This document shows positions 1-64,000 of a stretch of DNA of 64,000 nt, piece by piece (positions within the stretch are counted from its first letter, which is position 1; each line of letters begins with the position of its first letter). A program made the position numbers and the translations under genes. The notes beneath the pieces are model-generated. The model made no database searches. It saw only the letters and a list, made by a program, of their open reading frames with translations, and was not told where the DNA came from. Source of the DNA: Acidimicrobiales bacterium (GTDB lineage: Bacteria; Actinomycetota; Acidimicrobiia; Acidimicrobiales; MedAcidi-G1); the NCBI GenBank assembly GCA_022452035.1, contig JAKURV010000007.1, positions 1-64,000 of the forward strand. Reading direction: 5' to 3'.

Positions 1-264
1 GACCACGCCCAGCATCTCCGACGGAGCGGCGAAGACCTCGGAGAAATCACCAATTAGCCAGGCGACCAGCACCCCAGCCAGCAGACCCAGCAACATGGCC
101 GTCCCACCAATTGAAGGGGTGGGGGCCGTGTGAACGTTGCGCTCGTCGGGGGCGACCAGCAGACCCGAGGCTACGGCGAACCGTCGGACCAGGGGCGTGG
201 CAGAAGCGGTGACCGCAGCGGCCACCGCTCCGACGGCAAGATGGGCCAGCACTCCGGGCATCAT
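1..264 (-). CDS. WecA/TagO-like undecaprenyl-phosphate sugar-1-phosphate transferase (N-terminal part)
   Basis: The reading frame starts at an ATG at 264 and stays open through 88 codons to the window edge, so the protein is cut at its C-terminal side. It begins with a hydrophobic segment, then has the signature PDERNVHTAPTPSIGG at about residues 39-54, followed by a second membrane helix. A D-E-R-x-V-H-x-x-P-x-P-x-x-G-G stretch after the first helix is typical of the MraY/WecA/TagO family, which moves a sugar phosphate from a UDP-sugar onto undecaprenyl phosphate at the inner membrane face. It lies 37 bases downstream of glyA on the same strand. The catalytic Asp motifs lie outside the window, so the donor sugar cannot be judged. 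Confidence 0.8.
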   Translation of the reverse strand, partial: MMPGVLAHLAVGAVAAAVTASATPLVRRFAVASGLLVAPDERNVHTAPTPSIGGTAMLLGLLAGVLVAWLIGDFSEVFAAPSEMLGVV

Positions 265-301
265 CGATCGACTCCGACGCCCGACCCGAAGGCGGCTTCG
301 G

Positions 302-1546
302 TCAGCCTCCGTAGACCGGGAAGCGGGCGCAGAGGGCGTTGACGTCGGCCCTCACGGCGGCGATGACCTCATCGTCGTCGCGGCCTCGCAAGGCGCGCGC
401 TATGAGGTCGGCGATCTCGACCATCTCCTCCTCGGCCATACCCTGAGTGGTGGTCGACGGGGTACCGATCCGCACGCCGCTGGTCACGAACGGCGACCGG
501 GGATCGTCGGGCACGGTGTTCTTGTTGAGCGTGATGCCGGCCCGGTCCAGGGTGGTCTGGGCCACGGCGCCCGTGACGTCGGCGTCAAACGTCCGTAGGT
601 CGACGACCATCAGGTGGTTGTCGGTACCCCCGGTGACCAGGCGAAACCCGTGGCCCACCAGAGCGCCGGCCAGCACCGAGGCGTTGGCCACGATCTGGCG
701 GGCGTAGTCGGCGAAAGAGGGGTCGGCCGCCTCGCGAAAGGCCACAGCCTTGGCGGCAATGTGGTGCTCTAGCGGGCCACCCTGTGAGCCGGGGAATACG
801 GACTTGTCGATTGCCGCGGCGTGCTCCTCGCGACTCAGGATGCAGCCGCCACGCGGACCGCGCAAGGTCTTGTGGGTGGTGAAGGTGACGATGTCGCAGT
901 ACGGCACTGGGTTGGGATGCACGCCACCGGCAATGAGCCCGGCGATGTGGGCGGCGTCGAACATGAGCAGGGCCCCAACCTCGTCGGCGATCTCCCGCAG
1001 CGGTGCCGACTCGATGACGCGCGGATAGGCCGTGGCCCCTGCCACGATCAACTTGGGCCGGGACTCCCTGGCCTTATCCCGGAGTTCATCCATGTCGATG
1101 CGCTCGTCGCTACCGGTCAGGCCGTAGGACACGAAGTCGTACAGCTTGCCGCTGGCGTTGACTGGCGAGCCGTGGGTGAGGTGCCCGCCGTGGTCGAGGC
1201 TCAGGCCCAGAACGGTGTCTCCGGGCTGGAGCAAGGCCTGGTAGACGGACATGTTGGCGTTAGCACCCGAGTGGGGCTGCACGTTGGCGTGGTCGGCCCC
1301 GAACAGGGCCTTGACCCGCTCGCGGGCCAGGTCCTCCACCTCGTCGACGTGCACGTTTCCGCCGTAGTACCGCTTGCCGGGGTAGCCCTCGGCGTACTTG
1401 TTGGTCAGCACCGAGCCGCTGGCCTCCAGTACGGCCGGCGAAGCAAAGTTCTCCGAGGCGATCAACTGCAGGGTCGTGTTCTGACGTTCGAGCTCGAGGG
1501 CGACGTAGCCGAAGAGCTCGTCGTCTCGGGAGGAGGGCCAGGGCAT
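302..1546 (-). CDS. glyA: Serine hydroxymethyltransferase
   Basis: This 414-residue protein matches SHMT over its full length. It interconverts serine and glycine with tetrahydrofolate and supplies one-carbon units in the cytoplasm. Visible signatures are LIASENF near residue 28, [14 protein letters not shown] near residue 50, DAAHIAGL near 197 and the PLP-lysine segment [12 protein letters not shown] with K226. A longer frame reaches a GTG at 1606, but the ATG at 1546 is preferred because AGGTGG sits about 7 bases upstream of it and the extra 20 residues are low-complexity and unlike SHMT. The wecA-like gene follows on the same strand. Confidence 0.97.
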
Positions 1547-1688
1547 GGGGACCACCTGATGGTCGGGAGCGGGGGTCGCTCTCTGGTCGGTTCTGGTGGG
1601 CAGCACCGTCGTCGACCCCTTGAGTCAACGAGTTGCGCTACCGCGCCGGGAGGCTACCGGGCGAGATGGTAGGCCGTAACCGGGCGGG

Positions 1689-2567
1689 TCACCCGCTGAC
1701 CAAGACGTCGGCCAGCCCGTCCACTGCGGGGTCGGGTGGGGCACCGGAACGGCGAGCCACAACCAGGCGGCGCACCCCGATGGGGCGGCGCCGCACCCTG
1801 GCCAAAGGCTCGGGGCCGGCCTCAGCTTGGGCTTCGGGCAGGACGGACCAGCCCATGCCGAGGCGGACCATCTCGCGCAAAACGTCGGGCTGGTTGGACT
1901 CAGCGACGACGTCGAAGGGGGCACCAAGGACGGTGAGGCCTGCGGCGATCACGCCCCGGGTGTGGGAGCCGGTGGGATAGGTCACCCACGGCCCCCATTC
2001 CTCAGGGGGTCCGCCCGCTGCGCCGTCCGGTGCGTAGGCGTGGAGGGGTTCCTCCAGGCACAGGACGGTGTCGATCCCCTCGGCGGGATCGGACGGCTCC
2101 ACACAGACGACCAAGTCCAGGTCACCGACCCGCAGGGCGTCAAGGAGGGATCCGGAGGGGGCCACGGTGAGGCGCAAGTCCAGGTCGGGATGGGCCCGCC
2201 GGTGGGAGCGCACCGTCTCGGCCCGATGGTGGACGGCCACGGCGTCGATTGCCCCGAGGCGGACGGCACCCGCCGTCCCGGTCCGGCGGGCCTCAGCCCA
2301 CCGGGCCAGGTCCCGGGTCTCGGCCACCACCCTCCGGGCGTGGGCCAGAACCTCGCCGGCCTGGGGTCGCAGCCGGGTGAGGCGGCCGTGGCGCTCAAAT
2401 AACGGGACACCGACCCGTCGCTCCAGCTCGGCCAGACCCTGAGTGAGGGCCGAGGGGGTAACCCCCACCGTGGCGGCCGCGGCGGCTCGGGTGGGCGCTG
2501 CAGCGACGGCCACCAGGTACTCCAGCTGCTGAACGGTCAGGTTGGGGAGCGTCGGTGTATCGGCCAT
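1689..2567 (-). CDS. LysR-family transcriptional regulator
   Basis: This 292-residue protein has an N-terminal winged helix-turn-helix at about residues 8-68, including TPSALTQGLAELERRVGVPLFER, read here as TPSALTQGLAEL then the usual LysR wing. A substrate-binding region follows from about residue 95. The start is an ATG with GGAGG 8-12 bases upstream. It is divergent from inositol-phosphate synthase across 103 bases, the classic arrangement for a LysR protein controlling its neighbour, so ino1 is the most likely target (inference). The C-terminal domain does not let me name an effector. ArgP/LysG-like or CbbR-like grouping is possible but not shown by any residue I can point to. Confidence 0.88.
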   Translation of the reverse strand: MADTPTLPNLTVQQLEYLVAVAAAPTRAAAAATVGVTPSALTQGLAELERRVGVPLFERHGRLTRLRPQAGEVLAHARRVVAETRDLARWAEARRTGTAGAVRLGAIDAVAVHHRAETVRSHRRAHPDLDLRLTVAPSGSLLDALRVGDLDLVVCVEPSDPAEGIDTVLCLEEPLHAYAPDGAAGGPPEEWGPWVTYPTGSHTRGVIAAGLTVLGAPFDVVAESNQPDVLREMVRLGMGWSVLPEAQAEAGPEPLARVRRRPIGVRRLVVARRSGAPPDPAVDGLADVLVSG

Positions 2568-2605
2568 GAATGGGAGCCTCCGGTCCGCGAGGCTTCGCCG
2601 ACCCT

Positions 2606-2657
2606 GTCCGACAATTTAGTTCTTCTGAATCTTACTCATCTTTGTTTCTGATCTGCT
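2606..2657. promoter_or_regulatory. AT-rich intergenic control region between lysR and ino1
   Basis: This stretch is clearly more AT-rich than its surroundings and carries two copies of TTCTGA (2623-2628 and 2646-2651) 23 bases apart, each followed by a CTTA or CTTAT-like tail. The spacing of roughly two helical turns suits a LysR-type tetramer bound upstream of the ino1 -10 element. The assignment is inference from position and repeat spacing. Confidence 0.4.
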
Positions 2658-2663
2658 TATCCT
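2658..2663 (+). promoter_or_regulatory. -10 element of leaderless ino1 transcript
   Basis: TATCCT lies exactly 7 bases before the ATG at 2671, which would put the transcription start at or next to the start codon. No Shine-Dalgarno sequence precedes this ATG. Confidence 0.55.
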
Positions 2664-2670
2664 GTGGGCC

Positions 2671-3975
2671 ATGAACACCCCCCTCGACATCGCCCCCGCC
2701 ACCGGACGCCTCGGAGTCCTCACCCCCGGAATGGGCGCCGTGGCCTCCACCTTCATCGCCGGAGTGATCGCTGCCCGCAATGGCCTCACCGCCCCTGTCG
2801 GCTCGGTCAGCCAGATGGCCCATATCCGCCTCGGCAACCGCGACGAGGACCGCAACCCGCTTATACGGGAGTTCGTTCCCCTGGCCGGCCTGGACGACCT
2901 GGTCTTCGGCGGCTGGGACCCGATCTCGGCCAACGTGCTGGAAGCGGCCCGCACCTGCGGTGTGCTGGAAGAAAGGGACCTCGCCCCGGTGTCGGCCGAG
3001 TTGGAGGGCATCGTCGCCATGGACGCCGTCTTCGACCAGCGCTGGGTCAAAAAGCTAGAGGGATCCCGGGTCAAGTCCGAGACCGCCAAGTGGGACCAAG
3101 CCCAGGCCCTCATCGCCGACATTGAGCGGTTCCGCACCGAGAACGAGTGCGACCGCCTGGTCATGGTTTGGTGCGGCTCGACCGAGGCCTACCAGGAGTC
3201 CAGCGCCGTCCACGAAACCGTCGAGGCGTTCGAGGCTGGCCTACGGGCCGACGACGAAAACATCTCACCTAGCCAGATCTACGTGTACGCCGCCCTGATG
3301 AGCGACGTCCCGTTCGCCAACGGCGCTCCGAACCTGAGCGTGGACCTGCCGTGCATGATCGAGTTGGCCGCCCGCCATGGCGTGCCCATCGCCGGCAAGG
3401 ACTTCAAGACGGGCCAGACCCTCATGAAGACCCTCCTGGCTCCCGGTTTCAAGGCCCGGATGCTCGGCCTGCGCGGCTGGTACTCCACCAACATCTTGGG
3501 AAACCGGGACGGCGAGGTCCTGGACGATCCGGAGAACTTCAAGACCAAGGAGGTCTCGAAGCTGGGCGTGCTGGACGCCATCCTCCAGCCCGACTCCTAC
3601 CCGGATCTCTACGGCAACATCGACCACGTCGTGCGGATCAACTACTACCCGCCTCGGGGCGACAACAAGGAGGGGTGGGACAACATCGACATCTTCGGGT
3701 GGATGGGCTACCCGATGCAGATCAAGGTGGACTTCCTGTGCCGTGACTCGATTCTGGCCGCACCGATCGTCCTGGACCTGGCGCTCTTCTTGGACCTGGC
3801 CCACCGGGCCGGCCAATCGGGTGTGCAGGAGTGGCTTTCCTTCTACCTGAAGGCCCCACAGGCGGCCACTGAGGCCGGACCCGAACACGACCTGTTCATC
3901 CAGCAGACCAAGCTCAAGAACACCCTCCGGGAGTGGATGGGCGAGGAGCCCGTCACCCACTCCGAGGCCGGCTGA
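2671..3975 (+). CDS. ino1: Inositol-3-phosphate synthase
   Basis: This 434-residue protein is a myo-inositol-1-phosphate synthase, which converts glucose 6-phosphate to inositol phosphate using bound NAD. The product feeds phosphatidylinositol and, in many actinobacteria, mycothiol. Motifs are GVLTPGMGAVASTFIAG at the N-terminal dinucleotide fold, AGKDFKTGQTLMKT around residues 247-260 and LRGWYSTNILGNRDG around 268-282. These are the substrate and NAD-pocket motifs of the family. The length fits bacterial members. The ATG at 2671 directly follows a TATCCT box, consistent with a leaderless start. A LysR gene is divergent, which is not the usual control described for actinobacterial ino1. Confidence 0.95.
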   Translation: MNTPLDIAPATGRLGVLTPGMGAVASTFIAGVIAARNGLTAPVGSVSQMAHIRLGNRDEDRNPLIREFVPLAGLDDLVFGGWDPISANVLEAARTCGVLEERDLAPVSAELEGIVAMDAVFDQRWVKKLEGSRVKSETAKWDQAQALIADIERFRTENECDRLVMVWCGSTEAYQESSAVHETVEAFEAGLRADDENISPSQIYVYAALMSDVPFANGAPNLSVDLPCMIELAARHGVPIAGKDFKTGQTLMKTLLAPGFKARMLGLRGWYSTNILGNRDGEVLDDPENFKTKEVSKLGVLDAILQPDSYPDLYGNIDHVVRINYYPPRGDNKEGWDNIDIFGWMGYPMQIKVDFLCRDSILAAPIVLDLALFLDLAHRAGQSGVQEWLSFYLKAPQAATEAGPEHDLFIQQTKLKNTLREWMGEEPVTHSEAG

Positions 3976-3981
3976 CCGGCC

Positions 3982-4003
3982 CCAACCGCTGGCTCAGGCG
4001 GGG
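3982..4003. terminator. Possible hairpin between convergent genes
   Basis: CCGC (3986-3989) pairs with GCGG (3998-4001) around an 8-base loop, and flanking CC/GG can extend the stem past a two-base bulge. It lies just after the ino1 stop and in front of a convergent gene. There is no T-tract, so this is a weak call. Confidence 0.25.
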
Positions 4004-4065
4004 ACGGGCTCGAGGCGCCGCCACGTCGGTATCGGCAGGCGTGGTCGTCTCCACGGGAACGAAGG

Positions 4066-5619
4066 CTAGATCCGGGTCTGGCGCTCCGCCCAGTACTCGT
4101 CCTTGAGGAGCCGCTTGTAAAGCTTGCCGGTGGGGTGCCGGGGTAGCTCGTCTCGGAAGTCGACCGTCCGGGGACACTTCACGTCAGCGAGTCGGGCGCG
4201 GCAGAAGGCAATCAGCTCGGCTGCCAGATCCGGGCCAGCGGAATCTGGGGCGACTGGCTGGACCACCGCCTTGACCTCCTCGCCGAAGTCGTCGTTCGGG
4301 ACGCCGATCACGGCCACGTCGAACACCGCCGGGTGCATGGTGAGGACGTTTTCGGCCTCCTGCGGGTAGATGTTCACCCCACCGGAAATGATCATGTAGG
4401 CCTTGCGGTCGGTCAGGTAGAGGTAACCGTCCTCGTCGAGGCGGCCCACGTCGCCCAAGGTGCTGGTGTTGGCGTCCAGTTTCGCCCCGGCGGTCTTCTC
4501 CGGGTCGTTGTGGTACTCGAAACTGGAGTTGCCCCGGAAGTACACCCCTCCCTCCTCGCCGACCGGCACCTCGTTTCCGTCATCGTCGAGGATGATCACC
4601 TCGCCCAGCAGGGCCTTTCCGACGGTGCCCGGGTGCTCCAACCAGTCCTGCGAGTTGGTGTAGGTAAGGCCGTTGCCTTCAGTGCCGGCGTAGTACTCGT
4701 GCAGCACCGGGCCCCACCATTCGATCATCTGTCGCTTCACCTCGACCGGACAGGGCGCGGCGGCGTGGACCGCGGAGACGAGGCTGGACAGCTCGTACCG
4801 TCCCCGGACCTCTTCAGGGAGCTTCAACATCCTGACGAACATGGTCGGCACCCATTGGCTCCAGGTGACGTCGTGGTCCTGGATGGCGGCCAGGGCCCGC
4901 TCGGCATCGAACCGCTCCATGACCACGATCGTGCAGCCCATGCGATGAGCTCCAAGGCAAAAACGCAGCGGAGCAGCGTGGTAGAGGGGTGCTGGTGACA
5001 GATACACCGAACCGGTCGTGGCCCCGAAGAGCGCTTCGGCCATCATGGTGATCGAGTCGGATGCACCTAACGCTCTGTCGGACATTGGGCGCTTGACGCC
5101 CTTGGGCCGGCCCGTGGTGCCCGAGGAGTAGAGCATGTCCTCGCCTTCTGTCCGGTCGGGAAGCGGCTCGGCAGGCTGGGCAGCCACCGCCTCCTCGAAG
5201 CAGGCATAACCGTCGATGGCGCCACCGAGTACGTAGCGGGCCTCGACTCCAGGTGTGGCGGCGTCGATCTCGACCACTGCGTCGGCCTTGTAGGGCGAGG
5301 TCACGAAGGCCCGGGCCCCACAGTCGTTGACGATGTAGGCAATCTCGTCGGCGGTTAGCCGAGACGAGATAGCCGTGTAGTAGAGCCCGGCGTAGTGGGC
5401 CCCCCAGGTCACGGCTAGGAACTCGATGCGGTTCTCCAGACAGAAGGCGACGTGGTCGCCCGGTTTGATGCCCAGGCTGCGGAAGAGCTGGGAGATGCGG
5501 TTCGCCTCAGCGTCCAGTTCGGCGAACGTCATGGCCTGACCAGAACCGGTCATCACGATGGCCGGACGGTCGGGACTTTCGATGGCCCAGCGGCCCGGGT
5601 ACTGGAGGTCGTCGTCCAT
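4066..5619 (-). CDS. AMP-dependent acyl-CoA synthetase (ANL superfamily)
   Basis: This 517-residue cytoplasmic ligase would activate a carboxylic acid to its acyl-AMP and then the CoA thioester. The P-loop-like motif YSSGTTGRPKGVKRP, the YAGTEGNG adenylate motif, the GDVGRLDEDGYLYLTDR hinge motif and the C-terminal PRHPTGKLYKRLL lysine region are all present in order. The substrate cannot be read from the sequence. The gene stands alone, convergent with ino1 and divergent from the AddB-like gene. TAGGTT 8 bases before the ATG suggests a leaderless start. Confidence 0.93.
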   Translation of the reverse strand: MDDDLQYPGRWAIESPDRPAIVMTGSGQAMTFAELDAEANRISQLFRSLGIKPGDHVAFCLENRIEFLAVTWGAHYAGLYYTAISSRLTADEIAYIVNDCGARAFVTSPYKADAVVEIDAATPGVEARYVLGGAIDGYACFEEAVAAQPAEPLPDRTEGEDMLYSSGTTGRPKGVKRPMSDRALGASDSITMMAEALFGATTGSVYLSPAPLYHAAPLRFCLGAHRMGCTIVVMERFDAERALAAIQDHDVTWSQWVPTMFVRMLKLPEEVRGRYELSSLVSAVHAAAPCPVEVKRQMIEWWGPVLHEYYAGTEGNGLTYTNSQDWLEHPGTVGKALLGEVIILDDDGNEVPVGEEGGVYFRGNSSFEYHNDPEKTAGAKLDANTSTLGDVGRLDEDGYLYLTDRKAYMIISGGVNIYPQEAENVLTMHPAVFDVAVIGVPNDDFGEEVKAVVQPVAPDSAGPDLAAELIAFCRARLADVKCPRTVDFRDELPRHPTGKLYKRLLKDEYWAERQTRI

Positions 5620-5627
5620 GTCGCCGG

Positions 5628-5633
5628 AACCTA
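5628..5633 (-). promoter_or_regulatory. -10 element of acyl-CoA ligase gene
   Basis: Reading the minus strand, TAGGTT precedes the ATG at 5619 by 8 bases. Confidence 0.45.
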
Positions 5634-5703
5634 CCGATCCGGGATCGGCCGGTCGGCAGCGGGGACAGGGTCACGAGCCGAGCAAGATGTCACAGCGCTC
5701 ACT

Positions 5704-5709
5704 TATTGT
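5704..5709 (+). promoter_or_regulatory. -10 element of addB-like gene
   Basis: TATTGT precedes the ATG at 5716 by 6 bases. It also supports this internal ATG rather than the much longer open frame that begins at 5452. Confidence 0.5.
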
Positions 5710-5715
5710 CCGTCC

Positions 5716-8700
5716 ATGGCAGCGGAGATCCTGCGGACCAGGTACGGACGACCGGCGACGGACGCCCTGGCCGGAGCGGTCCAGGACCTCCAGGGCAGCG
5801 ACCCGCTGGCCCCGGTGACCATCGTCGTCGACAACCACGCCACAGGCCTGATGGTCCGCCGACGCCTAGCCGCCCGTGCCGGAGGCCTGGCCGCGGTGGA
5901 CGTTGTTACCCTCCTCGACCTGGCCCGGTCGCTGTCTGCCGGCTCACCCCGGTTGACCGGTCGGCGCCCGGTCAGCGACGCCGTCGTCCTCGCCGCCACC
6001 CGGCGGCTCCTGACCGAGCATCCTGGTGCGTTCGACCGCGTGGCCGACCACCAGTCGGTCGCACGCTCGGTGGTCGCCGCCCACCGCAACCTCCGCGAGG
6101 TCCACCGCAGGGCACTGGATCGCCTGGCGGCCAGTGGCGACATGCTGGCCGACCTGGTGGCCCTGCACCGGGGTCTGGTCGCACGGCTTCGGGAACGGTT
6201 CCACGACGAGCGCGAACGAGCTGACGTGGCTGCCCAGTTGCTCGCCGACGGGATGGTCGAGATGCCCCCCGTCGTCCTCCACCTCCCGGGCGACCACGTG
6301 GCCTCGGAGCGGCGACTCCTCTCGGCCCTGGCCGAGGCTTCCCGGGTGATCGCCATCGTCGGCGACGCCGACGCCCCCGATGGCACGGTGTCGGCGGACC
6401 CCCGCCTCGACGCGTTGGCCGCCACCCTCGGCGCCCAGGTTCCCGAGGCCGGGCCGGCCGGTTCCCGAGCGGCCCTCCTGGTGGCATCGGTCCCCGAACA
6501 GGACGAAGCGGTCCGGCACGCCATCCGCCGCATCGTCGAGGCGGCAAAGGGTGGGACGTCACTGGACCGGATCGTCCTGGTCCACCCGTCCTCAACCGAT
6601 GACGCCCGCCTCGTCCAGGAGCGGCTCTCTACGGCGGGAATCACCTTCCACGCAAGCGGCGTCCGACGACTCGACGAGACGGTCGTCGGACGATTCCTGG
6701 TCGGCCTCCTGGGTCTGCCTGATCGGAACCTCCGACGAGGTGACCTCTTGGCCTGGATGGCCGACGTCCCCCTCTGGGATCCCGACCACGACCTGGTCCC
6801 GGCCAGGGCCTGGACCAGGCTGGCGCTCCGGGCCGGCGTGGTCGGAGGCCTCGACGACTGGACGATCCGACTCTCCCGGCTGGCAACCGAACTGGAAGAC
6901 GAGGCCGCCGAGGAGGCTGACGAGGAAGCCCGGCCGTGGCTCGTTGAGCGACTGGCCTCCGAAGCCGAGATGGCCCGACGACTCCTCGGCTTCGTCGGGA
7001 GGCTCGATCGGTCGCTGATGGAGTTAGCCGACGACGCCTCGTGGTCCGGTCGCTGCCGGCGGATACGCGGCCTGGTGCGTAATCACCTCGGCGGGCCCGC
7101 TGTCCGAGAGGACTGGCCGGCCGACGAGATCCTCGCCCTCGATGAGGTCGGGGCGATCCTCGACACCCTCTCCGAACTGGACGACGTCGAACCCGCTCCC
7201 CCGGAACAGAGCTTCCGGAACGCCCTGGTCGCCGAACTCCGGCGACCGGTCGGACGCTCCGGGCGAACCGGCGTCGGCATCCATGTGGTCGGGATCGATC
7301 GGGCCATCGGACTCGACGCCGACCTCGTGATCGTGGTTGGCCTCGCCGAGGGCTCCCTGCCCACCCGGGCTGCGGTCGACCCCCTGCTCACGGACGCCCG
7401 ACGGATCTCGGCGCAGACCGGCCTTCCCACCCGTCACGACCACGCCGCTCGGCAACACCACGCCTTCCTCGCCGCGCTCACCGCGGCCAGCGAGCGGATC
7501 GTCCTGGTCCAACCCCGCGGCGACCTTCGGCGCTCCGGCGACCGACCGATGTCCCGCCTGCTCCTCGCCGAGTTCGAAGCGTTGGCCGGCCACCGTCCCG
7601 AACTCGACCAGCTCGAGCGGTTCACCGCCGACTGGTTCGACCACGTGGCCTCGTTCACCGACGCCCTCGACCGCGACGAACCGGCAACCACCCAGGAGTA
7701 CGACCTCGCCACCGCGGTCCGTGGTGGTCCGGACGCCGTGGATCGACTCCGAAACTCGGACGTCGTGGTCGACCGTGGCATCAAGATGCAGGAGGATCGG
7801 TCCGGGTCGTCCCTGACACGGTTCGACGGCAACCTGTCCGACGTCGACCTCGACGTCCTTGACGGCGAGCTCTCGGCCACCCGGTTGGAGGCGTGGGTGG
7901 ACTGCCCGTTCGCCTTCTTCGCCGAGTACGTCCTCGGGGTCCGCCCACTCGACGAACCCTCGGAGCGGACCGACCTGTCCCCCTCCGTCCGCGGATCGAT
8001 CGTCCACCGGGTGCTCGAACGCCTGGTGGCCGAGAGCCTCGCCGACGGATCGACACCCCGGACCGGCGAGGCGTGGACCGCGGCGCACCGCGACCGCGCC
8101 GCCCTGCTCCTCTCCGAGGAGTGCAGCCACGCCGAAGCCCGCGGCGAGGCGGCCCACCCCCGCTTCTGGCCAACCATCCGTTCCCGCCTCGCCGCGGAGC
8201 TCGACGACTTCCTGGTCCTCGACTCGTCATTCCGGGCCCGATTCGGGAGCCGCCCCATCGCCGCCGAGCACCGTTTCGGCGGCGGCGACGCGCTAATGGT
8301 GACGCTGGCCGACGGTCGGGTCCTCCGCTTCCGAGGCTCCGTCGATCGCGTCGACGAGGTCGCTGATGGCGGGCTCGTCGTCGTCGACGCCAAGACCGGG
8401 AAACCGGACCGCTACCGGACGATCCCTGAGGACCACTTCCCCGACGGCTCGTTCCTCCAACTCCCCATCTACGCACTCGCCGTTGCCACGAAGAACCGGG
8501 AAGTCACGCACGCCACCTACGCCTTCGTCGGTGGGGTCCCCGAGTCCCACCGGCACCTCGGCTACGACGTCGACGACGAGGTCGTGGCCGCCTTCCGGCG
8601 GGTGCTGGCCTCGGTGGTCCGCGGAATCGAGGGCGGGGCCTTCCCCCACCACCCCCCGGAGAGCGACCGGCCGGAGGCCCACTGGTGTCACCACTGCTCC

Positions 8701-8877
8701 CCCGACGGCCTGGACGCCCGCCGAGTCCGCGCCGCACGGGATCGGAAGGCGGACGACCCCGTCCTCGCCCTACATGCCGACCACCTCGTCACCGACTTCA
8801 TGGCCGAACCCACCGACGAAGATCCAACCATCGTCGTCGAGGTGGATGCGGATGACCGGCCGGAAGGCGACCGATGA
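5716..8877 (+). CDS. AddB-like subunit, PD-(D/E)XK nuclease family protein
   Basis: This 1053-residue protein pairs with the UvrD/RecB-type helicase that follows and resembles the AddB side of AddAB double-strand-break resection enzymes. The C-terminal nuclease is visible: GSIVHRVLERL (about residue 765), VVVDAKTGK with D891 and K893, then QLPIYALAVA. A Cys in WVDCPF before the nuclease and CHHC after it suggest an AddB-like iron-sulfur clasp, but I see three cysteines, not the usual four. The N-terminus has no Walker A; where it should be reads VTIVVDNHATGLMVRRRL. The frame is open upstream to 5452, but that part overlaps the divergent ligase gene and is preceded by no promoter. Confidence 0.85.
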   Translation: MAAEILRTRYGRPATDALAGAVQDLQGSDPLAPVTIVVDNHATGLMVRRRLAARAGGLAAVDVVTLLDLARSLSAGSPRLTGRRPVSDAVVLAATRRLLTEHPGAFDRVADHQSVARSVVAAHRNLREVHRRALDRLAASGDMLADLVALHRGLVARLRERFHDERERADVAAQLLADGMVEMPPVVLHLPGDHVASERRLLSALAEASRVIAIVGDADAPDGTVSADPRLDALAATLGAQVPEAGPAGSRAALLVASVPEQDEAVRHAIRRIVEAAKGGTSLDRIVLVHPSSTDDARLVQERLSTAGITFHASGVRRLDETVVGRFLVGLLGLPDRNLRRGDLLAWMADVPLWDPDHDLVPARAWTRLALRAGVVGGLDDWTIRLSRLATELEDEAAEEADEEARPWLVERLASEAEMARRLLGFVGRLDRSLMELADDASWSGRCRRIRGLVRNHLGGPAVREDWPADEILALDEVGAILDTLSELDDVEPAPPEQSFRNALVAELRRPVGRSGRTGVGIHVVGIDRAIGLDADLVIVVGLAEGSLPTRAAVDPLLTDARRISAQTGLPTRHDHAARQHHAFLAALTAASERIVLVQPRGDLRRSGDRPMSRLLLAEFEALAGHRPELDQLERFTADWFDHVASFTDALDRDEPATTQEYDLATAVRGGPDAVDRLRNSDVVVDRGIKMQEDRSGSSLTRFDGNLSDVDLDVLDGELSATRLEAWVDCPFAFFAEYVLGVRPLDEPSERTDLSPSVRGSIVHRVLERLVAESLADGSTPRTGEAWTAAHRDRAALLLSEECSHAEARGEAAHPRFWPTIRSRLAAELDDFLVLDSSFRARFGSRPIAAEHRFGGGDALMVTLADGRVLRFRGSVDRVDEVADGGLVVVDAKTGKPDRYRTIPEDHFPDGSFLQLPIYALAVATKNREVTHATYAFVGGVPESHRHLGYDVDDEVVAAFRRVLASVVRGIEGGAFPHHPPESDRPEAHWCHHCSPDGLDARRVRAARDRKADDPVLALHADHLVTDFMAEPTDEDPTIVVEVDADDRPEGDR

Positions 8878-11800
8878 CCGGTCCGGTACCCGGCGACCAG
8901 GCGCCACGCGACCGGATCGCCCGGTCGCTCGACGAGAACCTGTTCGTCGAGGCCGGGGCGGGAACCGGAAAGACCACGGCCCTCGTCGGTCGCATGGTCG
9001 CCCTCGTGGTCGACGAGGGCATCGCCGTCGAGGAGATCGCCGCCATCACCTTCACCGAGAAGGCCGCCGCCGAACTCGCCGACGGCTTCCGGCGGAGCCT
9101 CGAGGACGTCGCCCGCCATGACGGCGACCCGGACCGTCGGCGACATGCCGAGGTCGCCCTGGCCGACGTGGACCTCGCCTCGCTCACCACCCTCCACGGC
9201 TTCGCCCGTCGCCTCCTCGGAGACCACCCGCTGGAGGCCGGCCTGCCGCCGGGCTTCGAACTGCTGGACGAGGTGTCCAGCCACCTCGGCTTCGACGATC
9301 GGTGGGCGGACCTCCAGCATCGACTGCTCGACGACGACGACCTCGCCCGGACCGTGCTGCTCGCCGACGCCATGCGCATCCGTCCCCACCACCTCCGCGA
9401 ACTGGCCCGCACGCTCGACGACCGGTGGGACCTCCTCGGAAACCACCCGCCCCCTCCGGAACCCGACCCCGTGGACGTCGCAGGGATCCTGGGACACATG
9501 GACGAGGCCCTGGCCCTGGACCGGGATGACGTCGACGAGGACGACAAACTCCGGATCAGGCTGACCCGAATCCGAGACGCCCAGACCGCGCTCGGCGGCG
9601 CCGTCGACGAGGCCGACACGGTCCGCGTCCTCGCCGACGACGACCACCGGAAGTCCCTTAACGCCGGGGGTGACGGGAACAAGAAGGTGTGGGGCGACGA
9701 CAAGGCGGCCATCGTGGAGGCCGCGTACGCCGCACGGGATTTGTGGGACGCTCTCCTCCGGGCCACGGCCGGTGCCGTGCTCCGACGTCTACTCGCCGAT
9801 CTGGTGGCTGCCACGCTCGAGGCCGCCACCGAACGACGCCATGCAGGGACCCTGGTCTTCCACGACCTGCTGGTCATCGCCCGCGACCTGCTCGCCGACC
9901 CCATCGTCGGCGACGCCGTGAGGACATCCCTCCACGAGCGGTACCGCCGCGTCCTGCTCGACGAGTTTCAGGACACCGACCCGCTCCAGCTCGAGCTTGC
10001 CCTCCTGCTGACTGACCCGGACTCCCCGGTCGGGCCCTCCTTCGACCCCGGCGACTTCTCCCCCGACCCCGGTTCCCTCTTCCTCGTCGGCGATCCGAAG
10101 CAGTCCATCTACCGGTTCCGCCGGGCCGACGTCGCCCTGTACCTGCGCGCCCGCCGCACCCTGGACTCCACCCTGGTGGCGTTGACGGAAAACTTCCGGA
10201 CCACGGTGCCGATCATCGATTGGGTCAACGCCGTGTTCGCCCATCTCATCGGCACCGGGCCGCCGTTGGATACCGCCGCCTCCCACCTGGTCCAGCCCGG
10301 CTATGTGCCCCTCGTCGGGCGACGACCTGCGGCGGCGAACGGACCATCGGTCACCCTGCTGGGCCGACACGCCCACGGCGACGAGATCGACGCCGCCGGG
10401 CTCCGGGACCTAGAAGCTACGGACGTAGCGGCAGCCATCGCCACCGCCGTCGTCGATCGCTGGACGGTCGAGGGAACCGACGGACGGCAGCGCCCCTGTG
10501 GCTTCGGCGACATCGCCATCCTCCTCCCCACCCGTACTTCGCTGCCCGCCCTGGAGGCCGCCCTGGAGGCCGCCGGTATCCCCTACCGGGCCGAGTCCAG
10601 CTCCATGCTCTTCGCCACCCCCCAGGTCCGCGACCTCCTGATGGTGCTCCGGGCCATCGACGACCCGACCGACGACCTCGCCGTGGTCGCCGCGCTGAGG
10701 ACCCCGTACCTCGGTTGTGGAGACGACGACCTCGCCCGTTGGCGCGTCCACCACGGCGGCACGTGGAACCACCAGGCGGACCAGCCCGACGGCGACTCCA
10801 CGGTGGAGGTGGTGGCCTCCGGCCTCGCGTGGATGGGCGGATTGCACCGCTGGCGCCACCACCTCGGACCGTCGGGGATTCTCGAACGCCTCATCCACGA
10901 CCGGAAGGTGTTCCAGGTCGCCTACGGCGAGACCCGACCCCGCGACGCCTGGCGACGGGCTCGGCTCCTGTCCGACCGTGCCCGCGCCTACGCCGAGGTG
11001 GGCGGGGGCTCGCTGCGGGGGTTCGTCGACTGGTGCCTCGCCCAGGCCGACGCGAAGGGCCGGGTCGCCGAGACGGTGCTTCCCGAGGTCGACGACGACG
11101 CTGTGCGGATCCTGACCATCCACGGCGCCAAGGGCCTCGAGTTCCCCATCACCATCCTCTCCGGCATGTCGACCCAGACCGCCCGGACCGACTCCGGGGT
11201 ACAACTCCTCCTCGACGCCGACGGTTCCGCCGAGGTCAGCATCCGCGAGGGGGTCCAGACGTCCGGGTTCCGCGACGCCCACGGCGTCGATCAGCGTTTC
11301 AAGGACGCCGAGACGATCCGACTCCTCTACGTGGCCGCCACACGCGCCCGCGACCACCTCGTCGTCTCGGTCCACCGGGACACCGACGTCGATCCGGACA
11401 AGCCCGGACGACCGGGACCCGGCCGCCTGCTGGCCGGCGCCCTAGTCGAGGTCGGCCGGGCGGCCGTCGACGTCGACCTGTCGCCGACCGGAGGTGTCCT
11501 GCCGGTCACCGGGGCGCCCTCGGGCCGGGGCCTCCCGGACCGCCAGACCTGGATGGCCGAACGCGACGACGCCCTCGAGGCCGCGGCACGGCCCCGGACG
11601 GTGTCGGCCACCGCCATCGCCGCGTACGGCGCCGACCAGACGACCGACGAGGACCGCTCTCGACCGGGCGAGGTGGGCCGGCACGGCACCGGCGTCGGCC
11701 GGGCCGTCCACGGCGCCCTCGAGGTGCTCGACTTCACGACCACCGACCCCTCGGACATCGTGCGCGAGCAGGCAATCACCGAGGGCCTCCTGGGCGACCT

Positions 11801-12227
11801 CCGGACCATCGACTCCCTCGTCCGGGCCGGGCTGGAAACCAACTCGGTCCGCCGAGCCGCCATTACCCGCCACTGGCGCGAGCTCTACGTGGCAGCGCCC
11901 GTCGACGACGCCGACGACGCCCCCGTCGTCGAGGGCTACATCGACCTCGCCTTCCTGGAGGACAACGACCCGCATCCGGGCCTGGTCATCGTCGACTACA
12001 AGACCGACGCCGTGGCAGACGACGCCGACCGGGCGGTGAAGGCCCGCCGGTACCGGCTCCAGGGCGCCGCCTACGCCGTAGCCGCTCAGCGGGCCACCGG
12101 CCTCCCCGTCCGCCGGGTCCTCCTCTGCTTTCTGGCCACCGACGGAGCCACCGAGGTCGAGGTCGACGACCTCGCCGGGGCCATGGACGAGGTCACCTCC
12201 ATCGCCCGGGACTTGGCCGGCGCCTGA
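8874..12227 (+). CDS. AddA/RecB-like UvrD-family helicase-nuclease
   Basis: This 1117-residue protein is a superfamily 1A DNA helicase with a C-terminal nuclease. It should unwind and degrade DNA ends for recombinational repair. Motifs in order: Walker A EAGAGTGKTT with K33, motif Ia TFTEKAAAEL, Walker B LLDEFQDTD with D363-E364, motif III GDPKQSIYRFRRAD, motif V HGAKGLEFP, motif VI LLYVAATRARDHL, and the nuclease motif VIVDYKTD with D1041 and K1043. Its ATG overlaps the stop of the AddB-like gene by four bases (ATGA), so the two are translationally coupled. AddA is the best family name. AdnB of mycobacteria is a relative with the same domain order. Confidence 0.92.
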   Translation: MTGPVPGDQAPRDRIARSLDENLFVEAGAGTGKTTALVGRMVALVVDEGIAVEEIAAITFTEKAAAELADGFRRSLEDVARHDGDPDRRRHAEVALADVDLASLTTLHGFARRLLGDHPLEAGLPPGFELLDEVSSHLGFDDRWADLQHRLLDDDDLARTVLLADAMRIRPHHLRELARTLDDRWDLLGNHPPPPEPDPVDVAGILGHMDEALALDRDDVDEDDKLRIRLTRIRDAQTALGGAVDEADTVRVLADDDHRKSLNAGGDGNKKVWGDDKAAIVEAAYAARDLWDALLRATAGAVLRRLLADLVAATLEAATERRHAGTLVFHDLLVIARDLLADPIVGDAVRTSLHERYRRVLLDEFQDTDPLQLELALLLTDPDSPVGPSFDPGDFSPDPGSLFLVGDPKQSIYRFRRADVALYLRARRTLDSTLVALTENFRTTVPIIDWVNAVFAHLIGTGPPLDTAASHLVQPGYVPLVGRRPAAANGPSVTLLGRHAHGDEIDAAGLRDLEATDVAAAIATAVVDRWTVEGTDGRQRPCGFGDIAILLPTRTSLPALEAALEAAGIPYRAESSSMLFATPQVRDLLMVLRAIDDPTDDLAVVAALRTPYLGCGDDDLARWRVHHGGTWNHQADQPDGDSTVEVVASGLAWMGGLHRWRHHLGPSGILERLIHDRKVFQVAYGETRPRDAWRRARLLSDRARAYAEVGGGSLRGFVDWCLAQADAKGRVAETVLPEVDDDAVRILTIHGAKGLEFPITILSGMSTQTARTDSGVQLLLDADGSAEVSIREGVQTSGFRDAHGVDQRFKDAETIRLLYVAATRARDHLVVSVHRDTDVDPDKPGRPGPGRLLAGALVEVGRAAVDVDLSPTGGVLPVTGAPSGRGLPDRQTWMAERDDALEAAARPRTVSATAIAAYGADQTTDEDRSRPGEVGRHGTGVGRAVHGALEVLDFTTTDPSDIVREQAITEGLLGDLRTIDSLVRAGLETNSVRRAAITRHWRELYVAAPVDDADDAPVVEGYIDLAFLEDNDPHPGLVIVDYKTDAVADDADRAVKARRYRLQGAAYAVAAQRATGLPVRRVLLCFLATDGATEVEVDDLAGAMDEVTSIARDLAGA

Positions 12228-12279
12228 TTCGTCCTCAGCCTCCTCCGGCCCTGATCCGGATCGACGAGCCGGTGGTCGG

Positions 12280-12285
12280 TAGCGT
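12280..12285 (+). promoter_or_regulatory. -10 element of citE-like gene
   Basis: TAGCGT lies 7 bases before the ATG at 12293. Confidence 0.5.
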
Positions 12286-12292
12286 CGGCACC

Positions 12293-13141
12293 ATGCCTTC
12301 CGGCGGAGACGACTTCACCATGAGAAGCCTGCTGTTCGCTCCGGGAATTCGGGCTGACGTCCTGGCCAAGCTGCCCCGAACATCGCCCAGCGCGGCCGTC
12401 ATTGACCTTGAGGACGCCGTTCCGCCCGACCGCAAGGCCGAAGCCCGGGCGGTGGCCCACCAGGTTGCGCCGTCGCTGGTCAAACAGGTGCGGCTGTTCG
12501 TCCGGGTGAACGCTCCCGACACTGGGCACTTTGCCGACGACGTCCTGGAGGGCCTGCCACCCGGACTGACCGGGGTGGTCGTCCCCAAGCTGGAGTCGGC
12601 GGCTGCTGTCGACGCTGTGTCGGTCGCCCTGGACGGTGCCGGGCACCACGACCTGGCCATCGTCGCCGGCCTGGAGACGGTGGCCGGCGTGGTCGATGCC
12701 CGCACGATCACCACCCACCCCCGGGTCCGATGGTGCTACTTCGGGGCGGAGGACTACGTGGCCGATCTGGGCGGGGTCCGTACGTCTGGCAACACCGAGG
12801 TAGCCACCGCCCGGGCTCAGATCGGACAGGCGGCCCGGCTCGGCGACGTCCAGGCCGTCGACATGGTGGTGGCCGACTTCGCCGACGACGATCGCTTCCG
12901 ACGCGAGGCCGCCGAGGCCCGAGCCCTCGGGTTCGCCGGGAAGTTGTGTATCCATCCGGCCCAGGTGCCCCTGGCCGACGAGGCCTTCCGACCCACCGAG
13001 GCGGAGTTGGCCTGGGCCCGCGAGGTGGACGCCGCCTACCGGGAAGCCGTGGCCCGTGGCGATGCGGCGATCTCGGTTCGTGGCGAGATGGTCGACGAGC
13101 CGGTGGCCCGACGGGCCCGCACCCTTCTGGCCGCCGGCTGA
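12293..13141 (+). CDS. HpcH/HpaI aldolase/CitE-family CoA ester lyase
   Basis: This 282-residue TIM-barrel protein belongs to the CitE/malyl-CoA lyase-like family. Such enzymes cleave or form beta-hydroxyacyl-CoA thioesters with Mg2+. Visible are RSLLFAPG near the start, IDLEDAVPPDRKAEAR, LFVRVNA, PKLES, IVAGLET and the FGAEDYVADLG metal-binding segment. The FAGKLCIHPAQV stretch is typical of the C-terminal part. The start at 12293 is chosen for the TAGCGT box 7 bases upstream. The ATG at 12320, nine codons in, is the alternative and has GGCGGAG in front. The next gene follows after 14 bases, so both are probably one transcript. The acid substrate is unknown. Confidence 0.9.
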   Translation: MPSGGDDFTMRSLLFAPGIRADVLAKLPRTSPSAAVIDLEDAVPPDRKAEARAVAHQVAPSLVKQVRLFVRVNAPDTGHFADDVLEGLPPGLTGVVVPKLESAAAVDAVSVALDGAGHHDLAIVAGLETVAGVVDARTITTHPRVRWCYFGAEDYVADLGGVRTSGNTEVATARAQIGQAARLGDVQAVDMVVADFADDDRFRREAAEARALGFAGKLCIHPAQVPLADEAFRPTEAELAWAREVDAAYREAVARGDAAISVRGEMVDEPVARRARTLLAAG

Positions 13142-13155
13142 CTGGGGAGGACGAC

Positions 13156-14100
13156 ATGGCCAGCCTGGTTCCCGAGGGTGAGGCGTTCTACGGCATCCAA
13201 CTGCCGATCCAGACCCTGACCCGAACGTTGGCCGATCCGTGGGAGGACGACGCCACCCCCGAGGACCTGGCCCGGGTGGCCCGGGCCGCCGAGGAGGCCG
13301 GCCTGGACTTCGTGGGGGTGTGCGACCACGTGGCCGTCCCCGACAACGATTACGCAGCCCACATGCGGACCACCTGGTACGACCCAGTGGCCACCCTGGC
13401 CTGGCTAGGCGCCCAGACTCGGTCCATCCACCTCCTATCGGTGGTGTGGGTCGCCGCCTACCGCCACCCCCTCCTGACGGCCAGCACCTTCGGCACCCTG
13501 GCCCACCTGACCGACGACCGAGTGATTCTCGGCGTCGGGGCCGGCCACGTGGAGGCCGAGTTCGAGGCGCTCGGCGTGGACTTCCACCGTCGGGGCCGGA
13601 TCCTCGACGAGTGCATCGACGCTGTCCGAGGCGCTTATGCCGACCGCTACATCAGCTACCGGGGGGACCACTTCTCCTATACAGACGTCGGGGTGTCTCC
13701 CGGGCCGCCGAGTGGTGACCTGCCCATCTGGGTCGGTGGCGCCGGGAAGGCCGCCTGGCAGCGGACCGGACGCCGGGGAGACGGCTACATCCCGATGGGC
13801 GCATCGCGTGACCAGTACCCGGAGATCATCGACACCATCCGCCGGTCAGCCGAGGAGGCCGAACGCGGCGACGCCCGGTTCGACATCGGGATTATGCCCG
13901 GATGGGCCTACATCGGCGACCCTCCGGATGACCTGCCGCCGGCCTGGTTGACCGGCTCTCCGGAGCGGATCGCCGAGGAACTCCGAGCCGACCGGGAAAC
14001 GGGAGCCAACGCCTTCCACCTCAAGTTCCGCAGCCGAACCCTAGAGGAGTACCTCGACCAGTTGGCCGCCTTCGGCGCTGAGGTGAGGCCACTGCTCTAA
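13156..14100 (+). CDS. Luciferase-like (LLM) F420-dependent oxidoreductase
   Basis: This 314-residue protein is a bacterial-luciferase-like monooxygenase/reductase, TIM-barrel fold, probably using coenzyme F420. Supporting stretches are VARAAEEAGLDFVGVCDHV, LLSVVWVAAYRHPLLTAST, DRVILGVGAGHVEAEFEALG and LPIWVGGAGKAAW. The start is set by GGGGAGG 6 bases before the ATG. The frame is open further upstream to 12730 but that part lies inside the citE-like gene. It probably shares a transcript with the lyase. Whether it is a hydride-transfer reductase or a monooxygenase cannot be told. Confidence 0.9.
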   Translation: MASLVPEGEAFYGIQLPIQTLTRTLADPWEDDATPEDLARVARAAEEAGLDFVGVCDHVAVPDNDYAAHMRTTWYDPVATLAWLGAQTRSIHLLSVVWVAAYRHPLLTASTFGTLAHLTDDRVILGVGAGHVEAEFEALGVDFHRRGRILDECIDAVRGAYADRYISYRGDHFSYTDVGVSPGPPSGDLPIWVGGAGKAAWQRTGRRGDGYIPMGASRDQYPEIIDTIRRSAEEAERGDARFDIGIMPGWAYIGDPPDDLPPAWLTGSPERIAEELRADRETGANAFHLKFRSRTLEEYLDQLAAFGAEVRPLL

Positions 14101-14165
14101 CCGCCTGCGGAACAGTTTCGCGTGGCGGGGGTGCGAGTCGGCTCAGAACCGGCGATCATGGGGCC

Positions 14166-14516
14166 ATGGTCAAGATCGACGACGACACCCAGAAGGCCCT
14201 CCTGCTCTTCAACCGCCGGACCGAGGCTGCTGAAGCCGTCAAGGCTGCCGAGCGGAACCTGGCCAAGGCCGTCAAGGCTAAGGACGAGGCGGCCGCGGCC
14301 CTGAAGCGCGCCCAGGACAGCGGGGGTGGTGCGGAGTCGGTCGCCGAAGCGGAGGCTGAGTGGCGGACCGCCGTCGACGCCTGGCAGCGCGCGCGCGACG
14401 GCGAGGAGCCGGAGGAAGCCTCGGCCGAAGACACCGCCGACGAAACACCCGACGCCGACGAAGACACCCCGGCCGAAGACACCGCCGACACCCCGACCTC
14501 CGACGAAGAGGAGTAG
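14166..14516 (+). CDS. Small coiled-coil protein with acidic tail, function unknown
   Basis: This 116-residue protein is not one I recognise. Residues 1-80 are Ala/Lys/Glu-rich with heptad character (AAEAVKAAERNLAKAVKAKD), predicting an alpha-helical coiled coil. Residues 81-116 are almost only Glu, Asp, Thr, Pro and Ala, built on a twice-repeated AEDTAD unit encoded by an 18-base DNA repeat. There is no signal peptide or membrane segment. A GATCAT hexamer lies 6 bases before the ATG. It sits between the luciferase-like gene and the dioxygenase, 11 bases from the latter. Composition agrees with coding sequence, and the opposite frames in the region look like shadows. Confidence 0.65.
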   Translation: MVKIDDDTQKALLLFNRRTEAAEAVKAAERNLAKAVKAKDEAAAALKRAQDSGGGAESVAEAEAEWRTAVDAWQRARDGEEPEEASAEDTADETPDADEDTPAEDTADTPTSDEEE

Positions 14517-14527
14517 GCGGCCGGCCC

Positions 14528-15388
14528 ATGCCGGTGCTGTCCTCGAAGCCCCTGCGGCCGGTCACGGCCGCTGAGGTCGCTCGCTTCGCCGCGGACGGCG
14601 TCGTCCACCTCCCTGGGATTCTCCCCACGGCCTGGCTAGACCAGCTGTCCGGCCCGGTTGAGGAGGCCCTAGTCGATCCGGTAACCACCACCGACATGAC
14701 GGCCCTCTGGGCCGGGGTGGCCGAGACCGCCGACCCTGGCGGCGGACGCTTCCTCTCCGGTGTAGACCACTGGCGACACCACGAGGCGTTCGCCCGGTTC
14801 GCAACCGCCTCCCCTCTGCCGGCTATCGCCGGCACCCTCCTGGTGGCCGACCGGATCCACCTCTACGAGGACTCGCTGCTGGTCAAGGAACCGGGGACCG
14901 TGGCTCGTACCGCCTTCCACCAGGACCTGGGCTACTTCCACCTGTCCGGGGACCGGATCTGTACCACCTGGGCGCCCCTCGACGAGGTTGACGCCGAGAC
15001 CGGCGCCGTGTCGTACCTCCGCGGATCACACCGGTCGGGGGTGGTCCACCGCCCCAACTGGTTCGTAGACGATCAGCCCCTTCCGGGCACCGGGGGTGAG
15101 CCGGTCCCCACCGTCCGCCTCGACGACCCTCGCCTGGTTCGCTTCGACACCGTGCCCGGCGATCTGGTGGTCCACCACGCCGCAACCCTCCACGGCGCAG
15201 GACCCAACCGGTCGACCACCCGCCGGCGCCGGGCCGTCTCGGTCCGGTACTGCGGCGACGGCGTCCGATACGAGATCCGGCCCGGGGCCCCTGCCAAGGC
15301 GCACCACGCCGAGGTCCGCTCTGGCGACCCGGTGGTTGACCATCCTGGGTGTCCTGAGGTCTGGCGACGACCCTTAGGGTCCGACTGA
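14528..15388 (+). CDS. Phytanoyl-CoA dioxygenase (PhyH) family protein
   Basis: This 286-residue protein is an Fe(II)/2-oxoglutarate dioxygenase of the PhyH type, which hydroxylates carbon atoms, in the founding member the alpha carbon of phytanoyl-CoA. The metal facial triad is visible as H-x-D in TAFHQDLGYF and the distal His in LHGAGPN, followed by an Arg-rich stretch (TTRRRRAVSVRY) expected to bind 2-oxoglutarate. It starts at the ATG at 14528. Its stop overlaps the ATG of the acyl-CoA ligase by one base (TGATG), so hydroxylation and CoA activation are probably part of one pathway. Actual substrate unknown. Confidence 0.88.
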   Translation: MPVLSSKPLRPVTAAEVARFAADGVVHLPGILPTAWLDQLSGPVEEALVDPVTTTDMTALWAGVAETADPGGGRFLSGVDHWRHHEAFARFATASPLPAIAGTLLVADRIHLYEDSLLVKEPGTVARTAFHQDLGYFHLSGDRICTTWAPLDEVDAETGAVSYLRGSHRSGVVHRPNWFVDDQPLPGTGGEPVPTVRLDDPRLVRFDTVPGDLVVHHAATLHGAGPNRSTTRRRRAVSVRYCGDGVRYEIRPGAPAKAHHAEVRSGDPVVDHPGCPEVWRRPLGSD

Positions 15389-16965
15389 TGAATGCGCCGT
15401 GGTCCACCATCCCCGACCTGGTCGACGACGCCGCCCTCCGGTTCGGCGACCGAGAGGCAATCGTCGACGGGGATCTCCGATGGACGTTCGCCGAATACCG
15501 CGACCAGATCCACGCCGCCAGCCGGGCCCTGATGGCCCACGGGATCGGAGCGGGCGACCGGATCGCTGTCTGGGCGCCCAACGTGGCCGAGTGGGCGGTG
15601 GCTGCCCTGGGTGCCCACTGCGCGGGAGCCGTGCTTGTCCCCATCAACACTCGCTTTCGGGGCCGGGAAGCCGCCGAGCTCCTGGATCGCACCCTGGCTC
15701 GTGTCCTGTTCACCGTCACTGACTTTCTGGACGCTGACTACGTGGCGATGCTCGCCGACGTCGGCGGGGGAACCGAGCTGGACGAGGTAGTCATCCTCCG
15801 AGGCTCCGTTCCCGACGGGTGCACTTCGTGGGCCGACTTCCTGGAGGCAGGCGACACGGTCGACGACGGCAACCGGGCGACTCGTTCGGCAGCCGTCGGA
15901 GGCGACGACCTCTGCCATCTCATGTTCACCTCGGGGACCACCGGCTCGCCGAAGGGCGCCATGCTCCGCCACTCAGCTATCTGCCGGGCCTTCCTCGCGT
16001 GGAGCGAGGTCATCGGCCTGGAGGCCGGCGACCGCTATCTGGTGGTCAATCCGTTCTTCCACGCCTTCGGCCTCAACTCCGGGATCCTGGCCTGCCTGAT
16101 GAAGGGCGTAACTCTCGTTCCCCACCCAGTGTTCGACGTCCCGGCAGTGATGAGGCGGGTCGGCGAGGAGCGAATCACCATGCTCCCCGGTCCGCCGGCC
16201 ATCTACCAGACGATCCTGAACCACCCCGACCTCGACGAATTTGACCTGTCTTCGCTCCGACTGGCTGTGACCGGCGCTGCGACTATCCCCGTCCAGATGA
16301 TCCACGCCATGCGCGACCGTCTCGGCTTCGAGAAGGTGGTGACCGGCTACGGCCTCACCGAGGCGTCGGGAATCGCCACCATGTGTCGCCACGACGATGA
16401 TCCGGCCCTCATCGCCGGGACCTCGGGACGGGCCATCGATGACGTCGAGGTCCGGGTCGTCACCCCCGACGGAGCCGAGTGCCCGGCCGGCCAGCCGGGC
16501 GAGGTGGTCGTCCGCGGCTACAACGTGATGGTCGGCTACCTGGACGATCCCGACCAGACCGCCGAGGCCATCGACGCCGAGGGTTGGCTGCACACCGGCG
16601 ACATCGGGGTCATGGACGCCGACGGCTACCTAGACATCACTGACCGGGTGAAGGACATGTTCATCAACGGCGGGTTCAACGTCTACCCGGCCGAGGTGGA
16701 GCGCCTGATGCTGGCCCACCCCGAGGTCGGTCAGGTGGCCGTCGTCGGGATCCCTGACGACCGGCTCGGCGAGGTGGGAATGGCGTTCGTCGTACCGGCC
16801 CCCGACACCCACCCTGACCCGGCGGACATCGTGTCGTGGTGCCGCGACGAAATGGCCAACTACAAGGCACCCCGCCGGGTCGAGGTCATTGACGTTCTGC
16901 CGCTGAACGCCAGTGGCAAGGTCCTCAAGTTCGAGCTGCGCCAGCGCGGCGCGGCGCTTCTCTGA
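15388..16965 (+). CDS. Acyl-CoA synthetase, FadD3-like
   Basis: This 525-residue ANL ligase has the adenylation motif MFTSGTTGSPKGAMLRHSA, the YGLTEASG motif, GDIGVMDADGYLDITDRVKD and the C-terminal NASGKVLKFELR lysine segment. The VPINTRFRGREAAELL region and overall length resemble FadD3, the actinobacterial ligase for the propanoate side chain left after sterol ring A/B degradation, but that resemblance is by eye. Translation is coupled to the PhyH gene. No other sterol-ring degradation genes are in the window, so a different lipid or terpenoid acid is equally possible. Confidence 0.92.
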   Translation: MNAPWSTIPDLVDDAALRFGDREAIVDGDLRWTFAEYRDQIHAASRALMAHGIGAGDRIAVWAPNVAEWAVAALGAHCAGAVLVPINTRFRGREAAELLDRTLARVLFTVTDFLDADYVAMLADVGGGTELDEVVILRGSVPDGCTSWADFLEAGDTVDDGNRATRSAAVGGDDLCHLMFTSGTTGSPKGAMLRHSAICRAFLAWSEVIGLEAGDRYLVVNPFFHAFGLNSGILACLMKGVTLVPHPVFDVPAVMRRVGEERITMLPGPPAIYQTILNHPDLDEFDLSSLRLAVTGAATIPVQMIHAMRDRLGFEKVVTGYGLTEASGIATMCRHDDDPALIAGTSGRAIDDVEVRVVTPDGAECPAGQPGEVVVRGYNVMVGYLDDPDQTAEAIDAEGWLHTGDIGVMDADGYLDITDRVKDMFINGGFNVYPAEVERLMLAHPEVGQVAVVGIPDDRLGEVGMAFVVPAPDTHPDPADIVSWCRDEMANYKAPRRVEVIDVLPLNASGKVLKFELRQRGAALL

Positions 16966-17003
16966 ACCGAACCGCCTCCTCCCGGCCAGCAGGGACGTAC
17001 CAG

Positions 17004-17009
17004 TAGCCT
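17004..17009 (+). promoter_or_regulatory. -10 element of ileS
   Basis: TAGCCT ends 10 bases before the ATG at 17020, implying a leader of only about three bases. The 54-base gap leaves no room for a T-box leader. Confidence 0.4.
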
Positions 17010-17019
17010 GCACCAGGTC

Positions 17020-20000
17020 ATGTCCGACGAGCACCCTCCCTCTGCCGACGCCCCAGACGCGTCCAACGACCCCTACCCGCACGTAGGACGGGCCGACTTC
17101 CCTGCCATGGAGGAACGGGCGCTGGCCCGGTGGGCGGACGAGGGCACGTTCCCGGCGTCGGTTGAGGCCCGACCAGCCGAGGCCGAGTACGTCTTCTACG
17201 ACGGTCCACCCTTCGCCAACGGGCTGCCCCACCACGGCCACCTCCTGACCGGCTACGTGAAGGATGTCGTGCCCCGGTACCAGACCATGCGTGGCCACCG
17301 GGTCGACCGCCGCTTCGGCTGGGACTGCCACGGCCTGCCGGCCGAGATGGAGGCCGTGAAGGACCTTCCGGTCTCCGGGCGGGCCGACATAATCGAGTAC
17401 GGCATCGAACGCTTCAACGCCGCGTGCCGAGAATCGGTCCTGCGCTATACGAGTGAGTGGGAGAAGACGGTCACCCGTCAGGCCCGGTGGGTCGACTTCG
17501 AGAACGACTACAAGACCATGGACCTCTCCTACATGGAGTCGGTCATGTGGGCGTTCAAGCAACTCTGGGACAAGGGGCTGGTCTACGAGGCCTTCCAAGT
17601 CATGCCCTACTCGTGGGGCGCCGAGACGCCGCTGTCCAACTTCGAGATCCGCCTCGACGACGCCACCCGACCCCGGCAGGACCCGGCCATCACCGTGGCC
17701 TTCGACCTGGATCCGGCTGATGGGGACCCCGGACCGATGCGGATCCTGGCCTGGACGACCACGCCGTGGACGCTCCCGTCGAACCTGGCCCTGGCCGTGG
17801 GCCCCGACGTGTCCTATTCCCTGCGCCGGGATGCCGACGGCACCGTGTACGTGCTGGGCGCCGAGGCGGTGGCCCACTACGAGGACCAGTTGTCGGACAC
17901 CACCGAGGTCGGCGCGTGCACGGGCAACGACCTAGTCGGGCGTACCTACCGTCCGCTCTTTGACTTCTTCGACGACCGGACCGACGCCTTCCGGGTGCTG
18001 GGCGCCGACTTCGTCGACGCCTCCGACGGCACCGGGGCGGTCCACATGGCCCCCGGGTTCGGCGAGGACGACCAGGAGGTCTGCGAGGCTGCTGGGATTC
18101 CCATCGGCCGCGTGGTGCCAGTCGACGACCGGGGCCGGTTCACCGACGAGGTCGGGCTGTGGGCTGGCCAGAACGTTTTCGATGCCAACTCGGAGATCAT
18201 CCGTCACCTTAAGGAGGCGGGCCGGATCATCCGCCACGACACCTACGAGCACAATTACCCGCACTGCTGGCGCACCGACACGCCGATCATCTACAAGGCC
18301 ATCTCTTCGTGGTTCGTCAAGGTGACCGACCTCCGGGAGCGTCTGCTGGCCACCAACCAGCAGATCAACTGGGTACCGAACCACGTCCGGGACGGGCGGT
18401 TCGGCATGTGGCTGGACGGCGTCCGAGACTGGTCGATCAGCCGGAACCGCTTCTGGGGATCACCCATCCCCGTGTGGCGCAGCGACGACCCCAAGTACCC
18501 GCGGGTAGACGTCTACGGCAGCCTGGACGAGATCCAGCGGGACTTCGGAATCCGGCCCGATGACCTTCACCGGCCGTTCATCGACGAGCTGACCCGACCC
18601 AACCCGGACGACCCGACTGGCCGGTCCACCATGCGTCGGGTCCCCGAGGTCCTGGACTGCTGGTTCGAGTCGGGCTCCATGCCGTTCGCCCAGGTGCATT
18701 ACCCGTTCGAGAACCGGGAGTGGTTCGAGGAACACTTCCCAGCCGACTTCATCGTGGAGTACAGCAACCAGACCCGTGGTTGGTTCTACACCCTCCATGT
18801 CCTGGCCGGCGCTCTGTTCGACCTGCCCTCCTTTGAGAACGTCATCTGCCACGGGATCTTGTTGGCTGAGGACGGCACCAAGCTGTCCAAGAAGCTGCGG
18901 AACTACACCGAGCCGACCGCCATCTTCGACAACCAGGGCTCTGACGCCCTGCGCTGGTACCTGATGTCGTCGGCCATCGTGCGAGGCGGCGACCTGCGAA
19001 TTTCCGACGATGGCATCGACGACGTGGTGCGCCAGGTGTTGCTGCCCATCTGGAGCGCTTACGGATTTTTCACCCTGTACGCCAACGTCGACGGCCACCG
19101 GGCCGAGATGCGGTACGACTCACCACGTCTACTGGACCGCTATCTGCTGGCCAAGACCCGCCTGCTGGTCGAGGCGGTTCAGGACCACATGGAGGCCTAC
19201 GACCTGTCGGGTGCCGCCCATGAGATCCAGGCCTTCATCGACGCCCTTAACAACTGGTACATCCGGAGGAGCCGGGACCGGTTCTGGGCCAAGACGGCCA
19301 CCGCCGACGATGCCGACAAGCGGGACGCCTACGACACCCTCTACACCGTCCTGGTCACTTTCAGCCGGGTGGCAGCGCCGTTCCTCCCCTTGGTGATGGA
19401 GGAGATCCACGGTGGGCTGACTGGCGGGCAGAGCGTCCACCTGGCCGACTGGCCCGACCTAGACGACCTCCCCTCGGACCCGGCGCTGGTGGCTCGTATG
19501 GACCGCATCCGCGACGTGGCCTCCACGGCGCTCCGCCTGCGCGAGGAGCACGGCCTACGGGTCCGGCTCCCCCTGTCTCGCCTGACGGTGGCCGGCGTGA
19601 ACAGCGAAACGCTGGTCGACCTGGTTGACCTCCTGGTCGATGAGGTCAACGTGAGGTCGGTGGAGTTGACCGACGACCTGGAGGGCCATGCCCGCCTGGT
19701 CCTACAGCCCGACGGCCGGGCCCTGGGTCCCCGACTGGGTGGCGACGTCCAGGCTGTCTTCGCGGCGGCCCGGTCGGGTGACTACCGACGTAACGATGAC
19801 GGGACGGTGACGGTGGCTGGCCAGGTGTTGGTGCCTGGTGAGTTCGACCTGGGGGTGGAGTCGCCCGACGGCGTCACGGCGGCCGCTCTGAGTAGCGGCG
19901 ACGCCGTCGTGGTCCTGGACACCGAAGTCACCGATGACCTGACCCGCGAGGGTCTGGCCCGCGACGTAGTCCGCCAGGTTCAGCAAGCCCGACGAGACGC

Positions 20001-20205
20001 CGGGCTGGTCGTCACCGACCGCATCCGCCTGGTCTTGGACGGCGACGAGGACCTTATGGAGGCCATCCGGGCCCACGAGACCCACGTCGCCGGCCAGGTG
20101 CTGGCCGTTGAGTTGGTCTACGACACCATCGACCCGAACGCTGACGGTTCCACGGAAGCCACCGTGGAGGGGGCGACCCTCCGGTTCTCGTTGGCCGTCG
20201 CCTGA
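17020..20205 (+). CDS. ileS: Isoleucyl-tRNA synthetase
   Basis: This 1061-residue class I synthetase charges tRNA-Ile. The HIGH motif appears as HHGH (residues 71-74) in PFANGLPHHGHLLTG. The KMSKS loop is KLSKK (621-625). GWDCHGLPAEMEA and ARWVDFENDYKTMD are IleRS signatures, and AWTTTPWTLPSN marks the editing domain. The length, above 1040 residues, and the HHGHLLTGYVKD form match the long, eukaryote-like IleRS class rather than the E. coli-like class. Known members of that class are often resistant to mupirocin, but this was not tested here. The gene stands alone and is convergent with the oxygenase gene. Confidence 0.97.
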   Translation: MSDEHPPSADAPDASNDPYPHVGRADFPAMEERALARWADEGTFPASVEARPAEAEYVFYDGPPFANGLPHHGHLLTGYVKDVVPRYQTMRGHRVDRRFGWDCHGLPAEMEAVKDLPVSGRADIIEYGIERFNAACRESVLRYTSEWEKTVTRQARWVDFENDYKTMDLSYMESVMWAFKQLWDKGLVYEAFQVMPYSWGAETPLSNFEIRLDDATRPRQDPAITVAFDLDPADGDPGPMRILAWTTTPWTLPSNLALAVGPDVSYSLRRDADGTVYVLGAEAVAHYEDQLSDTTEVGACTGNDLVGRTYRPLFDFFDDRTDAFRVLGADFVDASDGTGAVHMAPGFGEDDQEVCEAAGIPIGRVVPVDDRGRFTDEVGLWAGQNVFDANSEIIRHLKEAGRIIRHDTYEHNYPHCWRTDTPIIYKAISSWFVKVTDLRERLLATNQQINWVPNHVRDGRFGMWLDGVRDWSISRNRFWGSPIPVWRSDDPKYPRVDVYGSLDEIQRDFGIRPDDLHRPFIDELTRPNPDDPTGRSTMRRVPEVLDCWFESGSMPFAQVHYPFENREWFEEHFPADFIVEYSNQTRGWFYTLHVLAGALFDLPSFENVICHGILLAEDGTKLSKKLRNYTEPTAIFDNQGSDALRWYLMSSAIVRGGDLRISDDGIDDVVRQVLLPIWSAYGFFTLYANVDGHRAEMRYDSPRLLDRYLLAKTRLLVEAVQDHMEAYDLSGAAHEIQAFIDALNNWYIRRSRDRFWAKTATADDADKRDAYDTLYTVLVTFSRVAAPFLPLVMEEIHGGLTGGQSVHLADWPDLDDLPSDPALVARMDRIRDVASTALRLREEHGLRVRLPLSRLTVAGVNSETLVDLVDLLVDEVNVRSVELTDDLEGHARLVLQPDGRALGPRLGGDVQAVFAAARSGDYRRNDDGTVTVAGQVLVPGEFDLGVESPDGVTAAALSSGDAVVVLDTEVTDDLTREGLARDVVRQVQQARRDAGLVVTDRIRLVLDGDEDLMEAIRAHETHVAGQVLAVELVYDTIDPNADGSTEATVEGATLRFSLAVA

Positions 20206-20211
20206 TCGGGC

Positions 20212-20225
20212 GGTCCGACCGGACC
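20212..20225. terminator. Possible hairpin after ileS
   Basis: GGTCC and GGACC form a 5-bp stem around GACC in the 40-base gap between two convergent genes. There is no T-tract. Confidence 0.25.
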
Positions 20226-20245
20226 CTCGAACCGTCGCGGACCGG

Positions 20246-21220
20246 TCAGCCGTCCAGTCGGCGACCGGACTCCACCAGGTTGATCTCCCAGATCACCTGC
20301 TCCAGGCGGTCCGAAGCCGTGATGGTGGGGTACCGCAGCGGGTTCTCAGGCGTTACGCAGGTCGGGAGGGGGGCCAGCATCGTCCACGGCGTCGGATGGC
20401 AGAACTGGACTACCGAGTGGCGCTCGCCGGGACCATCGGATACCACGCGGTGGATACCCGGCGGAATCAACCCGTTGGTCAGGTGGTCGAGCATGATCCC
20501 CGTGTTGACAATGAGGTGGCGGTCGGGGGGGACGGCGTCGATCCAGGCGTCGTTGGTCCGGACCTGGAGGCCGGGCGCCGTGGCCCGGGGTAGGGCGGTG
20601 ATCAGGTTGATGTCGCCGTGCTCGGCCGCCCAGACGTGCTCGTCGCCAGGAGCCAGGTCCATCGACGGATAGTGAAGGGCCCGGGTGAGGGCCGCCCCGT
20701 CGCGGAGCATGACGTCGAAGTAGCCCTCGTCCACGCCCAGCCCAACGGCCAGAATCCGCAGTACCCGACGCTGCAGGTCCAAGATCGTGTGGTGGAACGC
20801 CATGAGGACCTCGGTGGTCCCGGGCAGGTCCTCCTCGGGCAGGGTCGGGTCGCCGTAGCGGTGGGGGTAGCGCAGACGCAGCGGATGCCCACCGGGTACC
20901 GGCGCACTCCAGTTGAGCATCTCCTTGAAGTCCGGCACGTCGGATACGGCGGCCGTCTCCACCAGCAGGCCCGTGTAGCCGGTCTGCCCGTTGGATCCCG
21001 GTACCGTGCACCGGTCCTTGCGGTCCTGGGGAAGCGAGAAGAAGGCAGCCAGGCGACCGTAGGCATCGTCCAGTAGGTCCTCGGAGAGGTCGTGGCGGAC
21101 GTACACGAACCCGGTGGCCAGGCTCCGCATGGTGCCGTCGACCACGGCCGCCCGGGTCGCCGAATCGCCTGACTCGAAGGCCGGGAGGTCGACGTCGAGG
21201 ATGGGAGACGGCTGGGCCAT
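20246..21220 (-). CDS. Isopenicillin-N-synthase-family Fe(II)/2-oxoglutarate oxygenase
   Basis: This 324-residue protein has the IPNS-type jelly-roll layout. The N-terminal half (LATGFVYVRHDLSEDLLD, then FFSLPQDRKDRC) matches the DIOX_N region. The metal ligands read AEHGDINLIT (H-x-D) and GIHRVVSDG (distal His), and RHSVVQF supplies the R-x-S pair that binds the 2-oxoglutarate carboxylate. The ATG at 21220 is chosen because TAACGT lies 7 bases upstream. The frame is open to 21265. Natural substrates of this family range from amino acids to secondary metabolites, and the neighbours (ileS, nrdA) give no clue. Confidence 0.88.
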   Translation of the reverse strand: MAQPSPILDVDLPAFESGDSATRAAVVDGTMRSLATGFVYVRHDLSEDLLDDAYGRLAAFFSLPQDRKDRCTVPGSNGQTGYTGLLVETAAVSDVPDFKEMLNWSAPVPGGHPLRLRYPHRYGDPTLPEEDLPGTTEVLMAFHHTILDLQRRVLRILAVGLGVDEGYFDVMLRDGAALTRALHYPSMDLAPGDEHVWAAEHGDINLITALPRATAPGLQVRTNDAWIDAVPPDRHLIVNTGIMLDHLTNGLIPPGIHRVVSDGPGERHSVVQFCHPTPWTMLAPLPTCVTPENPLRYPTITASDRLEQVIWEINLVESGRRLDG

Positions 21221-21227
21221 GGCCGAC

Positions 21228-21233
21228 ACGTTA
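21228..21233 (-). promoter_or_regulatory. -10 element of IPNS-like gene
   Basis: On the minus strand TAACGT precedes the ATG at 21220 by 7 bases. Confidence 0.5.
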
Positions 21234-21356
21234 GGCCGACCAGCACCATGGGCGGCCGGGCCCAAGGTCCCGGCACTCTGAAGACGGCCACGAGGCGCGC
21301 GATTCTGGGCACCTCGGAGCCCGGTTCAACCACACCTCGCGCGACCGCCAGGAAAA

Positions 21357-21369
21357 CCTGTCCGACAGG
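21357..21369. promoter_or_regulatory. Palindrome upstream of nrdA promoter
   Basis: CCTGTC-C-GACAGG is a perfect odd dyad with 6-base arms, 12 bases upstream of the TTGACA -35 box. It may bind a regulator of nrdAB. It does not match the actinobacterial LexA or the NrdR box consensus as I know them. Confidence 0.35.
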
Positions 21370-21381
21370 ACGGGGATTCTC

Positions 21382-21411
21382 TTGACACGGTTGTAATTAC
21401 ATGCGTGCAAT
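21382..21411 (+). promoter_or_regulatory. Sigma-70-type promoter of nrdAB
   Basis: TTGACA (21382-21387), an 18-base spacer and TGCAAT (21406-21411) form a plausible housekeeping promoter. The spacer includes the 8-bp palindrome GTAATTAC (21393-21400), a locally AT-rich site that a regulator could use. The transcript would carry a leader of about 135 bases. Confidence 0.5.
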
Positions 21412-21554
21412 TCATTTCCGGGTCGCGCTCGTGAACTCCCCGAACCACCATCCGGTGGCCACTCGAGGGGACACGCGTCGCTCCGGGAACGGACGAGGCG
21501 AACCGTGGCAGCGGGAACACCGGCGGGACAACCGGGGGAAAGAGGGACTGGGCG

Positions 21555-23966
21555 ATGACCATCACCGAGGATCGCATCGGGGGACCGGACACCGAGTCGA
21601 CCGGCGCCACGGCCATGCGGGTGCGGAAACGCAACGGTGACCTGGAGCCGGTCGACGTCAACAAGATCGTGCGGGCCGTTGAACGGTGCGCAGCCGGTCT
21701 CCCCGGCGTCGACCCGATGCGGGTGGCTACCCGAACCATCTCCGGCTTATGCGACGGCGCCACCACCGAAGAGCTCGACGAACTGTCCATCCGGACCTCA
21801 GCTGCCTTCATTGTCGAGGAGCCCAACTACTCCCGCCTAGCCGCTCGCCTCTTGTCCACCGTGATCGACAAGGAGGTCCGAAACCAGGACATCCACTCGT
21901 TCTCCCAGTCGGTAGCCGTGGGCGTCGACCAAGGCCTAATCGCTGCCGAGGTGGCTGGTTTCGTGGCCACCAACGCCCGAAAGCTCAACGACACCGTGGA
22001 GGGCGAGCGGGACCAACTGTTCGAGTTCTTCGGCCTGCGTACCGTTTACGACCGCTACCTCCTGCGGCACCCCGAGAACCGCATGGTGGTGGAAACTCCC
22101 CAGTACTTCTTCCTCCGAGTGGCCTGCGGCCTCTCCACCTGCCCCGAGGAGGCCATCCGCTTCTACCGGCTCATCTCGTCACTGCAGTACCTCCCGTCCA
22201 GCCCGACCCTCTTCAACTCAGGCACCAGCCACCCCCAGATGTCGAGCTGCTATTTGCTGGATTCACCGGAGGACAGCCTCGACGGCATCTACAAGCGGTA
22301 CACCGACATTGCCAAGCTTTCGAAGTTCGCCGGCGGCATCGGCGTGGCCTGGCACCGGATCCGCTCCAAGGGCTCGCTCATCCGGGGCACCAACGGCCTG
22401 TCCAACGGCATCGTCCCGTGGCTGAAGACTCTGGACAGTTCGGTGGCCGCCGTGAACCAGGGCGGACGGCGAAAGGGGGCGGCCTGTGTCTACCTGGAGT
22501 CCTGGCACGCTGACATCGAGGACTTCCTGGACCTCCGGGAGAACACCGGCGACCCCACCCGCCGCACCCACAACCTGAACCTGGCCAACTGGATTCCCGA
22601 TCTGTTCATGGAGCGGGTGGAAAAGGATTGGAAGTGGTCGCTGTTCGATCCACGAAAGGTCCCCCACCTCACCGACCTGTACGGCGCCGAGTTCGAGGCT
22701 GCCTACCAAAAGGCCGAGGAGGAGGGCATCTACGAGCGCCAGGTCCCGGCCCGCGAGCTCTACAGCCGCATGATGCGCTCTCTGGCTCAGACCGGTAACG
22801 GCTGGATGACGTTTAAGGACGCCTCAAACACGAAGTGCAACCAGACGGGTACCGAAGGACGGGTGGTGCACCTGTCCAACCTGTGCACGGAGATCCTGGA
22901 GGTCACCGACCAGTCGGAGACCGCGGTGTGCAACCTCGGCTCGGTGAACCTCGGGGCCCTAGTGGCCGACGGGGTGTTCGATTTCCAGCGCCTGGCTGAG
23001 GTGGTCCGCCTGGCTGTTCCGTTCCTGGACCGGGTGGTCGACATCAACTACTACCCCACTGAGGAAGCGTCGACCTCGAACAACGCGTGGCGCCCGGTCG
23101 GCCTGGGTCTCATGGGCCTCCAGGACGTGTTCTTCAAGCTCGGCCTCCCCTTCGACGGCCCAGAGGCCCGTGACCTCTCGAAGCGGATCTCTGAAGAGAT
23201 CTACTTCAACGCCCTATGGGCTTCGACGGAATTGGCCGAGGCCTCGGGACCCCACGACAACTTCGCCCTCACCCGGGCGGCCACGGGCGACCTGCAGTTC
23301 GACCTATGGGGAGTGGAGCCAACCGACGCCGCCCGCTGGGAAACCCTGCGGGCCCGAGTGGCCGAGCATGGCCTCCGGAACTCGCTGCTCATCGCCATCG
23401 CCCCCACGGCGACTATCGCCTCGATCGCCGGATGCTGCGAGTGCATCGAACCCCAGGTCTCGAACCTCTTTAAGCGCGAGACGCTGTCCGGCGAGTTCAT
23501 GCAGATCAACCGGTACCTGGTGCGTGAACTCCAAGACCGGGGGCTGTGGAACGAAGCCATGGCCAACCGGGTCAAGATGGCCGAGGGATCCATCCAGGAC
23601 GTGGAGGGCATCACGGACGACTTGAAGAACGTCTATCGCACGGCGTGGGAGGTCCCGATGCGATCCCTGATCGACATGGCTGCCGAACGCGGTGCCTTCG
23701 TTGACCAGAGCCAGTCACTGAACCTGTTCATGGAGTCACCCACCATCGGCAAGCTCAGCTCCATGTACCTTCACGCCTGGAAGTCCGGCGTGAAGACCAC
23801 CTACTACCTGCGCTCCCGTCCGGCAACCCGCATCAACAAGACAACGACCGGCGGCCCGGCTGGAGGCCCCGACGAGGGTGAACCGGTGGAAAAGCCCACG
23901 TTCACGGACGCCGAGACCGTGGCCTGCTCGTTGGAGAACCCCGAGTCCTGCGAGGCGTGCGACTGA
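21555..23966 (+). CDS. nrdA: Ribonucleoside-diphosphate reductase alpha subunit (class Ia)
   Basis: This 803-residue protein is the large catalytic subunit that reduces ribonucleoside diphosphates to deoxyribonucleotides. An ATP-cone allosteric domain begins at MRVRKRNGDLEPVDVNKIVR (about residue 18). The catalytic barrel shows SSCYLLDSPEDS, LSNLCTEILE and AVCNLGSVNLGAL, giving the substrate-site and radical cysteines, and NAWRPVGLGLMGLQD. The C-terminal tail ends in CEACD, the shuttle cysteine pair. The stop overlaps the nrdB ATG by one base. An ATP cone favours class Ia over Ib. Confidence 0.96.
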   Translation: MTITEDRIGGPDTESTGATAMRVRKRNGDLEPVDVNKIVRAVERCAAGLPGVDPMRVATRTISGLCDGATTEELDELSIRTSAAFIVEEPNYSRLAARLLSTVIDKEVRNQDIHSFSQSVAVGVDQGLIAAEVAGFVATNARKLNDTVEGERDQLFEFFGLRTVYDRYLLRHPENRMVVETPQYFFLRVACGLSTCPEEAIRFYRLISSLQYLPSSPTLFNSGTSHPQMSSCYLLDSPEDSLDGIYKRYTDIAKLSKFAGGIGVAWHRIRSKGSLIRGTNGLSNGIVPWLKTLDSSVAAVNQGGRRKGAACVYLESWHADIEDFLDLRENTGDPTRRTHNLNLANWIPDLFMERVEKDWKWSLFDPRKVPHLTDLYGAEFEAAYQKAEEEGIYERQVPARELYSRMMRSLAQTGNGWMTFKDASNTKCNQTGTEGRVVHLSNLCTEILEVTDQSETAVCNLGSVNLGALVADGVFDFQRLAEVVRLAVPFLDRVVDINYYPTEEASTSNNAWRPVGLGLMGLQDVFFKLGLPFDGPEARDLSKRISEEIYFNALWASTELAEASGPHDNFALTRAATGDLQFDLWGVEPTDAARWETLRARVAEHGLRNSLLIAIAPTATIASIAGCCECIEPQVSNLFKRETLSGEFMQINRYLVRELQDRGLWNEAMANRVKMAEGSIQDVEGITDDLKNVYRTAWEVPMRSLIDMAAERGAFVDQSQSLNLFMESPTIGKLSSMYLHAWKSGVKTTYYLRSRPATRINKTTTGGPAGGPDEGEPVEKPTFTDAETVACSLENPESCEACD

Positions 23967-25042
23967 TGGCCCTGGCAGAAGTCCCGTTCGAGGAACCGGC
24001 TGACGAGGCCGCCCCGCGCATTGACGCCGCGGCCCGCCGGATCAACATCTTGGACCCGGGATTTGACCTGACGCTCCGACCCATGCGGTACCCGGAGTTC
24101 TACGAGATGTACCGCGACGCCATCAAGAACACCTGGACGGTCGACGAAATCGACTTCTCCGACGACCTGGTCGACCTAGACCGAAAGCTGGTTCCATCCG
24201 AGAAGCACCTCATCAACCGGCTAGTCGCCTTCTTTGCCACCGGTGACTCGATCGTGGCCAACAACCTGGTGCTGAACCTCTACCAGCACATCAACGCCCC
24301 CGAGGCCCGGATGTACCTGTCGCGCCAACTCTACGAGGAGGCGCTCCACGTCCAGTTCTACCTGACGCTGCTAGACAACTACATCCCAGACATGGCCGAG
24401 CGGGAGGACGCTTTCGCGGCCATCCACAACATTCCCTCTATCGCCCAGAAGGGCGAATTCTGCTTCAAGTGGATGAACTCGGTGGAGCACCTCAACGAGC
24501 TGGACACCGACGAGAAACGCAAGACGTTCCTGTTGAATCTCATCTGCTTCGCCACATGCATCGAGGGCCTCTTCTTCTTCGCCGCTTTCGCCTACGTCTA
24601 CTTCCTGCGCTCCAAGGGCCTCCTGAACGGGCTGGCTGCAGGCACCAACTGGGTGTTCCGCGACGAGAGTTGCCACATGAACTTCGCTTTCGCAGTCATC
24701 GACACAGTGCGCCGTGAACAACCCGAGCTGTTCGACGAGGACCTGAGCAACCGGATCTACGAGATGCTCGAGGAGGCCATCGACTGCGAGTACCGGTTCG
24801 CCGAGGACCTCCTCGGCCAGGGGGTACCCGGCATGTCGACCGCCGATACCAAGCAGTACCTGCAGTTCGTAGCCGACCAGCGGCTAGCCCAGTTGGGCCT
24901 GAGCCGGCGGTACCACGTGAAGAACCCGTTCGGCTTCATGGAACTGCAGGACGTCCAGGAGTTGACCAACTTCTTCGAGCGCACGGTCGCCGCCTACCAG
25001 GTAGGCGTCGAAGGCGACGTGGCGTTCGACGAGGACTTCTAG
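23966..25042 (+). CDS. nrdB: Ribonucleoside-diphosphate reductase beta subunit (class Ia)
   Basis: This 358-residue ferritin-like protein holds the di-iron/tyrosyl radical cofactor for NrdA. Ligands read D94 (AFFATGDSIV), E125 and H128 (EEALHVQFY), E200 (CIEGLFFF), and E234 and H237 (RDESCHMNF). Y132, four residues after H128, sits where the radical tyrosine Y122 of E. coli NrdB falls, so the canonical radical site is intact. The ATG at 23966 overlaps the nrdA stop (TGATG). A GTG nine bases earlier is a poorer choice. Confidence 0.96.
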   Translation: MALAEVPFEEPADEAAPRIDAAARRINILDPGFDLTLRPMRYPEFYEMYRDAIKNTWTVDEIDFSDDLVDLDRKLVPSEKHLINRLVAFFATGDSIVANNLVLNLYQHINAPEARMYLSRQLYEEALHVQFYLTLLDNYIPDMAEREDAFAAIHNIPSIAQKGEFCFKWMNSVEHLNELDTDEKRKTFLLNLICFATCIEGLFFFAAFAYVYFLRSKGLLNGLAAGTNWVFRDESCHMNFAFAVIDTVRREQPELFDEDLSNRIYEMLEEAIDCEYRFAEDLLGQGVPGMSTADTKQYLQFVADQRLAQLGLSRRYHVKNPFGFMELQDVQELTNFFERTVAAYQVGVEGDVAFDEDF

Positions 25043-25076
25043 GCCCGAAGTCTCGGCCGTCGGCCAGGACAACCGT

Positions 25077-26654
25077 TCAGCGATCGCCCCGTCGGCGCCG
25101 CAACACCAAGGCCGCTCCGCCAGCGATCAGCACTGCAGCGGCCCCCAGCCCCACCGCCGGCAGGCCCCCACTTGGCTCCCGGCGAGGCCTACCGGCCTCC
25201 ACCGATCCCTCCGATGCTGAGAGGTCCCCTGCCCTCTCCAGCGTCGTCGACGGGGACGGCGTCCCGGGTTCCACGGTGGCAACGGTCGTCGTTCCGACGG
25301 CGTGGGAGGTCGTTGTAGCAATGGCATGGGAGGTCGTCGTGGCTGGTGAGGTCCGGATCTCCGTGGTGGTACTCGGAACCCCCGGCCCTCCTTCCGGTGA
25401 TGCACTGGGTTTGGCACGGAACGGGCCGCTCACCTCCCAAGTCACACCAACGTGGCGGCCCTCGGCACCGGTCCCCCAGTCGATGGCCGGCACCATGTCC
25501 CGAACTAGCGCCTCGCCCCGCCCCCGGAGCGAGCTCACGTAGAGCCGGGTCCCGGACGGATCGAAACACGGCCCGGTGGCCTGGGATAGGCGGTGGTCGG
25601 CACCGACCATGCGGCAAAACGGGGCCACCTCTCCCTCGGGGCTAATCACCGCCACCTCCATGTCACCCCGATCCTCAACCACGAAGAGGTCTCCCGATCT
25701 GGCGTGGACGGTCAGGTCACCGATGCCAACCAGCGGTTGGCGGTGGCCTGAACCGTCCCAGACCACCGAGTGGTGTTGCCCAGCTAGGTCCACGGCGTGG
25801 ACCCGGTCGTCCAGCGCGGTGGTGAACAGGAGCACGCCGTCGTGGACCCAGACTCCACCCCCCACCGGGGTCACGAACCCGTCGGCGACCTGGACCCGGG
25901 TGGGAATCACGGTCGCCAACGGGTCGGGAACCGCTAACCACGACACGCCACCGTCCCGGTCGACGGCCATGGCCTCCAGAAGCCCGTCGGCCAACGCTGC
26001 GCCCGAATCCGCCTCGTTCAGGATGGTGAAACGGTAAAGCCGGCCGTCACGGTGGGCCTCGGTCAGGTAGCAGTGTCCTCCGGCCGGGTCGACGGCTACC
26101 GACCCGTGGGTGCGCACCCCCAGGGCATGACGGGCCACCGCCGGGTCATGCCCCATCGGATCGCACTCCCAGACGAGACCGTCCCCTCCGAAGGCTTCCT
26201 GGCAAGACAGCCAGGTCCCCCACGGGGTGGTGGCACCCCGGCTGTTGGAGTGGCTGTCAGTGAGGATGGCCGAGGCGCCAGTGATCGATCCGTCGGCAGC
26301 GAACCGGACGGCCGACGCCCCACCCCACCGCTCACCGGGGGTCTGGAAGTCGAATACTTCGTGGTTGCAGGCCAGGCTCCAACCCCCATCGGCCATCGGA
26401 ACCGTCCCCTTGCCATCGGGGAAGACCGGCCACCGGTAGTCCGTCCCGTTCACCGGGCTACCCCCGACGGCGACGACCCGCGAGGCGAACCCCTCGGGGA
26501 GCACCAGCCCGTTCCTGTCGGGCGACTGCCCGTCAAGCGATCCGTACGGGCCGGCGCCGGGTCGGGCTGCGGTGGCGCCCGCTGGGGTGGTGGTCAAGAG
26601 GACCGAACCGGCGGTTGCTGCCAGGCCGTTCCGCAGAAAGGCCCGCCGGTCCAC
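25077..26654 (-). CDS. PhoX-like (DUF839) protein, Tat-exported and membrane-anchored
   Basis: This protein of about 525 residues opens with DRRAFLRNGLAATAG, a twin-arginine signal, and has the DUF839/PhoX beta-propeller hallmarks SLACNHEVFDF, WGTWLSCQEAFGG and YLTEAHRDGRLYRF. PhoX proteins are calcium/iron alkaline phosphatases. A Thr/Ser/His-rich stalk with a repeated TTTSHA octad follows, and a C-terminal helix ends in LRRRRGDR, so the domain is probably displayed outside the membrane. I place the start at a GTG at 26654, four bases after the meaB stop. A start at 26717 inside meaB is possible but would bury the Tat motif. Phosphatase activity is unproven. Confidence 0.8.
   Translation of the reverse strand: MDRRAFLRNGLAATAGSVLLTTTPAGATAARPGAGPYGSLDGQSPDRNGLVLPEGFASRVVAVGGSPVNGTDYRWPVFPDGKGTVPMADGGWSLACNHEVFDFQTPGERWGGASAVRFAADGSITGASAILTDSHSNSRGATTPWGTWLSCQEAFGGDGLVWECDPMGHDPAVARHALGVRTHGSVAVDPAGGHCYLTEAHRDGRLYRFTILNEADSGAALADGLLEAMAVDRDGGVSWLAVPDPLATVIPTRVQVADGFVTPVGGGVWVHDGVLLFTTALDDRVHAVDLAGQHHSVVWDGSGHRQPLVGIGDLTVHARSGDLFVVEDRGDMEVAVISPEGEVAPFCRMVGADHRLSQATGPCFDPSGTRLYVSSLRGRGEALVRDMVPAIDWGTGAEGRHVGVTWEVSGPFRAKPSASPEGGPGVPSTTTEIRTSPATTTSHAIATTTSHAVGTTTVATVEPGTPSPSTTLERAGDLSASEGSVEAGRPRREPSGGLPAVGLGAAAVLIAGGAALVLRRRRGDR
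25296..25350. repeat. Short tandem repeat encoding octapeptide stalk
   Basis: A 24-base unit beginning GGCRTGGGAGGTCGT occurs twice in tandem. On the minus strand it encodes TTTSHAVG and TTTSHAIA, part of the stalk between the propeller domain and the C-terminal anchor. Confidence 0.55.
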
Positions 26655-26658
26655 TGGG

Positions 26659-27630
26659 TCAGCCGCCGAAGGCGTCGAGCAACCGGTCAGCGGCGGCCGC
26701 CGGCGAGGTCCGCCCATCGCGGACGTCAGCCTCGACGGAACCTAGAAGGTCCAGCACCCCGGGGTCAGTCCGCAGGGCGGTCAGCTGCCGGTCCTCCACC
26801 ATCGACCACATCCATGCCAGGCGCTGGGCCCGACGACGGTCCTCCCACTCGCCGGTGGCCATAAGGGCGGACCGGTGGGCCACCACCTGGTCCCAGAGTT
26901 CATCTAGACCGTCGCCCGTCAGGCCGGCGCAGGTCACCACGCTCGGTGTCCAGGTCGGGCTGGTTGCCTCGGTGAGGCGGAGGGCGGCTGAGTAGTCGCG
27001 GGCCGCCGTCCGGGCCGCCGGAGCGTTGTCCCCATCCGCTTTGTTGATGGCGATCATGTCGGCCAACTCCAGGACGCCCTTTTTGATGCCCTGAAGTTCG
27101 TCACCGGCGCCGGGCAGCATCAGCAACAGGAAGAAGTCGACCATGCCGGCTACCACGGTCTCCGACTGTCCCACCCCGACTGTCTCCACCAGCACCACGT
27201 CGTAGCCGGCGGCCTCCAGGACGACCATGGTCTCCCGGGTCGTCCGGCTCACCCCGCCCAGGGTCCCGGCGCTGGGCGACGGGCGCACGAAAGCCGCCGA
27301 ATCGTTTGCTAAGCGGAGCATGCGGGTCTTGTCGCCCAAGATGCTTCCACCGGTCAGCTTGCTGGTCGGGTCCACGGCCAGCACGGCTACCCGATGGCCA
27401 GCGCCGGTCAGCTTGGTGCCCAGGGACTCGATGAACGTGCTCTTGCCCACGCCGGGAACGCCCGTGATGCCTACCCGGTGCGACTCCACGGCGTGGAGAA
27501 GCAGGACGTCCAGCAGCTCACGGGCCTGCACCCGGTGGTCGGACCGGGTGGACTCAACCAGCGTTAGGGCCCGGCCAACAGCGGCTCGGTCGGCGGCCAG
27601 AACCCCCTCGACCAGTTCATGGACGGTCAT
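26659..27630 (-). CDS. meaB: Methylmalonyl-CoA mutase-associated GTPase MeaB
   Basis: This 323-residue G3E-family GTPase is the chaperone that loads and protects adenosylcobalamin on methylmalonyl-CoA mutase. The Walker A is GITGVPGVGKST with K63, the switch region reads VDPTSKLTGGSILGDKTRM, and VETVGVGQSE and AINKADGDN (NKxD) give GTP specificity. It follows mutB after 14 bases on the same strand, the expected operon order. Confidence 0.95.
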   Translation of the reverse strand: MTVHELVEGVLAADRAAVGRALTLVESTRSDHRVQARELLDVLLLHAVESHRVGITGVPGVGKSTFIESLGTKLTGAGHRVAVLAVDPTSKLTGGSILGDKTRMLRLANDSAAFVRPSPSAGTLGGVSRTTRETMVVLEAAGYDVVLVETVGVGQSETVVAGMVDFFLLLMLPGAGDELQGIKKGVLELADMIAINKADGDNAPAARTAARDYSAALRLTEATSPTWTPSVVTCAGLTGDGLDELWDQVVAHRSALMATGEWEDRRRAQRLAWMWSMVEDRQLTALRTDPGVLDLLGSVEADVRDGRTSPAAAADRLLDAFGG

Positions 27631-27644
27631 GGTCCTGGTCCCGG

Positions 27645-29810
27645 TCAGGCCAGCCAGTCGAGCAGGTCGACAGCCGCCTCGGTGACCACCGTCCCCGATG
27701 GGAACACGGCCGCCGCCCCGGCGGCCAACAGGACGTCGCGGTCGGCTGGCGGGATGACCCCACCGACCACGATGGCGATGTCGTCCCGGCCCAGGGCCTC
27801 CAGTTCGGCCAGGAGTTCGGGCACGAGCGTCAGGTGGCCGGCGGCAAGTGAGCTCACGCCCACCACGTGCACGTCGTTTTCCACTGCCTGGAGGGCCACC
27901 TCGGCCGGGGTGGAGAACAGGGGTCCGATGTCGACGTCGAATCCCAGGTCGGCGAAGGCTGTAGCGATGACCTTCTGGCCCCGATCGTGGCCGTCCTGGC
28001 CGACTTTGGCCACCAGGATGCGGGGCCGCCGGCCATGGCTCGCCTCGAAGTCGACCACCCGTCGACGCGCCGATCCGACGGCTTCGCCGTCGCCGACCTC
28101 TCTGTTGAACACTCCGGAGATAGTGCGGACCTCCGCCACGTGACGCCCGTAGACCGTCTCCAGGGCGTCGCTGATCTCCCCGACCGTAGCCCTCGCCCGA
28201 GCCGCGTCGACGGCCAGAGCTAACAGGTTGGCTCGGACGTCTGCAGCACCCCGGGTCAGGGCGTCCAGCGCCGCGGAACAGGCTGCGGGGTCACGCTCGG
28301 CGCGGAGCCGCTCCAGCTTGGCCACCTGGTCGGCCAGGACCCGGGCGTTGTCCACCCGGCGCACCTCAACCTCGTCCTGGCACTCCGGTCGGTAGCAGTT
28401 CACCCCGATGACCGATTGGCGTCCGGAGTCGATCCAAGCCTGGGTGCGAGCCGCCGCCTCCTCGATCCGCAACTTGGGGATGCCGGCCTCGATGGCCTGG
28501 GCCATCCCGCCGATCTCTTCCACCTCGACCAGGTGCTCCCGGGCCCTGACCGCCAGGTCGTGGGTGAGTCGCTCCACGTGGTAACTGCCGGCCCACGGAT
28601 CGGCTACCCGACACGTACCGCTCTCCTGCTGGAGGAACAGCTGGGTGTTCCGAGCGATGCGGGCCGAAAAGTCGGTCGGAAGGGCCAGCGCCTCGTCCAA
28701 GGCGTTGGTGTGTAGCGACTGGGTGTGGCCCTGGGTGGCCGCCATGGCCTCCACGCAGGTGCGGACCACGTTGTTGTAGACGTCCTGGGCGGTGAGGCTC
28801 CAGCCCGACGTCTGAGAATGGGTACGTAGCGACGACGACCGGGGGTCCCGCGGCTCGAACTGCTTCATGAGATCTGCCCACAGCAGCCGGGCAGCCCGCA
28901 GTTTGGCTACCTCCATAAAGAAGTCCATGCCGATAGCCCAGAAGAAACTAAGGCGCGGGGCGAAGGCGTCGACGTCCAGCCCTGCAGCCACACCGGCTCG
29001 CACGTACTCCACCCCGTCGGCCAACGTGTAGGCCAGTTCCAGGTCGGCCGTAGCCCCTGCCTCTTGCATGTGGTAGCCGGAGACGGAGATTGAGTTGAAA
29101 CGCGGCATCTCGGCACTGGTGTAGGCGAAAATGTCCGAGATGATCCGCATGGACGGGGCGGGCGGGTAGATGTACGTGTTCCGGACCATGAACTCCTTGA
29201 GAATGTCGTTTTGGATGGTTCCCGACAGTTGCGACGGCGCAACCCCCTGCTCCTCGGCGGCCACGATGTAGAGGGCCAGGACGGGCAGGACGGCCCCATT
29301 CATGGTCATGGAGACACTCATCCGGTCCAGCGGGATCCCCTCAAAGAGCGTGCGCATGTCGAGGATGGAGTCGATGGACACCCCTGCCATCCCGACGTCG
29401 CCGGCCACCCGCGGGTGGTCGCTGTCGTAGCCCCGGTGGGTGGCCAGGTCGAAGGCCACGCTGAGGCCCCGCTGGCCGGCGGCCAGGTTGCGCCGGTAGA
29501 AGGCATTGCTTTCCTCGGCCGTGGAGTACCCGGCGTACTGGCGGATGGTCCACGGCTGGCTGGCGTACATAGTTGGGTACGGCCCGCGGAGATACGGCGC
29601 GATCCCCGGCCATCCGTCAAGGGTGTCCAAGCCCGCCACGTCAGCCTCCGTGGAGAGGGCAGGGACGTCGATCTGCTCGGGTGTCTGACGGACCAGTAGC
29701 TCGGGACCCCGCCCAGTCTCGGCTGCCACCCGGTCGGCCCAGGCGTCCAGGTCGTTCGGAGCTGGGCTGTCTCCCAGTTCCACAGTGCTGAAGTCGGGGA
29801 TGGCGTTCAT
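27645..29810 (-). CDS. mutB: Methylmalonyl-CoA mutase large (alpha) subunit
   Basis: This 721-residue protein interconverts (R)-methylmalonyl-CoA and succinyl-CoA with adenosylcobalamin, the last step by which propionyl-CoA enters the TCA cycle. The substrate barrel shows [18 protein letters not shown] and [13 protein letters not shown]. The C-terminal B12 domain carries [11 protein letters not shown], giving D606-x-H608-x-x-G611, the base-off cobalt ligand motif. The start is the ATG at 29810, which overlaps the mutA stop (ATGA). A start five codons upstream is less likely. Confidence 0.97.
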
Positions 29811-31615
29811 CGCTTCACCCCGCACCAGTCCAGGGCCCTACCCAGTACCTCGACCACGTCAATTCCCGGGTGGAGGAACTCGTCGATACCAGCAGCTTGC
29901 CAGGCCGCCTCGTCGTCACCCGGCTTGCCGACCAGCAGCACCCATCCGGCACCGGAGGCCTTCAGGGAGGATGCCGCCCGGGCAGCCTCTGCGGCGTATC
30001 GGTCGTCGGACCCGCACAGCACTGCGGGACCGTCTGAGTCGAGGCTGTCGAGGTCACCATCGACGGCACGAATCCCAGCCACCGCGAACAGGTTGCGGGC
30101 GAAGGTGGCCCGATCGGCATGCTCGTCTAGGGGACCCAGGGCGATGATCCGCACGGTCGGCTGATCGGCGGCCTCGTCGGCGGCGTCACGCAACGCCTCG
30201 AACGCCGAAGCCGACCGACGAAGGGGCAGCGGGCCCTCCGCCGGTGGAGGGCCCGGCTGTCGCCGCACGGCCGCCTCGTTAAGGTCGGGGAACTCGGACA
30301 CCCCGGTAAGGGGATCGGCCCGGGTCGCTAGGCGTTCGTACCGTCGGGCCCAGTCGGCCTCCGCCTCGGCGGTCGCCCGGCCTGAGGCCAGCGCGGTGGC
30401 CATACCTCCCTCGGCCTCTAGGTCCCGAAACCGTTCCCAGGTCGCGGCGGCTAGCCGGCTGGTCAGGTCCTCCACGTACCACGAACCGCCGGCCGGGTCG
30501 ATGACGGCGGAAAGTCTGCTCTCCTCGAGGAGCAGGAGCTGCAGGTTTCGAGCCGTGCGTCGGCCGAACTCGTCCGGCCGCCCCAACGCACTGTCGAAAG
30601 GGCGCACGGTCACTGACCGGGCACCGCCAATTCCGGCGGCGAAGGCAGCCACTGTGGACCGCAGCATGTTCACCCACGGGTCGCGACGGCTGAGCATGGC
30701 GGCCGAGGTGAGGGCATGTTGGTAAGCGGCGCCCTCCGCCGGGTCAGCTCCACAGGCCTCGGCCATTCGAGCCCACACGCGGCGGAAGGCCCGGAACCGG
30801 GCCACGGTAAGGAACTGGTCGGCGTCGGCCGGGAGGGTGACCGAAAGGGTTGCTAGGGCGTCGGATACGCCGATCCCGTGGTCGACGAGGGCCCGTAGGT
30901 AGGCCACTCCGGTGGACAGGGCGGAGGCCAGCTGGCCGACGTCGCTGGTCCCAGCGTCGGCGTAAGGGGTCGCGTCGACTTCCATCGCCCGGACCCCAGG
31001 CAGCGATCGGGCCCGGGCCACGAGGTCCAGCGCAGCGGCGTCAATCGTCGGCGGTCCGCCGTAGCGTGCGGCCACCCCGAGGGGATCAAGGCCCAGGTGG
31101 CCTCGCCGTTCGGCCTCGGCAACGCCGCTCGCCTCCCAGAGATCAAGAAGCCAGCCGGCCACCTCGTTTGTTGCCGGCCCGGGCGCCAGGGCCACGGTCG
31201 TCATGTCCAGGTACACGCCGTTCAGTACGGCGGCTAGGTCGGCTGGACCAGCGATGCCGATGGCCTGGGGGTCCAGCAGCACCGAGGTGGAACCCCGTTC
31301 CAGCTCGTCCAACACCGTCCGGTTGGCGTCTTCCGGACCCTCGTCTACGACCAGGGCTCGTACGTCCCATCCGTCGGGCGTAGCCCCGGTGGACGTGGCT
31401 CCTCGGGTGAACGGCGCTGCCCCGGGCAGACCGGCCGGCTGTCCGTCTTCGGGTCCGTACACCGGGGCGATGCGGATCCCGTCTGCTGTAACCATGGCTA
31501 GGTCATCGACGGTACGGCCCCGCAGGCCGGCCTCGGCTAGGGCGGTCCAGTCCGCCCGTGAGGCCGGCTCGAAGCCATCAACCAGGGGGGTCGGTCCGGG
31601 GCGCGCCGGGTTCAT
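29807..31615 (-). CDS. mutA: Methylmalonyl-CoA mutase small (beta) subunit
   Basis: This 602-residue protein is the non-catalytic partner of MutB. The barrel domain is recognisable by [28 protein letters not shown] and [12 protein letters not shown]. The C-terminal Rossmann-like region lacks a D-x-H-x-x-G cobalamin motif, as expected for the small subunit. It is the first gene of the mutA-mutB-meaB-phoX-like operon. On the minus strand TACCAT lies 6 bases before its ATG, with a 13-bp palindrome directly upstream. Confidence 0.95.
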
Positions 31616-31621
31616 GGACTG

Positions 31622-31627
31622 ATGGTA
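31622..31627 (-). promoter_or_regulatory. -10 element of mutA operon
   Basis: On the minus strand TACCAT precedes the ATG at 31615 by 6 bases, implying a leaderless mutA message. Confidence 0.5.
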
Positions 31628-31629
31628 GG

Positions 31630-31642
31630 TGACGGTCCGTCA
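31630..31642. promoter_or_regulatory. Palindromic operator upstream of mutA operon
   Basis: TGACGG-T-CCGTCA is a perfect 13-bp dyad, two bases upstream of the mutA -10 box, so a bound repressor would block RNA polymerase. The same 13-mer on the other strand occurs at 61959-61971. Size and symmetry suit a TetR/AcrR-type regulator (inference). Confidence 0.6.
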
Positions 31643-31949
31643 GGTCCCGGATGCCGTGTGACGGGTGACCAGAGACTCGTCCCCTCAAGCGTGGAGTCCT
31701 TCGGCAAGCCCGTGGGGAACCGCTCGCGGGGAAACTTCGCCCTCCACCTTGCCTAGCAAGCCCCGGAGGCTGTCCGGTCAGGACCGGCCGAGACAGCCCG
31801 CTCAGCTTCGCCGATGGCTACCGCCTGGCCATGGTGGTCAGGACCGTACTGTTGTTCCTGACAGCCGCCGCGGTGCACCGCGTGTCCTCACCGCTAGCCC
31901 CTCCCCTCCGGCTGGGGCCCGGGTCCGATGGGGATGCGAAGATCGGGCC

Positions 31950-32987
31950 ATGCGCATCTCGACCTCCCTCAACTACGCCACCGACCCTCAGACAGCCGCC
32001 ACCCAGGCCAGGGAGTTGGAGGCGGCCGGAGTCGACCGGATCTGGATACCCGAGGCCTACGGCTTCGACGCGGTAAGCCTGCTGGGCTATCTGGCGGCCA
32101 GCACGTCCACTGTCGAATTGGGCAGCGGTATCCTTAACACCTACAGCCGTACCCCGGCCCTCCTGGCCCAGACGGCGGCCGGCCTGGATGCCCTGTCGGA
32201 TGGTCGATTTGTCCTAGGCCTAGGCGCCTCTGGCCCGCAGGTCATCGAGGGGTTCCACGGTGTCCCGTACGCCAAGCCGCTGACCCGCACCCGAGAGATT
32301 GTCCAGATCTGCCGGGCCGCCTGGCGCCGGGAACGCCTAGTCCACGATGGAGACGTCTTCACCCTGCCCCTCCCAGCTGACCAGGGCACCGGCCTAGGGA
32401 AGTCGCTGAAGATCATCAACCACCTGAAGCGAGCCGATATCCCGATCTACATCGCCGCCCTCGGCCCGAAGAGCGTCGAGGAGACGGCTGCCACCTGTGA
32501 CGGCTGGCTGCCCTTCCTCGTATACCCGGAGCGCATGGACCTGGTCTGGGGTGACGCCGTGGCCGCCGGCTTGGACCGCCGGGACCCCTCCCTCGGAGAG
32601 CTGGACGTGGTGGCGGGCGGCCTCGTGGCCATCGGCGACGACGCGACGCAATACCGCGACCTAGCCCGCCCAGGGGCTGCCCTCTACATCGGCGGCATGG
32701 GTGCCCGGGGAAAGAACTTCTACAACGACGTCTGCAAGGCCTACGGATTCGTCGACGAAGCGGTAGCCGTCCAGGATGCCTACCTGGACGGTCGAAAGGA
32801 GGAGGCGGCTGATTTGCTGCCCGCCGAGTTGGTCGAGAACACATCGCTGTGCGGTGACGAGGCCTACGTGATCGACAGGCTGGCCGCCTACCGGGAGGCC
32901 GGCGTGACGTCGCTGAACGTGACGCCCATCGGCGGCCAGCCGGCCGCCGTCCTAGGACGGCTCCGAGAACTAGCCGAGCACGCGTAG
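31950..32987 (+). CDS. Luciferase-like (LLM) F420-dependent oxidoreductase
   Basis: This 345-residue protein shows the LLM barrel: LEAAGVDRIWIPEAYGFDAV, TVELGSGILNTYSRTPALLAQTA (read as two blocks), DGRFVLGLGASGPQVIEGFHG and IPIYIAALGPKSVEETAATCDGW. The GLGASGPQVIEGFHG block is close to F420-dependent enzymes such as methylenetetrahydromethanopterin reductase-like and glucose-6-phosphate dehydrogenase-like members. The open frame continues upstream to 31665, but homology begins at the ATG at 31950. It is divergent from mutA and may respond to the same regulator only if the operator acts over more than 300 bases, which I doubt. Confidence 0.9.
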   Translation: MRISTSLNYATDPQTAATQARELEAAGVDRIWIPEAYGFDAVSLLGYLAASTSTVELGSGILNTYSRTPALLAQTAAGLDALSDGRFVLGLGASGPQVIEGFHGVPYAKPLTRTREIVQICRAAWRRERLVHDGDVFTLPLPADQGTGLGKSLKIINHLKRADIPIYIAALGPKSVEETAATCDGWLPFLVYPERMDLVWGDAVAAGLDRRDPSLGELDVVAGGLVAIGDDATQYRDLARPGAALYIGGMGARGKNFYNDVCKAYGFVDEAVAVQDAYLDGRKEEAADLLPAELVENTSLCGDEAYVIDRLAAYREAGVTSLNVTPIGGQPAAVLGRLRELAEHA

Positions 32988-33002
32988 CGCCCGGCAGCAG
33001 AG

Positions 33003-33821
33003 CTACCGGGTACCGGGACGAGTGTCGGAGGGGTCCAGGCGCACCCCAATCAGCAAGCCCTCGGTCAGACGCTGTGCCGCCTCCGCGAGCAAGAAATTTC
33101 CCATCAGGCGCCGCGGCGTCCGGACATGGCGCGACCCGCAACCGGTGGCCCGTACGACCCGGCGGGCCAAGCGGTCCGGATCGGCGACAGGCAGCATGCG
33201 AACCAGGTTCATCCGGGCCAGCACCTTTTGTCCGCTGGGCGAGTTGGCCTCCACGGCGTCCCACATACGGGTGGCCACCGGCCCAGGCGCCACCGTGGTC
33301 GTCCCGATTGGCGTGGCCTTCAGCTCCAACCGCAATGACCGCACGAAGTTGGACACCCCAGCCTTGGTGGCGGAGTAGGTGGCCATGGTCGGAAACCCCG
33401 CCGTGCCGGCAATCGAGGACAGGAACACCAAGTGCCCGCGTCCCCGGGCCAGCATCCCGGGCAGGACGTATCGGGTCAGCACCATAGGTGCCTCCAAGTT
33501 CAACCGCGTGGCGGCCCGAACAACAGCAGGGTCGATCACAGCCGCCATATCGGTGGTCTCCATCCCGGCGTTGTTCACCAGCACGTCGATCGGCCCGTAG
33601 TCAGCCTCCACGACCCGAACCAGGGCCTCGACAGCGCCAACGTCGGTCAGGTCGACGACTACAGCGTGCCCACCTACCTCGGCCGCCACGGCGCGAAGCT
33701 CATCGGAGGCCCGGGCGGCCACCACCACGTGGGCACCCGCCGCCGCGTAGGCCCGGGCCAGCGCGGCCCCGATCCCCTTCGATCCACCGGTCACCAATAC
33801 CCGTGCCCCGACCAATTCCAT
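33003..33821 (-). CDS. Short-chain dehydrogenase/reductase
   Basis: This 272-residue classical SDR has the NAD(P) motif VTGGSKGIGAALA (about residues 10-22), NNAG, the catalytic Ser region VFLSSIAG, and Y-x-x-x-K in ATYSATKAG. The ATG at 33821 is preferred because homology begins there and TACGGT lies 7 bases upstream. The frame is open to 34037, overlapping the divergent epoxide hydrolase gene. The C-terminus is longer than the minimal SDR. The substrate is unknown. Confidence 0.92.
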   Translation of the reverse strand: MELVGARVLVTGGSKGIGAALARAYAAAGAHVVVAARASDELRAVAAEVGGHAVVVDLTDVGAVEALVRVVEADYGPIDVLVNNAGMETTDMAAVIDPAVVRAATRLNLEAPMVLTRYVLPGMLARGRGHLVFLSSIAGTAGFPTMATYSATKAGVSNFVRSLRLELKATPIGTTTVAPGPVATRMWDAVEANSPSGQKVLARMNLVRMLPVADPDRLARRVVRATGCGSRHVRTPRRLMGNFLLAEAAQRLTEGLLIGVRLDPSDTRPGTR

Positions 33822-33828
33822 GCTGGCG

Positions 33829-33834
33829 ACCGTA
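33829..33834 (-). promoter_or_regulatory. -10 element of SDR gene
   Basis: On the minus strand TACGGT precedes the ATG at 33821 by 7 bases. Confidence 0.5.
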
Positions 33835-33924
33835 GCCCCACCACCGAGCCGGCTTCCCGACCCGCCAGCACCACGGGTACGGTCGACCGGCACCCCGGGA
33901 GCGGGGCCTGACTCCAGGAGCACG

Positions 33925-35088
33925 ATGGCCGACGCAGATCTCTTCGAACAGTTCACCGTGGAAGTCTCCGACGAGGCTGTCTTCGACCTGCGACGACGCC
34001 TGGCCGACACCCGGTGGCCTGACCAGGTCGCTGACACGGGGTGGGATGACGGCTGCGACCTGGAGTGGCTTCGGAAGCTGGCCGACTACTGGGCCGACGG
34101 CTTCGACTGGCGATACGCCGAGGCCCGCATCAACTCCTTCGACCAGATCACCACGACTATCGACGGCCAGCGGATCCACGCCATCCACCAGCGGTCCCCA
34201 GAACCCGACGCCCTCCCCCTACTCATCTCCCACGGGTGGCCGGGGTCGATCGTGGAGTTCCTGCAGGTGCTGGGCCCACTGACCGACCCGGCCGCCCACG
34301 GAGGCGAACCGGGAGACGCCTTTCACGTGATCGCCCCGTCGCTTCCCGGTTACGCCTGGTCCGGCCCGACGGCGCAGCCAGGCTGGGGGCCTGACCGGAC
34401 GGGACGGGCCTTCGCCCTGCTGGCTGACCGCCTCGGCTACGACCGTTACGGCGTGCAGGGCGGTGACTGGGGATCATTGGTGTCTCAACACATCGCCGGC
34501 CACGATCCCGACCACGTGGTCGGCTGCCACCTCAACATGCTCGCCGCCTTCCCGAGGGGTCGCGACGGCGACTTCGACGACATCACCCCCGTCGAGCAGC
34601 AACACCTCGACCGATCCGCCTGGTACCAGGCCGAGGACAACGGCTACTTCCGTATCCAAGAGACCCGCCCCCACACCCTGGGGGTTGGCCTCCAGGACTC
34701 GCCGGCTGGGCTGCTGTCGTGGATCGGCGAGAAGTTTCACGGTTGGACCGACCACGACGGTGATCCCCTGGACGTCGTAGACCGCGACGACCTGCTGGCC
34801 AACGTAAGTACCTACTGGTACACCGGAACCATCACCTCGTCGGCCCGCTTCTATCTGGAGTTCCGCCGGGACCTGACCGAGGGGCGTCTCCCACCACCGA
34901 ATACCGAAGTTCCCTTCGGAGTTTCCGCCTTCCCGGAGGAGTTGATGGTAGGACGTCGTCGGTGGGTGGAGGCCGACCGCAACATCACCTTCTGGCGGGA
35001 ACACGACCGGGGAGGGCACTTCGCCGCCATGGAACGGCCCAAAGAGTTCGTGGCCGACATCCGCGAGTTCTTCCGGACCCTCCGGTGA
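33925..35088 (+). CDS. Epoxide hydrolase, N-terminal-domain (EHN) type
   Basis: This 387-residue alpha/beta hydrolase carries the EHN lid region (FDLRRRLADTRWPDQV near residue 22), the oxyanion motif HGWPGS (103-108), nucleophile D181 in VQGGDWGS and the catalytic His H365 in RGGHFAAME. An Asp rather than Ser nucleophile supports epoxide hydrolysis to diols, as in juvenile-hormone and microsomal epoxide hydrolases. CCAGGAG lies 4-10 bases before the ATG at 33925. The next hydrolase gene overlaps its stop. Confidence 0.93.
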   Translation: MADADLFEQFTVEVSDEAVFDLRRRLADTRWPDQVADTGWDDGCDLEWLRKLADYWADGFDWRYAEARINSFDQITTTIDGQRIHAIHQRSPEPDALPLLISHGWPGSIVEFLQVLGPLTDPAAHGGEPGDAFHVIAPSLPGYAWSGPTAQPGWGPDRTGRAFALLADRLGYDRYGVQGGDWGSLVSQHIAGHDPDHVVGCHLNMLAAFPRGRDGDFDDITPVEQQHLDRSAWYQAEDNGYFRIQETRPHTLGVGLQDSPAGLLSWIGEKFHGWTDHDGDPLDVVDRDDLLANVSTYWYTGTITSSARFYLEFRRDLTEGRLPPPNTEVPFGVSAFPEELMVGRRRWVEADRNITFWREHDRGGHFAAMERPKEFVADIREFFRTLR

Positions 35089-35789
35089 GTAGCCCGGTGA
35101 TGCTGGTCGGGGCGGGTGGTACCGCCCTAGCAAGTGAAACCCGTGGTCCTGACGGGCCGACCGGACACCCGGTGGTAGCCACCACGGGATGGGCCAATGA
35201 CCGCCGCGTCTGGTCACCGATGGTTGACGACCTAGCCGCAACCCACTCGGTGACCACTTGGGATCTCCGTGGACACGGCGACAGTGAGGCCCCGGCTCCC
35301 GGGGAGTACACCCGGGCCCACGCCCTGGGCGACCTGACTGCCGTACTGGACCATGCCGGCCGACCGGCCGTGCTCATGGGCCACAGCCTCGGGGGGTACC
35401 TGTCGCTAGCCCACGCCGTGGACCACCCGGACGACGTAGCTGGCTTGGTGCTCGTGGCCACCGGACCGGGGTTTCGGAAGGCGGAGGCCCGAGACCAGTG
35501 GAACGCCTCGGTTCGGGCCTCCATGGAGAAGCTGGATCTCCCGGTCGGAACCGATGAGCTCTCGATGCACACCGATGCCCACGTCATCGACCACCTGGCC
35601 GACATCGAGGTTCCGGTCCTGGTGCTGCTCGGGGAACACGACGTGCGCTTCGCCGCTTCGGCCAGCCTGTTCGAACGGGACCTAAACGTGCGAGAAACAG
35701 TGATCGTTCCCGACATGGGCCACATGGTCCACGTAAAGGCGCCGACCGAATGCGCGGCGGCCGTGTGCCGGTTCTTGGCCGGCCTCTGA
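35085..35789 (+). CDS. Alpha/beta hydrolase
   Basis: This protein of about 234 residues has the nucleophile elbow GHSLGGY with S101 and a C-terminal DMGHM with H213. WDLRGHGDSEAP gives the usual strand-4 motif of small esterases and lactonases such as 3-oxoadipate enol-lactonase. I place the start at GTG 35085, overlapping the epoxide hydrolase stop (GTGA). The ATG at 35100 is the alternative. It probably acts after the epoxide hydrolase in a small degradative operon, but no residue defines the ester substrate. Confidence 0.88.
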   Translation: MSSPVMLVGAGGTALASETRGPDGPTGHPVVATTGWANDRRVWSPMVDDLAATHSVTTWDLRGHGDSEAPAPGEYTRAHALGDLTAVLDHAGRPAVLMGHSLGGYLSLAHAVDHPDDVAGLVLVATGPGFRKAEARDQWNASVRASMEKLDLPVGTDELSMHTDAHVIDHLADIEVPVLVLLGEHDVRFAASASLFERDLNVRETVIVPDMGHMVHVKAPTECAAAVCRFLAGL

Positions 35790-35800
35790 CCGGAACACCA

Positions 35801-36661
35801 ATGAACACTGATCCCCTGGCCCGCATGGTTGATTTGCCGGGTGGTGCGTTCCGCATGGGGAACGAGGACGGCGGGTACCCGTCCGATGGCGAGGACCCGG
35901 TGCGCGAGGTACGAGTGTCACCGTTCGCTATCTCGGCCACCACGGTGACCACGGCCGAGTTCGGCGCCTTCGTGGAAGCCACCGGCCACGTCACGACCAG
36001 CGAACGAGCGGGATGGTCATTCGTGTTCGCCGGGCACCTACCCGACGACTTCGAGCCCACACGGGGCGTGGTGGGGGCCGAGTGGTGGCGTCAGGTGTTC
36101 GGGGCCGACTGGCGGCATCCCAACGGTCCGCAGGACGACCCCGTCAACTGGTCAAACCATCCGGTGGTCCACGTGTCGTGGTTCGATGCCGAGGCGTTCG
36201 CTGACTGGGCCGGGGGCCGGCTTCCCACGGAAGCCGAATGGGAGCACGCGGCCCGAGGCGGGCTGGACCAGAAACGCCTGCCGTGGGGTGACGAGACCCA
36301 GCCCGACGGCCCCGACCGACACCGGTTCAACATCTTCACCGGAACATTTCCGACAGAGGACAGCGCGGAGGATGGCTGGGCCGGAACCTGCCCGGTGGAC
36401 GCCTTTGAACCCAACGGCTTCGGCCTTTACAACTGTTCTGGAAACGTGTGGGAGTGGACGGCCGACTGGTTCGGCACCGACCATGGGGCGGGGACGCCGA
36501 TCCAAGACCCAGTCGGGCCGCCATTGGGAGTCGACCGAGTGGTCAAAGGCGGCTCGTACCTCTGTCACGACAGCTACTGCCACCGCTACCGACCGGCCGC
36601 CCGATCGGGCACCACCCCGGACAGCACCACTGACCACCAGGGCTTCCGGCTGGCTCAGTGA
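35801..36661 (+). CDS. Formylglycine-generating enzyme (SUMF1 family)
   Basis: This 286-residue protein has the FGE-sulfatase fold: LPGGAFRMGNED near the start, PVVHVSWFDAEAFADW, GRLPTEAEWEHAARGG and NVWEWTADW. The segment KGGSYLCHDSYCHRYR keeps both copper-binding cysteines, C255 and C260, five apart as in human FGE C336/C341. That marks a genuine formylglycine generator, converting Cys in a C-x-P-x-R sulfatase motif, rather than an EgtB or structural FGE-fold relative. The ATG at 35801 is used. No sulfatase gene is in the window. Confidence 0.92.
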   Translation: MNTDPLARMVDLPGGAFRMGNEDGGYPSDGEDPVREVRVSPFAISATTVTTAEFGAFVEATGHVTTSERAGWSFVFAGHLPDDFEPTRGVVGAEWWRQVFGADWRHPNGPQDDPVNWSNHPVVHVSWFDAEAFADWAGGRLPTEAEWEHAARGGLDQKRLPWGDETQPDGPDRHRFNIFTGTFPTEDSAEDGWAGTCPVDAFEPNGFGLYNCSGNVWEWTADWFGTDHGAGTPIQDPVGPPLGVDRVVKGGSYLCHDSYCHRYRPAARSGTTPDSTTDHQGFRLAQ

Positions 36662-36692
36662 ACCCGCGACCGGGCTACCGCCGGTCGGCCCG

Positions 36693-36698
36693 TAGCCT
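36693..36698 (+). promoter_or_regulatory. -10 element of dusB
   Basis: TAGCCT precedes the ATG at 36706 by 7 bases. Confidence 0.55.
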
Positions 36699-36705
36699 TG
36701 AACCC

Positions 36706-37908
36706 ATGGGCCTGCGCAGCGAGGTGAACAGGGACGTCCAGCTGGCCACTCCCGGCGAGTTCGCTGTGCCCCGCATCGGTCCGCTAGAGGTGTGGCCGCC
36801 CGTGGTCCTGGCACCGATGGCCGGGGTCACCAACGCCCCGTTTCGCACCATGTGCCGAGAGTTCGGTGCCGGCCTGTACGTCAGCGAGATGGTCACCGCC
36901 CGGGGCCTGGTCGACGGCCACCTCAAGACAACCCGCCTGGCCCACTTCGCCCCCGAGGAGTCGCCTCGGAGCATCCAGCTATACGGAACCGAGCCGGACA
37001 GCATCGGCCGGGCTGTGGACATGCTGGTCGGCGAGGGACGGGTCGACCACGTCGACATGAACTTCGGCTGTCCCATGCCCAAGGTGACCCGGCGGGGCGG
37101 TGGAGCGGCCATCCCGTTGAAGCCGCGCCTGTTCGAAGCCATCGTCCGGGCTGCCGTCGAACGTTCGGGGGACGTCCCAGTTACCGTGAAGTTCCGGAAG
37201 GGAACCGACGACGACCACCTGACGTTCCTCGAGGCAGGCCGGATCGCTGAGGCCGTGGGGGCGTCGGCCGTGTCGCTCCACGCCCGGACAGCCGAGCAGT
37301 TGTACTCCGGGGAGGCCGACTGGACGGCGGTGGCCGACCTGAAGGCCGCGGTAGCCACCATCCCGGTCTTCGGGAATGGCGACGTGTGGGAGCCGTGGGA
37401 CGCTCTACGCCTGATGCGCGTCACGGGCTGCGACGGCGTGGTGGTGGGGAGGGGCTGCCTGGGCCGACCGTGGCTATTCGGCGACCTGGCCTCCGTGTTC
37501 GGAACTGACTCGTCGTCTGGCGGCCGCGAGCCGGGTCCTCCCCCATCGTTGCGCCAGGTAACGACAACCATGGCCCGACACGCCCGACTGCTGGTGGCTT
37601 GGGCCGGACCACACGGCATCCGAGACTTCCGCAAGCACACCACCTGGTACCTGAAGGGCTACGCCACCGGGCCAGCGGCTCGAAGCCAACTCCAGTCCAT
37701 CACCGACCTCGACCACCTAGACGGGTTGCTGGCCGACCTGCTGAACGACCTGGATCCGGACATGGCCCTGGACCCAAACTCGCTGCGCACGCCCCGGAGC
37801 CACCGAAACGGACCCCGGCCCGTGGTTCTCCCTGAGGGCTGGCTGGACGACCTGGATGACGCCACGCCCCCATCAGCCGAGGCTGAGGTTCTGGTCTCCG
37901 GCGGCTGA
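36706..37908 (+). CDS. dusB: tRNA-dihydrouridine synthase
   Basis: This 400-residue flavoprotein reduces uridines in the tRNA D-loop. LAPMAGVTNAPFRTMCREFG is the FMN-binding opening, and MNFGCPMPKVTRRGGGAA carries the catalytic C122 with the usual NxGCPxxKV pattern. LHARTAEQLYSG and FGNGDVW complete the FMN site. The ATG at 36706 follows a TAGCCT box, consistent with a leaderless start. maf follows after 20 bases, likely the same transcript. The linkage of dus and maf is common in actinobacteria. Confidence 0.95.
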   Translation: MGLRSEVNRDVQLATPGEFAVPRIGPLEVWPPVVLAPMAGVTNAPFRTMCREFGAGLYVSEMVTARGLVDGHLKTTRLAHFAPEESPRSIQLYGTEPDSIGRAVDMLVGEGRVDHVDMNFGCPMPKVTRRGGGAAIPLKPRLFEAIVRAAVERSGDVPVTVKFRKGTDDDHLTFLEAGRIAEAVGASAVSLHARTAEQLYSGEADWTAVADLKAAVATIPVFGNGDVWEPWDALRLMRVTGCDGVVVGRGCLGRPWLFGDLASVFGTDSSSGGREPGPPPSLRQVTTTMARHARLLVAWAGPHGIRDFRKHTTWYLKGYATGPAARSQLQSITDLDHLDGLLADLLNDLDPDMALDPNSLRTPRSHRNGPRPVVLPEGWLDDLDDATPPSAEAEVLVSGG

Positions 37909-37928
37909 CCACCTCCGACCGTCCGTCC

Positions 37929-38522
37929 ATGGTTTCCGACCGGCTCGTTCTGGCGTCAGCCTCGCCGCGTCGTCTAACCCTGCTCCGTGACCTCGGAATC
38001 GAACCCGAGGTCCGGGTGGCCGAGGTGGACGAGACGCCACGACCCAGCGAGGACCCAGCAGCCCTCGTGGAGCGCCTGGCGTGTGCCAAGCGGGATGCGG
38101 TAGCCGGGCCCGGGGAGCGAGTGGTGGCCGCTGACACGGTGGTCGTACTGGACGGCGAGGCGCTGGGCAAGCCCGGGACCCCGGAGCGGGCGGCCACCAT
38201 GCTCCGGCGCCTCTCGGGGCGGACCCACCACGTGGTGACCGGAGTGGCGGTAGTCGGTCCGTCCGGGCGGGCATCCACCACCGTGTCCACCAAGGTGATG
38301 TGGCGGACACTGTCCGAGACCGAGGTGGAGTCCTACGTGGCCTCCGGCGAACCGCTCGACAAGGCCGGGGGCTACGGGATCCAGGGCGGAGGGGCCGACT
38401 TCGTGGTCGCGTTGGTAGGGAGCAGGGAAAACGTCATCGGGCTACCGGTCACCACGACACTCGAGCTGCTGGCCTCAGTGGAGGCCGACGGCGACCCGTG
38501 GGTGCGAAGGCCCGGTTCCTGA
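37929..38522 (+). CDS. maf: Maf-family nucleoside triphosphate pyrophosphatase
   Basis: This 197-residue protein is a Maf/YhdE-type house-cleaning pyrophosphatase that hydrolyses non-canonical or excess NTPs. The N-terminal LASASPRRLTLLRDLGI carries the S-x-R-R signature, VAADTVVVLDGEALGKP gives the catalytic Asp, and DKAGGYGIQGGGADFV is the conserved C-terminal motif. The length is typical of the family. Confidence 0.94.
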   Translation: MVSDRLVLASASPRRLTLLRDLGIEPEVRVAEVDETPRPSEDPAALVERLACAKRDAVAGPGERVVAADTVVVLDGEALGKPGTPERAATMLRRLSGRTHHVVTGVAVVGPSGRASTTVSTKVMWRTLSETEVESYVASGEPLDKAGGYGIQGGGADFVVALVGSRENVIGLPVTTTLELLASVEADGDPWVRRPGS

Positions 38523-38549
38523 CCGTCGGGCTCAGCACCGTCGGGCTCA
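38522..38549. repeat. Tandem 13-bp repeat between maf and the fetB-like gene
   Basis: ACCGTCGGGCTCA occurs at 38522-38534 and 38537-38549 with two bases between. The second copy can also pair ACCGT with ACGGT just downstream. It bridges two convergent genes and includes the stop codon of the permease gene, so it may work as a bidirectional terminator. Confidence 0.45.
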
Positions 38550-39320
38550 AACGGTCGGCGGAACCAGCCGCTGATCGTCGGTGAGGAAGACCCGCACCCC
38601 GAAGAACACCACAACCAGGCCGGTCACGGCGGCCGTGCCCAGGATCAGGAACAGGAGTGCCGCCTGAACCAGGGCCGCTTGGATCGGATCGACACCAGCC
38701 AGGATCAGACCGGTCAGGGCGCCGGGCAGGAACACCACACCCACCGACCGGGTGGTCTCGATCTGGGGGAGGAGGGCCAAGCGAAGGGCGTCGGAGGCAA
38801 CGTCGCGCACGGCCCACGCTGGCCGGAACCCCAAGGCCAGCAGTGCCTCCACCTCTCCGACCCGGTCCCGAAGGCCGTCGACCAACCGGGTAGCCGCTAC
38901 GACCACAACCTTCAGCGAGTTGCCGACCACCATCCCTGACACCGGGACCAGCACCCGGGCCTCCAGGGGCAAGATCCCTAGGGCGAACACGGTGGCCAGC
39001 GAAACGCCGAGGCCCAGGGAGGCGCCCACAGCAGTCATCCACCCCAGGCCGGCCAGACGGGGTTCCCGCCTTCGGGCGGCGTCGCCTGCCACCGGGACCA
39101 TTGCCACCACCCAGGCCCACGCCCAGACCATCGGCGTGTCGCCGTCCAGCAGGAGAGTGAGGGCCCATCCAGCGAGCACCAGTTGGGCAACAGCCCGCAC
39201 CGTGGCCTCGGCCAGCGAGCGTTCTAGGCCGAGGCGACGCCGCAACGAGATGCCGGCCACGACAACCATCGGGACAATCGACGCCGCCAGCCCCCACCAG
39301 CCGATGTCAACCCCAGTCAC
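38547..39320 (-). CDS. FetB-like (UPF0014) ABC transporter permease
   Basis: This 257-residue polytopic membrane protein has about seven hydrophobic helices and the UPF0014 hallmarks SLRRRLGLERSLAEATVRAVAQL, read in blocks SLRRRLGLERSL and TVRAVAQL, then VVGNSLKVV and the cytoplasmic loop VEALLALGFRPAWAV. E. coli FetB with FetA exports iron. No FetA ATPase is adjacent. The GTG start at 39320 is chosen because TACCGT lies 6 bases upstream. A GTG nine codons earlier is the alternative. It is divergent from the Fe3+ importer genes, pointing to metal homeostasis. Confidence 0.85.
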   Translation of the reverse strand: MTGVDIGWWGLAASIVPMVVVAGISLRRRLGLERSLAEATVRAVAQLVLAGWALTLLLDGDTPMVWAWAWVVAMVPVAGDAARRREPRLAGLGWMTAVGASLGLGVSLATVFALGILPLEARVLVPVSGMVVGNSLKVVVVAATRLVDGLRDRVGEVEALLALGFRPAWAVRDVASDALRLALLPQIETTRSVGVVFLPGALTGLILAGVDPIQAALVQAALLFLILGTAAVTGLVVVFFGVRVFLTDDQRLVPPTV

Positions 39321-39326
39321 GTTCGC

Positions 39327-39332
39327 ACGGTA
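39327..39332 (-). promoter_or_regulatory. -10 element of fetB-like gene
   Basis: On the minus strand TACCGT precedes the GTG at 39320 by 6 bases. Confidence 0.45.
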
Positions 39333-39390
39333 GCCAGCCGAGGACACCGTGCCGGACGATCCCGCCTGTGGGCTGTGGTCCGACCCGACC

Positions 39391-39403
39391 TAGCCTGTTA
39401 GGC
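39391..39403 (+). promoter_or_regulatory. -10 element and overlapping dyad of fbpC
   Basis: TAGCCT (39391-39396) lies exactly 7 bases before the ATG at 39404. GCCT-GTT-AGGC (39393-39403) is a dyad spanning the -10 box and the presumed start site, a good position for a repressor, possibly the DtxR-family protein of this locus. Confidence 0.5.
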
Positions 39404-40453
39404 ATGCTGAACAAGCGGACGGCTGTCCCCCGGGCCACAGCCGAGGGCCTCACGGTGGCCGACCTCTCGGTGGCCTATGACGGGCCAACGGTCCTCGACG
39501 ACGTCTCGCTCGAGGTGGCGGCCGGTGAGGTGGTAGCGCTCCTCGGACCCAGCGGCTGTGGCAAGACCACCCTCCTGCGGACCATCGCCGGGCTGGAACG
39601 CCAGCGGACCGGAACGGTCCTCCTCGGCAACCGGGTCCTCAGCGACGACCAGACATTCGTCCCGCCAGAACGGCGGCGAATCGGAATGGTGTTCCAGGAC
39701 GGCGCCCTGTTCCCCCACCTCAACGTGGGCCAGAACGTGGCCTACGGCCTCCCGCGGTCAGAGCGCCGCTCCGACCGGGTGGTCGAGGCCTTGGAGATGG
39801 TCGGATTGACCGGCCTGGACCGGCGGATGCCCGGATCGCTGTCCGGGGGTCAGCAGCAGAGGGTTGCCCTAGCCCGTGCCCTGGCTCCACGCCCCGGCGT
39901 ACTGCTCCTGGACGAACCGTTCTCTGGCCTGGACTCCTCCCTTCGGGTCCAGGTTCGGGGGGAGATCTACCGCCTCTTGGTGGAGTTAGGCATCACTACG
40001 GTCTTTGTCACCCATGATCAGGAAGAGGCGTTCGTCCTCGGCGACCGAGTGGCCGTACTCAACGACGGCCGCCTGGCCCAGGTGGGAACCCCCGACGAGT
40101 TATACCGCCACCCGGTGGACCGGTGGGTGGCCCGCTTCGTAGGCGACGCCAACCTTCTCCCGGTGCCCTCGGCCGTCGGAATCTGTGCGACCCCAGTGGG
40201 TGACGTGCCGGTGTCACGTGACGTGGACGGGCCAGCCGAGCTGCTGCTGCGGCCCGAGGACATCCGGGTGGCCAGCGGTGGAGACGGCACCGTCGAGCTG
40301 GTGGAGTACTACGGCCACGACGCAATGGTCCTGGTCCGGCTCCACGACGGCATATTCATCCAGGCGCGCACTGAGCCCGACGTGGCATTCCAGCGTGGGG
40401 ACCAGGTGGATGTGACATATGTCGGCCCTGGAGCGGTAGCTCTCGACGTTTGA
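39404..40453 (+). CDS. fbpC: Fe3+ ABC transporter ATP-binding protein
   Basis: This 349-residue protein has the ABC ATPase core: Walker A GPSGCGKT (48-55), Q-loop VFQDGALFPHL, signature LSGGQQQRVALARAL, Walker B VLLLDEPFSGLD and the His switch THDQEEAF. The C-terminal TOBE-like region continues with LLRPEDIRV and VEYYGHDAMV, a layout typical of FbpC/PotA importers. It would energise FbpB. The gene comes first in an fbpC-fbpA-fbpB order, with an 82-base gap before fbpA that has its own control signals. Confidence 0.93.
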   Translation: MLNKRTAVPRATAEGLTVADLSVAYDGPTVLDDVSLEVAAGEVVALLGPSGCGKTTLLRTIAGLERQRTGTVLLGNRVLSDDQTFVPPERRRIGMVFQDGALFPHLNVGQNVAYGLPRSERRSDRVVEALEMVGLTGLDRRMPGSLSGGQQQRVALARALAPRPGVLLLDEPFSGLDSSLRVQVRGEIYRLLVELGITTVFVTHDQEEAFVLGDRVAVLNDGRLAQVGTPDELYRHPVDRWVARFVGDANLLPVPSAVGICATPVGDVPVSRDVDGPAELLLRPEDIRVASGGDGTVELVEYYGHDAMVLVRLHDGIFIQARTEPDVAFQRGDQVDVTYVGPGAVALDV

Positions 40454-40472
40454 TTCCCGAATTGCTCTTGTT

Positions 40473-40502
40473 AGGTTCCCCTCACAATCTGTTAGGGAAC
40501 CT
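40473..40502. promoter_or_regulatory. Inverted repeat before fbpA (iron-box candidate)
   Basis: AGGTTCCC (40473-40480) and GGGAACCT (40495-40502) form a perfect inverted repeat with 8-base arms and a 14-base spacer. Each arm is preceded by TT or TTA, giving TTAGG at 40471 and 40492, like the half-sites of DtxR/IdeR boxes. The region is more AT-rich than its surroundings. It could be an iron-responsive operator or, less likely, an mRNA hairpin. Confidence 0.5.
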
Positions 40503-40535
40503 TTACACATCGAGCCAAAGGACGGGATCTTACCC

Positions 40536-41573
40536 ATGGACCAGCGAACCCCAAGACAACCAAGCCGCATAGCGGCCGCCCTCCTATTAGTTCTTGGGCT
40601 CACCGCAATGCTCACAGCATGCGGGAGCGACGATCCCGAGTCGTTGACCGTTTACTCGGGTCGAAGTGAGAAATTGGTAGGCCCGATCTTTGAGGCATTC
40701 ACCGCAGACACGGGCATCGCCCTAGACGTTCGCTACGGCTCGTCGAATGACCTGGCCCTTCTCCTATCTGAGGAAGGAACCAAGACCCCGGCTGATGTGT
40801 TCTTGTCCCGAAGCCCCGGTCCCGCTGGGTATCTAGATGATCTAGGCATGTTGGCAAAACTGGACGACGACGTATTGGACCGCGTGGCGGCTACTGATCG
40901 ATCTCCCACCGGCACCTGGGTTGGGTTCGCCGGGCGAGGAAGGGTTCTTGTCTACAACGTGGACGAGGTGGCGACCGGAGACCTTCCCGGCTCGGTCTTC
41001 GACCTGACCGGCCCTGAGTACGCAGGCAGAGTTGCCGTACCAGGCAGCAACTCCTCATTCCAGGACTGGTTCACGCTGTTCCGGCTCCGCAACGGTGACA
41101 ACGTTGCCACCGGATGGCTGAACGACATGGTGGCTAACGGGTCCCGCTTCTACCCGAAGAACGGTGCCATCGTGGAAGCTGTGGGCCGCAACGAGATCCA
41201 GTTTGGGCTCGTGAACCACTACTACAACTTCCAGAAGGTGGCCGCGAACGGGGACGCCCAGCGGTCGGCCAACCACGGTTTCGCCCCCGGGGATGACGGT
41301 GGTCTGATGATCATCGCTACGGCAGCTGTACTGAATGAGAGCAACGAACAGGATGGCGCCAATCGCCTGCTCACCCACCTGCTCAGCGACGAACAGCAGC
41401 GGTACTTGACCGACAGCGTCTACGAATACCCACTGGCCCTCGGCGTGGCTCCGGCTGACGTCTTGCCACCGGCTCCCGTCGACCGGATAGGCGCCGTCGA
41501 CATCGACGACATAGCTGCCGAGTTCACTCGCACGATCGAGATCATCGAGGCGAGCGGCGTACTCGATCAGTGA
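40536..41573 (+). CDS. fbpA: Fe3+ ABC transporter substrate-binding lipoprotein
   Basis: This 345-residue protein starts with a lipoprotein signal (LLLVLGLTAMLTACG, lipobox Cys C29) and belongs to the ferric-iron-binding FbpA/FutA class of solute-binding proteins. LTVYSGRSEKLVGPIFEAF, VFLSRSPGPAGYLDDLG and the tyrosine-containing NHYYNFQKVAA segment fit the iron-site region of this family. It would sit on the outer face of the membrane and hand Fe3+ to FbpB. The codons near the start are slightly more AT-rich than neighbouring genes. Confidence 0.92.
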   Translation: MDQRTPRQPSRIAAALLLVLGLTAMLTACGSDDPESLTVYSGRSEKLVGPIFEAFTADTGIALDVRYGSSNDLALLLSEEGTKTPADVFLSRSPGPAGYLDDLGMLAKLDDDVLDRVAATDRSPTGTWVGFAGRGRVLVYNVDEVATGDLPGSVFDLTGPEYAGRVAVPGSNSSFQDWFTLFRLRNGDNVATGWLNDMVANGSRFYPKNGAIVEAVGRNEIQFGLVNHYYNFQKVAANGDAQRSANHGFAPGDDGGLMIIATAAVLNESNEQDGANRLLTHLLSDEQQRYLTDSVYEYPLALGVAPADVLPPAPVDRIGAVDIDDIAAEFTRTIEIIEASGVLDQ

Positions 41574-41632
41574 ACCAGGGGGGCCACGGTGACTAACCGC
41601 CGACGAGGCCTCCGCTGGGCGGAGCAGCCGGG

Positions 41633-43285
41633 ATGACGGACATCACCAAGGTTCCACGAACAGGGGCTGCTCGACGCCGGGCGGGCGTCGGGCGGCCCCC
41701 GAAACCACTTCTGGGGACGGCGATCCTCATTGCCGCCTTGTTCGCCCTTCCCGGCGGGTATGTGGCTTGGCGAGCGGCCGGCGGTTCGGAATCTCCGCTG
41801 GCTCTCCTCGGATCCCGCCAGACCCTTGATCCCCTCTGGCGGACCGTTCAACTGGCCGCTCTCGTCTCTGTCTCAACCGCTCTACTGGGCACCGGGCTGG
41901 CCTGGCTAACCACCCGGACGGACCTGCCGTTGCGCCGCCTCTGGCGAGTCGTCGTCCCCCTGCCGCTCGTTTACCCCAGCTTCGTAGGTGCCGCGGCATT
42001 TATCTCCGGTCTTACTCCCGGCGGCGTGGTCCATGACTTGGCTGGAGTATTCGGCATTGAGCTAACTATTCGCCTCCACGGCCTGGTTGGGTCGTGGCTG
42101 GTCCTCACCCTCTTTACCTACCCCTACGTGTACCTTCCGGTGGCGGCCCGGCTGACCACCCTCTCCACCGCCTTCGAAGAGAACGCCCGCCTACTTGGCG
42201 ACGGACCCCGCCGGGTATTTCTCCGCGTCGTCCTCCCTCAGGTGGGGCCATCAATTGCCGCCGGCTCGCTACTGGTGTTTCTCTACACCCTCAGCGATTT
42301 CGGCGCTGTACACCTCATGCGGTTCGAGACTCTCACCCAGACCATCTTCCGCACCCGCCTCTTCGACCGGGACAGGTCGTTCGCTCTGGCCCTGCTCCTC
42401 TTGGTCCTGGCCCTTCTGGTCGTGGCCGCCGAGCGCACGGTGGCCCGTTCCGGAACCCGCAGGGGTGCTCGGGTCAGTGCTATCGGCGACCGCCAGTCTC
42501 TCGTCGTTCCCCTGGGCCGGTGGAAAGCGGCCTGCACCGCGGCCACGGCCGTCGTCGTTGGACTGGCCTTGGTGGCTCCCGCCGTGTCGCTAGCCGACTG
42601 GGGCCTCTTCGGATGGTTCAGATCCCGTCGCGGCGCCGCCGGGCTCCGACTGGACTGGGACGACGTGGTAGCGCCGACGTGGAACACCATCTGGGTGAGC
42701 ACGGTGACGGCCGTGGTGGCCGTGGCCGTAGTCCTTCCCGTGGCGTACCTCCTAGCTCGCCACCGCTCCCGTGTGGGTGGCGTGGTCAACGCCGTGGTGG
42801 TAGCAGGTTTCGCCATCCCAGGCCTGGTGGTCGCCCTGTCCATGGTCTTTTGGACTCTGCACGCTTCGCCATTCGAGTTCCTAATCGGCTCGATGCCCGT
42901 GCTGGTATTCGCCTACGTGGTGCACTTCGGGGCCCAGGCCGTCCGGACGACCCAGGTGGCCGTCGAAGCCGTCCCCCTCCGCATGGAGGACGCGGCCCGC
43001 CTACTGGGTGCTGGCCGACTACGCCGGCTAGCCACCGTCGAACTTCCGCTCATGGCACCCGGCCTGGCCGCCGGCGCTGGATTGGTCATGCTGTCCACCA
43101 TGAAGGAGTTACCGGCCACGCTGCTGGCCTCACCGATCGGCTTTCGGACTCTGGCCACCCAGATCTGGAACACCTACGAGGCGCTGTTTCTCCCCGAGAT
43201 GGCCGTCTTGGCACTGGTCCTGCTGGCCATCAGCGCCACCATGACTTGGTTGCTCGTCATACGCCGAAGCGAGCACCTGCGTTAA
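41633..43285 (+). CDS. fbpB: Fe3+ ABC transporter permease
   Basis: This 550-residue membrane protein is the fused double permease of an Fbp-type importer. It has roughly twelve hydrophobic helices in two halves, each with an EAA loop: FEENARLLGDGPRRVFLRVVLP and MEDAARLLGAGRLRRLATVELP, read as the conserved EEx-x-x-L-G cores. It works with FbpA and FbpC at the inner membrane. The ATG at 41633 is 59 bases after the fbpA stop. It ends 22 bases before the convergent DtxR-family gene. Confidence 0.92.
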   Translation: MTDITKVPRTGAARRRAGVGRPPKPLLGTAILIAALFALPGGYVAWRAAGGSESPLALLGSRQTLDPLWRTVQLAALVSVSTALLGTGLAWLTTRTDLPLRRLWRVVVPLPLVYPSFVGAAAFISGLTPGGVVHDLAGVFGIELTIRLHGLVGSWLVLTLFTYPYVYLPVAARLTTLSTAFEENARLLGDGPRRVFLRVVLPQVGPSIAAGSLLVFLYTLSDFGAVHLMRFETLTQTIFRTRLFDRDRSFALALLLLVLALLVVAAERTVARSGTRRGARVSAIGDRQSLVVPLGRWKAACTAATAVVVGLALVAPAVSLADWGLFGWFRSRRGAAGLRLDWDDVVAPTWNTIWVSTVTAVVAVAVVLPVAYLLARHRSRVGGVVNAVVVAGFAIPGLVVALSMVFWTLHASPFEFLIGSMPVLVFAYVVHFGAQAVRTTQVAVEAVPLRMEDAARLLGAGRLRRLATVELPLMAPGLAAGAGLVMLSTMKELPATLLASPIGFRTLATQIWNTYEALFLPEMAVLALVLLAISATMTWLLVIRRSEHLR

Positions 43286-43288
43286 GAC

Positions 43289-43307
43289 CGCCCGACCGGA
43301 CGGGGCG
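43289..43307. terminator. Possible bidirectional hairpin between fbpB and dtxR-like gene
   Basis: CGCCC (43289-43293) pairs with GGGCG (43303-43307) around a 9-base loop in the 22-base gap of two convergent genes. There is no T-tract. Confidence 0.3.
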
Positions 43308-43973
43308 TCAACGTGTTGTGACCAGGATGCGGTCGGCGGCGAAGGACCCGACGTCCACTCGTCGGCCAGCGATCTCCACGGTGATCGTTCCCTCATCAGC
43401 CGACCTCACCCGACCCATCTCACCGGGCATCAGGCTGGAGTCCTCCAAGAACTGCAGCAGACCGTCGGCGAACTCCAACTCTTCGGGAATGCGGTTCACC
43501 GTAAAGGACTCACCCACGGCGACATCGGCTAGGTGGCGGGTGTCAGGCTCCCGGTAGGAACTTCCGGGGATGGGATTTCCATGGGGGCAGGTCGTCGGAC
43601 TCCCTAGAAGGCGGTTCAGGGCGTCCTCTACGGACGGAGAGATGACGTGCTCCCACTTGCCGGCCTCATGGTGGGCTTCGGTCCACGTCAGGCCCAGGAC
43701 ATCGGTTAGGAACCGCTCGGCCAGGCGGTGCCGACGGACCACCGAGGAAGCCAGGTCCCGACCATCAGCGGTCAGCGAAATCCCCTCCGCGTCGCTGGTG
43801 ACTAGGCCTTCCTTCTCCATGCGCTTGATCATCTCGGAGACGGCCGGACGGCTGACCTCGAGCCGTTCGGCGATCCGAGCCTGGATCACTTCTAGATCAT
43901 CCTCGGCGAGTTCGAAGATCGTCTCGCAGTACTCCTCGAAGGCCGGGTGGTATTCGGGCGCCTGGTATGGCAT
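43308..43973 (-). CDS. DtxR-family metal-dependent transcriptional regulator
   Basis: This 221-residue protein has the DtxR/IdeR winged HTH (ARIAERLEVSRPAVSEMIKRM), the dimerisation and metal domain (RRHRLAERFLTDVLGL, then WEHVISPSVEDALNRLLGSP) and the HGNPIPG segment, followed by a C-terminal FeoA/SH3-like domain. Aligned by eye with IdeR, the ancillary-site ligands H82, E86 and H101 are kept. In the primary site E108 and H109 are kept, but the Met10 position is E14 and the Cys102 position is G105, closer to MntR-type sites. TACAAT lies 7 bases before the ATG at 43973. It probably represses the neighbouring transporter genes. Confidence 0.92.
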   Translation of the reverse strand: MPYQAPEYHPAFEEYCETIFELAEDDLEVIQARIAERLEVSRPAVSEMIKRMEKEGLVTSDAEGISLTADGRDLASSVVRRHRLAERFLTDVLGLTWTEAHHEAGKWEHVISPSVEDALNRLLGSPTTCPHGNPIPGSSYREPDTRHLADVAVGESFTVNRIPEELEFADGLLQFLEDSSLMPGEMGRVRSADEGTITVEIAGRRVDVGSFAADRILVTTR

Positions 43974-43980
43974 GCCGACG

Positions 43981-43986
43981 ATTGTA
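43981..43986 (-). promoter_or_regulatory. -10 element of dtxR-like gene
   Basis: On the minus strand TACAAT, a near-perfect -10 box, precedes the ATG at 43973 by 7 bases. This supports a leaderless start at that ATG rather than the open frame extending to 44036. Confidence 0.6.
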
Positions 43987-44056
43987 GGCGTCAGTCTTCG
44001 ATGGCGGCTGGGCGACCCGGTGAGACAGGTCGTCACGGACGGGCGATGATTGGACC

Positions 44057-45535
44057 ATGTCCCTCGACCCCCGGGCCCCGGTGATCGTGGGTGTTGCCCA
44101 GGTCACCGACCGGGTAAGTGACCCAGCGGTCGCCCGGACCCCTATCGAGTTAATGGTCGACGCCCTGCGTAGCGCGGCAGTCGACGCAGGCAGCCCCGGC
44201 TGCATCGCCGGCCTCGAAGTAGTCGGCGTGGTCGGTGGCATCTGGAGTTATACCGACCCTGGACGACAAGTAGCCGACCAGGCTGGCGCCAGCATTGCCT
44301 CTACCCTGCTCACCGGGCTGTCCGGGACCTCGCCCCAGTGTCTGCTGGACCACCTGGCCACCCAGATCGCCGGCGGAGGCATAGAGGCAGCGGCCATGGT
44401 CGGCGGCGAGTCCTATCGGTCGCGCCGACGGGCCCGTCGGATGGGCGTGGACTTCCGCCGGGACGTAGACGAATCTCTGCCGCCGGCCGAGAAGTATGCG
44501 GGCATGCTGCCAATGGCCACCGACCATGAAGTGAGCCGGGGCGTTGTGGCCCCCGGGGTTTTCTACCCCGTTGTCGAGACGGCGATCCGATACTCCCGGC
44601 GCGAATCAGTGTCTGAACACAGACAAAGGGTCGGCGAGTTGTGGTCCCGCTTCAACGCCGTAGCCGTGGAAAACCCCCATGCTGCGGTCCGCACGCCGAT
44701 GACCCCTGACGAGATCACCACACCAATCGATGGCAATCGCATGGTCGCCACCCCGTACACCCGAGCCATGATGGCCAACAACAGCGTGGATCAGGCCTCA
44801 GCAGTCTTGATCCTGTCGGTTGCCCGGGCCGAAGCTCTGGGAATTCCCCGGGACCGCTGGATTTTCCCTCAGGTGGGAACACGTGCGGAGGACCCGCCGT
44901 CGCCCAGTATGCGTTGGGACCTGCATCGGTCCCCAGGTGCCAGGGTCGCTGGCCACCGGGCCCTTGCCCTTGCAGACCTAGGAGTCGACGACGTCGACCA
45001 CCTGGATCTCTACGCGTGTTTCCCGGCGTCAGTACAGGTGTGCTCGACCGAGTTGGGTATCGACCTTGACGGAGATCGGCCCCTAACCGTGACCGGTGGA
45101 CTGACCTTTGCTGGTGGCCCCCACTCCAACTCGGTGGGCCAGAGCCTTGCTGCCATGGTGGAGAGGCTGAGAGAACTGCCCGGGATGGGATTGATCTACG
45201 CCAACGGCGGGTATTTCGGCAAGCATGCTTTCGGCGTATACGGCTCGGAGCCCCCGATAGCCGGGTACCGGAGCGAGGACCTCCAATCCGAGGTGGAGGA
45301 ACTTCCAGTCCGGGTGCCGGATCCAGCCTTCACAGGCAAGGGAACCATCGACGGCTACACGGTTATCTATGACCGAAATGGCCGGCCGGAGCGTGCCCTG
45401 GTAGCCCTCCTAACCGACGAGGGGGCCCGGGTGTGGGGTGGAAGCACCGAGCGTGCCAGCCTCGTAGCGATGGTCGACGAGGAGCACGTCGGCCAAACAG
45501 CTGAAATAGACCCCGACGGACTAGTGGCCTTCTGA
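44057..45535 (+). CDS. Thiolase-like protein (acetyl-CoA acetyltransferase / TLP1 type)
   Basis: This 492-residue protein has a thiolase fold: RAPVIVGVAQVTDR at the start, ANNSVDQASAVLILS mid-protein, GVDDVDHLDLYACFPASVQV and a GGLTFAGGPHSNSVG motif. The residues from about 400 on (PVRVPDPAFTGKGTIDGYTV) look like the additional C-terminal domain of thiolase-like protein 1. By eye, the position of the acyl-accepting Cys of SCP-x thiolases is Gly in GLSGTSPQC, and the GGHP motif is rearranged to GGPHS. It may therefore not be a true thiolase. The partner gene at 45549 follows closely. A GATGAT hexamer lies 6 bases before the ATG. Confidence 0.82.
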   Translation: MSLDPRAPVIVGVAQVTDRVSDPAVARTPIELMVDALRSAAVDAGSPGCIAGLEVVGVVGGIWSYTDPGRQVADQAGASIASTLLTGLSGTSPQCLLDHLATQIAGGGIEAAAMVGGESYRSRRRARRMGVDFRRDVDESLPPAEKYAGMLPMATDHEVSRGVVAPGVFYPVVETAIRYSRRESVSEHRQRVGELWSRFNAVAVENPHAAVRTPMTPDEITTPIDGNRMVATPYTRAMMANNSVDQASAVLILSVARAEALGIPRDRWIFPQVGTRAEDPPSPSMRWDLHRSPGARVAGHRALALADLGVDDVDHLDLYACFPASVQVCSTELGIDLDGDRPLTVTGGLTFAGGPHSNSVGQSLAAMVERLRELPGMGLIYANGGYFGKHAFGVYGSEPPIAGYRSEDLQSEVEELPVRVPDPAFTGKGTIDGYTVIYDRNGRPERALVALLTDEGARVWGGSTERASLVAMVDEEHVGQTAEIDPDGLVAF

Positions 45536-45548
45536 ACCGAGGAGCCCC

Positions 45549-46679
45549 ATGCAGACACCGATCACCGAAATGTTCGGGATCGAGTTCCCGATCCTCGCCT
45601 TCACCCACTGTCGTGATGTGGTGGCAGCTGTATCAAAGGCCGGCGGACTTGGGGTGCTGGGTGCCGTCGGCCACAGCGACAGCGGGCTGGAGACCGACCT
45701 GGCTTGGATCGAGGCCGAGATCGGTGACCGCCCCTACGGCGTGGATCTCATCGTGCCAGCACGGTACGCAGGCTCTGAGGAGGGAGGACTGGACGTCGCC
45801 GACCTGGTGGCCGCCATCCCGGGTGCTCACCAAGAGTTCCTCGACGACCTGATGGAGCGCTACCAGGTCCCCGAGGACCCCGACGCGGCGGGCTGGGCCA
45901 TACGTCCGGGAGAGGCCCCATTCTCGGCCAACCGGGCAAGCCAACAACTCGACATCGCCCTGGCTCACCGACCCTCGCTGGTTGCCAATGCCCTCGGACC
46001 TCCGCCTTCTGAAATGGTCCAGCGCTGCCGGGAGGCAGGGGTGAAGGTGGCAGCTCTGGCCGGTACCCGGGTACACGCCGAACGTCATGTGGCGGCGGGT
46101 GCTGACGTCATCATCGCCCAGGGCACGGAGGGTGGAGGCCATACCGGTCAGATCGGGTCCATGGTTCTGCTCCCCGAGGTAGTCGACGCCGTGGCCCCAG
46201 TACCGGTCCTTGGAGCAGGCGGCATTGGACGGGGTCGCCAAATGGCAGCCGCCATGGCCCTTGGCGCGTCCGGCGTCTGGTGCGGATCCGTGTGGCTAAC
46301 CACAGAAGAGGCAGAGACCCACCCGGTGGTCAAATCCAAGATGCTTGCTGCCAGTTCGGGAGACACCCTGCGCTCCCGGTCGATTACCGGTAAACCGGCC
46401 CGCATGTTGCGCACGGCATGGACCGACGAGTGGGACCGGGCCGAGACTCCCGAGCCGCTAGGAATGCCACTGCAGCCCATGCTGACCAGCGCCGTGATGG
46501 AACGCATCAACCGGGCGGCCCACCGCGAGGGTTCGGGAGCGGAGGAATTGGCCACCTACTTCGTGGGCCAGGTGGTTGGGACCATGAACCGGACCCGGGG
46601 CGCCGGACAGGTCGTTCTGGACATGGTGGAGGAGTTCATCGACGCCGCCGAGGCGGTAGCCACCCAACTCGAGATCTGA
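45549..46679 (+). CDS. Nitronate monooxygenase-like flavoprotein
   Basis: This 376-residue TIM-barrel flavoprotein belongs to the nitronate monooxygenase/2-nitropropane dioxygenase family. Visible are MFGIEFPILAFTH at the N-terminus, VAALAGTRVHAERHVAAGAD, AQGTEGGGHTG (the FMN-phosphate loop) and PVLGAGGIGRGRQMAAAMALGA. The family also includes FabK-type enoyl reductases, and I cannot distinguish the activity. It follows the thiolase-like gene after 13 bases, probably in the same operon, and is convergent with an SDR gene. Confidence 0.88.
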   Translation: MQTPITEMFGIEFPILAFTHCRDVVAAVSKAGGLGVLGAVGHSDSGLETDLAWIEAEIGDRPYGVDLIVPARYAGSEEGGLDVADLVAAIPGAHQEFLDDLMERYQVPEDPDAAGWAIRPGEAPFSANRASQQLDIALAHRPSLVANALGPPPSEMVQRCREAGVKVAALAGTRVHAERHVAAGADVIIAQGTEGGGHTGQIGSMVLLPEVVDAVAPVPVLGAGGIGRGRQMAAAMALGASGVWCGSVWLTTEEAETHPVVKSKMLAASSGDTLRSRSITGKPARMLRTAWTDEWDRAETPEPLGMPLQPMLTSAVMERINRAAHREGSGAEELATYFVGQVVGTMNRTRGAGQVVLDMVEEFIDAAEAVATQLEI

Positions 46680-46694
46680 CCGGCACTCCTAACC

Positions 46695-46713
46695 GACAGG
46701 TTCGATGCCTGTC
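46695..46713. terminator. Hairpin between convergent genes
   Basis: GACAGG and CCTGTC form a perfect 6-bp stem around TTCGATG in the 37-base gap between the flavoprotein gene and the convergent SDR gene. It may end both transcripts. It resembles a tRNA T-arm but no tRNA is present. Confidence 0.35.
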
Positions 46714-46716
46714 TGT

Positions 46717-47478
46717 CTAGGAAAGGCTGACCAATTGTCCGCCGTCCACCAACACGGCGTGGCCGGTCATCCAACTCGAGGCATCTGAGGCAAGGAAGAG
46801 CACCGTTCGAGCGATGTCCTCCGGCTCGCCTAGCCGCTTCAACGGTAGGACCTCGGCGATGGCATCGCCCCGTCCGTCTTCCCACAGCGCACGGGCAAAG
46901 TCGGTGCGGACCAGGCCCGGGCACACGGCGTTGACCCGAACCGCTGGGCCCACCTCGGCCGCCAGTTGCTCGGTCAGGTGGATGAGGGCCCGCTTGGTCA
47001 GGTCGTAGACGCCCAGGATGGCGTTGGTGCCGAAGGCGCCAACCGATGAGACGTTGACCACGGCCCCGCCGTGCTCCTTCATCCAGAGGTTCCAGACGGC
47101 CTGAGTCCACACCAACGGAGTGGTCAGGTTGGTGGCGAAGGTCTTCTCCCACCTGGGTACGTCGATGTCGATGACTGGCCCGGCATATGGGTTAGTCGCC
47201 GCGTTATTGATCAGTACATCGACGGCCCCAAACGCCTCCATGGTGCCGTCCAGCACCCGTTGCATGTCCTCGAATTTTCCCACGTGGCCGGCCACCCAGG
47301 CCAGGTCGCCACCCGTCGAGGCCCGGAGGTCCTCGACCGTGGCCGCACAGGTCTCCTCGTTGCGGCTGGTGATCATCACCTTCGCCCCGGCCTCCGCCAT
47401 GGCCGCAGCAATGCCGCGACCGATTCCTCGCGAGCCGCCGGTGACGATGGCGACTTTGCCGTCCAGTCGGATGTCCAT
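46717..47478 (-). CDS. Short-chain dehydrogenase/reductase
   Basis: This 253-residue classical SDR has VTGGSRGIGRGIA (about residues 13-25), the NNAATN motif, NVSSVGAFG, and the catalytic Y-x-x-x-K as YDLTKRAL. It ends with GHAVLVDGGQ, the usual C-terminal motif of FabG-like members. The ATG at 47478 is chosen for homology and for TAGGGT 8 bases upstream. The frame is open to 47589, overlapping the ligase gene. It may act on a beta-hydroxyacyl-CoA or alcohol in the same route as the ligase upstream, which is inference. Confidence 0.92.
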   Translation of the reverse strand: MDIRLDGKVAIVTGGSRGIGRGIAAAMAEAGAKVMITSRNEETCAATVEDLRASTGGDLAWVAGHVGKFEDMQRVLDGTMEAFGAVDVLINNAATNPYAGPVIDIDVPRWEKTFATNLTTPLVWTQAVWNLWMKEHGGAVVNVSSVGAFGTNAILGVYDLTKRALIHLTEQLAAEVGPAVRVNAVCPGLVRTDFARALWEDGRGDAIAEVLPLKRLGEPEDIARTVLFLASDASSWMTGHAVLVDGGQLVSLS

Positions 47479-47486
47479 GGCCGGCG

Positions 47487-47492
47487 ACCCTA
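47487..47492 (-). promoter_or_regulatory. -10 element of SDR gene
   Basis: On the minus strand TAGGGT precedes the ATG at 47478 by 8 bases. Confidence 0.45.
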
Positions 47493-47539
47493 GGGCCGGG
47501 GTCCGGCCCGTCCCGAAGTGGGCGCCGTACCCGACACGG

Positions 47540-49096
47540 TCAGGAAACCCGGCGTTCGTGGCCCTCCCAGTAGGGCTCGCGCAGTTCACGCTTGAGGATC
47601 TTGCCCGACGGGTTCCTGGGGATGGCCTCGACGAAGTCCACCGTCTTCGGGCACTTGAAGCCGGCCAAGTGCTCCCGAGCGTGGACCAGGATCTCGTCGG
47701 CCGTTACCCCGGAGTCGGCTACCGGGATGACCAGGGCCTTGCCCACCTCTCCCCACTTCTCGTCTGGCACGCCAATTACCGCCACATCGGCGATCCCCTC
47801 ATGCGACATCAGGGCGTTCTCCACCTCAGCTGGGTACACGTTCTCCCCACCCGAGATGATCATGTCCTTCACCCGGTCGTGGATGTAGAGGTAACCGTCC
47901 TCCATATAGGCGAGATCCCCACTCCGAAGCCAACCGTCGCCCGGCAGGGCCTTGGCCGTCTCCTCGGGCATGTTCCAATAACCCTTCATGATCCCGCCGT
48001 GACGCATCCAGACCTCGCCCACCGCGCCGTCAGCCACTTCCTCACCGGTTTCCGGTTCGACAATCTTCATCTCCATGCCCCGGATGGGCTTGCCGGCCGA
48101 CCGCAGCAGCTTCGGGTCGGCGTCGCCCCCGTGGTCCTCGGGCGGCAGCGTGGTGCCTCCACCGGTGGTCTCTGTCATCCCGTACACCTGGAAGTAGTTA
48201 CATCCGAACTGCTCCATCGATTTCACCAGGACGTCCTCAGTGATGGGCGAGGCTCCGTAGGCGATGTACTGCATCGATGACAGGTCGACGCCCTCGCTGG
48301 GCACCATCAGGAAAAACTGGAGGATGGCGGGCACGAAGATGGCGTGCGTGGTCGCCTCCGCTTCCACGATCTGCAGTCCAGCCACCGGATCGAACTCCCG
48401 CATCATGATCGTGGTGGCCCCGTTAGCCATGCCGAACTGCGCCCAGCCGCTACCAGCAATGTGGAACAGCGGCATGACACAGAGGTTGCGGGAATTCTCG
48501 TCCATGTCCCAGTCCACCGTGTCGAACAGGGCCTGGAAGTTGGCGTTAGTGATCTGGGCTCCCTTAGGCAGGCCGGTAGTGCCTGAGGTGTAGAGCTGTG
48601 AGCAGACATCATCGTCAGCCACTGGCAACCTCTCGCAATCCGATCCGTGGGCATCTCGCCACTCGTCGTACGAGACGTGGTCCCCTGCCGAACCGATGAC
48701 CACGATCCGCTGGACGTGGGTCAGGTCGGCCTCAAAGGTCGCCAACTGCTCAGCGAACTCCTCGTGGATTACCAGGACCTTCGCCTGCGAGTCGTTGACG
48801 ATGTAAGCCATCTCCGGTGGAGCTAGGCGCCAGTTCACGGCAACGGTCACTGCGTTCAGGTAGGCCGCGCCGAACGCCAACTCGAAATACTCGATCGAGT
48901 TCTTGTCAATGAAGGCCACCCGGTCCTGAGAGACGACGCCGTCGGCGGCCAGGGCGTTGGCCGTCTGGCCGGCCCGAGCCTGGATGTCGTTCCACGACAG
49001 GCGGTCATCGCCGAGGACAATCATGTCCCGGTCCCCGAGGGCCGCTGCCCCGAGGTCAATGACGTCGGCAAAATTCTTTACAAGGGAGAGGTCCAT
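47540..49096 (-). CDS. Fatty-acid--CoA ligase (ANL superfamily)
   Basis: This 518-residue ligase has LYTSGTTGLPKGAQITNAN, QVYGMTETTGGG, GDLAYMEDGYLYIHDRVKD and the C-terminal RNPSGKILKRELREPYWEG, so all adenylation motifs are intact. The sequence resembles long-chain fatty-acid ligases of mycobacteria (FadD family). The substrate is not determined. The SDR gene lies 61 bases downstream on the same strand. On the minus strand TAGATT lies 8 bases before the ATG. Confidence 0.93.
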   Translation of the reverse strand: MDLSLVKNFADVIDLGAAALGDRDMIVLGDDRLSWNDIQARAGQTANALAADGVVSQDRVAFIDKNSIEYFELAFGAAYLNAVTVAVNWRLAPPEMAYIVNDSQAKVLVIHEEFAEQLATFEADLTHVQRIVVIGSAGDHVSYDEWRDAHGSDCERLPVADDDVCSQLYTSGTTGLPKGAQITNANFQALFDTVDWDMDENSRNLCVMPLFHIAGSGWAQFGMANGATTIMMREFDPVAGLQIVEAEATTHAIFVPAILQFFLMVPSEGVDLSSMQYIAYGASPITEDVLVKSMEQFGCNYFQVYGMTETTGGGTTLPPEDHGGDADPKLLRSAGKPIRGMEMKIVEPETGEEVADGAVGEVWMRHGGIMKGYWNMPEETAKALPGDGWLRSGDLAYMEDGYLYIHDRVKDMIISGGENVYPAEVENALMSHEGIADVAVIGVPDEKWGEVGKALVIPVADSGVTADEILVHAREHLAGFKCPKTVDFVEAIPRNPSGKILKRELREPYWEGHERRVS

Positions 49097-49104
49097 GGCA
49101 ACGA

Positions 49105-49110
49105 AATCTA
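49105..49110 (-). promoter_or_regulatory. -10 element of fatty-acid--CoA ligase gene
   Basis: On the minus strand TAGATT precedes the ATG at 49096 by 8 bases. Confidence 0.45.
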
Positions 49111-49184
49111 TCCCGGACCCCGGTCGGTGGTCACCCCCAAGTGGTCAGAACCCAGGTTGTTCAGTAGCCGCGCGACGCCGTGGC

Positions 49185-49487
49185 TTAGAGCAGCTTGGTG
49201 ACCGAGGCGACCTCGTAGCGGTCTATCGACACGCCGGAGACACCGCAGTCCCCAAGTGACTTCTGGAAGGTCCGACTGTGGGAAGCAGCCATGTGGGCTC
49301 CGAGGTGCTCTTCGTTTTCCCACCGCTCGAAGAGCCTCAACAAGCCTGGGATGAGCGGATCGGCAGCCATCACGTAGTCGAGACACCCCTCCTCGACCCG
49401 AGTGGCCTCCATCAGCGTGGTCGCCGATGCCAGCATCTGTTCTGCCTTGTCGGGGTCGAACGCAATGGTGCCAGCGATGACGATCAT
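49185..49487 (-). CDS. Antibiotic biosynthesis monooxygenase (ABM) domain protein
   Basis: This 100-residue protein has the ABM dimeric alpha/beta-barrel pattern: MIVIAGTIAF, the helix DPDKAEQMLASATTLMEATR, EEGCLDYVMAADP and RLFERWENEEHLGAHMAASH. The family includes quinol monooxygenases and heme-degrading IsdG-type proteins. No specific substrate or heme ligand can be read here. It lies between the ligase and the divergent tag gene. Function uncertain. Confidence 0.8.
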   Translation of the reverse strand: MIVIAGTIAFDPDKAEQMLASATTLMEATRVEEGCLDYVMAADPLIPGLLRLFERWENEEHLGAHMAASHSRTFQKSLGDCGVSGVSIDRYEVASVTKLL

Positions 49488-49576
49488 GGAGACCTCCGTA
49501 GGTCCGTGGTGTCGACAGGGAGCGTACTGTCGGCCTCTCCGACCGACGGAAGCGGAGACGGCGTGGAACCAAAGAC

Positions 49577-50209
49577 ATGGGCGAGCACCTGACCACCGGC
49601 CACGACGGCATCGTCCGGTGCTGGTGGCCCGGAGACCGGGCCGACTACCTCGCCTACCACGACCAGGAGTGGGGTCGACCGGTGGTTGACGATGTCCGCT
49701 TGTTCGAAAAGGCCTGCCTTGAGGGATTTCAGGCCGGCTTGTCGTGGTTGACCATCCTGCGCAAGAGGGAGAACTTCCGGGCTGCTTTCGCCGGCTTCGA
49801 CCCGACCCTTGTAGCCCAGTTCAACGATCAGGACGTGGAGCGATGCCTGGCCGACGCTGGAATCGTGCGTCACCGGGGCAAGGTCGAATCCACTATCAAC
49901 AACGCTGCCCGTGCCCTGGAGGTGATTACCGAGTTCGGCTCGCTGGCCGCCTACCTGTGGGGCTTCGAACCCGACGGGCCGACCCGGACCAACGAGGGTC
50001 ACGTCCCGACCACTACGCCCGCCGCGGCCGCCCTTAGCCGGGACCTCAAACGGCGGGGCTGGACGTTCATCGGACCGACTACCGCGTACGCGTTGATGCA
50101 GGCCATGGGCATGGTCAACGACCACCTAGAGGGTTGTGCCCTACACGCCGTGGTCGAAGGCGAGCGGGCCGACCTAATTCGGCCAGTGGTTGCCGGGGGC
50201 CCAAGGTGA
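49577..50209 (+). CDS. tag: DNA-3-methyladenine glycosylase I
   Basis: This 210-residue base-excision-repair glycosylase removes 3-methyladenine from DNA. The zinc snap is intact: C15, H28, and H-x-x-x-C in NDHLEGC near the C-terminus, the spacings seen in E. coli Tag. FEKACLEGFQAGLSW holds the catalytic Glu (E49), and IVRHRGKVESTINNA is the usual HhH-region motif. The next gene overlaps its stop (GTGA), so it leads a three-gene operon. Confidence 0.94.
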   Translation: MGEHLTTGHDGIVRCWWPGDRADYLAYHDQEWGRPVVDDVRLFEKACLEGFQAGLSWLTILRKRENFRAAFAGFDPTLVAQFNDQDVERCLADAGIVRHRGKVESTINNAARALEVITEFGSLAAYLWGFEPDGPTRTNEGHVPTTTPAAAALSRDLKRRGWTFIGPTTAYALMQAMGMVNDHLEGCALHAVVEGERADLIRPVVAGGPR

Positions 50210-51201
50210 GCCTCCGCCTCTCGGTGCTCGACCAGTCACCAGTCCCTGAGGGGTCCAGCGCCGGCGACGCCCTGCGCAACACCCTGGACCTGGCTCGCCG
50301 CTGCGAGACCATGGGCTACCACCGCTACTGGGTGGCTGAGCACCACGGCATGACAGGGTTGGCCGGGTCCAGCCCGGAGGTCCTGATTGGCTCCCTCGCC
50401 GGGGCTACCGAGCGGCTCCGGGTGGGCTCCGGCGGTGTGATGCTTACCCACTACGCCCCGCTGAAGGTGGCCGAGGCGTTCTGCGTACTGGCCTCACTTC
50501 ACCCGGGCCGCATCGATCTCGGGGTGGGCCGGGCGCCGGGATCCGACCACCTCACGGCGGCCGCCCTAGCCCGGGGCGGTGCCCGTACGCCGCTGGAGCA
50601 CTACCCCAACCAGTTGGAGGAGTTGATCCATCTGCTGGACGACACCTTGCCCGCCCACAGCCCCATCCAGGGAGTGCGGGCCACCCCTCGACCCGAGCGG
50701 CCCCCCGAGGTCTGGCTGCTGGCCTCTAGCGCCGACTCGGCCGCCTACGCCGCCCACTTTGGGTTACCGCTGGGCTGGGCCGACTTCATCGCCCAGGTCG
50801 ACGGGGCACCAATCGTGGAGGCCTACCGGCGCCAGTTCCAGCCATCGGACCGCTGTCCGGAACCGCGGGTCCTGCTCTGTGCCAGTGCGCTGTGCGCCGA
50901 GACCGACGACGAGGCCGAGGCTCTGGCGGCCGCCGTTCGGGCCTGGCGGGCCTCCGGCCTCCGGGGTCCCATCCCCGCCACCCCAGGGGGGTCGACCTCC
51001 CGTCCCGTTCCCATTCAACCGGGCCGCCGGTCGGTCGCCCACGGGTCACCCGACCGGGTGGCCGACCGGTTGGACCCCATGGTCGAGGCGTTCGGTGCCG
51101 AGGAGTTGATGGTGGTCACCATCTGCCACGACCACGAGGCCCGGGTCCGGTCTTACGAGTTGCTGGCTACCCGGTTCGGCGTCCATCCCGACGCCGCCTG
51201 A
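50206..51201 (+). CDS. Luciferase-like (LLM) oxidoreductase, MsnO8-like
   Basis: This 331-residue protein starts at a GTG overlapping the tag stop. SLRLSVLDQSPVPEG, YHRYWVAEHHGM, RLRVGSGGVMLTHYAPLKVAEAF (read as two blocks) and RIDLGVGRAPGSD are typical of the MsnO8-like subgroup of LLM enzymes. That subgroup is mostly FMN- or F420-dependent and uncharacterised. Its stop overlaps the helicase ATG by one base. No role tying it to DNA repair or RNA is known. Confidence 0.9.
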   Translation: MSLRLSVLDQSPVPEGSSAGDALRNTLDLARRCETMGYHRYWVAEHHGMTGLAGSSPEVLIGSLAGATERLRVGSGGVMLTHYAPLKVAEAFCVLASLHPGRIDLGVGRAPGSDHLTAAALARGGARTPLEHYPNQLEELIHLLDDTLPAHSPIQGVRATPRPERPPEVWLLASSADSAAYAAHFGLPLGWADFIAQVDGAPIVEAYRRQFQPSDRCPEPRVLLCASALCAETDDEAEALAAAVRAWRASGLRGPIPATPGGSTSRPVPIQPGRRSVAHGSPDRVADRLDPMVEAFGAEELMVVTICHDHEARVRSYELLATRFGVHPDAA

Positions 51202-53795
51202 TGGCCGTGTATGACGCCTCCCTGGCCGACCGGATCCCCGCCGGGACCGATCCCGACCGGGTGGCCGAGCTGTTTATCGACTGGGCAGCCGAGCGGAGCC
51301 TGGATCTCTACGACGCTCAGGAGGAGGCCGTCCTAGAGATTCTGGGCGGCAGTCACGTTGTGCTGGCCACCCCCACCGGATCCGGGAAGTCGCTGGTGGC
51401 CATAGCGGCCCACGCGGCGGCTCTGGCCCGCGGCGACCGCAGCATCTACACCGCCCCCATCAAGGCGCTGGTCAGCGAGAAGTTCTTCGCCCTGGCCCGA
51501 GACTTCGGCGCGGCCAACGTGGGCATGGTCACAGGTGACGCCTCGGTCAACGCCGATGCGCCAATCGTCTGCGCAACCGCCGAGATCCTCGCCCACCAGG
51601 CCCTGCGCGAGGGTGCGGCCTGCCCGTTTGGCCTGGTGGTAGCCGACGAGTTTCACTTCTACGCCGACCCCCAACGGGGCTGGGCCTGGCAGGTCCCCCT
51701 GCTGGAACTACCGCAGGCCCAGTTCCTGCTCATGTCAGCCACCCTCGGTCCAACGGCCCGGTTCACCGAGGACCTGATCCGCCGGACCGGCCGACCTGCG
51801 GTCACCGTGGCCGGCACAGTCCGGCCGGTGCCCCTCACCTTCCAGTATCAGGAGACCCCCCTCCACGAGTCCATCACCGAGCTGGTCGAGACCGACCGGG
51901 CGCCGGTCTACATCGTCCACTTCACCCAGAAGGCGGCCGCTGAGAAGGCCCAGGACCTATGCAGCCTCGACGTGCTCTCCAAGGAGCAGAAGGCGGCCGT
52001 CCGTGAGGCGGTGGGTGGGTTCCGGTTCGACACACCGATCGGCAAGGACCTGAAGCGGTTCATCGGCCACGGGATCGGCCTGCACCACGCCGGGATGCTC
52101 CCCCGCTACCGACTCCTGGTCGAGAAGCTGGCCCAGGCTGGCCTCCTGAAGCTGATCTGCGGCACCGACACCCTCGGGGTGGGGGTGAACGTCCCCATTC
52201 GGACCGTGCTGTTCACGCAGCTCTGCAAGTACGACGGGGTGTCGACCCGGCTGCTCGGTAACCGAGAATTCGCCCAGATCGCCGGGCGGGCTGGGCGACG
52301 GGGCTTCGACGACGAGGGCCACGTGTGGGTCCAGGCACCGGTTCACTGGATCGAAAACCGGCGGGCTGAGGCCAAGGCGGTTGCTGATCCCGCCAAGCGG
52401 AAAAAGTTGGTAAGGAAGAAGCCTCCGGAACGGGGCTACGCCCACTGGAACGTGGAGACGTTCGACCGGCTGGTCTCCGGGGCGCCCGAGCCACTCACGT
52501 CCTCGTTCGAAGTCTCCCACCAGATGGTGCTCAACGTGCTGTCCCGTCCCGGGGACGGCCGCCGGGACCTCAGGCGCCTCCTGCTGGACAACCACGAGCC
52601 CCGCGACCGCCAGCGCCGCCATGTCCGTAAGGCCATCGGCGTCTACCGGTCACTGCGCGACGCTGGGATTGTCGTGGAACTGGACGAGCCGGACGATGAG
52701 GGGCGGATGGTCTCGGTCGGCGTCGATCTGCAGGACCGCTTCGCCCTCCATCAACCGCTGTCCCTGTTCGCCCTCGAGGTCATCCCCGAGTTGGCCGACC
52801 GGCCCAACGACCCGGGGATCTCGGCCGCTCCGGACCTCGATCCGGACGCCACGACCCGGGCCCACGCCCTGGACGTCCTTTCGGTGATCGAATCGGTGCT
52901 GGAGAACCCCAGCGTGATCCTGGCTGCCCAGGTCAACCGGCTCCGCTCTGAGCTGGTGGCCCGGCTCAAGATGGAGGGTGTCGAATACGAGGAACGCATG
53001 GAGCGTCTGGCCGAGGTGGAGCCGCCCCGACCGCTAAAGGAGTTCCTGTACGGCACGTTCGACGTGTTCCGTAGGCATCACCCCTGGGTGGGCGACGAGA
53101 ACGTGAAGCCCAAGTCGGTGGCCCGGGAGCTGTACGAAACCGGCTTCGAGTTCCGCCAATACATCGAACATCACGGCCTCAAGCGCTCCGAGGGGACTGT
53201 GCTGCGGTACCTAGGCGAGGCCTACAAGGCGCTGGTCCAGAATGTGCCCGAGGACTCCAAGACCGAGGCCCTTTACGACCTGGAGGCCTGGATGGGAGAA
53301 ACGATCCGCCAGGTGGACTCCAGCCTGCTGGACGAGTGGGAGAAGCTCCGCCACCCCGCCGATGAGACGGTCGAGACGGTCGAGGACCAGGCACCCGACC
53401 GACCGGACGTGACCCGCAACGCCCGGGCCTTCCGGGTGATGGTCCGTAACGAGGTCTTCCGATGGGTCCAGTTGCTGTCTCGTCGCCGCCTCGATGACCA
53501 CGAGGCGCTGGCTGGGGTGCCCACGGTGGGGGACGTACGGCGAACGGCCGACGACGTGACGGAGTCCATCGCCCCGTACTGGGAGGAGCACCCCGAGCTC
53601 CCTACCGACAGCCACGCCCGGGGTGGTGCCTTCTTTTCCCTGGATGACAGCGGACCTGACCGGTGGCCGGTCCGCCAGACTGTCGCCGACCCCGAGGGCC
53701 ACCACGAGTGGGTGCTTGACGGCGAGGTGGACCTGGCCGCTTCCCGCGAGGAGGGTCGGGCCGTAGTCCGCCTAGGGGCAATCCACCGCCTGTGA
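51201..53795 (+). CDS. Ski2-like DEAD/DEAH-box helicase (DUF3516 type)
   Basis: This 864-residue superfamily 2 helicase has Walker A TPTGSGKS (residues 57-64), TAPIKALVSEK, DEFH box VVADEFHFY (D149-H152), SAT motif MSATLG, and the C-terminal motif QIAGRAGRRGFDDEG. The DEFH form and the long C-terminal region with AHWNVETFDRL match the actinobacterial HelY/DUF3516 helicases, related to Ski2/Mtr4 RNA helicases. It is distinct from the typical HelY by length. It starts at ATG 51201, overlapping the upstream stop. The longer frame to 50892 is inside the upstream gene. Confidence 0.9.
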   Translation: MAVYDASLADRIPAGTDPDRVAELFIDWAAERSLDLYDAQEEAVLEILGGSHVVLATPTGSGKSLVAIAAHAAALARGDRSIYTAPIKALVSEKFFALARDFGAANVGMVTGDASVNADAPIVCATAEILAHQALREGAACPFGLVVADEFHFYADPQRGWAWQVPLLELPQAQFLLMSATLGPTARFTEDLIRRTGRPAVTVAGTVRPVPLTFQYQETPLHESITELVETDRAPVYIVHFTQKAAAEKAQDLCSLDVLSKEQKAAVREAVGGFRFDTPIGKDLKRFIGHGIGLHHAGMLPRYRLLVEKLAQAGLLKLICGTDTLGVGVNVPIRTVLFTQLCKYDGVSTRLLGNREFAQIAGRAGRRGFDDEGHVWVQAPVHWIENRRAEAKAVADPAKRKKLVRKKPPERGYAHWNVETFDRLVSGAPEPLTSSFEVSHQMVLNVLSRPGDGRRDLRRLLLDNHEPRDRQRRHVRKAIGVYRSLRDAGIVVELDEPDDEGRMVSVGVDLQDRFALHQPLSLFALEVIPELADRPNDPGISAAPDLDPDATTRAHALDVLSVIESVLENPSVILAAQVNRLRSELVARLKMEGVEYEERMERLAEVEPPRPLKEFLYGTFDVFRRHHPWVGDENVKPKSVARELYETGFEFRQYIEHHGLKRSEGTVLRYLGEAYKALVQNVPEDSKTEALYDLEAWMGETIRQVDSSLLDEWEKLRHPADETVETVEDQAPDRPDVTRNARAFRVMVRNEVFRWVQLLSRRRLDDHEALAGVPTVGDVRRTADDVTESIAPYWEEHPELPTDSHARGGAFFSLDDSGPDRWPVRQTVADPEGHHEWVLDGEVDLAASREEGRAVVRLGAIHRL

Positions 53796-53805
53796 GGTGG
53801 CCGTC

Positions 53806-54816
53806 CTAGAAGTCGCGGTCGGCCACGAAGCAGGCCAGACCGGCGAGCTCGACGACCACGGTTTCGACCAGGTCGACGCCACCCAGGGTGTCCAGGGCGG
53901 TCTCCAGGTGCTGCCGGGCCTCGACCACTGTCCGGTCCCGGCCCCCAGCCTCCTCGATGAGCGCCGCTGCTCGTGCCACGTCGGCATCGGAAAGGTCACC
54001 GTCGCCGGCGTATACGGCACGCAGCTCGTCAGCCGCCGAGTCGCCGGCGTTCAGCACCAGGGCCACCGGCAGTGACTTCTTGCGCTCCCGCAGATCGTTG
54101 CCGGCCGCCTTCCCAGTCACCGTCGGATCGCCCCAGATGCCCAGCACGTCATCCACGGCCTGGAAGGCCAAGCCCATCTCCTGCCCGAAGGCTTCCAGGG
54201 CGTTCACCCGGGTGGTGTCGGCCCCGGCCAGTACGGCACCGACCGAGGCGGCGTATCCGAGCAGGGCACCGGTTTTGTCGGCCTCCATGGCCAGGCAGGC
54301 CGCTAGGTCCACGTCGAGCCGGTCGTCAAAGGCCATGTCGGCAGCCTGTCCGGCGATCATGGCCGCCGTGGCGTCAACCAGCCGGGTGGTGGCCACCACC
54401 CGCTCGGGGGTCGGGTCGTCCAGCAGGACCTGGAAGGCCAGAGTGTGCAGGGCGTCACCGGATATCACCGCTTCATCCACCCCGAAGGCCGACCAGACGG
54501 TGGCCCGATGACGTCGTTCGGTGTCGCCGTCGATGATGTCGTCGTGGACCAGCGAGAAGTTGTGGACCAGCTCCACGGCCACTGCGCCGGGAACCCCGAC
54601 CTCGGCTGGAGCGCCCACGGCCTCGGCCGATAGGAGGGCCAGCGTCGGTCGGAGGCCCTTGCCCGCCCCGACACCAGCCGGCGAGCCGGTGTGCTCATCC
54701 CACCCGAAGTGGTAACGGGCCGGGAGTCGAAGGTCTGGGCACAGCCGGTCCACCGCTTCCTCCAGGGCTGGCTCGACTAGGAGGCGGGCTCGTTCCAGGC
54801 AGTCGAGGGCAGCCAT
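53806..54816 (-). CDS. Polyprenyl synthetase (geranylgeranyl diphosphate synthase-like)
   Basis: This 336-residue trans-prenyltransferase elongates allylic diphosphates with isopentenyl diphosphate. The first Asp-rich motif reads LVHDDIIDGD (D92, D93, D96) and the second FQAVDDVLGIWGD, preceded by the GKGLRP motif. The small residues before the first motif do not settle the chain length; C15-C20 is likely for this subfamily. Its ATG overlaps the nitrilase stop by one base, so it is translationally coupled to the two genes upstream. Confidence 0.93.
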   Translation of the reverse strand: MAALDCLERARLLVEPALEEAVDRLCPDLRLPARYHFGWDEHTGSPAGVGAGKGLRPTLALLSAEAVGAPAEVGVPGAVAVELVHNFSLVHDDIIDGDTERRHRATVWSAFGVDEAVISGDALHTLAFQVLLDDPTPERVVATTRLVDATAAMIAGQAADMAFDDRLDVDLAACLAMEADKTGALLGYAASVGAVLAGADTTRVNALEAFGQEMGLAFQAVDDVLGIWGDPTVTGKAAGNDLRERKKSLPVALVLNAGDSAADELRAVYAGDGDLSDADVARAAALIEEAGGRDRTVVEARQHLETALDTLGGVDLVETVVVELAGLACFVADRDF

Positions 54817-55580
54817 CAGCCGCGCCGGTCGGGGAGGAACCGGTAGGCGTCGCGTACCTCGGCGACCCGTTCCGGGTCCACGTCGGCCACCACGACGCTC
54901 TCGGCGTGGTCGACCCCCTCAGCCAGCACTTCGCCCATCGGGTCCACAATCACCGTGTCGCCTGAGTAGGTCAGCCCGTCGGCCACCCCGACCCGGTTAA
55001 CGCCTACCACGTAGGCCTGGTTCTCGATGGCCCGGGCCAGCAGCAGGGTCCGCCAATGGTGGCGCCGGGACTCCGGCCAGTTGGCTACCACCAGGTAGAC
55101 GTCGGTGTCGGCGGCCCGGTCCCAGAAGGCATTGGCGAACCGCAGGTCGTAGCAGACGAAGAGCGAGACCCGTAGCCCGTCCACCTCCACGGTGACCGGG
55201 CGGTGACCGGGTCGGTAGTGCTTGTGCTCGTCGGCGAACGTGAACGGGTGCAGTTTGTCGTAGTGGTGTCGGGTGCCGTCCGGCCCAACCAACAGGAAGC
55301 GGTTCACCGGGTGGGCGTCGTTGCGGTCCCGGGTCGGGATTGACCCACCGATCCACACGTCTTGCTCGGCGGCCCGGGCTACCAGGAACTGCTCAGTGGG
55401 GCCGCCGGGAGGTTCGGCGATCCGGTCGGCGGCCAGCGAGAAGCCGGGACCGAACATCTCGGTTAGGACGACCAGCCGGGCCCCGTCTTCCGCCGCGGCG
55501 GCGATAAGGGGCTCCAGGAGGTCGCAGGTGGCCGCGGCGTCCTCCCACACGATGTCGTGCTGGAGTGCGGCGATCCTCAT
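54816..55580 (-). CDS. Nitrilase-family hydrolase, omega-amidase (MtnU/Nit2-like)
   Basis: This 254-residue protein has the complete nitrilase triad: E41 (VLTEMFGPG), K110 (YDKLHPFTF) and C144 (FVCYDLRFA). The short length and the HPFTFADEHKHY stretch match omega-amidase members such as YafV, MtnU and Nit2, which hydrolyse alpha-keto-glutaramate or similar omega-amides. The ATG at 55580 lies four bases after the aminotransferase stop. Sitting next to that gene is the main reason for the omega-amidase call. True nitrilase activity is unlikely. Confidence 0.88.
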   Translation of the reverse strand: MRIAALQHDIVWEDAAATCDLLEPLIAAAAEDGARLVVLTEMFGPGFSLAADRIAEPPGGPTEQFLVARAAEQDVWIGGSIPTRDRNDAHPVNRFLLVGPDGTRHHYDKLHPFTFADEHKHYRPGHRPVTVEVDGLRVSLFVCYDLRFANAFWDRAADTDVYLVVANWPESRRHHWRTLLLARAIENQAYVVGVNRVGVADGLTYSGDTVIVDPMGEVLAEGVDHAESVVVADVDPERVAEVRDAYRFLPDRRG

Positions 55581-55584
55581 GGCC

Positions 55585-56751
55585 TCAGGCTGCCAGACCG
55601 GACAACCGGTCCATGGCCTCGTCGAGGACCTCGATCCGCTTGCAGTAGGCGAAGCGCACAATGGACCGGCCTGCCTGCTGGTCGTCGTAGAAGACCCGGT
55701 TGGGGATGGCCACCACGCCGCATCGTCCCGGGAGGTCCCGGCAGAAGTCCATGCCGTCGTCGTAGCCGAGGGGCCGGACGTCGGCCGTCAGGTAGTAGGT
55801 GCCCGGAGCGGGATAGACGTCCAGGCCGGCGGCAGCCAGGCCGGCCGACACCCGATCCCGCTTGGCCCAGAGGTCGGCGGCTAGGCCGGTGAAGTAGTCG
55901 TCGCCCAGGTTCAGGGCGGTGACCATGGCCCGCTGGAAGGGCGCCCCGCTGGTGAACGTTAGGTGCTGCTTGACGGTATGGACGGCCTGGATCAGGTCCG
56001 ACTGTGCGTGGGCCCAGCCCACCTTCCAGCCCGTGGTCCCGAAAGATTTCCCCCCCGACGAGATGGTGACCGTGCGGTCGGCCATACCGGGCAACGTGGC
56101 CAGCGGGACGTGGCGTATCCCGTCGTAGGTCATGTGCTCGTAGACCTCGTCGGTGACCACCAACAGGTCGTGCTGCAGGGCGACCTGGGCGATGGCGGCC
56201 AGCTCGTCGGAGCTGAACACCTTGCCCGTTGGGTTGTGAGGAGTGTTGAGCAGGATCAGCCGGGTGTCGGGTCCGATGGCTGCCTCTAGGTCGGCCTGGT
56301 CGAACGAGTAATCAGGGGCCCGAAGCGTGACCGACCGACGTACCCCGCCAGCCAGCTCGATGATCGCCGCGTATAGGTCGAAGTAGGGCTCGAAGACCAC
56401 GACCTCCTGGCCGGGCTCCACGAGAGCCAGGATCGAAGCGCCTAGGGCCTCGGAGGCCCCAGTGGACACCATGACGTCGGCCGGGTCCACGTCCAGGCCG
56501 TAGAACCGTCGCTGGTGGTCGGCCACGGCCTGCCTAAGTTCTGGGATACCACGGTCCGGGGGGTACTGGTTGTGGCCAGCTCGGATTGCGGCCACCGCGG
56601 CGTCGAGCACCTCGGAAGGGCCGTCGGTGTCGGGGAAGCCCTGGCCCAGGTTGATGGATCCCGTCTCGAGGGCCAGCGTCGACATCTCGGCGAAGATCGA
56701 CAGGCGGTGGCCCTGCATCCGCTCGACCAGGTGCGGGTTCGGGTCGTTCAT
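55585..56751 (-). CDS. Class I/II aminotransferase, methionine/glutamine transaminase-like
   Basis: This 388-residue fold-type I PLP enzyme has LGQGFPDTDGP, VSTGASEALGA, NTPHNPTGKVFSSDEL, VTDEVYEHMTYD (D201) and the PLP lysine K235 in SSGGKSFGTTGWKVGW. The GQGFPD/KVGW form matches YbdL, kynurenine aminotransferase and glutamine transaminase K; DapC-type enzymes are a second option. The ATG at 56751 has TAGCGT 8 bases upstream. It leads an operon with the omega-amidase-like gene, suggesting a transaminase-omega-amidase couple. Confidence 0.9.
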   Translation of the reverse strand: MNDPNPHLVERMQGHRLSIFAEMSTLALETGSINLGQGFPDTDGPSEVLDAAVAAIRAGHNQYPPDRGIPELRQAVADHQRRFYGLDVDPADVMVSTGASEALGASILALVEPGQEVVVFEPYFDLYAAIIELAGGVRRSVTLRAPDYSFDQADLEAAIGPDTRLILLNTPHNPTGKVFSSDELAAIAQVALQHDLLVVTDEVYEHMTYDGIRHVPLATLPGMADRTVTISSGGKSFGTTGWKVGWAHAQSDLIQAVHTVKQHLTFTSGAPFQRAMVTALNLGDDYFTGLAADLWAKRDRVSAGLAAAGLDVYPAPGTYYLTADVRPLGYDDGMDFCRDLPGRCGVVAIPNRVFYDDQQAGRSIVRFAYCKRIEVLDEAMDRLSGLAA

Positions 56752-56759
56752 GGCAGCCG

Positions 56760-56765
56760 ACGCTA
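56760..56765 (-). promoter_or_regulatory. -10 element of aminotransferase operon
   Basis: On the minus strand TAGCGT precedes the ATG at 56751 by 8 bases. It fixes the start against an open frame that runs on to 57318. Confidence 0.45.
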
Positions 56766-56795
56766 CCGGTGGTCGGGGGCGGCCCGGGTCGGCGC

Positions 56796-59081
56796 TCAGG
56801 AGGCGTCGATGGCTGCCCAGACCTTCTCCGGCGTCATCGGCATGTCCAGGTGCCGGATCCCGTACGGCGCCAGAGCGTCGACCACTGCGCTCTGGACTGC
56901 GGCCGTCGAGCCGATGCTCCCCGACTCTCCGATGCCCTTGGCCCCCAGCGGGTTCCGGGGCGTCGGGGTCTCCATGAAGCTTCGCTCGTAGCTCGGTACC
57001 TCCATGGTGGAAACCGCTGTGTAGTCGGCCAAGTTGGTGGTCTGCGGGTTGCCGTTCTCGTCGTAGCGAAACTCCTCCATCAGCCCCTGGGCGATGCCCT
57101 GGGCCAGGCCACCGTGGATCTGGCCGGCGGCCAGCAGCGGGTTCACGATCCGACCCGAGTCGTCCACTGCCACCACCCGGTCGATGACGGCCTGGCCGGT
57201 CTCCGTATCCAGTTCCACGACTACCACGTGGGTGCCGAAGGGGAAAGTGGCCCCGTCCTGGGAGTGGTCGGATAGGCCGGCCAGCTCGCCGTCGGCTGCT
57301 CCGGCCACGTCGGCCCACGTGCGGGCCATGCTCGGCGTGCCGGCCACGTGGAACGCCCCGTGTTCCCGGTCGTGGACGACGTCGGCAGGCGCCGCCTCCA
57401 AGAGGTCAGCGGCCGCTTCGCGGGCCACCTCGACCAGCTTTTCTGAGGCGTCGGCCATGGCTGAGCCGGCAATTTGCACGGAGCGGGACCCGCCCGTGGT
57501 GTTCCCGGTGGGGATGGCATCGGTGTCGCCGTGGAATACCTCGATGGCGTCCAACGGCAGGCCTAGGCGGTCGGCGACCAGCATGGCCCATGTTGTGTGG
57601 TGGCCCGTTCCGATCGGTGTAGCACCGGTGGAGGCCAGAACCGTGCCGTCGGACCTCAGGCGGACTTCGGCGTACTCGCTGCCCCCGAAGCCCGTGATCT
57701 CCACGTAGGTGGCTACCCCGATGCCCATCTGCACCGGGTCACCAGCGTCGCGGCGCCGCTGCTGTTCGACCCTCAACCCGGCGTAGTCGACAACCTGCAG
57801 GGCCCGGTCTAGCGACCCTTCATAGTCGCCGCAGTCCATGCTGGTGCCGGTGGGCGTGGTGTACGGGAAGGCCTCGGGAGCCACGAAGTTGGCCCGCCGT
57901 ACCTCGGTGGGGTCCATTCCGATTTCCACGGCGAACAGGTCCATGGCTCGCTCGATGGCCGCTGTAGCCTCCGGCCGGCCGGCGCCCCGGTAGGCACATG
58001 TTGGGGCCGTGTTGGTGGCCACGCTGACCGCAGAAAACTCCACATTGGCGATGTCGTAGACCCCGGTGGCCAGGTTGCGGGTGAACTCGGGGAGGAAAGC
58101 CCCCCACTTTGGGTAAGCCCCGCAGTCCTGCACCACGTTGAGGCGGTAGTGAGTGACCCGTCCGTCCCGGGTCCCGCCGAGGGTGACTGTCTGGCCCTGG
58201 GCTCGTCCGTGGACGTAGGCCGACAGGTTCTCGGTGCGGCTCTCGACCCAGCGCACTGGGCGTCCCAGCAGGCGGGCCAGTTGTGCCACCACGATCTCCT
58301 CTTCGGAGACCATGCCCTTGGCGCCGAACCCGCCGCCGATGTCTTTCACCAGCACCCGAACATCGGCGGGTTCCATGTCCAGAGATTCAGCCACCCCGTC
58401 CCGGAAGCCGTGGGTTCCCTGGGAACTGGCCCAGCAGGTCAGTTTCCCGTCGGTGTAGTCGGCAGCGACCACTCGGGGCTCGATGGATACGGGGGCTACC
58501 CGGGAGTTCCAGAGTTCCTCGGTGACCACGGTCTCGCATCTGGAGAAGTCGATGGTGCCCTTGGACGGGATCTCCCACATGACGTTGTCGGATCGTCCGT
58601 CGAATAGGACGGTGTCGGCGGCTACGGCGTCGTCCACGGAAACGACGACGGGGAGGGCCTCGATGTCGGCCCAGACGGCTTCGGCGGCGTCGGCGGCCTG
58701 GTAGGCCGTCTCGGCCACCACCACGGCTATCGGCTCACCTACGAACCGCACCCGGTCACGGGCCAGGAAGGGCCGGCGAGCTTCCTTGGCGTAGAAGCCC
58801 ATGGGCGGTTTCCGGTCCTCGAGCCCGAGGTCGTCGGCTGTGTACACGGCCACCACGCCGGGCATGGAGCGGGCCTCGTCCACGTCGATCGACAGGATGG
58901 TGCCGTGGGCTGTCGTGGAGCGCACGAAGTGGGCGTGTAGCAGGTCCTCAAACTGCTGGTTGGCCACGTACTCCCCCTGGCCCCGGATCAGCGTGGCGTC
59001 CTCGCGACGCAGCACGGCGTTGCCCAGGATGGAGGTGCTGGACTGGCCGGGAATTCCCCGGGCTGGGATGGTCTCGCTCAA
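56796..59081 (-). CDS. Xanthine dehydrogenase/CO dehydrogenase-like molybdopterin subunit (form II CoxL-like)
   Basis: This 761-residue protein is the large molybdopterin subunit of a xanthine-oxidase-family hydroxylase. N-terminal NAVLRREDATLIRGQGEYV, DIGGGFGAKG, and the active-site loop CAYRGAGRPEATAAIER are present, and GAKGIGESGSIG holds the catalytic Glu. The loop reads AYRGAGR, as in form II CoxL-like proteins, not AYRCSFR of true form I CO dehydrogenases, so CO oxidation should not be assumed. The FAD (CoxM) and 2Fe-2S (CoxS) partners are not next to it. It is followed by the aminotransferase gene 44 bases downstream. Confidence 0.92.
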   Translation of the reverse strand: MSETIPARGIPGQSSTSILGNAVLRREDATLIRGQGEYVANQQFEDLLHAHFVRSTTAHGTILSIDVDEARSMPGVVAVYTADDLGLEDRKPPMGFYAKEARRPFLARDRVRFVGEPIAVVVAETAYQAADAAEAVWADIEALPVVVSVDDAVAADTVLFDGRSDNVMWEIPSKGTIDFSRCETVVTEELWNSRVAPVSIEPRVVAADYTDGKLTCWASSQGTHGFRDGVAESLDMEPADVRVLVKDIGGGFGAKGMVSEEEIVVAQLARLLGRPVRWVESRTENLSAYVHGRAQGQTVTLGGTRDGRVTHYRLNVVQDCGAYPKWGAFLPEFTRNLATGVYDIANVEFSAVSVATNTAPTCAYRGAGRPEATAAIERAMDLFAVEIGMDPTEVRRANFVAPEAFPYTTPTGTSMDCGDYEGSLDRALQVVDYAGLRVEQQRRRDAGDPVQMGIGVATYVEITGFGGSEYAEVRLRSDGTVLASTGATPIGTGHHTTWAMLVADRLGLPLDAIEVFHGDTDAIPTGNTTGGSRSVQIAGSAMADASEKLVEVAREAAADLLEAAPADVVHDREHGAFHVAGTPSMARTWADVAGAADGELAGLSDHSQDGATFPFGTHVVVVELDTETGQAVIDRVVAVDDSGRIVNPLLAAGQIHGGLAQGIAQGLMEEFRYDENGNPQTTNLADYTAVSTMEVPSYERSFMETPTPRNPLGAKGIGESGSIGSTAAVQSAVVDALAPYGIRHLDMPMTPEKVWAAIDAS

Positions 59082-59130
59082 GGTCGTTCTCGTTCCTTCT
59101 GCTCAGCTTCCGACCGGTGGACGCCCATGC

Positions 59131-60288
59131 TCACTCGGCGGGATAGCGCTCGAGCAGCTTTCTGGCGATAACCATCTTCTGGATCTCGCTCGTTCCCTCG
59201 CCGATGATCATTAGCGGGGTGTCGCGAAAGTAGCGCTCCACCGGGAACTCGGTGGTGTAGCCGTTGCCGCCGTGGATGCGTAACGCCTCGGTGGCGATCT
59301 CGAACGCCGCCTCGGAGGCGAACAGCTTGGCCATGCCGGCCTCCATGTCGACCCGTTGCCCGGCGTCGGCCCGCCGGGCGGCGTCGTAGGTCATGAGGCG
59401 GGCCGCCTGCAGTTTGGTAGCCATATCGGCCAACTTGAACTGGATGGCCTGGTGCTCGTAGATGGGTCGGCCGAACGTCTCGCGCTGCTGGGCGTACCGC
59501 ATGGCCGCATCGAAGGCCGCCTGGGCTACGCCGACCGACCGGGCAGCCACGTTGATCCGACCTAACTCGAGGGCCGAGAGGGCGTACTGCCGACCGTGGC
59601 CCATCCCATCGTCTCCGCCCAGCACGTTGGCGTGGGGCACGCGGTGGTCCACGTAGGACATCTCGACCGTCTCTAGGCCCTTGTAGCCCAGCTTTTCGAT
59701 GTTTTTCGAGACCGTGATCCCCTCAAACGACCCACCTGGCTCCTTCTCGACCAGGAAGCAGGTGATGCGGTCGTCGGGGGTGCGGGCCATCAGCATGACA
59801 AGGGACGACCGCTGGCCGTTGGTGACCCAGAACTTGGTGCCGTTGACTACCCACTCGTCGCCGTCTCGCTCGGCTCGGCACCGAATGGCACCTGTGTCGC
59901 TGCCGGCATCGGGTTCCGACAGAGAGAAGGCGGCCCGAAACGAGCCGTCGCACATCCGGGGCAGGAATCGCTGGCGCTGCTCCTCGGTCCCGAACCGGCC
60001 GATCATGGTGGCGCCGATCTTGTGTGTGTTGAGGATGCCAGCTAGGGACATGAAGCCTCGGGAGAGCTCCTCGATGATCCTGGCGTAGGTGGTGATGTCT
60101 AGGCCCAGGCCCCCGTATTCCTCGGGGATGGTGGAGCCGAACAGTCCGAAGTCGCACATCTGGTCGAACATGGCCTGGGGGAAGGTGTCGGAGTGCTCAA
60201 ACTCGGCGGCGTTCGGCATGACCTCGCGGTCGACCCACGTGCGGATGGTGTCGACGATCTCGTCGGCCAGCGCCTGGTCGGTCGCCAT
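59131..60288 (-). CDS. Acyl-CoA dehydrogenase
   Basis: This 385-residue FAD enzyme oxidises acyl-CoA to enoyl-CoA. IPEEYGGLGLDITTYA, FSLSEPDAGSDTGAIR and KFWVTNGQRSSLVML bind FAD and substrate. The C-terminus holds RIHGGNGYTTEFPVERYFRD and IGEGTSEIQK with the catalytic Glu. GGAGGGG lies 6-12 bases before the ATG. It is in the same orientation as the molybdopterin subunit, with a 49-base gap between them. Chain-length preference is unknown. Confidence 0.95.
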   Translation of the reverse strand: MATDQALADEIVDTIRTWVDREVMPNAAEFEHSDTFPQAMFDQMCDFGLFGSTIPEEYGGLGLDITTYARIIEELSRGFMSLAGILNTHKIGATMIGRFGTEEQRQRFLPRMCDGSFRAAFSLSEPDAGSDTGAIRCRAERDGDEWVVNGTKFWVTNGQRSSLVMLMARTPDDRITCFLVEKEPGGSFEGITVSKNIEKLGYKGLETVEMSYVDHRVPHANVLGGDDGMGHGRQYALSALELGRINVAARSVGVAQAAFDAAMRYAQQRETFGRPIYEHQAIQFKLADMATKLQAARLMTYDAARRADAGQRVDMEAGMAKLFASEAAFEIATEALRIHGGNGYTTEFPVERYFRDTPLMIIGEGTSEIQKMVIARKLLERYPAE

Positions 60289-60498
60289 GGCCCCTCCTCA
60301 TTTCGGTCCCGGTCGGGTGAGTCTCACAGCCCGGTGGCGGTGGAAGCGAGGCGGGCTGGGAGGCTGCGCGCCCCGGCCCCCCGTCTCTTCCTGATCCTTC
60401 TGGTCGCCTCCATCGGTGTCCTTCCCTAGCGGTGTCCGGTGTAGGCCGGGCTCCCCTCGGCCGGGGCGCAACTGCGACACTGACTTGGGGGAGGGACC
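60289..60498. other. Intergenic region between acyl-CoA dehydrogenase and the SRPBCC-like gene
   Basis: About 210 bases between divergent genes. I see a strong Shine-Dalgarno sequence at the right end (GGGGGAGGG) and no palindrome, tRNA or convincing -35/-10 pair. A promoter for each direction must lie here but I cannot place it. Confidence 0.3.
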
Positions 60499-60975
60499 AT
60501 GGCCGACCGACAAGAGAATCTGGGTGCCGAGCCCCGTCCGAAGAAGGAGTACGTGACCATCGTCGTCGAGCGAGAGGTCCCTGCGCCTCGGGCGGCGGCC
60601 TTCGACGCCCTCTGTACCCTGATCTCCGAACGGGCCGGTGGCTACGTGACCGAGGGGGATCCGGCCCCGCACGGGCTCGGTGCCCGAGTGGAGTTCACGG
60701 TCGGTGACCTGCACCTCGCTGAACAGGTGATCTCCTTCGAGCCGCCGTGGCGTCGGGTCTACGAGTTGAACGGCGCACCGGTTGTCCTGTACCAGGGCAC
60801 CACGGTGTTCACCGACCGTGGTGAGACCTGCTTGATGGCCTGGTCTCTGGTCATCGACCCTTTACCTGACGGGGGTAGCGATCGGTTCCTGGTCGCCGCT
60901 GAGACCTTTCTGGACGACTTCGCCGATGCTCTAGTCGCTCGAGCCGAGATCATTAGCCTGTCGACTTCCGACTGA
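60499..60975 (+). CDS. Uncharacterised protein, possible SRPBCC domain
   Basis: This 158-residue protein has no motif that I can assign with certainty. The pattern of beta-strands (YVTIVVEREVPAPRAAAFDAL, RVEFTVGDLHLAEQVISFEP, read in parts, and WRRVYELNG) followed by a long C-terminal helix (DRFLVAAETFLDDFADALVARAE, in parts) looks like the SRPBCC/polyketide-cyclase-like ligand-binding fold. GGGGGAGGGACC precedes the ATG. The LLM gene follows after 11 bases, so the two probably form an operon. Confidence 0.6.
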   Translation: MADRQENLGAEPRPKKEYVTIVVEREVPAPRAAAFDALCTLISERAGGYVTEGDPAPHGLGARVEFTVGDLHLAEQVISFEPPWRRVYELNGAPVVLYQGTTVFTDRGETCLMAWSLVIDPLPDGGSDRFLVAAETFLDDFADALVARAEIISLSTSD

Positions 60976-60986
60976 CTGGAGACCCC

Positions 60987-61898
60987 ATGCGCATCGCTCT
61001 AAACGCCTCGGCCGAACTCCTCCACGCCGACCTGGGACGCCTGCGGGAGCACGCAGAACGGGCGGCCGACGATGGGTTCTCGGGCTGGTGGCTGGCTCAG
61101 ACTGGGCTCGTCGACGCCCTGACCGCCTTCACGGCGTTGGCCAACACGGCACCTGGACTCGAGTTCGGCACGGCGGTGGTCCCGACCTACCCTCGCCACC
61201 CCACAGCTCTAGCCGGCCAGGCCCTGACTACGGCGGCCGCCTTGAGGGACCGTTCTCTTGTCTTGGGTATCGGCCTGTCCCACCGCCCGGTGATCGAGGG
61301 CATGTTGGGGCTGTCGTTCGAGAAGCCCATCCGACACCTGATCGACTACCTAGCGGTCCTCCAGCCCCTGCTGGAGTCCGGATCGGTGTCAGTCGATGGG
61401 GAGGCGTTCACCGCCCACGTGGACACTGGTCGGCCCACAGACCGGCCTCCGTCGGTGATGGTGGCTGCCCTGGGCGAGCAGGCCCTGCGGGTGGCTGGGC
61501 ACCATACCGACGGCACCATCCTCTGGATGGTCGGGCCGCGCACAGTGGCCTCCCACATCGCCCCCCGCATGAACGAGGCGGCGGCGGCCGCTGGCCGTGC
61601 CGCACCCCGGATCGTATGCAGCCTCCCAACCTGTGTAACCGATGACGTCGAGGCGGCCCGCTCGGCGGCGGCGGCCGTCTTCGAGATCTACGGACAGTTG
61701 CCGTCTTACCGGGCCATGCTGGACCGCGAGGGTGTCGACCACCCGGGTGAGGTAGCAATCGTAGGCACCGAGGAGGAAGTGGCCGCCCAACTGGCCAATC
61801 TGGCCGAGGCCGGGGTGACCGACTTCGCGGCGCTGGAGTTCGGTACCACGGCCGACGAGTCCGCCCGGACCCGAGCCCTGCTAGTCAGCCAGCTCTGA
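60987..61898 (+). CDS. Luciferase-like (LLM) F420-dependent oxidoreductase
   Basis: This 303-residue protein has the LLM barrel: HAERAADDGFSGWWLAQTG, GLEFGTAVVPTYPRHPTALAGQA (in two blocks), RSLVLGIGLSHRPVIEGMLG and PPSVMVAALGEQALRVAGHH. It is the fourth LLM member in the window and shorter than the one at 31950. It follows the SRPBCC-like gene after 11 bases. An F420-dependent activity is likely from the family. The substrate is unknown. Confidence 0.9.
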   Translation: MRIALNASAELLHADLGRLREHAERAADDGFSGWWLAQTGLVDALTAFTALANTAPGLEFGTAVVPTYPRHPTALAGQALTTAAALRDRSLVLGIGLSHRPVIEGMLGLSFEKPIRHLIDYLAVLQPLLESGSVSVDGEAFTAHVDTGRPTDRPPSVMVAALGEQALRVAGHHTDGTILWMVGPRTVASHIAPRMNEAAAAAGRAAPRIVCSLPTCVTDDVEAARSAAAAVFEIYGQLPSYRAMLDREGVDHPGEVAIVGTEEEVAAQLANLAEAGVTDFAALEFGTTADESARTRALLVSQL

Positions 61899-61942
61899 CC
61901 TGGGATCCACCCGGTGGATGGGACGTCGGCGGGGTCCAGCGC

Positions 61943-61948
61943 TAGGGT
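61943..61948 (+). promoter_or_regulatory. Candidate -10 element upstream of amidohydrolase
   Basis: TAGGGT, or TAACCT at 61954-61959, may be the -10 box for the gene at 61991. In the first case the palindrome would lie just downstream of the transcription start. Confidence 0.35.
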
Positions 61949-61958
61949 AGACCTAACC

Positions 61959-61971
61959 TGACGGACCGTCA
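61959..61971. promoter_or_regulatory. Palindromic operator upstream of amidohydrolase
   Basis: TGACGG-A-CCGTCA is the reverse complement of the palindrome upstream of mutA (31630-31642). Here the dyad extends one more base on each side (61958-61972). It sits 19 bases before the ATG at 61991, between the candidate -10 boxes and the Shine-Dalgarno sequence. Confidence 0.6.
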
Positions 61972-61990
61972 GAAACGCTCAGGAGTTGCA

Positions 61991-63202
61991 ATGACGACCA
62001 TTCCTCGCATCATCTCGGTCGATGACCACGTGGTGGAGCCGCCCGACCTGTGGACCTCCCGCCTGCCGGCGAAGTACCAGGACCGGTGTCCCCGGGTTGA
62101 GCGTGACACGGCCGAGTTCAACTTTGAGGGCGGCGTCTTCTCGTTCGAGAAGGGGGTCGAAGGTGGGGAGATGTGCGACTGGTGGTTGTACGACGACCTC
62201 GTCTATCCCTTCCCCAAGCTGTCGGCGGCCGCTGGCTTCGACGAGCTGGACGTGGTCCCCGTTACCTTCGACGAGATCCACCCGGCGGGTTGGAAGCAGG
62301 CCGACCGGCTGACTGCCATGGACGAGAACCATGTCGACGTGTCGGTCTGCTTCCCCAACGTGCTGCCCCGGTTCTGCGGCCAGGCCTTTCTGGAGCGGGA
62401 GGACAAGGACCTCGCCCTGCTCTGCGTCCAGGCTTACAACGACTGGATAATCGACGAGTGGTGCGCCGGCGACGGGCGCGGTCGCCTTATCCCGCTGACC
62501 CTTATCCCCCTGTGGGACCCGGTCGCCGCGGCCGCCGAGATCCACCGGTGCGCCAACAAGGGCTCGTTCGCCGTGGCCTTCTCCGAGAACCCGTTCCCGC
62601 TGGGCTTGCCGTCCATCCACGACAAGGACCGCTTCTGGGATCCGTTTTTCGTGGCCTGTCAGGAGACGGACACCATTGTCAATATGCACATCGGGTCTAG
62701 TTCCAAAATGCCGACCACGTCGCCCGACGCGCCGTTCTCGGTGTCGTCCACAATCACGTTCGCCAACGCCATGGGGTCCATGTGCGACTACATCCTGTCC
62801 GGGATGTTCGTCCGGTTCCCGAAGCTGAAGATCGCCTATGCCGAGGGCCAGGTCGGGTGGATGCCCTACGTGGTGGAGCGCATGGACAAGATCTGGGCCG
62901 AGCGGGGAGACGCCAGCTTCGGCATCGATTTGCCTGAGCCACCCAGTTCGTACATCCCGGGCCACGTCTGGGGCTGCATCTTCGACGACGAGATTGGTCT
63001 CAAGAACCGAGACGTCATCGGCCTAGACCAGATCTGCTTTGAGGTGGACTTCCCCCACGCCGATACGACGTACCCCCATACGCTGGACGTGGCTACGAAG
63101 ATCTGCCGGGAGGCGGGCCTTGACGACGACGAGGTCTACAAGCTGATGCGGGGCAACGCCATCAAGGCGTTCGGCCTGGAGCGCTTCGGCATCACCGAGT
63201 AG
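61991..63202 (+). CDS. Amidohydrolase family protein (ACMSD-like)
   Basis: This 403-residue TIM-barrel protein belongs to the amidohydrolase-2/ACMSD-like group, whose members decarboxylate or hydrolyse carboxylic acids with a divalent metal. SVDDHVVEPPDLW opens the barrel with a D-x-H-like metal site, TIVNMHIG supplies a further His, and CFEVDFPHADTTYPH carries the late Asp. AGGAG lies 6 bases before the ATG. The palindrome upstream suggests control shared with the methylmalonyl-CoA mutase operon. The substrate is unknown. Confidence 0.88.
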   Translation: MTTIPRIISVDDHVVEPPDLWTSRLPAKYQDRCPRVERDTAEFNFEGGVFSFEKGVEGGEMCDWWLYDDLVYPFPKLSAAAGFDELDVVPVTFDEIHPAGWKQADRLTAMDENHVDVSVCFPNVLPRFCGQAFLEREDKDLALLCVQAYNDWIIDEWCAGDGRGRLIPLTLIPLWDPVAAAAEIHRCANKGSFAVAFSENPFPLGLPSIHDKDRFWDPFFVACQETDTIVNMHIGSSSKMPTTSPDAPFSVSSTITFANAMGSMCDYILSGMFVRFPKLKIAYAEGQVGWMPYVVERMDKIWAERGDASFGIDLPEPPSSYIPGHVWGCIFDDEIGLKNRDVIGLDQICFEVDFPHADTTYPHTLDVATKICREAGLDDDEVYKLMRGNAIKAFGLERFGITE

Positions 63203-63250
63203 ACGGGTAACCAGTGCCGGAGGCGAACCGCGACGTGTGAGGTCCCGGGT

Positions 63251-64000
63251 TCAGGGCCGGGTGAAGGCCGGGCTGAAGGCGTCCTTCGGGACCTCATCCA
63301 GTGGCGTAGCCACCTCGTCGACCGAAGGGCCGATGCGCTCGGCCAGCGGCGCCAGGGCGTCGAGGTCGATGCGGTACACCTCGGCCGCGTTCTCGGCGAA
63401 TACCTTCCGAAGGTCGGCCTCGTCCCAACCGCTGAATGAGCGGCGGAGGTGGTCCCGGTTGTAGGGGAACGTGCTCTCGTTGTGGGGGTAGTCGCTCCCC
63501 CACATCATCCGTTCGATACCAACCTTTTTCATGGCGTCAGCCTCTGACGGGCTCGGGAAACTAGCCCCGATCCAGACGTTGCGAACGAAGTACTCGCTGG
63601 GCCTGTCGGGCAGCACGATGTCGGCGGAGAAGCCCAGCTCACCGACCCGACCCGAGGCCATCTGGGCGTGGTAGCCGTCCATCCGGCGGAGGTCCTCAAG
63701 CACCCAGGCCACGCCCTGTTCGGTCATCACGTAACGGAGTTCCGGGAACCGATTGAACACCCCGGACATAATGAGATGCGAAAGGTTCCGATGGGCGAAG
63801 AACGGAACCTCCAGTAGGAACATGAGGCCGGACGCCGGGGTGTCGCCGTAGTTGGGGTTGCCCGAACCACCATGCTGGGTGATCGTCAGGTCGAGGTCCC
63901 GACAGGCCGCCCACAGGCGGTCGTAAACCGGGTCGTAAAGGCCGGGCATCCCGGAGTCGGGTGGCACAGCGGGGAGCATGAAGCTGGAGTGGCCGTTCTC
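63251..64000 (-). CDS. Amidohydrolase family protein (5' end outside window)
   Basis: The frame is open from the window edge to the stop at 63251, so 250 codons of the C-terminal part are visible and the true start lies beyond the window. TITQHGGSGNPNYG, MSGVFNRFPELRYVMTEQGVAWV (in blocks) and RMMWGSDYPHNESTFPY are amidohydrolase-2 motifs, the latter with the metal Asp. It is convergent with the amidohydrolase at 61991 and related to it. An ATG at 63979 exists but is internal to the conserved domain and should not be taken as the start. Confidence 0.85.
   Translation of the reverse strand, partial: ENGHSSFMLPAVPPDSGMPGLYDPVYDRLWAACRDLDLTITQHGGSGNPNYGDTPASGLMFLLEVPFFAHRNLSHLIMSGVFNRFPELRYVMTEQGVAWVLEDLRRMDGYHAQMASGRVGELGFSADIVLPDRPSEYFVRNVWIGASFPSPSEADAMKKVGIERMMWGSDYPHNESTFPYNRDHLRRSFSGWDEADLRKVFAENAAEVYRIDLDALAPLAERIGPSVDEVATPLDEVPKDAFSPAFTRP

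Follow-up and report, generated by a model that had tools for sequence, protein, structure and literature searches.

The gene fbpA, which encodes the ferric-iron-binding protein of an ABC transporter, is preceded in the window (the whole stretch of 64,000 nucleotides analyzed here) by two tandem palindromic boxes, GTTAGGTTCCCCTCAC (box 1, 40470-40485, forward strand) and GTTAGGGAACCTTTAC (box 2, 40491-40506, forward strand), the second of which begins 21 bp after the first. Most probably, judging from their sequence and setting, the two boxes are single-dimer sites of the DtxR type that together form the fbpA operator, at which metal-loaded DtxR-type dimers would shut off ferric-iron uptake. 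The boxes, their conservation, their spacing, the -10-like hexamer within box 1 and the linkage of the operator to a regulator gene were computed. The mechanism that we infer from them, which comprises binding, repression, promoter use and the sensed metal, would operate as follows. Given enough of the sensed metal (most likely Fe2+) inside the cell, the dimeric DtxR-type protein encoded at 43308-43973 would be metal-loaded and would bind box 1, over the -10 hexamer, and box 2, just downstream of it. The bound dimers would exclude RNA polymerase and ferric-iron uptake would stop; when the metal becomes scarce, the repressor would leave and fbpA-fbpB would be transcribed.

The transporter genes are all located on the forward strand: fbpC (39404-40453), encoding an ABC transporter ATPase with a TOBE_2 domain; fbpA (40536-41573), the product of which has ferric-iron-binding proteins as its best PDB matches (E 2.7e-63); and fbpB (41633-43285), encoding a fused ABC permease with two stretches matching PF00528. 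Convergent to fbpB, on the reverse strand (43308-43973), lies the gene for a DtxR-type metalloregulator with HTH, dimerisation and FeoA domains. Divergent to fbpC, on the reverse strand (38547-39347), is a gene for a homologue of the UPF0014/FetB-like iron-efflux permeases (116 bits, far under the NCBIfam FetB cut-off), and the genes for import and possible efflux have an intergenic region in common. The host is probably an uncultured, marine actinobacterium; the records of eleven relatives are of metagenome-assembled (MAG) or single-cell origin, with sample names such as ALOHA that suggest the sea.

The preliminary description of this DNA had drawn attention to a perfect 8-base inverted repeat with an N14 loop and TTAGG beginnings in the gap between fbpC and fbpA. 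This repeat, AGGTTCCC (40473-40480)-N14-GGGAACCT (40495-40502), forward strand, is indeed present in the 82-bp gap at 40473-40502, as is TTAGG at 40471 and 40492. By itself such a repeat is unremarkable and proves nothing, because similar ones are common by chance: at loop lengths of 0-30 the window holds 127 perfect inverted repeats of 8 bp, where ten shuffled versions gave 64-91, and at a loop length of exactly 14 it holds three, where they gave 0-5. One of eight close relatives, L005, has the repeat in perfect form; in the other seven it carries 1 to 5 mismatches (three in L006, two of them at N). Being common by chance and imperfect in seven of the eight close relatives, it was rejected as the recognition unit. 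It is a by-product of the two boxes, its left arm belonging to the left part of box 1 and its right arm to the right part of box 2, and its limits as a unit cut through both conserved boxes.

Conservation was assessed in a family set of 48 genomes, 35 of which (own genome included) contain an FbpA relative. The best 30 of 37 family matches were read as FbpA loci; L001 is the window, 29 loci have upstream DNA (L013 is without it), and L014 was excluded from box counts owing to an N in the site. The family loci share a 16-bp palindrome of the type GTTAGG-N4-CCTAAC upstream of fbpA, to which box 1 has one mismatch. When the 150 bp before fbpA were searched at up to two mismatches with the published half-site consensus TTAGGN4CCTAA, which is independent of the present data, matches were found in 27/29 family loci (against 1.5 predicted by dinucleotide shuffling), in 12/17 loci of other families, the best-scoring of order-wide searches (0.8 expected), in 0/30 control stretches inside fbpA and in 2/29 at -550 to -400; since many of the loci are akin, these conservation counts are not counts of independent events. 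The window boxes themselves have one and two mismatches to this consensus.

Regarding the 80 half sites of the family, position 1 is always C (80), position 2 is C (55) or T (25), position 3 is always T (80), position 4 is A (56), T (17), C (4) or G (3), position 5 is A (79) or C (1), and position 6 is C (67), T (12) or N (1). The clade model GTWARGN4CYTWAC, derived from these counts, was found at up to one mismatch in 28/29 family loci (150 bp searched) and in none of 186 control stretches, each 150 bp long. In the other-family loci, where 200 bp were searched, it was found in 16/17 (every match inside 150 bp; the miss, L135, has two mismatches), a comparison that is not blind, the model having been fixed after the other-family sequences were known. 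What is kept before fbpA in relatives is thus the boxes and not the perfect repeat. The same search of the 64-kb window yielded three sites (0.2 expected), namely both boxes and a site at the fbpC start, and box 2 is the sole exact match to the clade model in its own genome.

The motif is special in its location, not in its genome-wide number. Over the 48 genomes, 42 sites of the strict motif compare with 41 of the reversed control, and at two mismatches the own genome has 20 matches versus 41, so that neither search shows enrichment; the genome-wide count was rejected as proof of a regulon for want of enrichment over the reversed control. As to location, 27 of the 42 strict sites are found in the 700 bp that precede fbpA, four others no more than 8 kb from fbpA and 11 elsewhere. 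One strict site is found in G009 between the low-iron-inducible gene Fea1 and a gene for an fbpC-like ATPase, and another in G008 upstream of Fea1. The 48 family genomes contain seven Fea1 genes, and a site with at most one mismatch was found near two of them (G008, G009) and in none of the available flanking DNA of the other five; the contigs of L168 and L169 begin at Fea1, with almost no upstream DNA. Because only two of the seven genes have a site, control of Fea1 by the boxes is not general. No Fea1 match was found in the own genome. The Fea1-like genes of L169, L170 and L171 each contain one in-frame TGA in the matched stretch.

The spacing between the starts of the two boxes is exactly 21 bp in all nine closest loci (L001-L009); each of these has both boxes, while the intervening and flanking sequences differ. 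The other 20 family loci with upstream DNA comprise 17 with a single box and three with two; in the near-identical L022-L024 the two boxes are 23 bp apart. L025 and L027-L030 belong to the genus of the window, yet have one box. Since the starts are 21 bp, or two helical turns, apart, two bound dimers would share one face of the helix. The full 19-bp IdeR box with its four CCTAA repeats, TTAGGTTAGSCTAACCTAA, was rejected as a description of these sites. The window boxes have seven and eight mismatches to it, and the 40 boxes compared have 2 to 10 (35/40 have 5 to 9; L024 is best with two); the second site of the classical box, offset by 5 bp, is not conserved here. The boxes very probably are what had been proposed of the repeat, a variant iron box of the DtxR-type protein at 43308, distinct from the IdeR box by these seven and eight mismatches.

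A promoter of its own for fbpA, situated at the boxes, is very probable. All 24 loci of the main fbpA type have TANNNT at positions 3-8 of the first box (in the window TAGGTT, 40472-40477, forward strand, the putative -10), and a hexamer starting with TTG lies 16-18 bp upstream of it in 21/24 loci, compared with 13 of 504 five-position windows of background. In the window this putative -35 is TTGATT (40450-40455, forward strand), at a spacing of 16 bp from TAGGTT. Among the nine closest loci, the equivalent hexamer of box 2 departs from TANNNT in eight and contains an N in the remaining one. It is therefore very probable that the fbpA -10 is contained in box 1 and that the initial bases of the transcript are covered by box 2. 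A simple sigma-70 scan called no promoter at the fbpA boxes. In the second fbpA type (L027-L030), TANNNT is found at the box position in only one of four loci; there, TAGCACTCGCTACACT occurs at a fixed distance after the single box (one base different in L029) and may hold the -10 of the second-type fbpA promoter.

The promoter and the single-box loci also bear on the idea that the repeat serves as an RNA hairpin, either as terminator of fbpC or as attenuator of fbpA, which we consider very improbable. Folding was computed for the window, L002, L003, L004, L007, L008 and L009. The window (z -3.4) and likewise L003 (z -5.8) fold better than their shuffles, but L002, L004, L007, L008 and L009 stay within 2 sd of theirs (z -0.2 to -1.7), and no terminator was called here on the forward strand. 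The pairing of the outer arms follows from the presence of two palindromic boxes, the 17 single-box loci are without a second arm, and a -10 within box 1 would leave the left arm outside the fbpA mRNA.

A possible weaker operator, GTTAGGCATGCTGAAC (39397-39412, forward strand), lies over the start codon of fbpC (ATG at 39404) and is directly preceded by a -10-like TAGCCT (39391-39396). The pattern TANNNT-GTTAGG-N-[AG]TG-N-TGAAC spans the fbpC start in 22 of the 25 loci with fbpC, and in the right half of the site position 3 does not agree with the model, nor does position 1 in many of the loci. From this arrangement the fbpC mRNA would seem to be leaderless, a GTTAGG half operator being placed between the -10 and the start codon. 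The remaining three loci (the near-identical L022-L024) have a good box, GGTAGGTATACCTAAC, 28 bp before fbpC. Because fbpC has either the GTTAGG element or an upstream box, it is probably under related control of its own, as fbpA would be, with less certainty than for fbpA. The earlier view that fbpA is controlled separately from fbpC is thus right in part, the control of the two genes being probably related. At the start of dtxR (43971-43986, reverse strand), a -10-like TACAAT ends 7 nt before the ATG, and this mRNA looks leaderless too.

The regulator at 43308-43973 is the single PF02742 match in the own genome (96% complete). A dtxR homologue is located 1.6-3.3 kb downstream of fbpA on the opposite strand in 32 of the 35 family genomes in which both genes occur; the other three have them on different contigs. 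In at least 34 genomes of other families, chosen by eye among the matches listed, fbpA and dtxR are 0.1-7.3 kb apart. That the boxes bind another regulator, for example a Fur-family protein, is hardly credible given this linkage and the fact that the motif is the DtxR/IdeR half site. The genome does encode a Fur-family protein (G000 contig 3, 37792-38091; L173), but apart from the fbp locus, on another contig.

The order-wide search for DtxR yielded some match in 262/297 genomes, and the 48 best-scoring loci were examined, comprising 30 of the family (own genome included; of 41 matches) and 18 of other families. In an alignment with IdeR, the recognition helix reads SRPAVSE instead of SGPTVSQ in 48/48 of these loci, with the DNA-contact changes Thr40 to Ala and Gln43 to Glu in every one. 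The two sulphur ligands of the primary metal site of IdeR were not found in any of the 48 loci: Met10 is replaced by Glu and Cys102 by Gly throughout. Equivalents of His79, Glu83, His98, Glu105 and His106 are present in all 48, and those of Glu83, His98 and His106 we take to be metal-site residues in IdeR. Glu105 and His79 are IdeR metal ligands as well, and the sulphur ligands increase its selectivity for Fe2+ (PMC10317159). MntR has Asp or Asn at the place of Met10 and Glu at that of Cys102 (PMC10317159), a combination found in none of the 48 loci, all of which have Glu and Gly, and the lineage fits neither the IdeR nor the MntR ligand rule as read from the alignment. A match of the Thr40-to-Ala change with the change from C to T at half-site position 2 (25/80) was tried and is not relied on, because IdeR, with Thr40, tolerates T at this position with a mild loss only and its Gln43Ala variant shows normal binding (PMC8464063).

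Because Met10 and Cys102 are both replaced, the sensed metal is uncertain. The same operator and regulator might respond to Mn2+ (or to Mn and Fe), in the manner of an MntR placed over a ferric transporter. The acidic residue in place of Met10 and the loss of Cys102 in all 48 loci recall the Asp/Asn and Glu of MntR (PMC10317159), and the manganese sensors SloR and MntR bind adjacent, non-overlapping sites cooperatively (PMC12096823, PMC11275975). Manganese is nevertheless unlikely: the MntR residue at the place of Cys102 is not glycine, the transporter targeted is of the ferric-iron-binding type, and a site lies beside the low-iron-inducible Fea1 gene in two genomes. In addition, among the NCBIfam models the iron DtxR model scored best, at 161.9 bits, and the highest-scoring MntR model reached 113.1 bits; each score is below the cut-off of its model. 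The sites adjacent to Fea1 and the type of FbpA speak for iron.

A wider proposal, on which we remain tentative and for which the balance falls slightly to the negative side, is that these loci represent a DtxR branch extending across several families of one actinobacterial order, in which the primary metal site (Glu/Gly) and the recognition helix (SRPAVSE) were remade, control was reduced almost to a single ferric transporter, and the operators became single-dimer sites within the -10; in certain lineages a second such site, 21 bp from the first, would make the response sharper. The metal choice of this regulator lineage is not readable from the textbook ligands. A limited literature search by titles and abstract openings found no paper on DtxR operators of Acidimicrobiia. 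In work of 2021, TTAGGN4CCTAA was proposed as an IdeR unit whose function was left open, and its authors asked whether half sites exist in other species and what their role is (PMC8464063, PMC10317159). The present loci offer a concrete, testable case for the half-site question, since by conservation a half site would serve here as operator of an iron transporter of uncultured actinobacteria.

The closest known counterpart is the IdeR half site upstream of nuo in Saccharopolyspora erythraea (S. erythraea), with the same 14-bp palindrome and 4-bp spacer and one dimer expected per site (PMC8464063). For the IdeR of S. erythraea, the apparent KD is 78 nM with a designed half site, which is bound by one dimer, and 102 nM with the natural site of nuo (PMC8464063). 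The nuo half site precedes complex I genes, whereas the present one precedes a ferric-iron transporter gene and lies over a -10-like hexamer; unlike the nuo site, it occurs twice, at a distance of 21 bp, in the nine closest loci, and its half site is relaxed to CYTWAC. The classical 19-bp DtxR/IdeR box shares with the fbpA boxes the CCTAA repeats, the overlap with the -10 and an iron-uptake target, and IdeR boxes of repressed genes overlap the -10 or the start site (PMC10317159, PMC8464063). The classical box, however, takes up two dimers at overlapping sites on opposite faces, whereas the sites found here do not overlap. In this respect the fbpA boxes resemble the tandem operators of MntR and SloR (Bacillus subtilis mneP and Streptococcus mutans mntH), which are single-dimer sites arranged side by side (PMC11275975, PMC12096823); cooperative binding is described for these and is putative at the fbpA boxes. 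The 18-bp sites of mneP are 1 bp apart, which corresponds to a 19-bp period, and serve manganese (PMC11275975), whereas the fbpA boxes have a 21-bp period and a TTAGG/CCTAA core and precede a gene of a ferric transporter.
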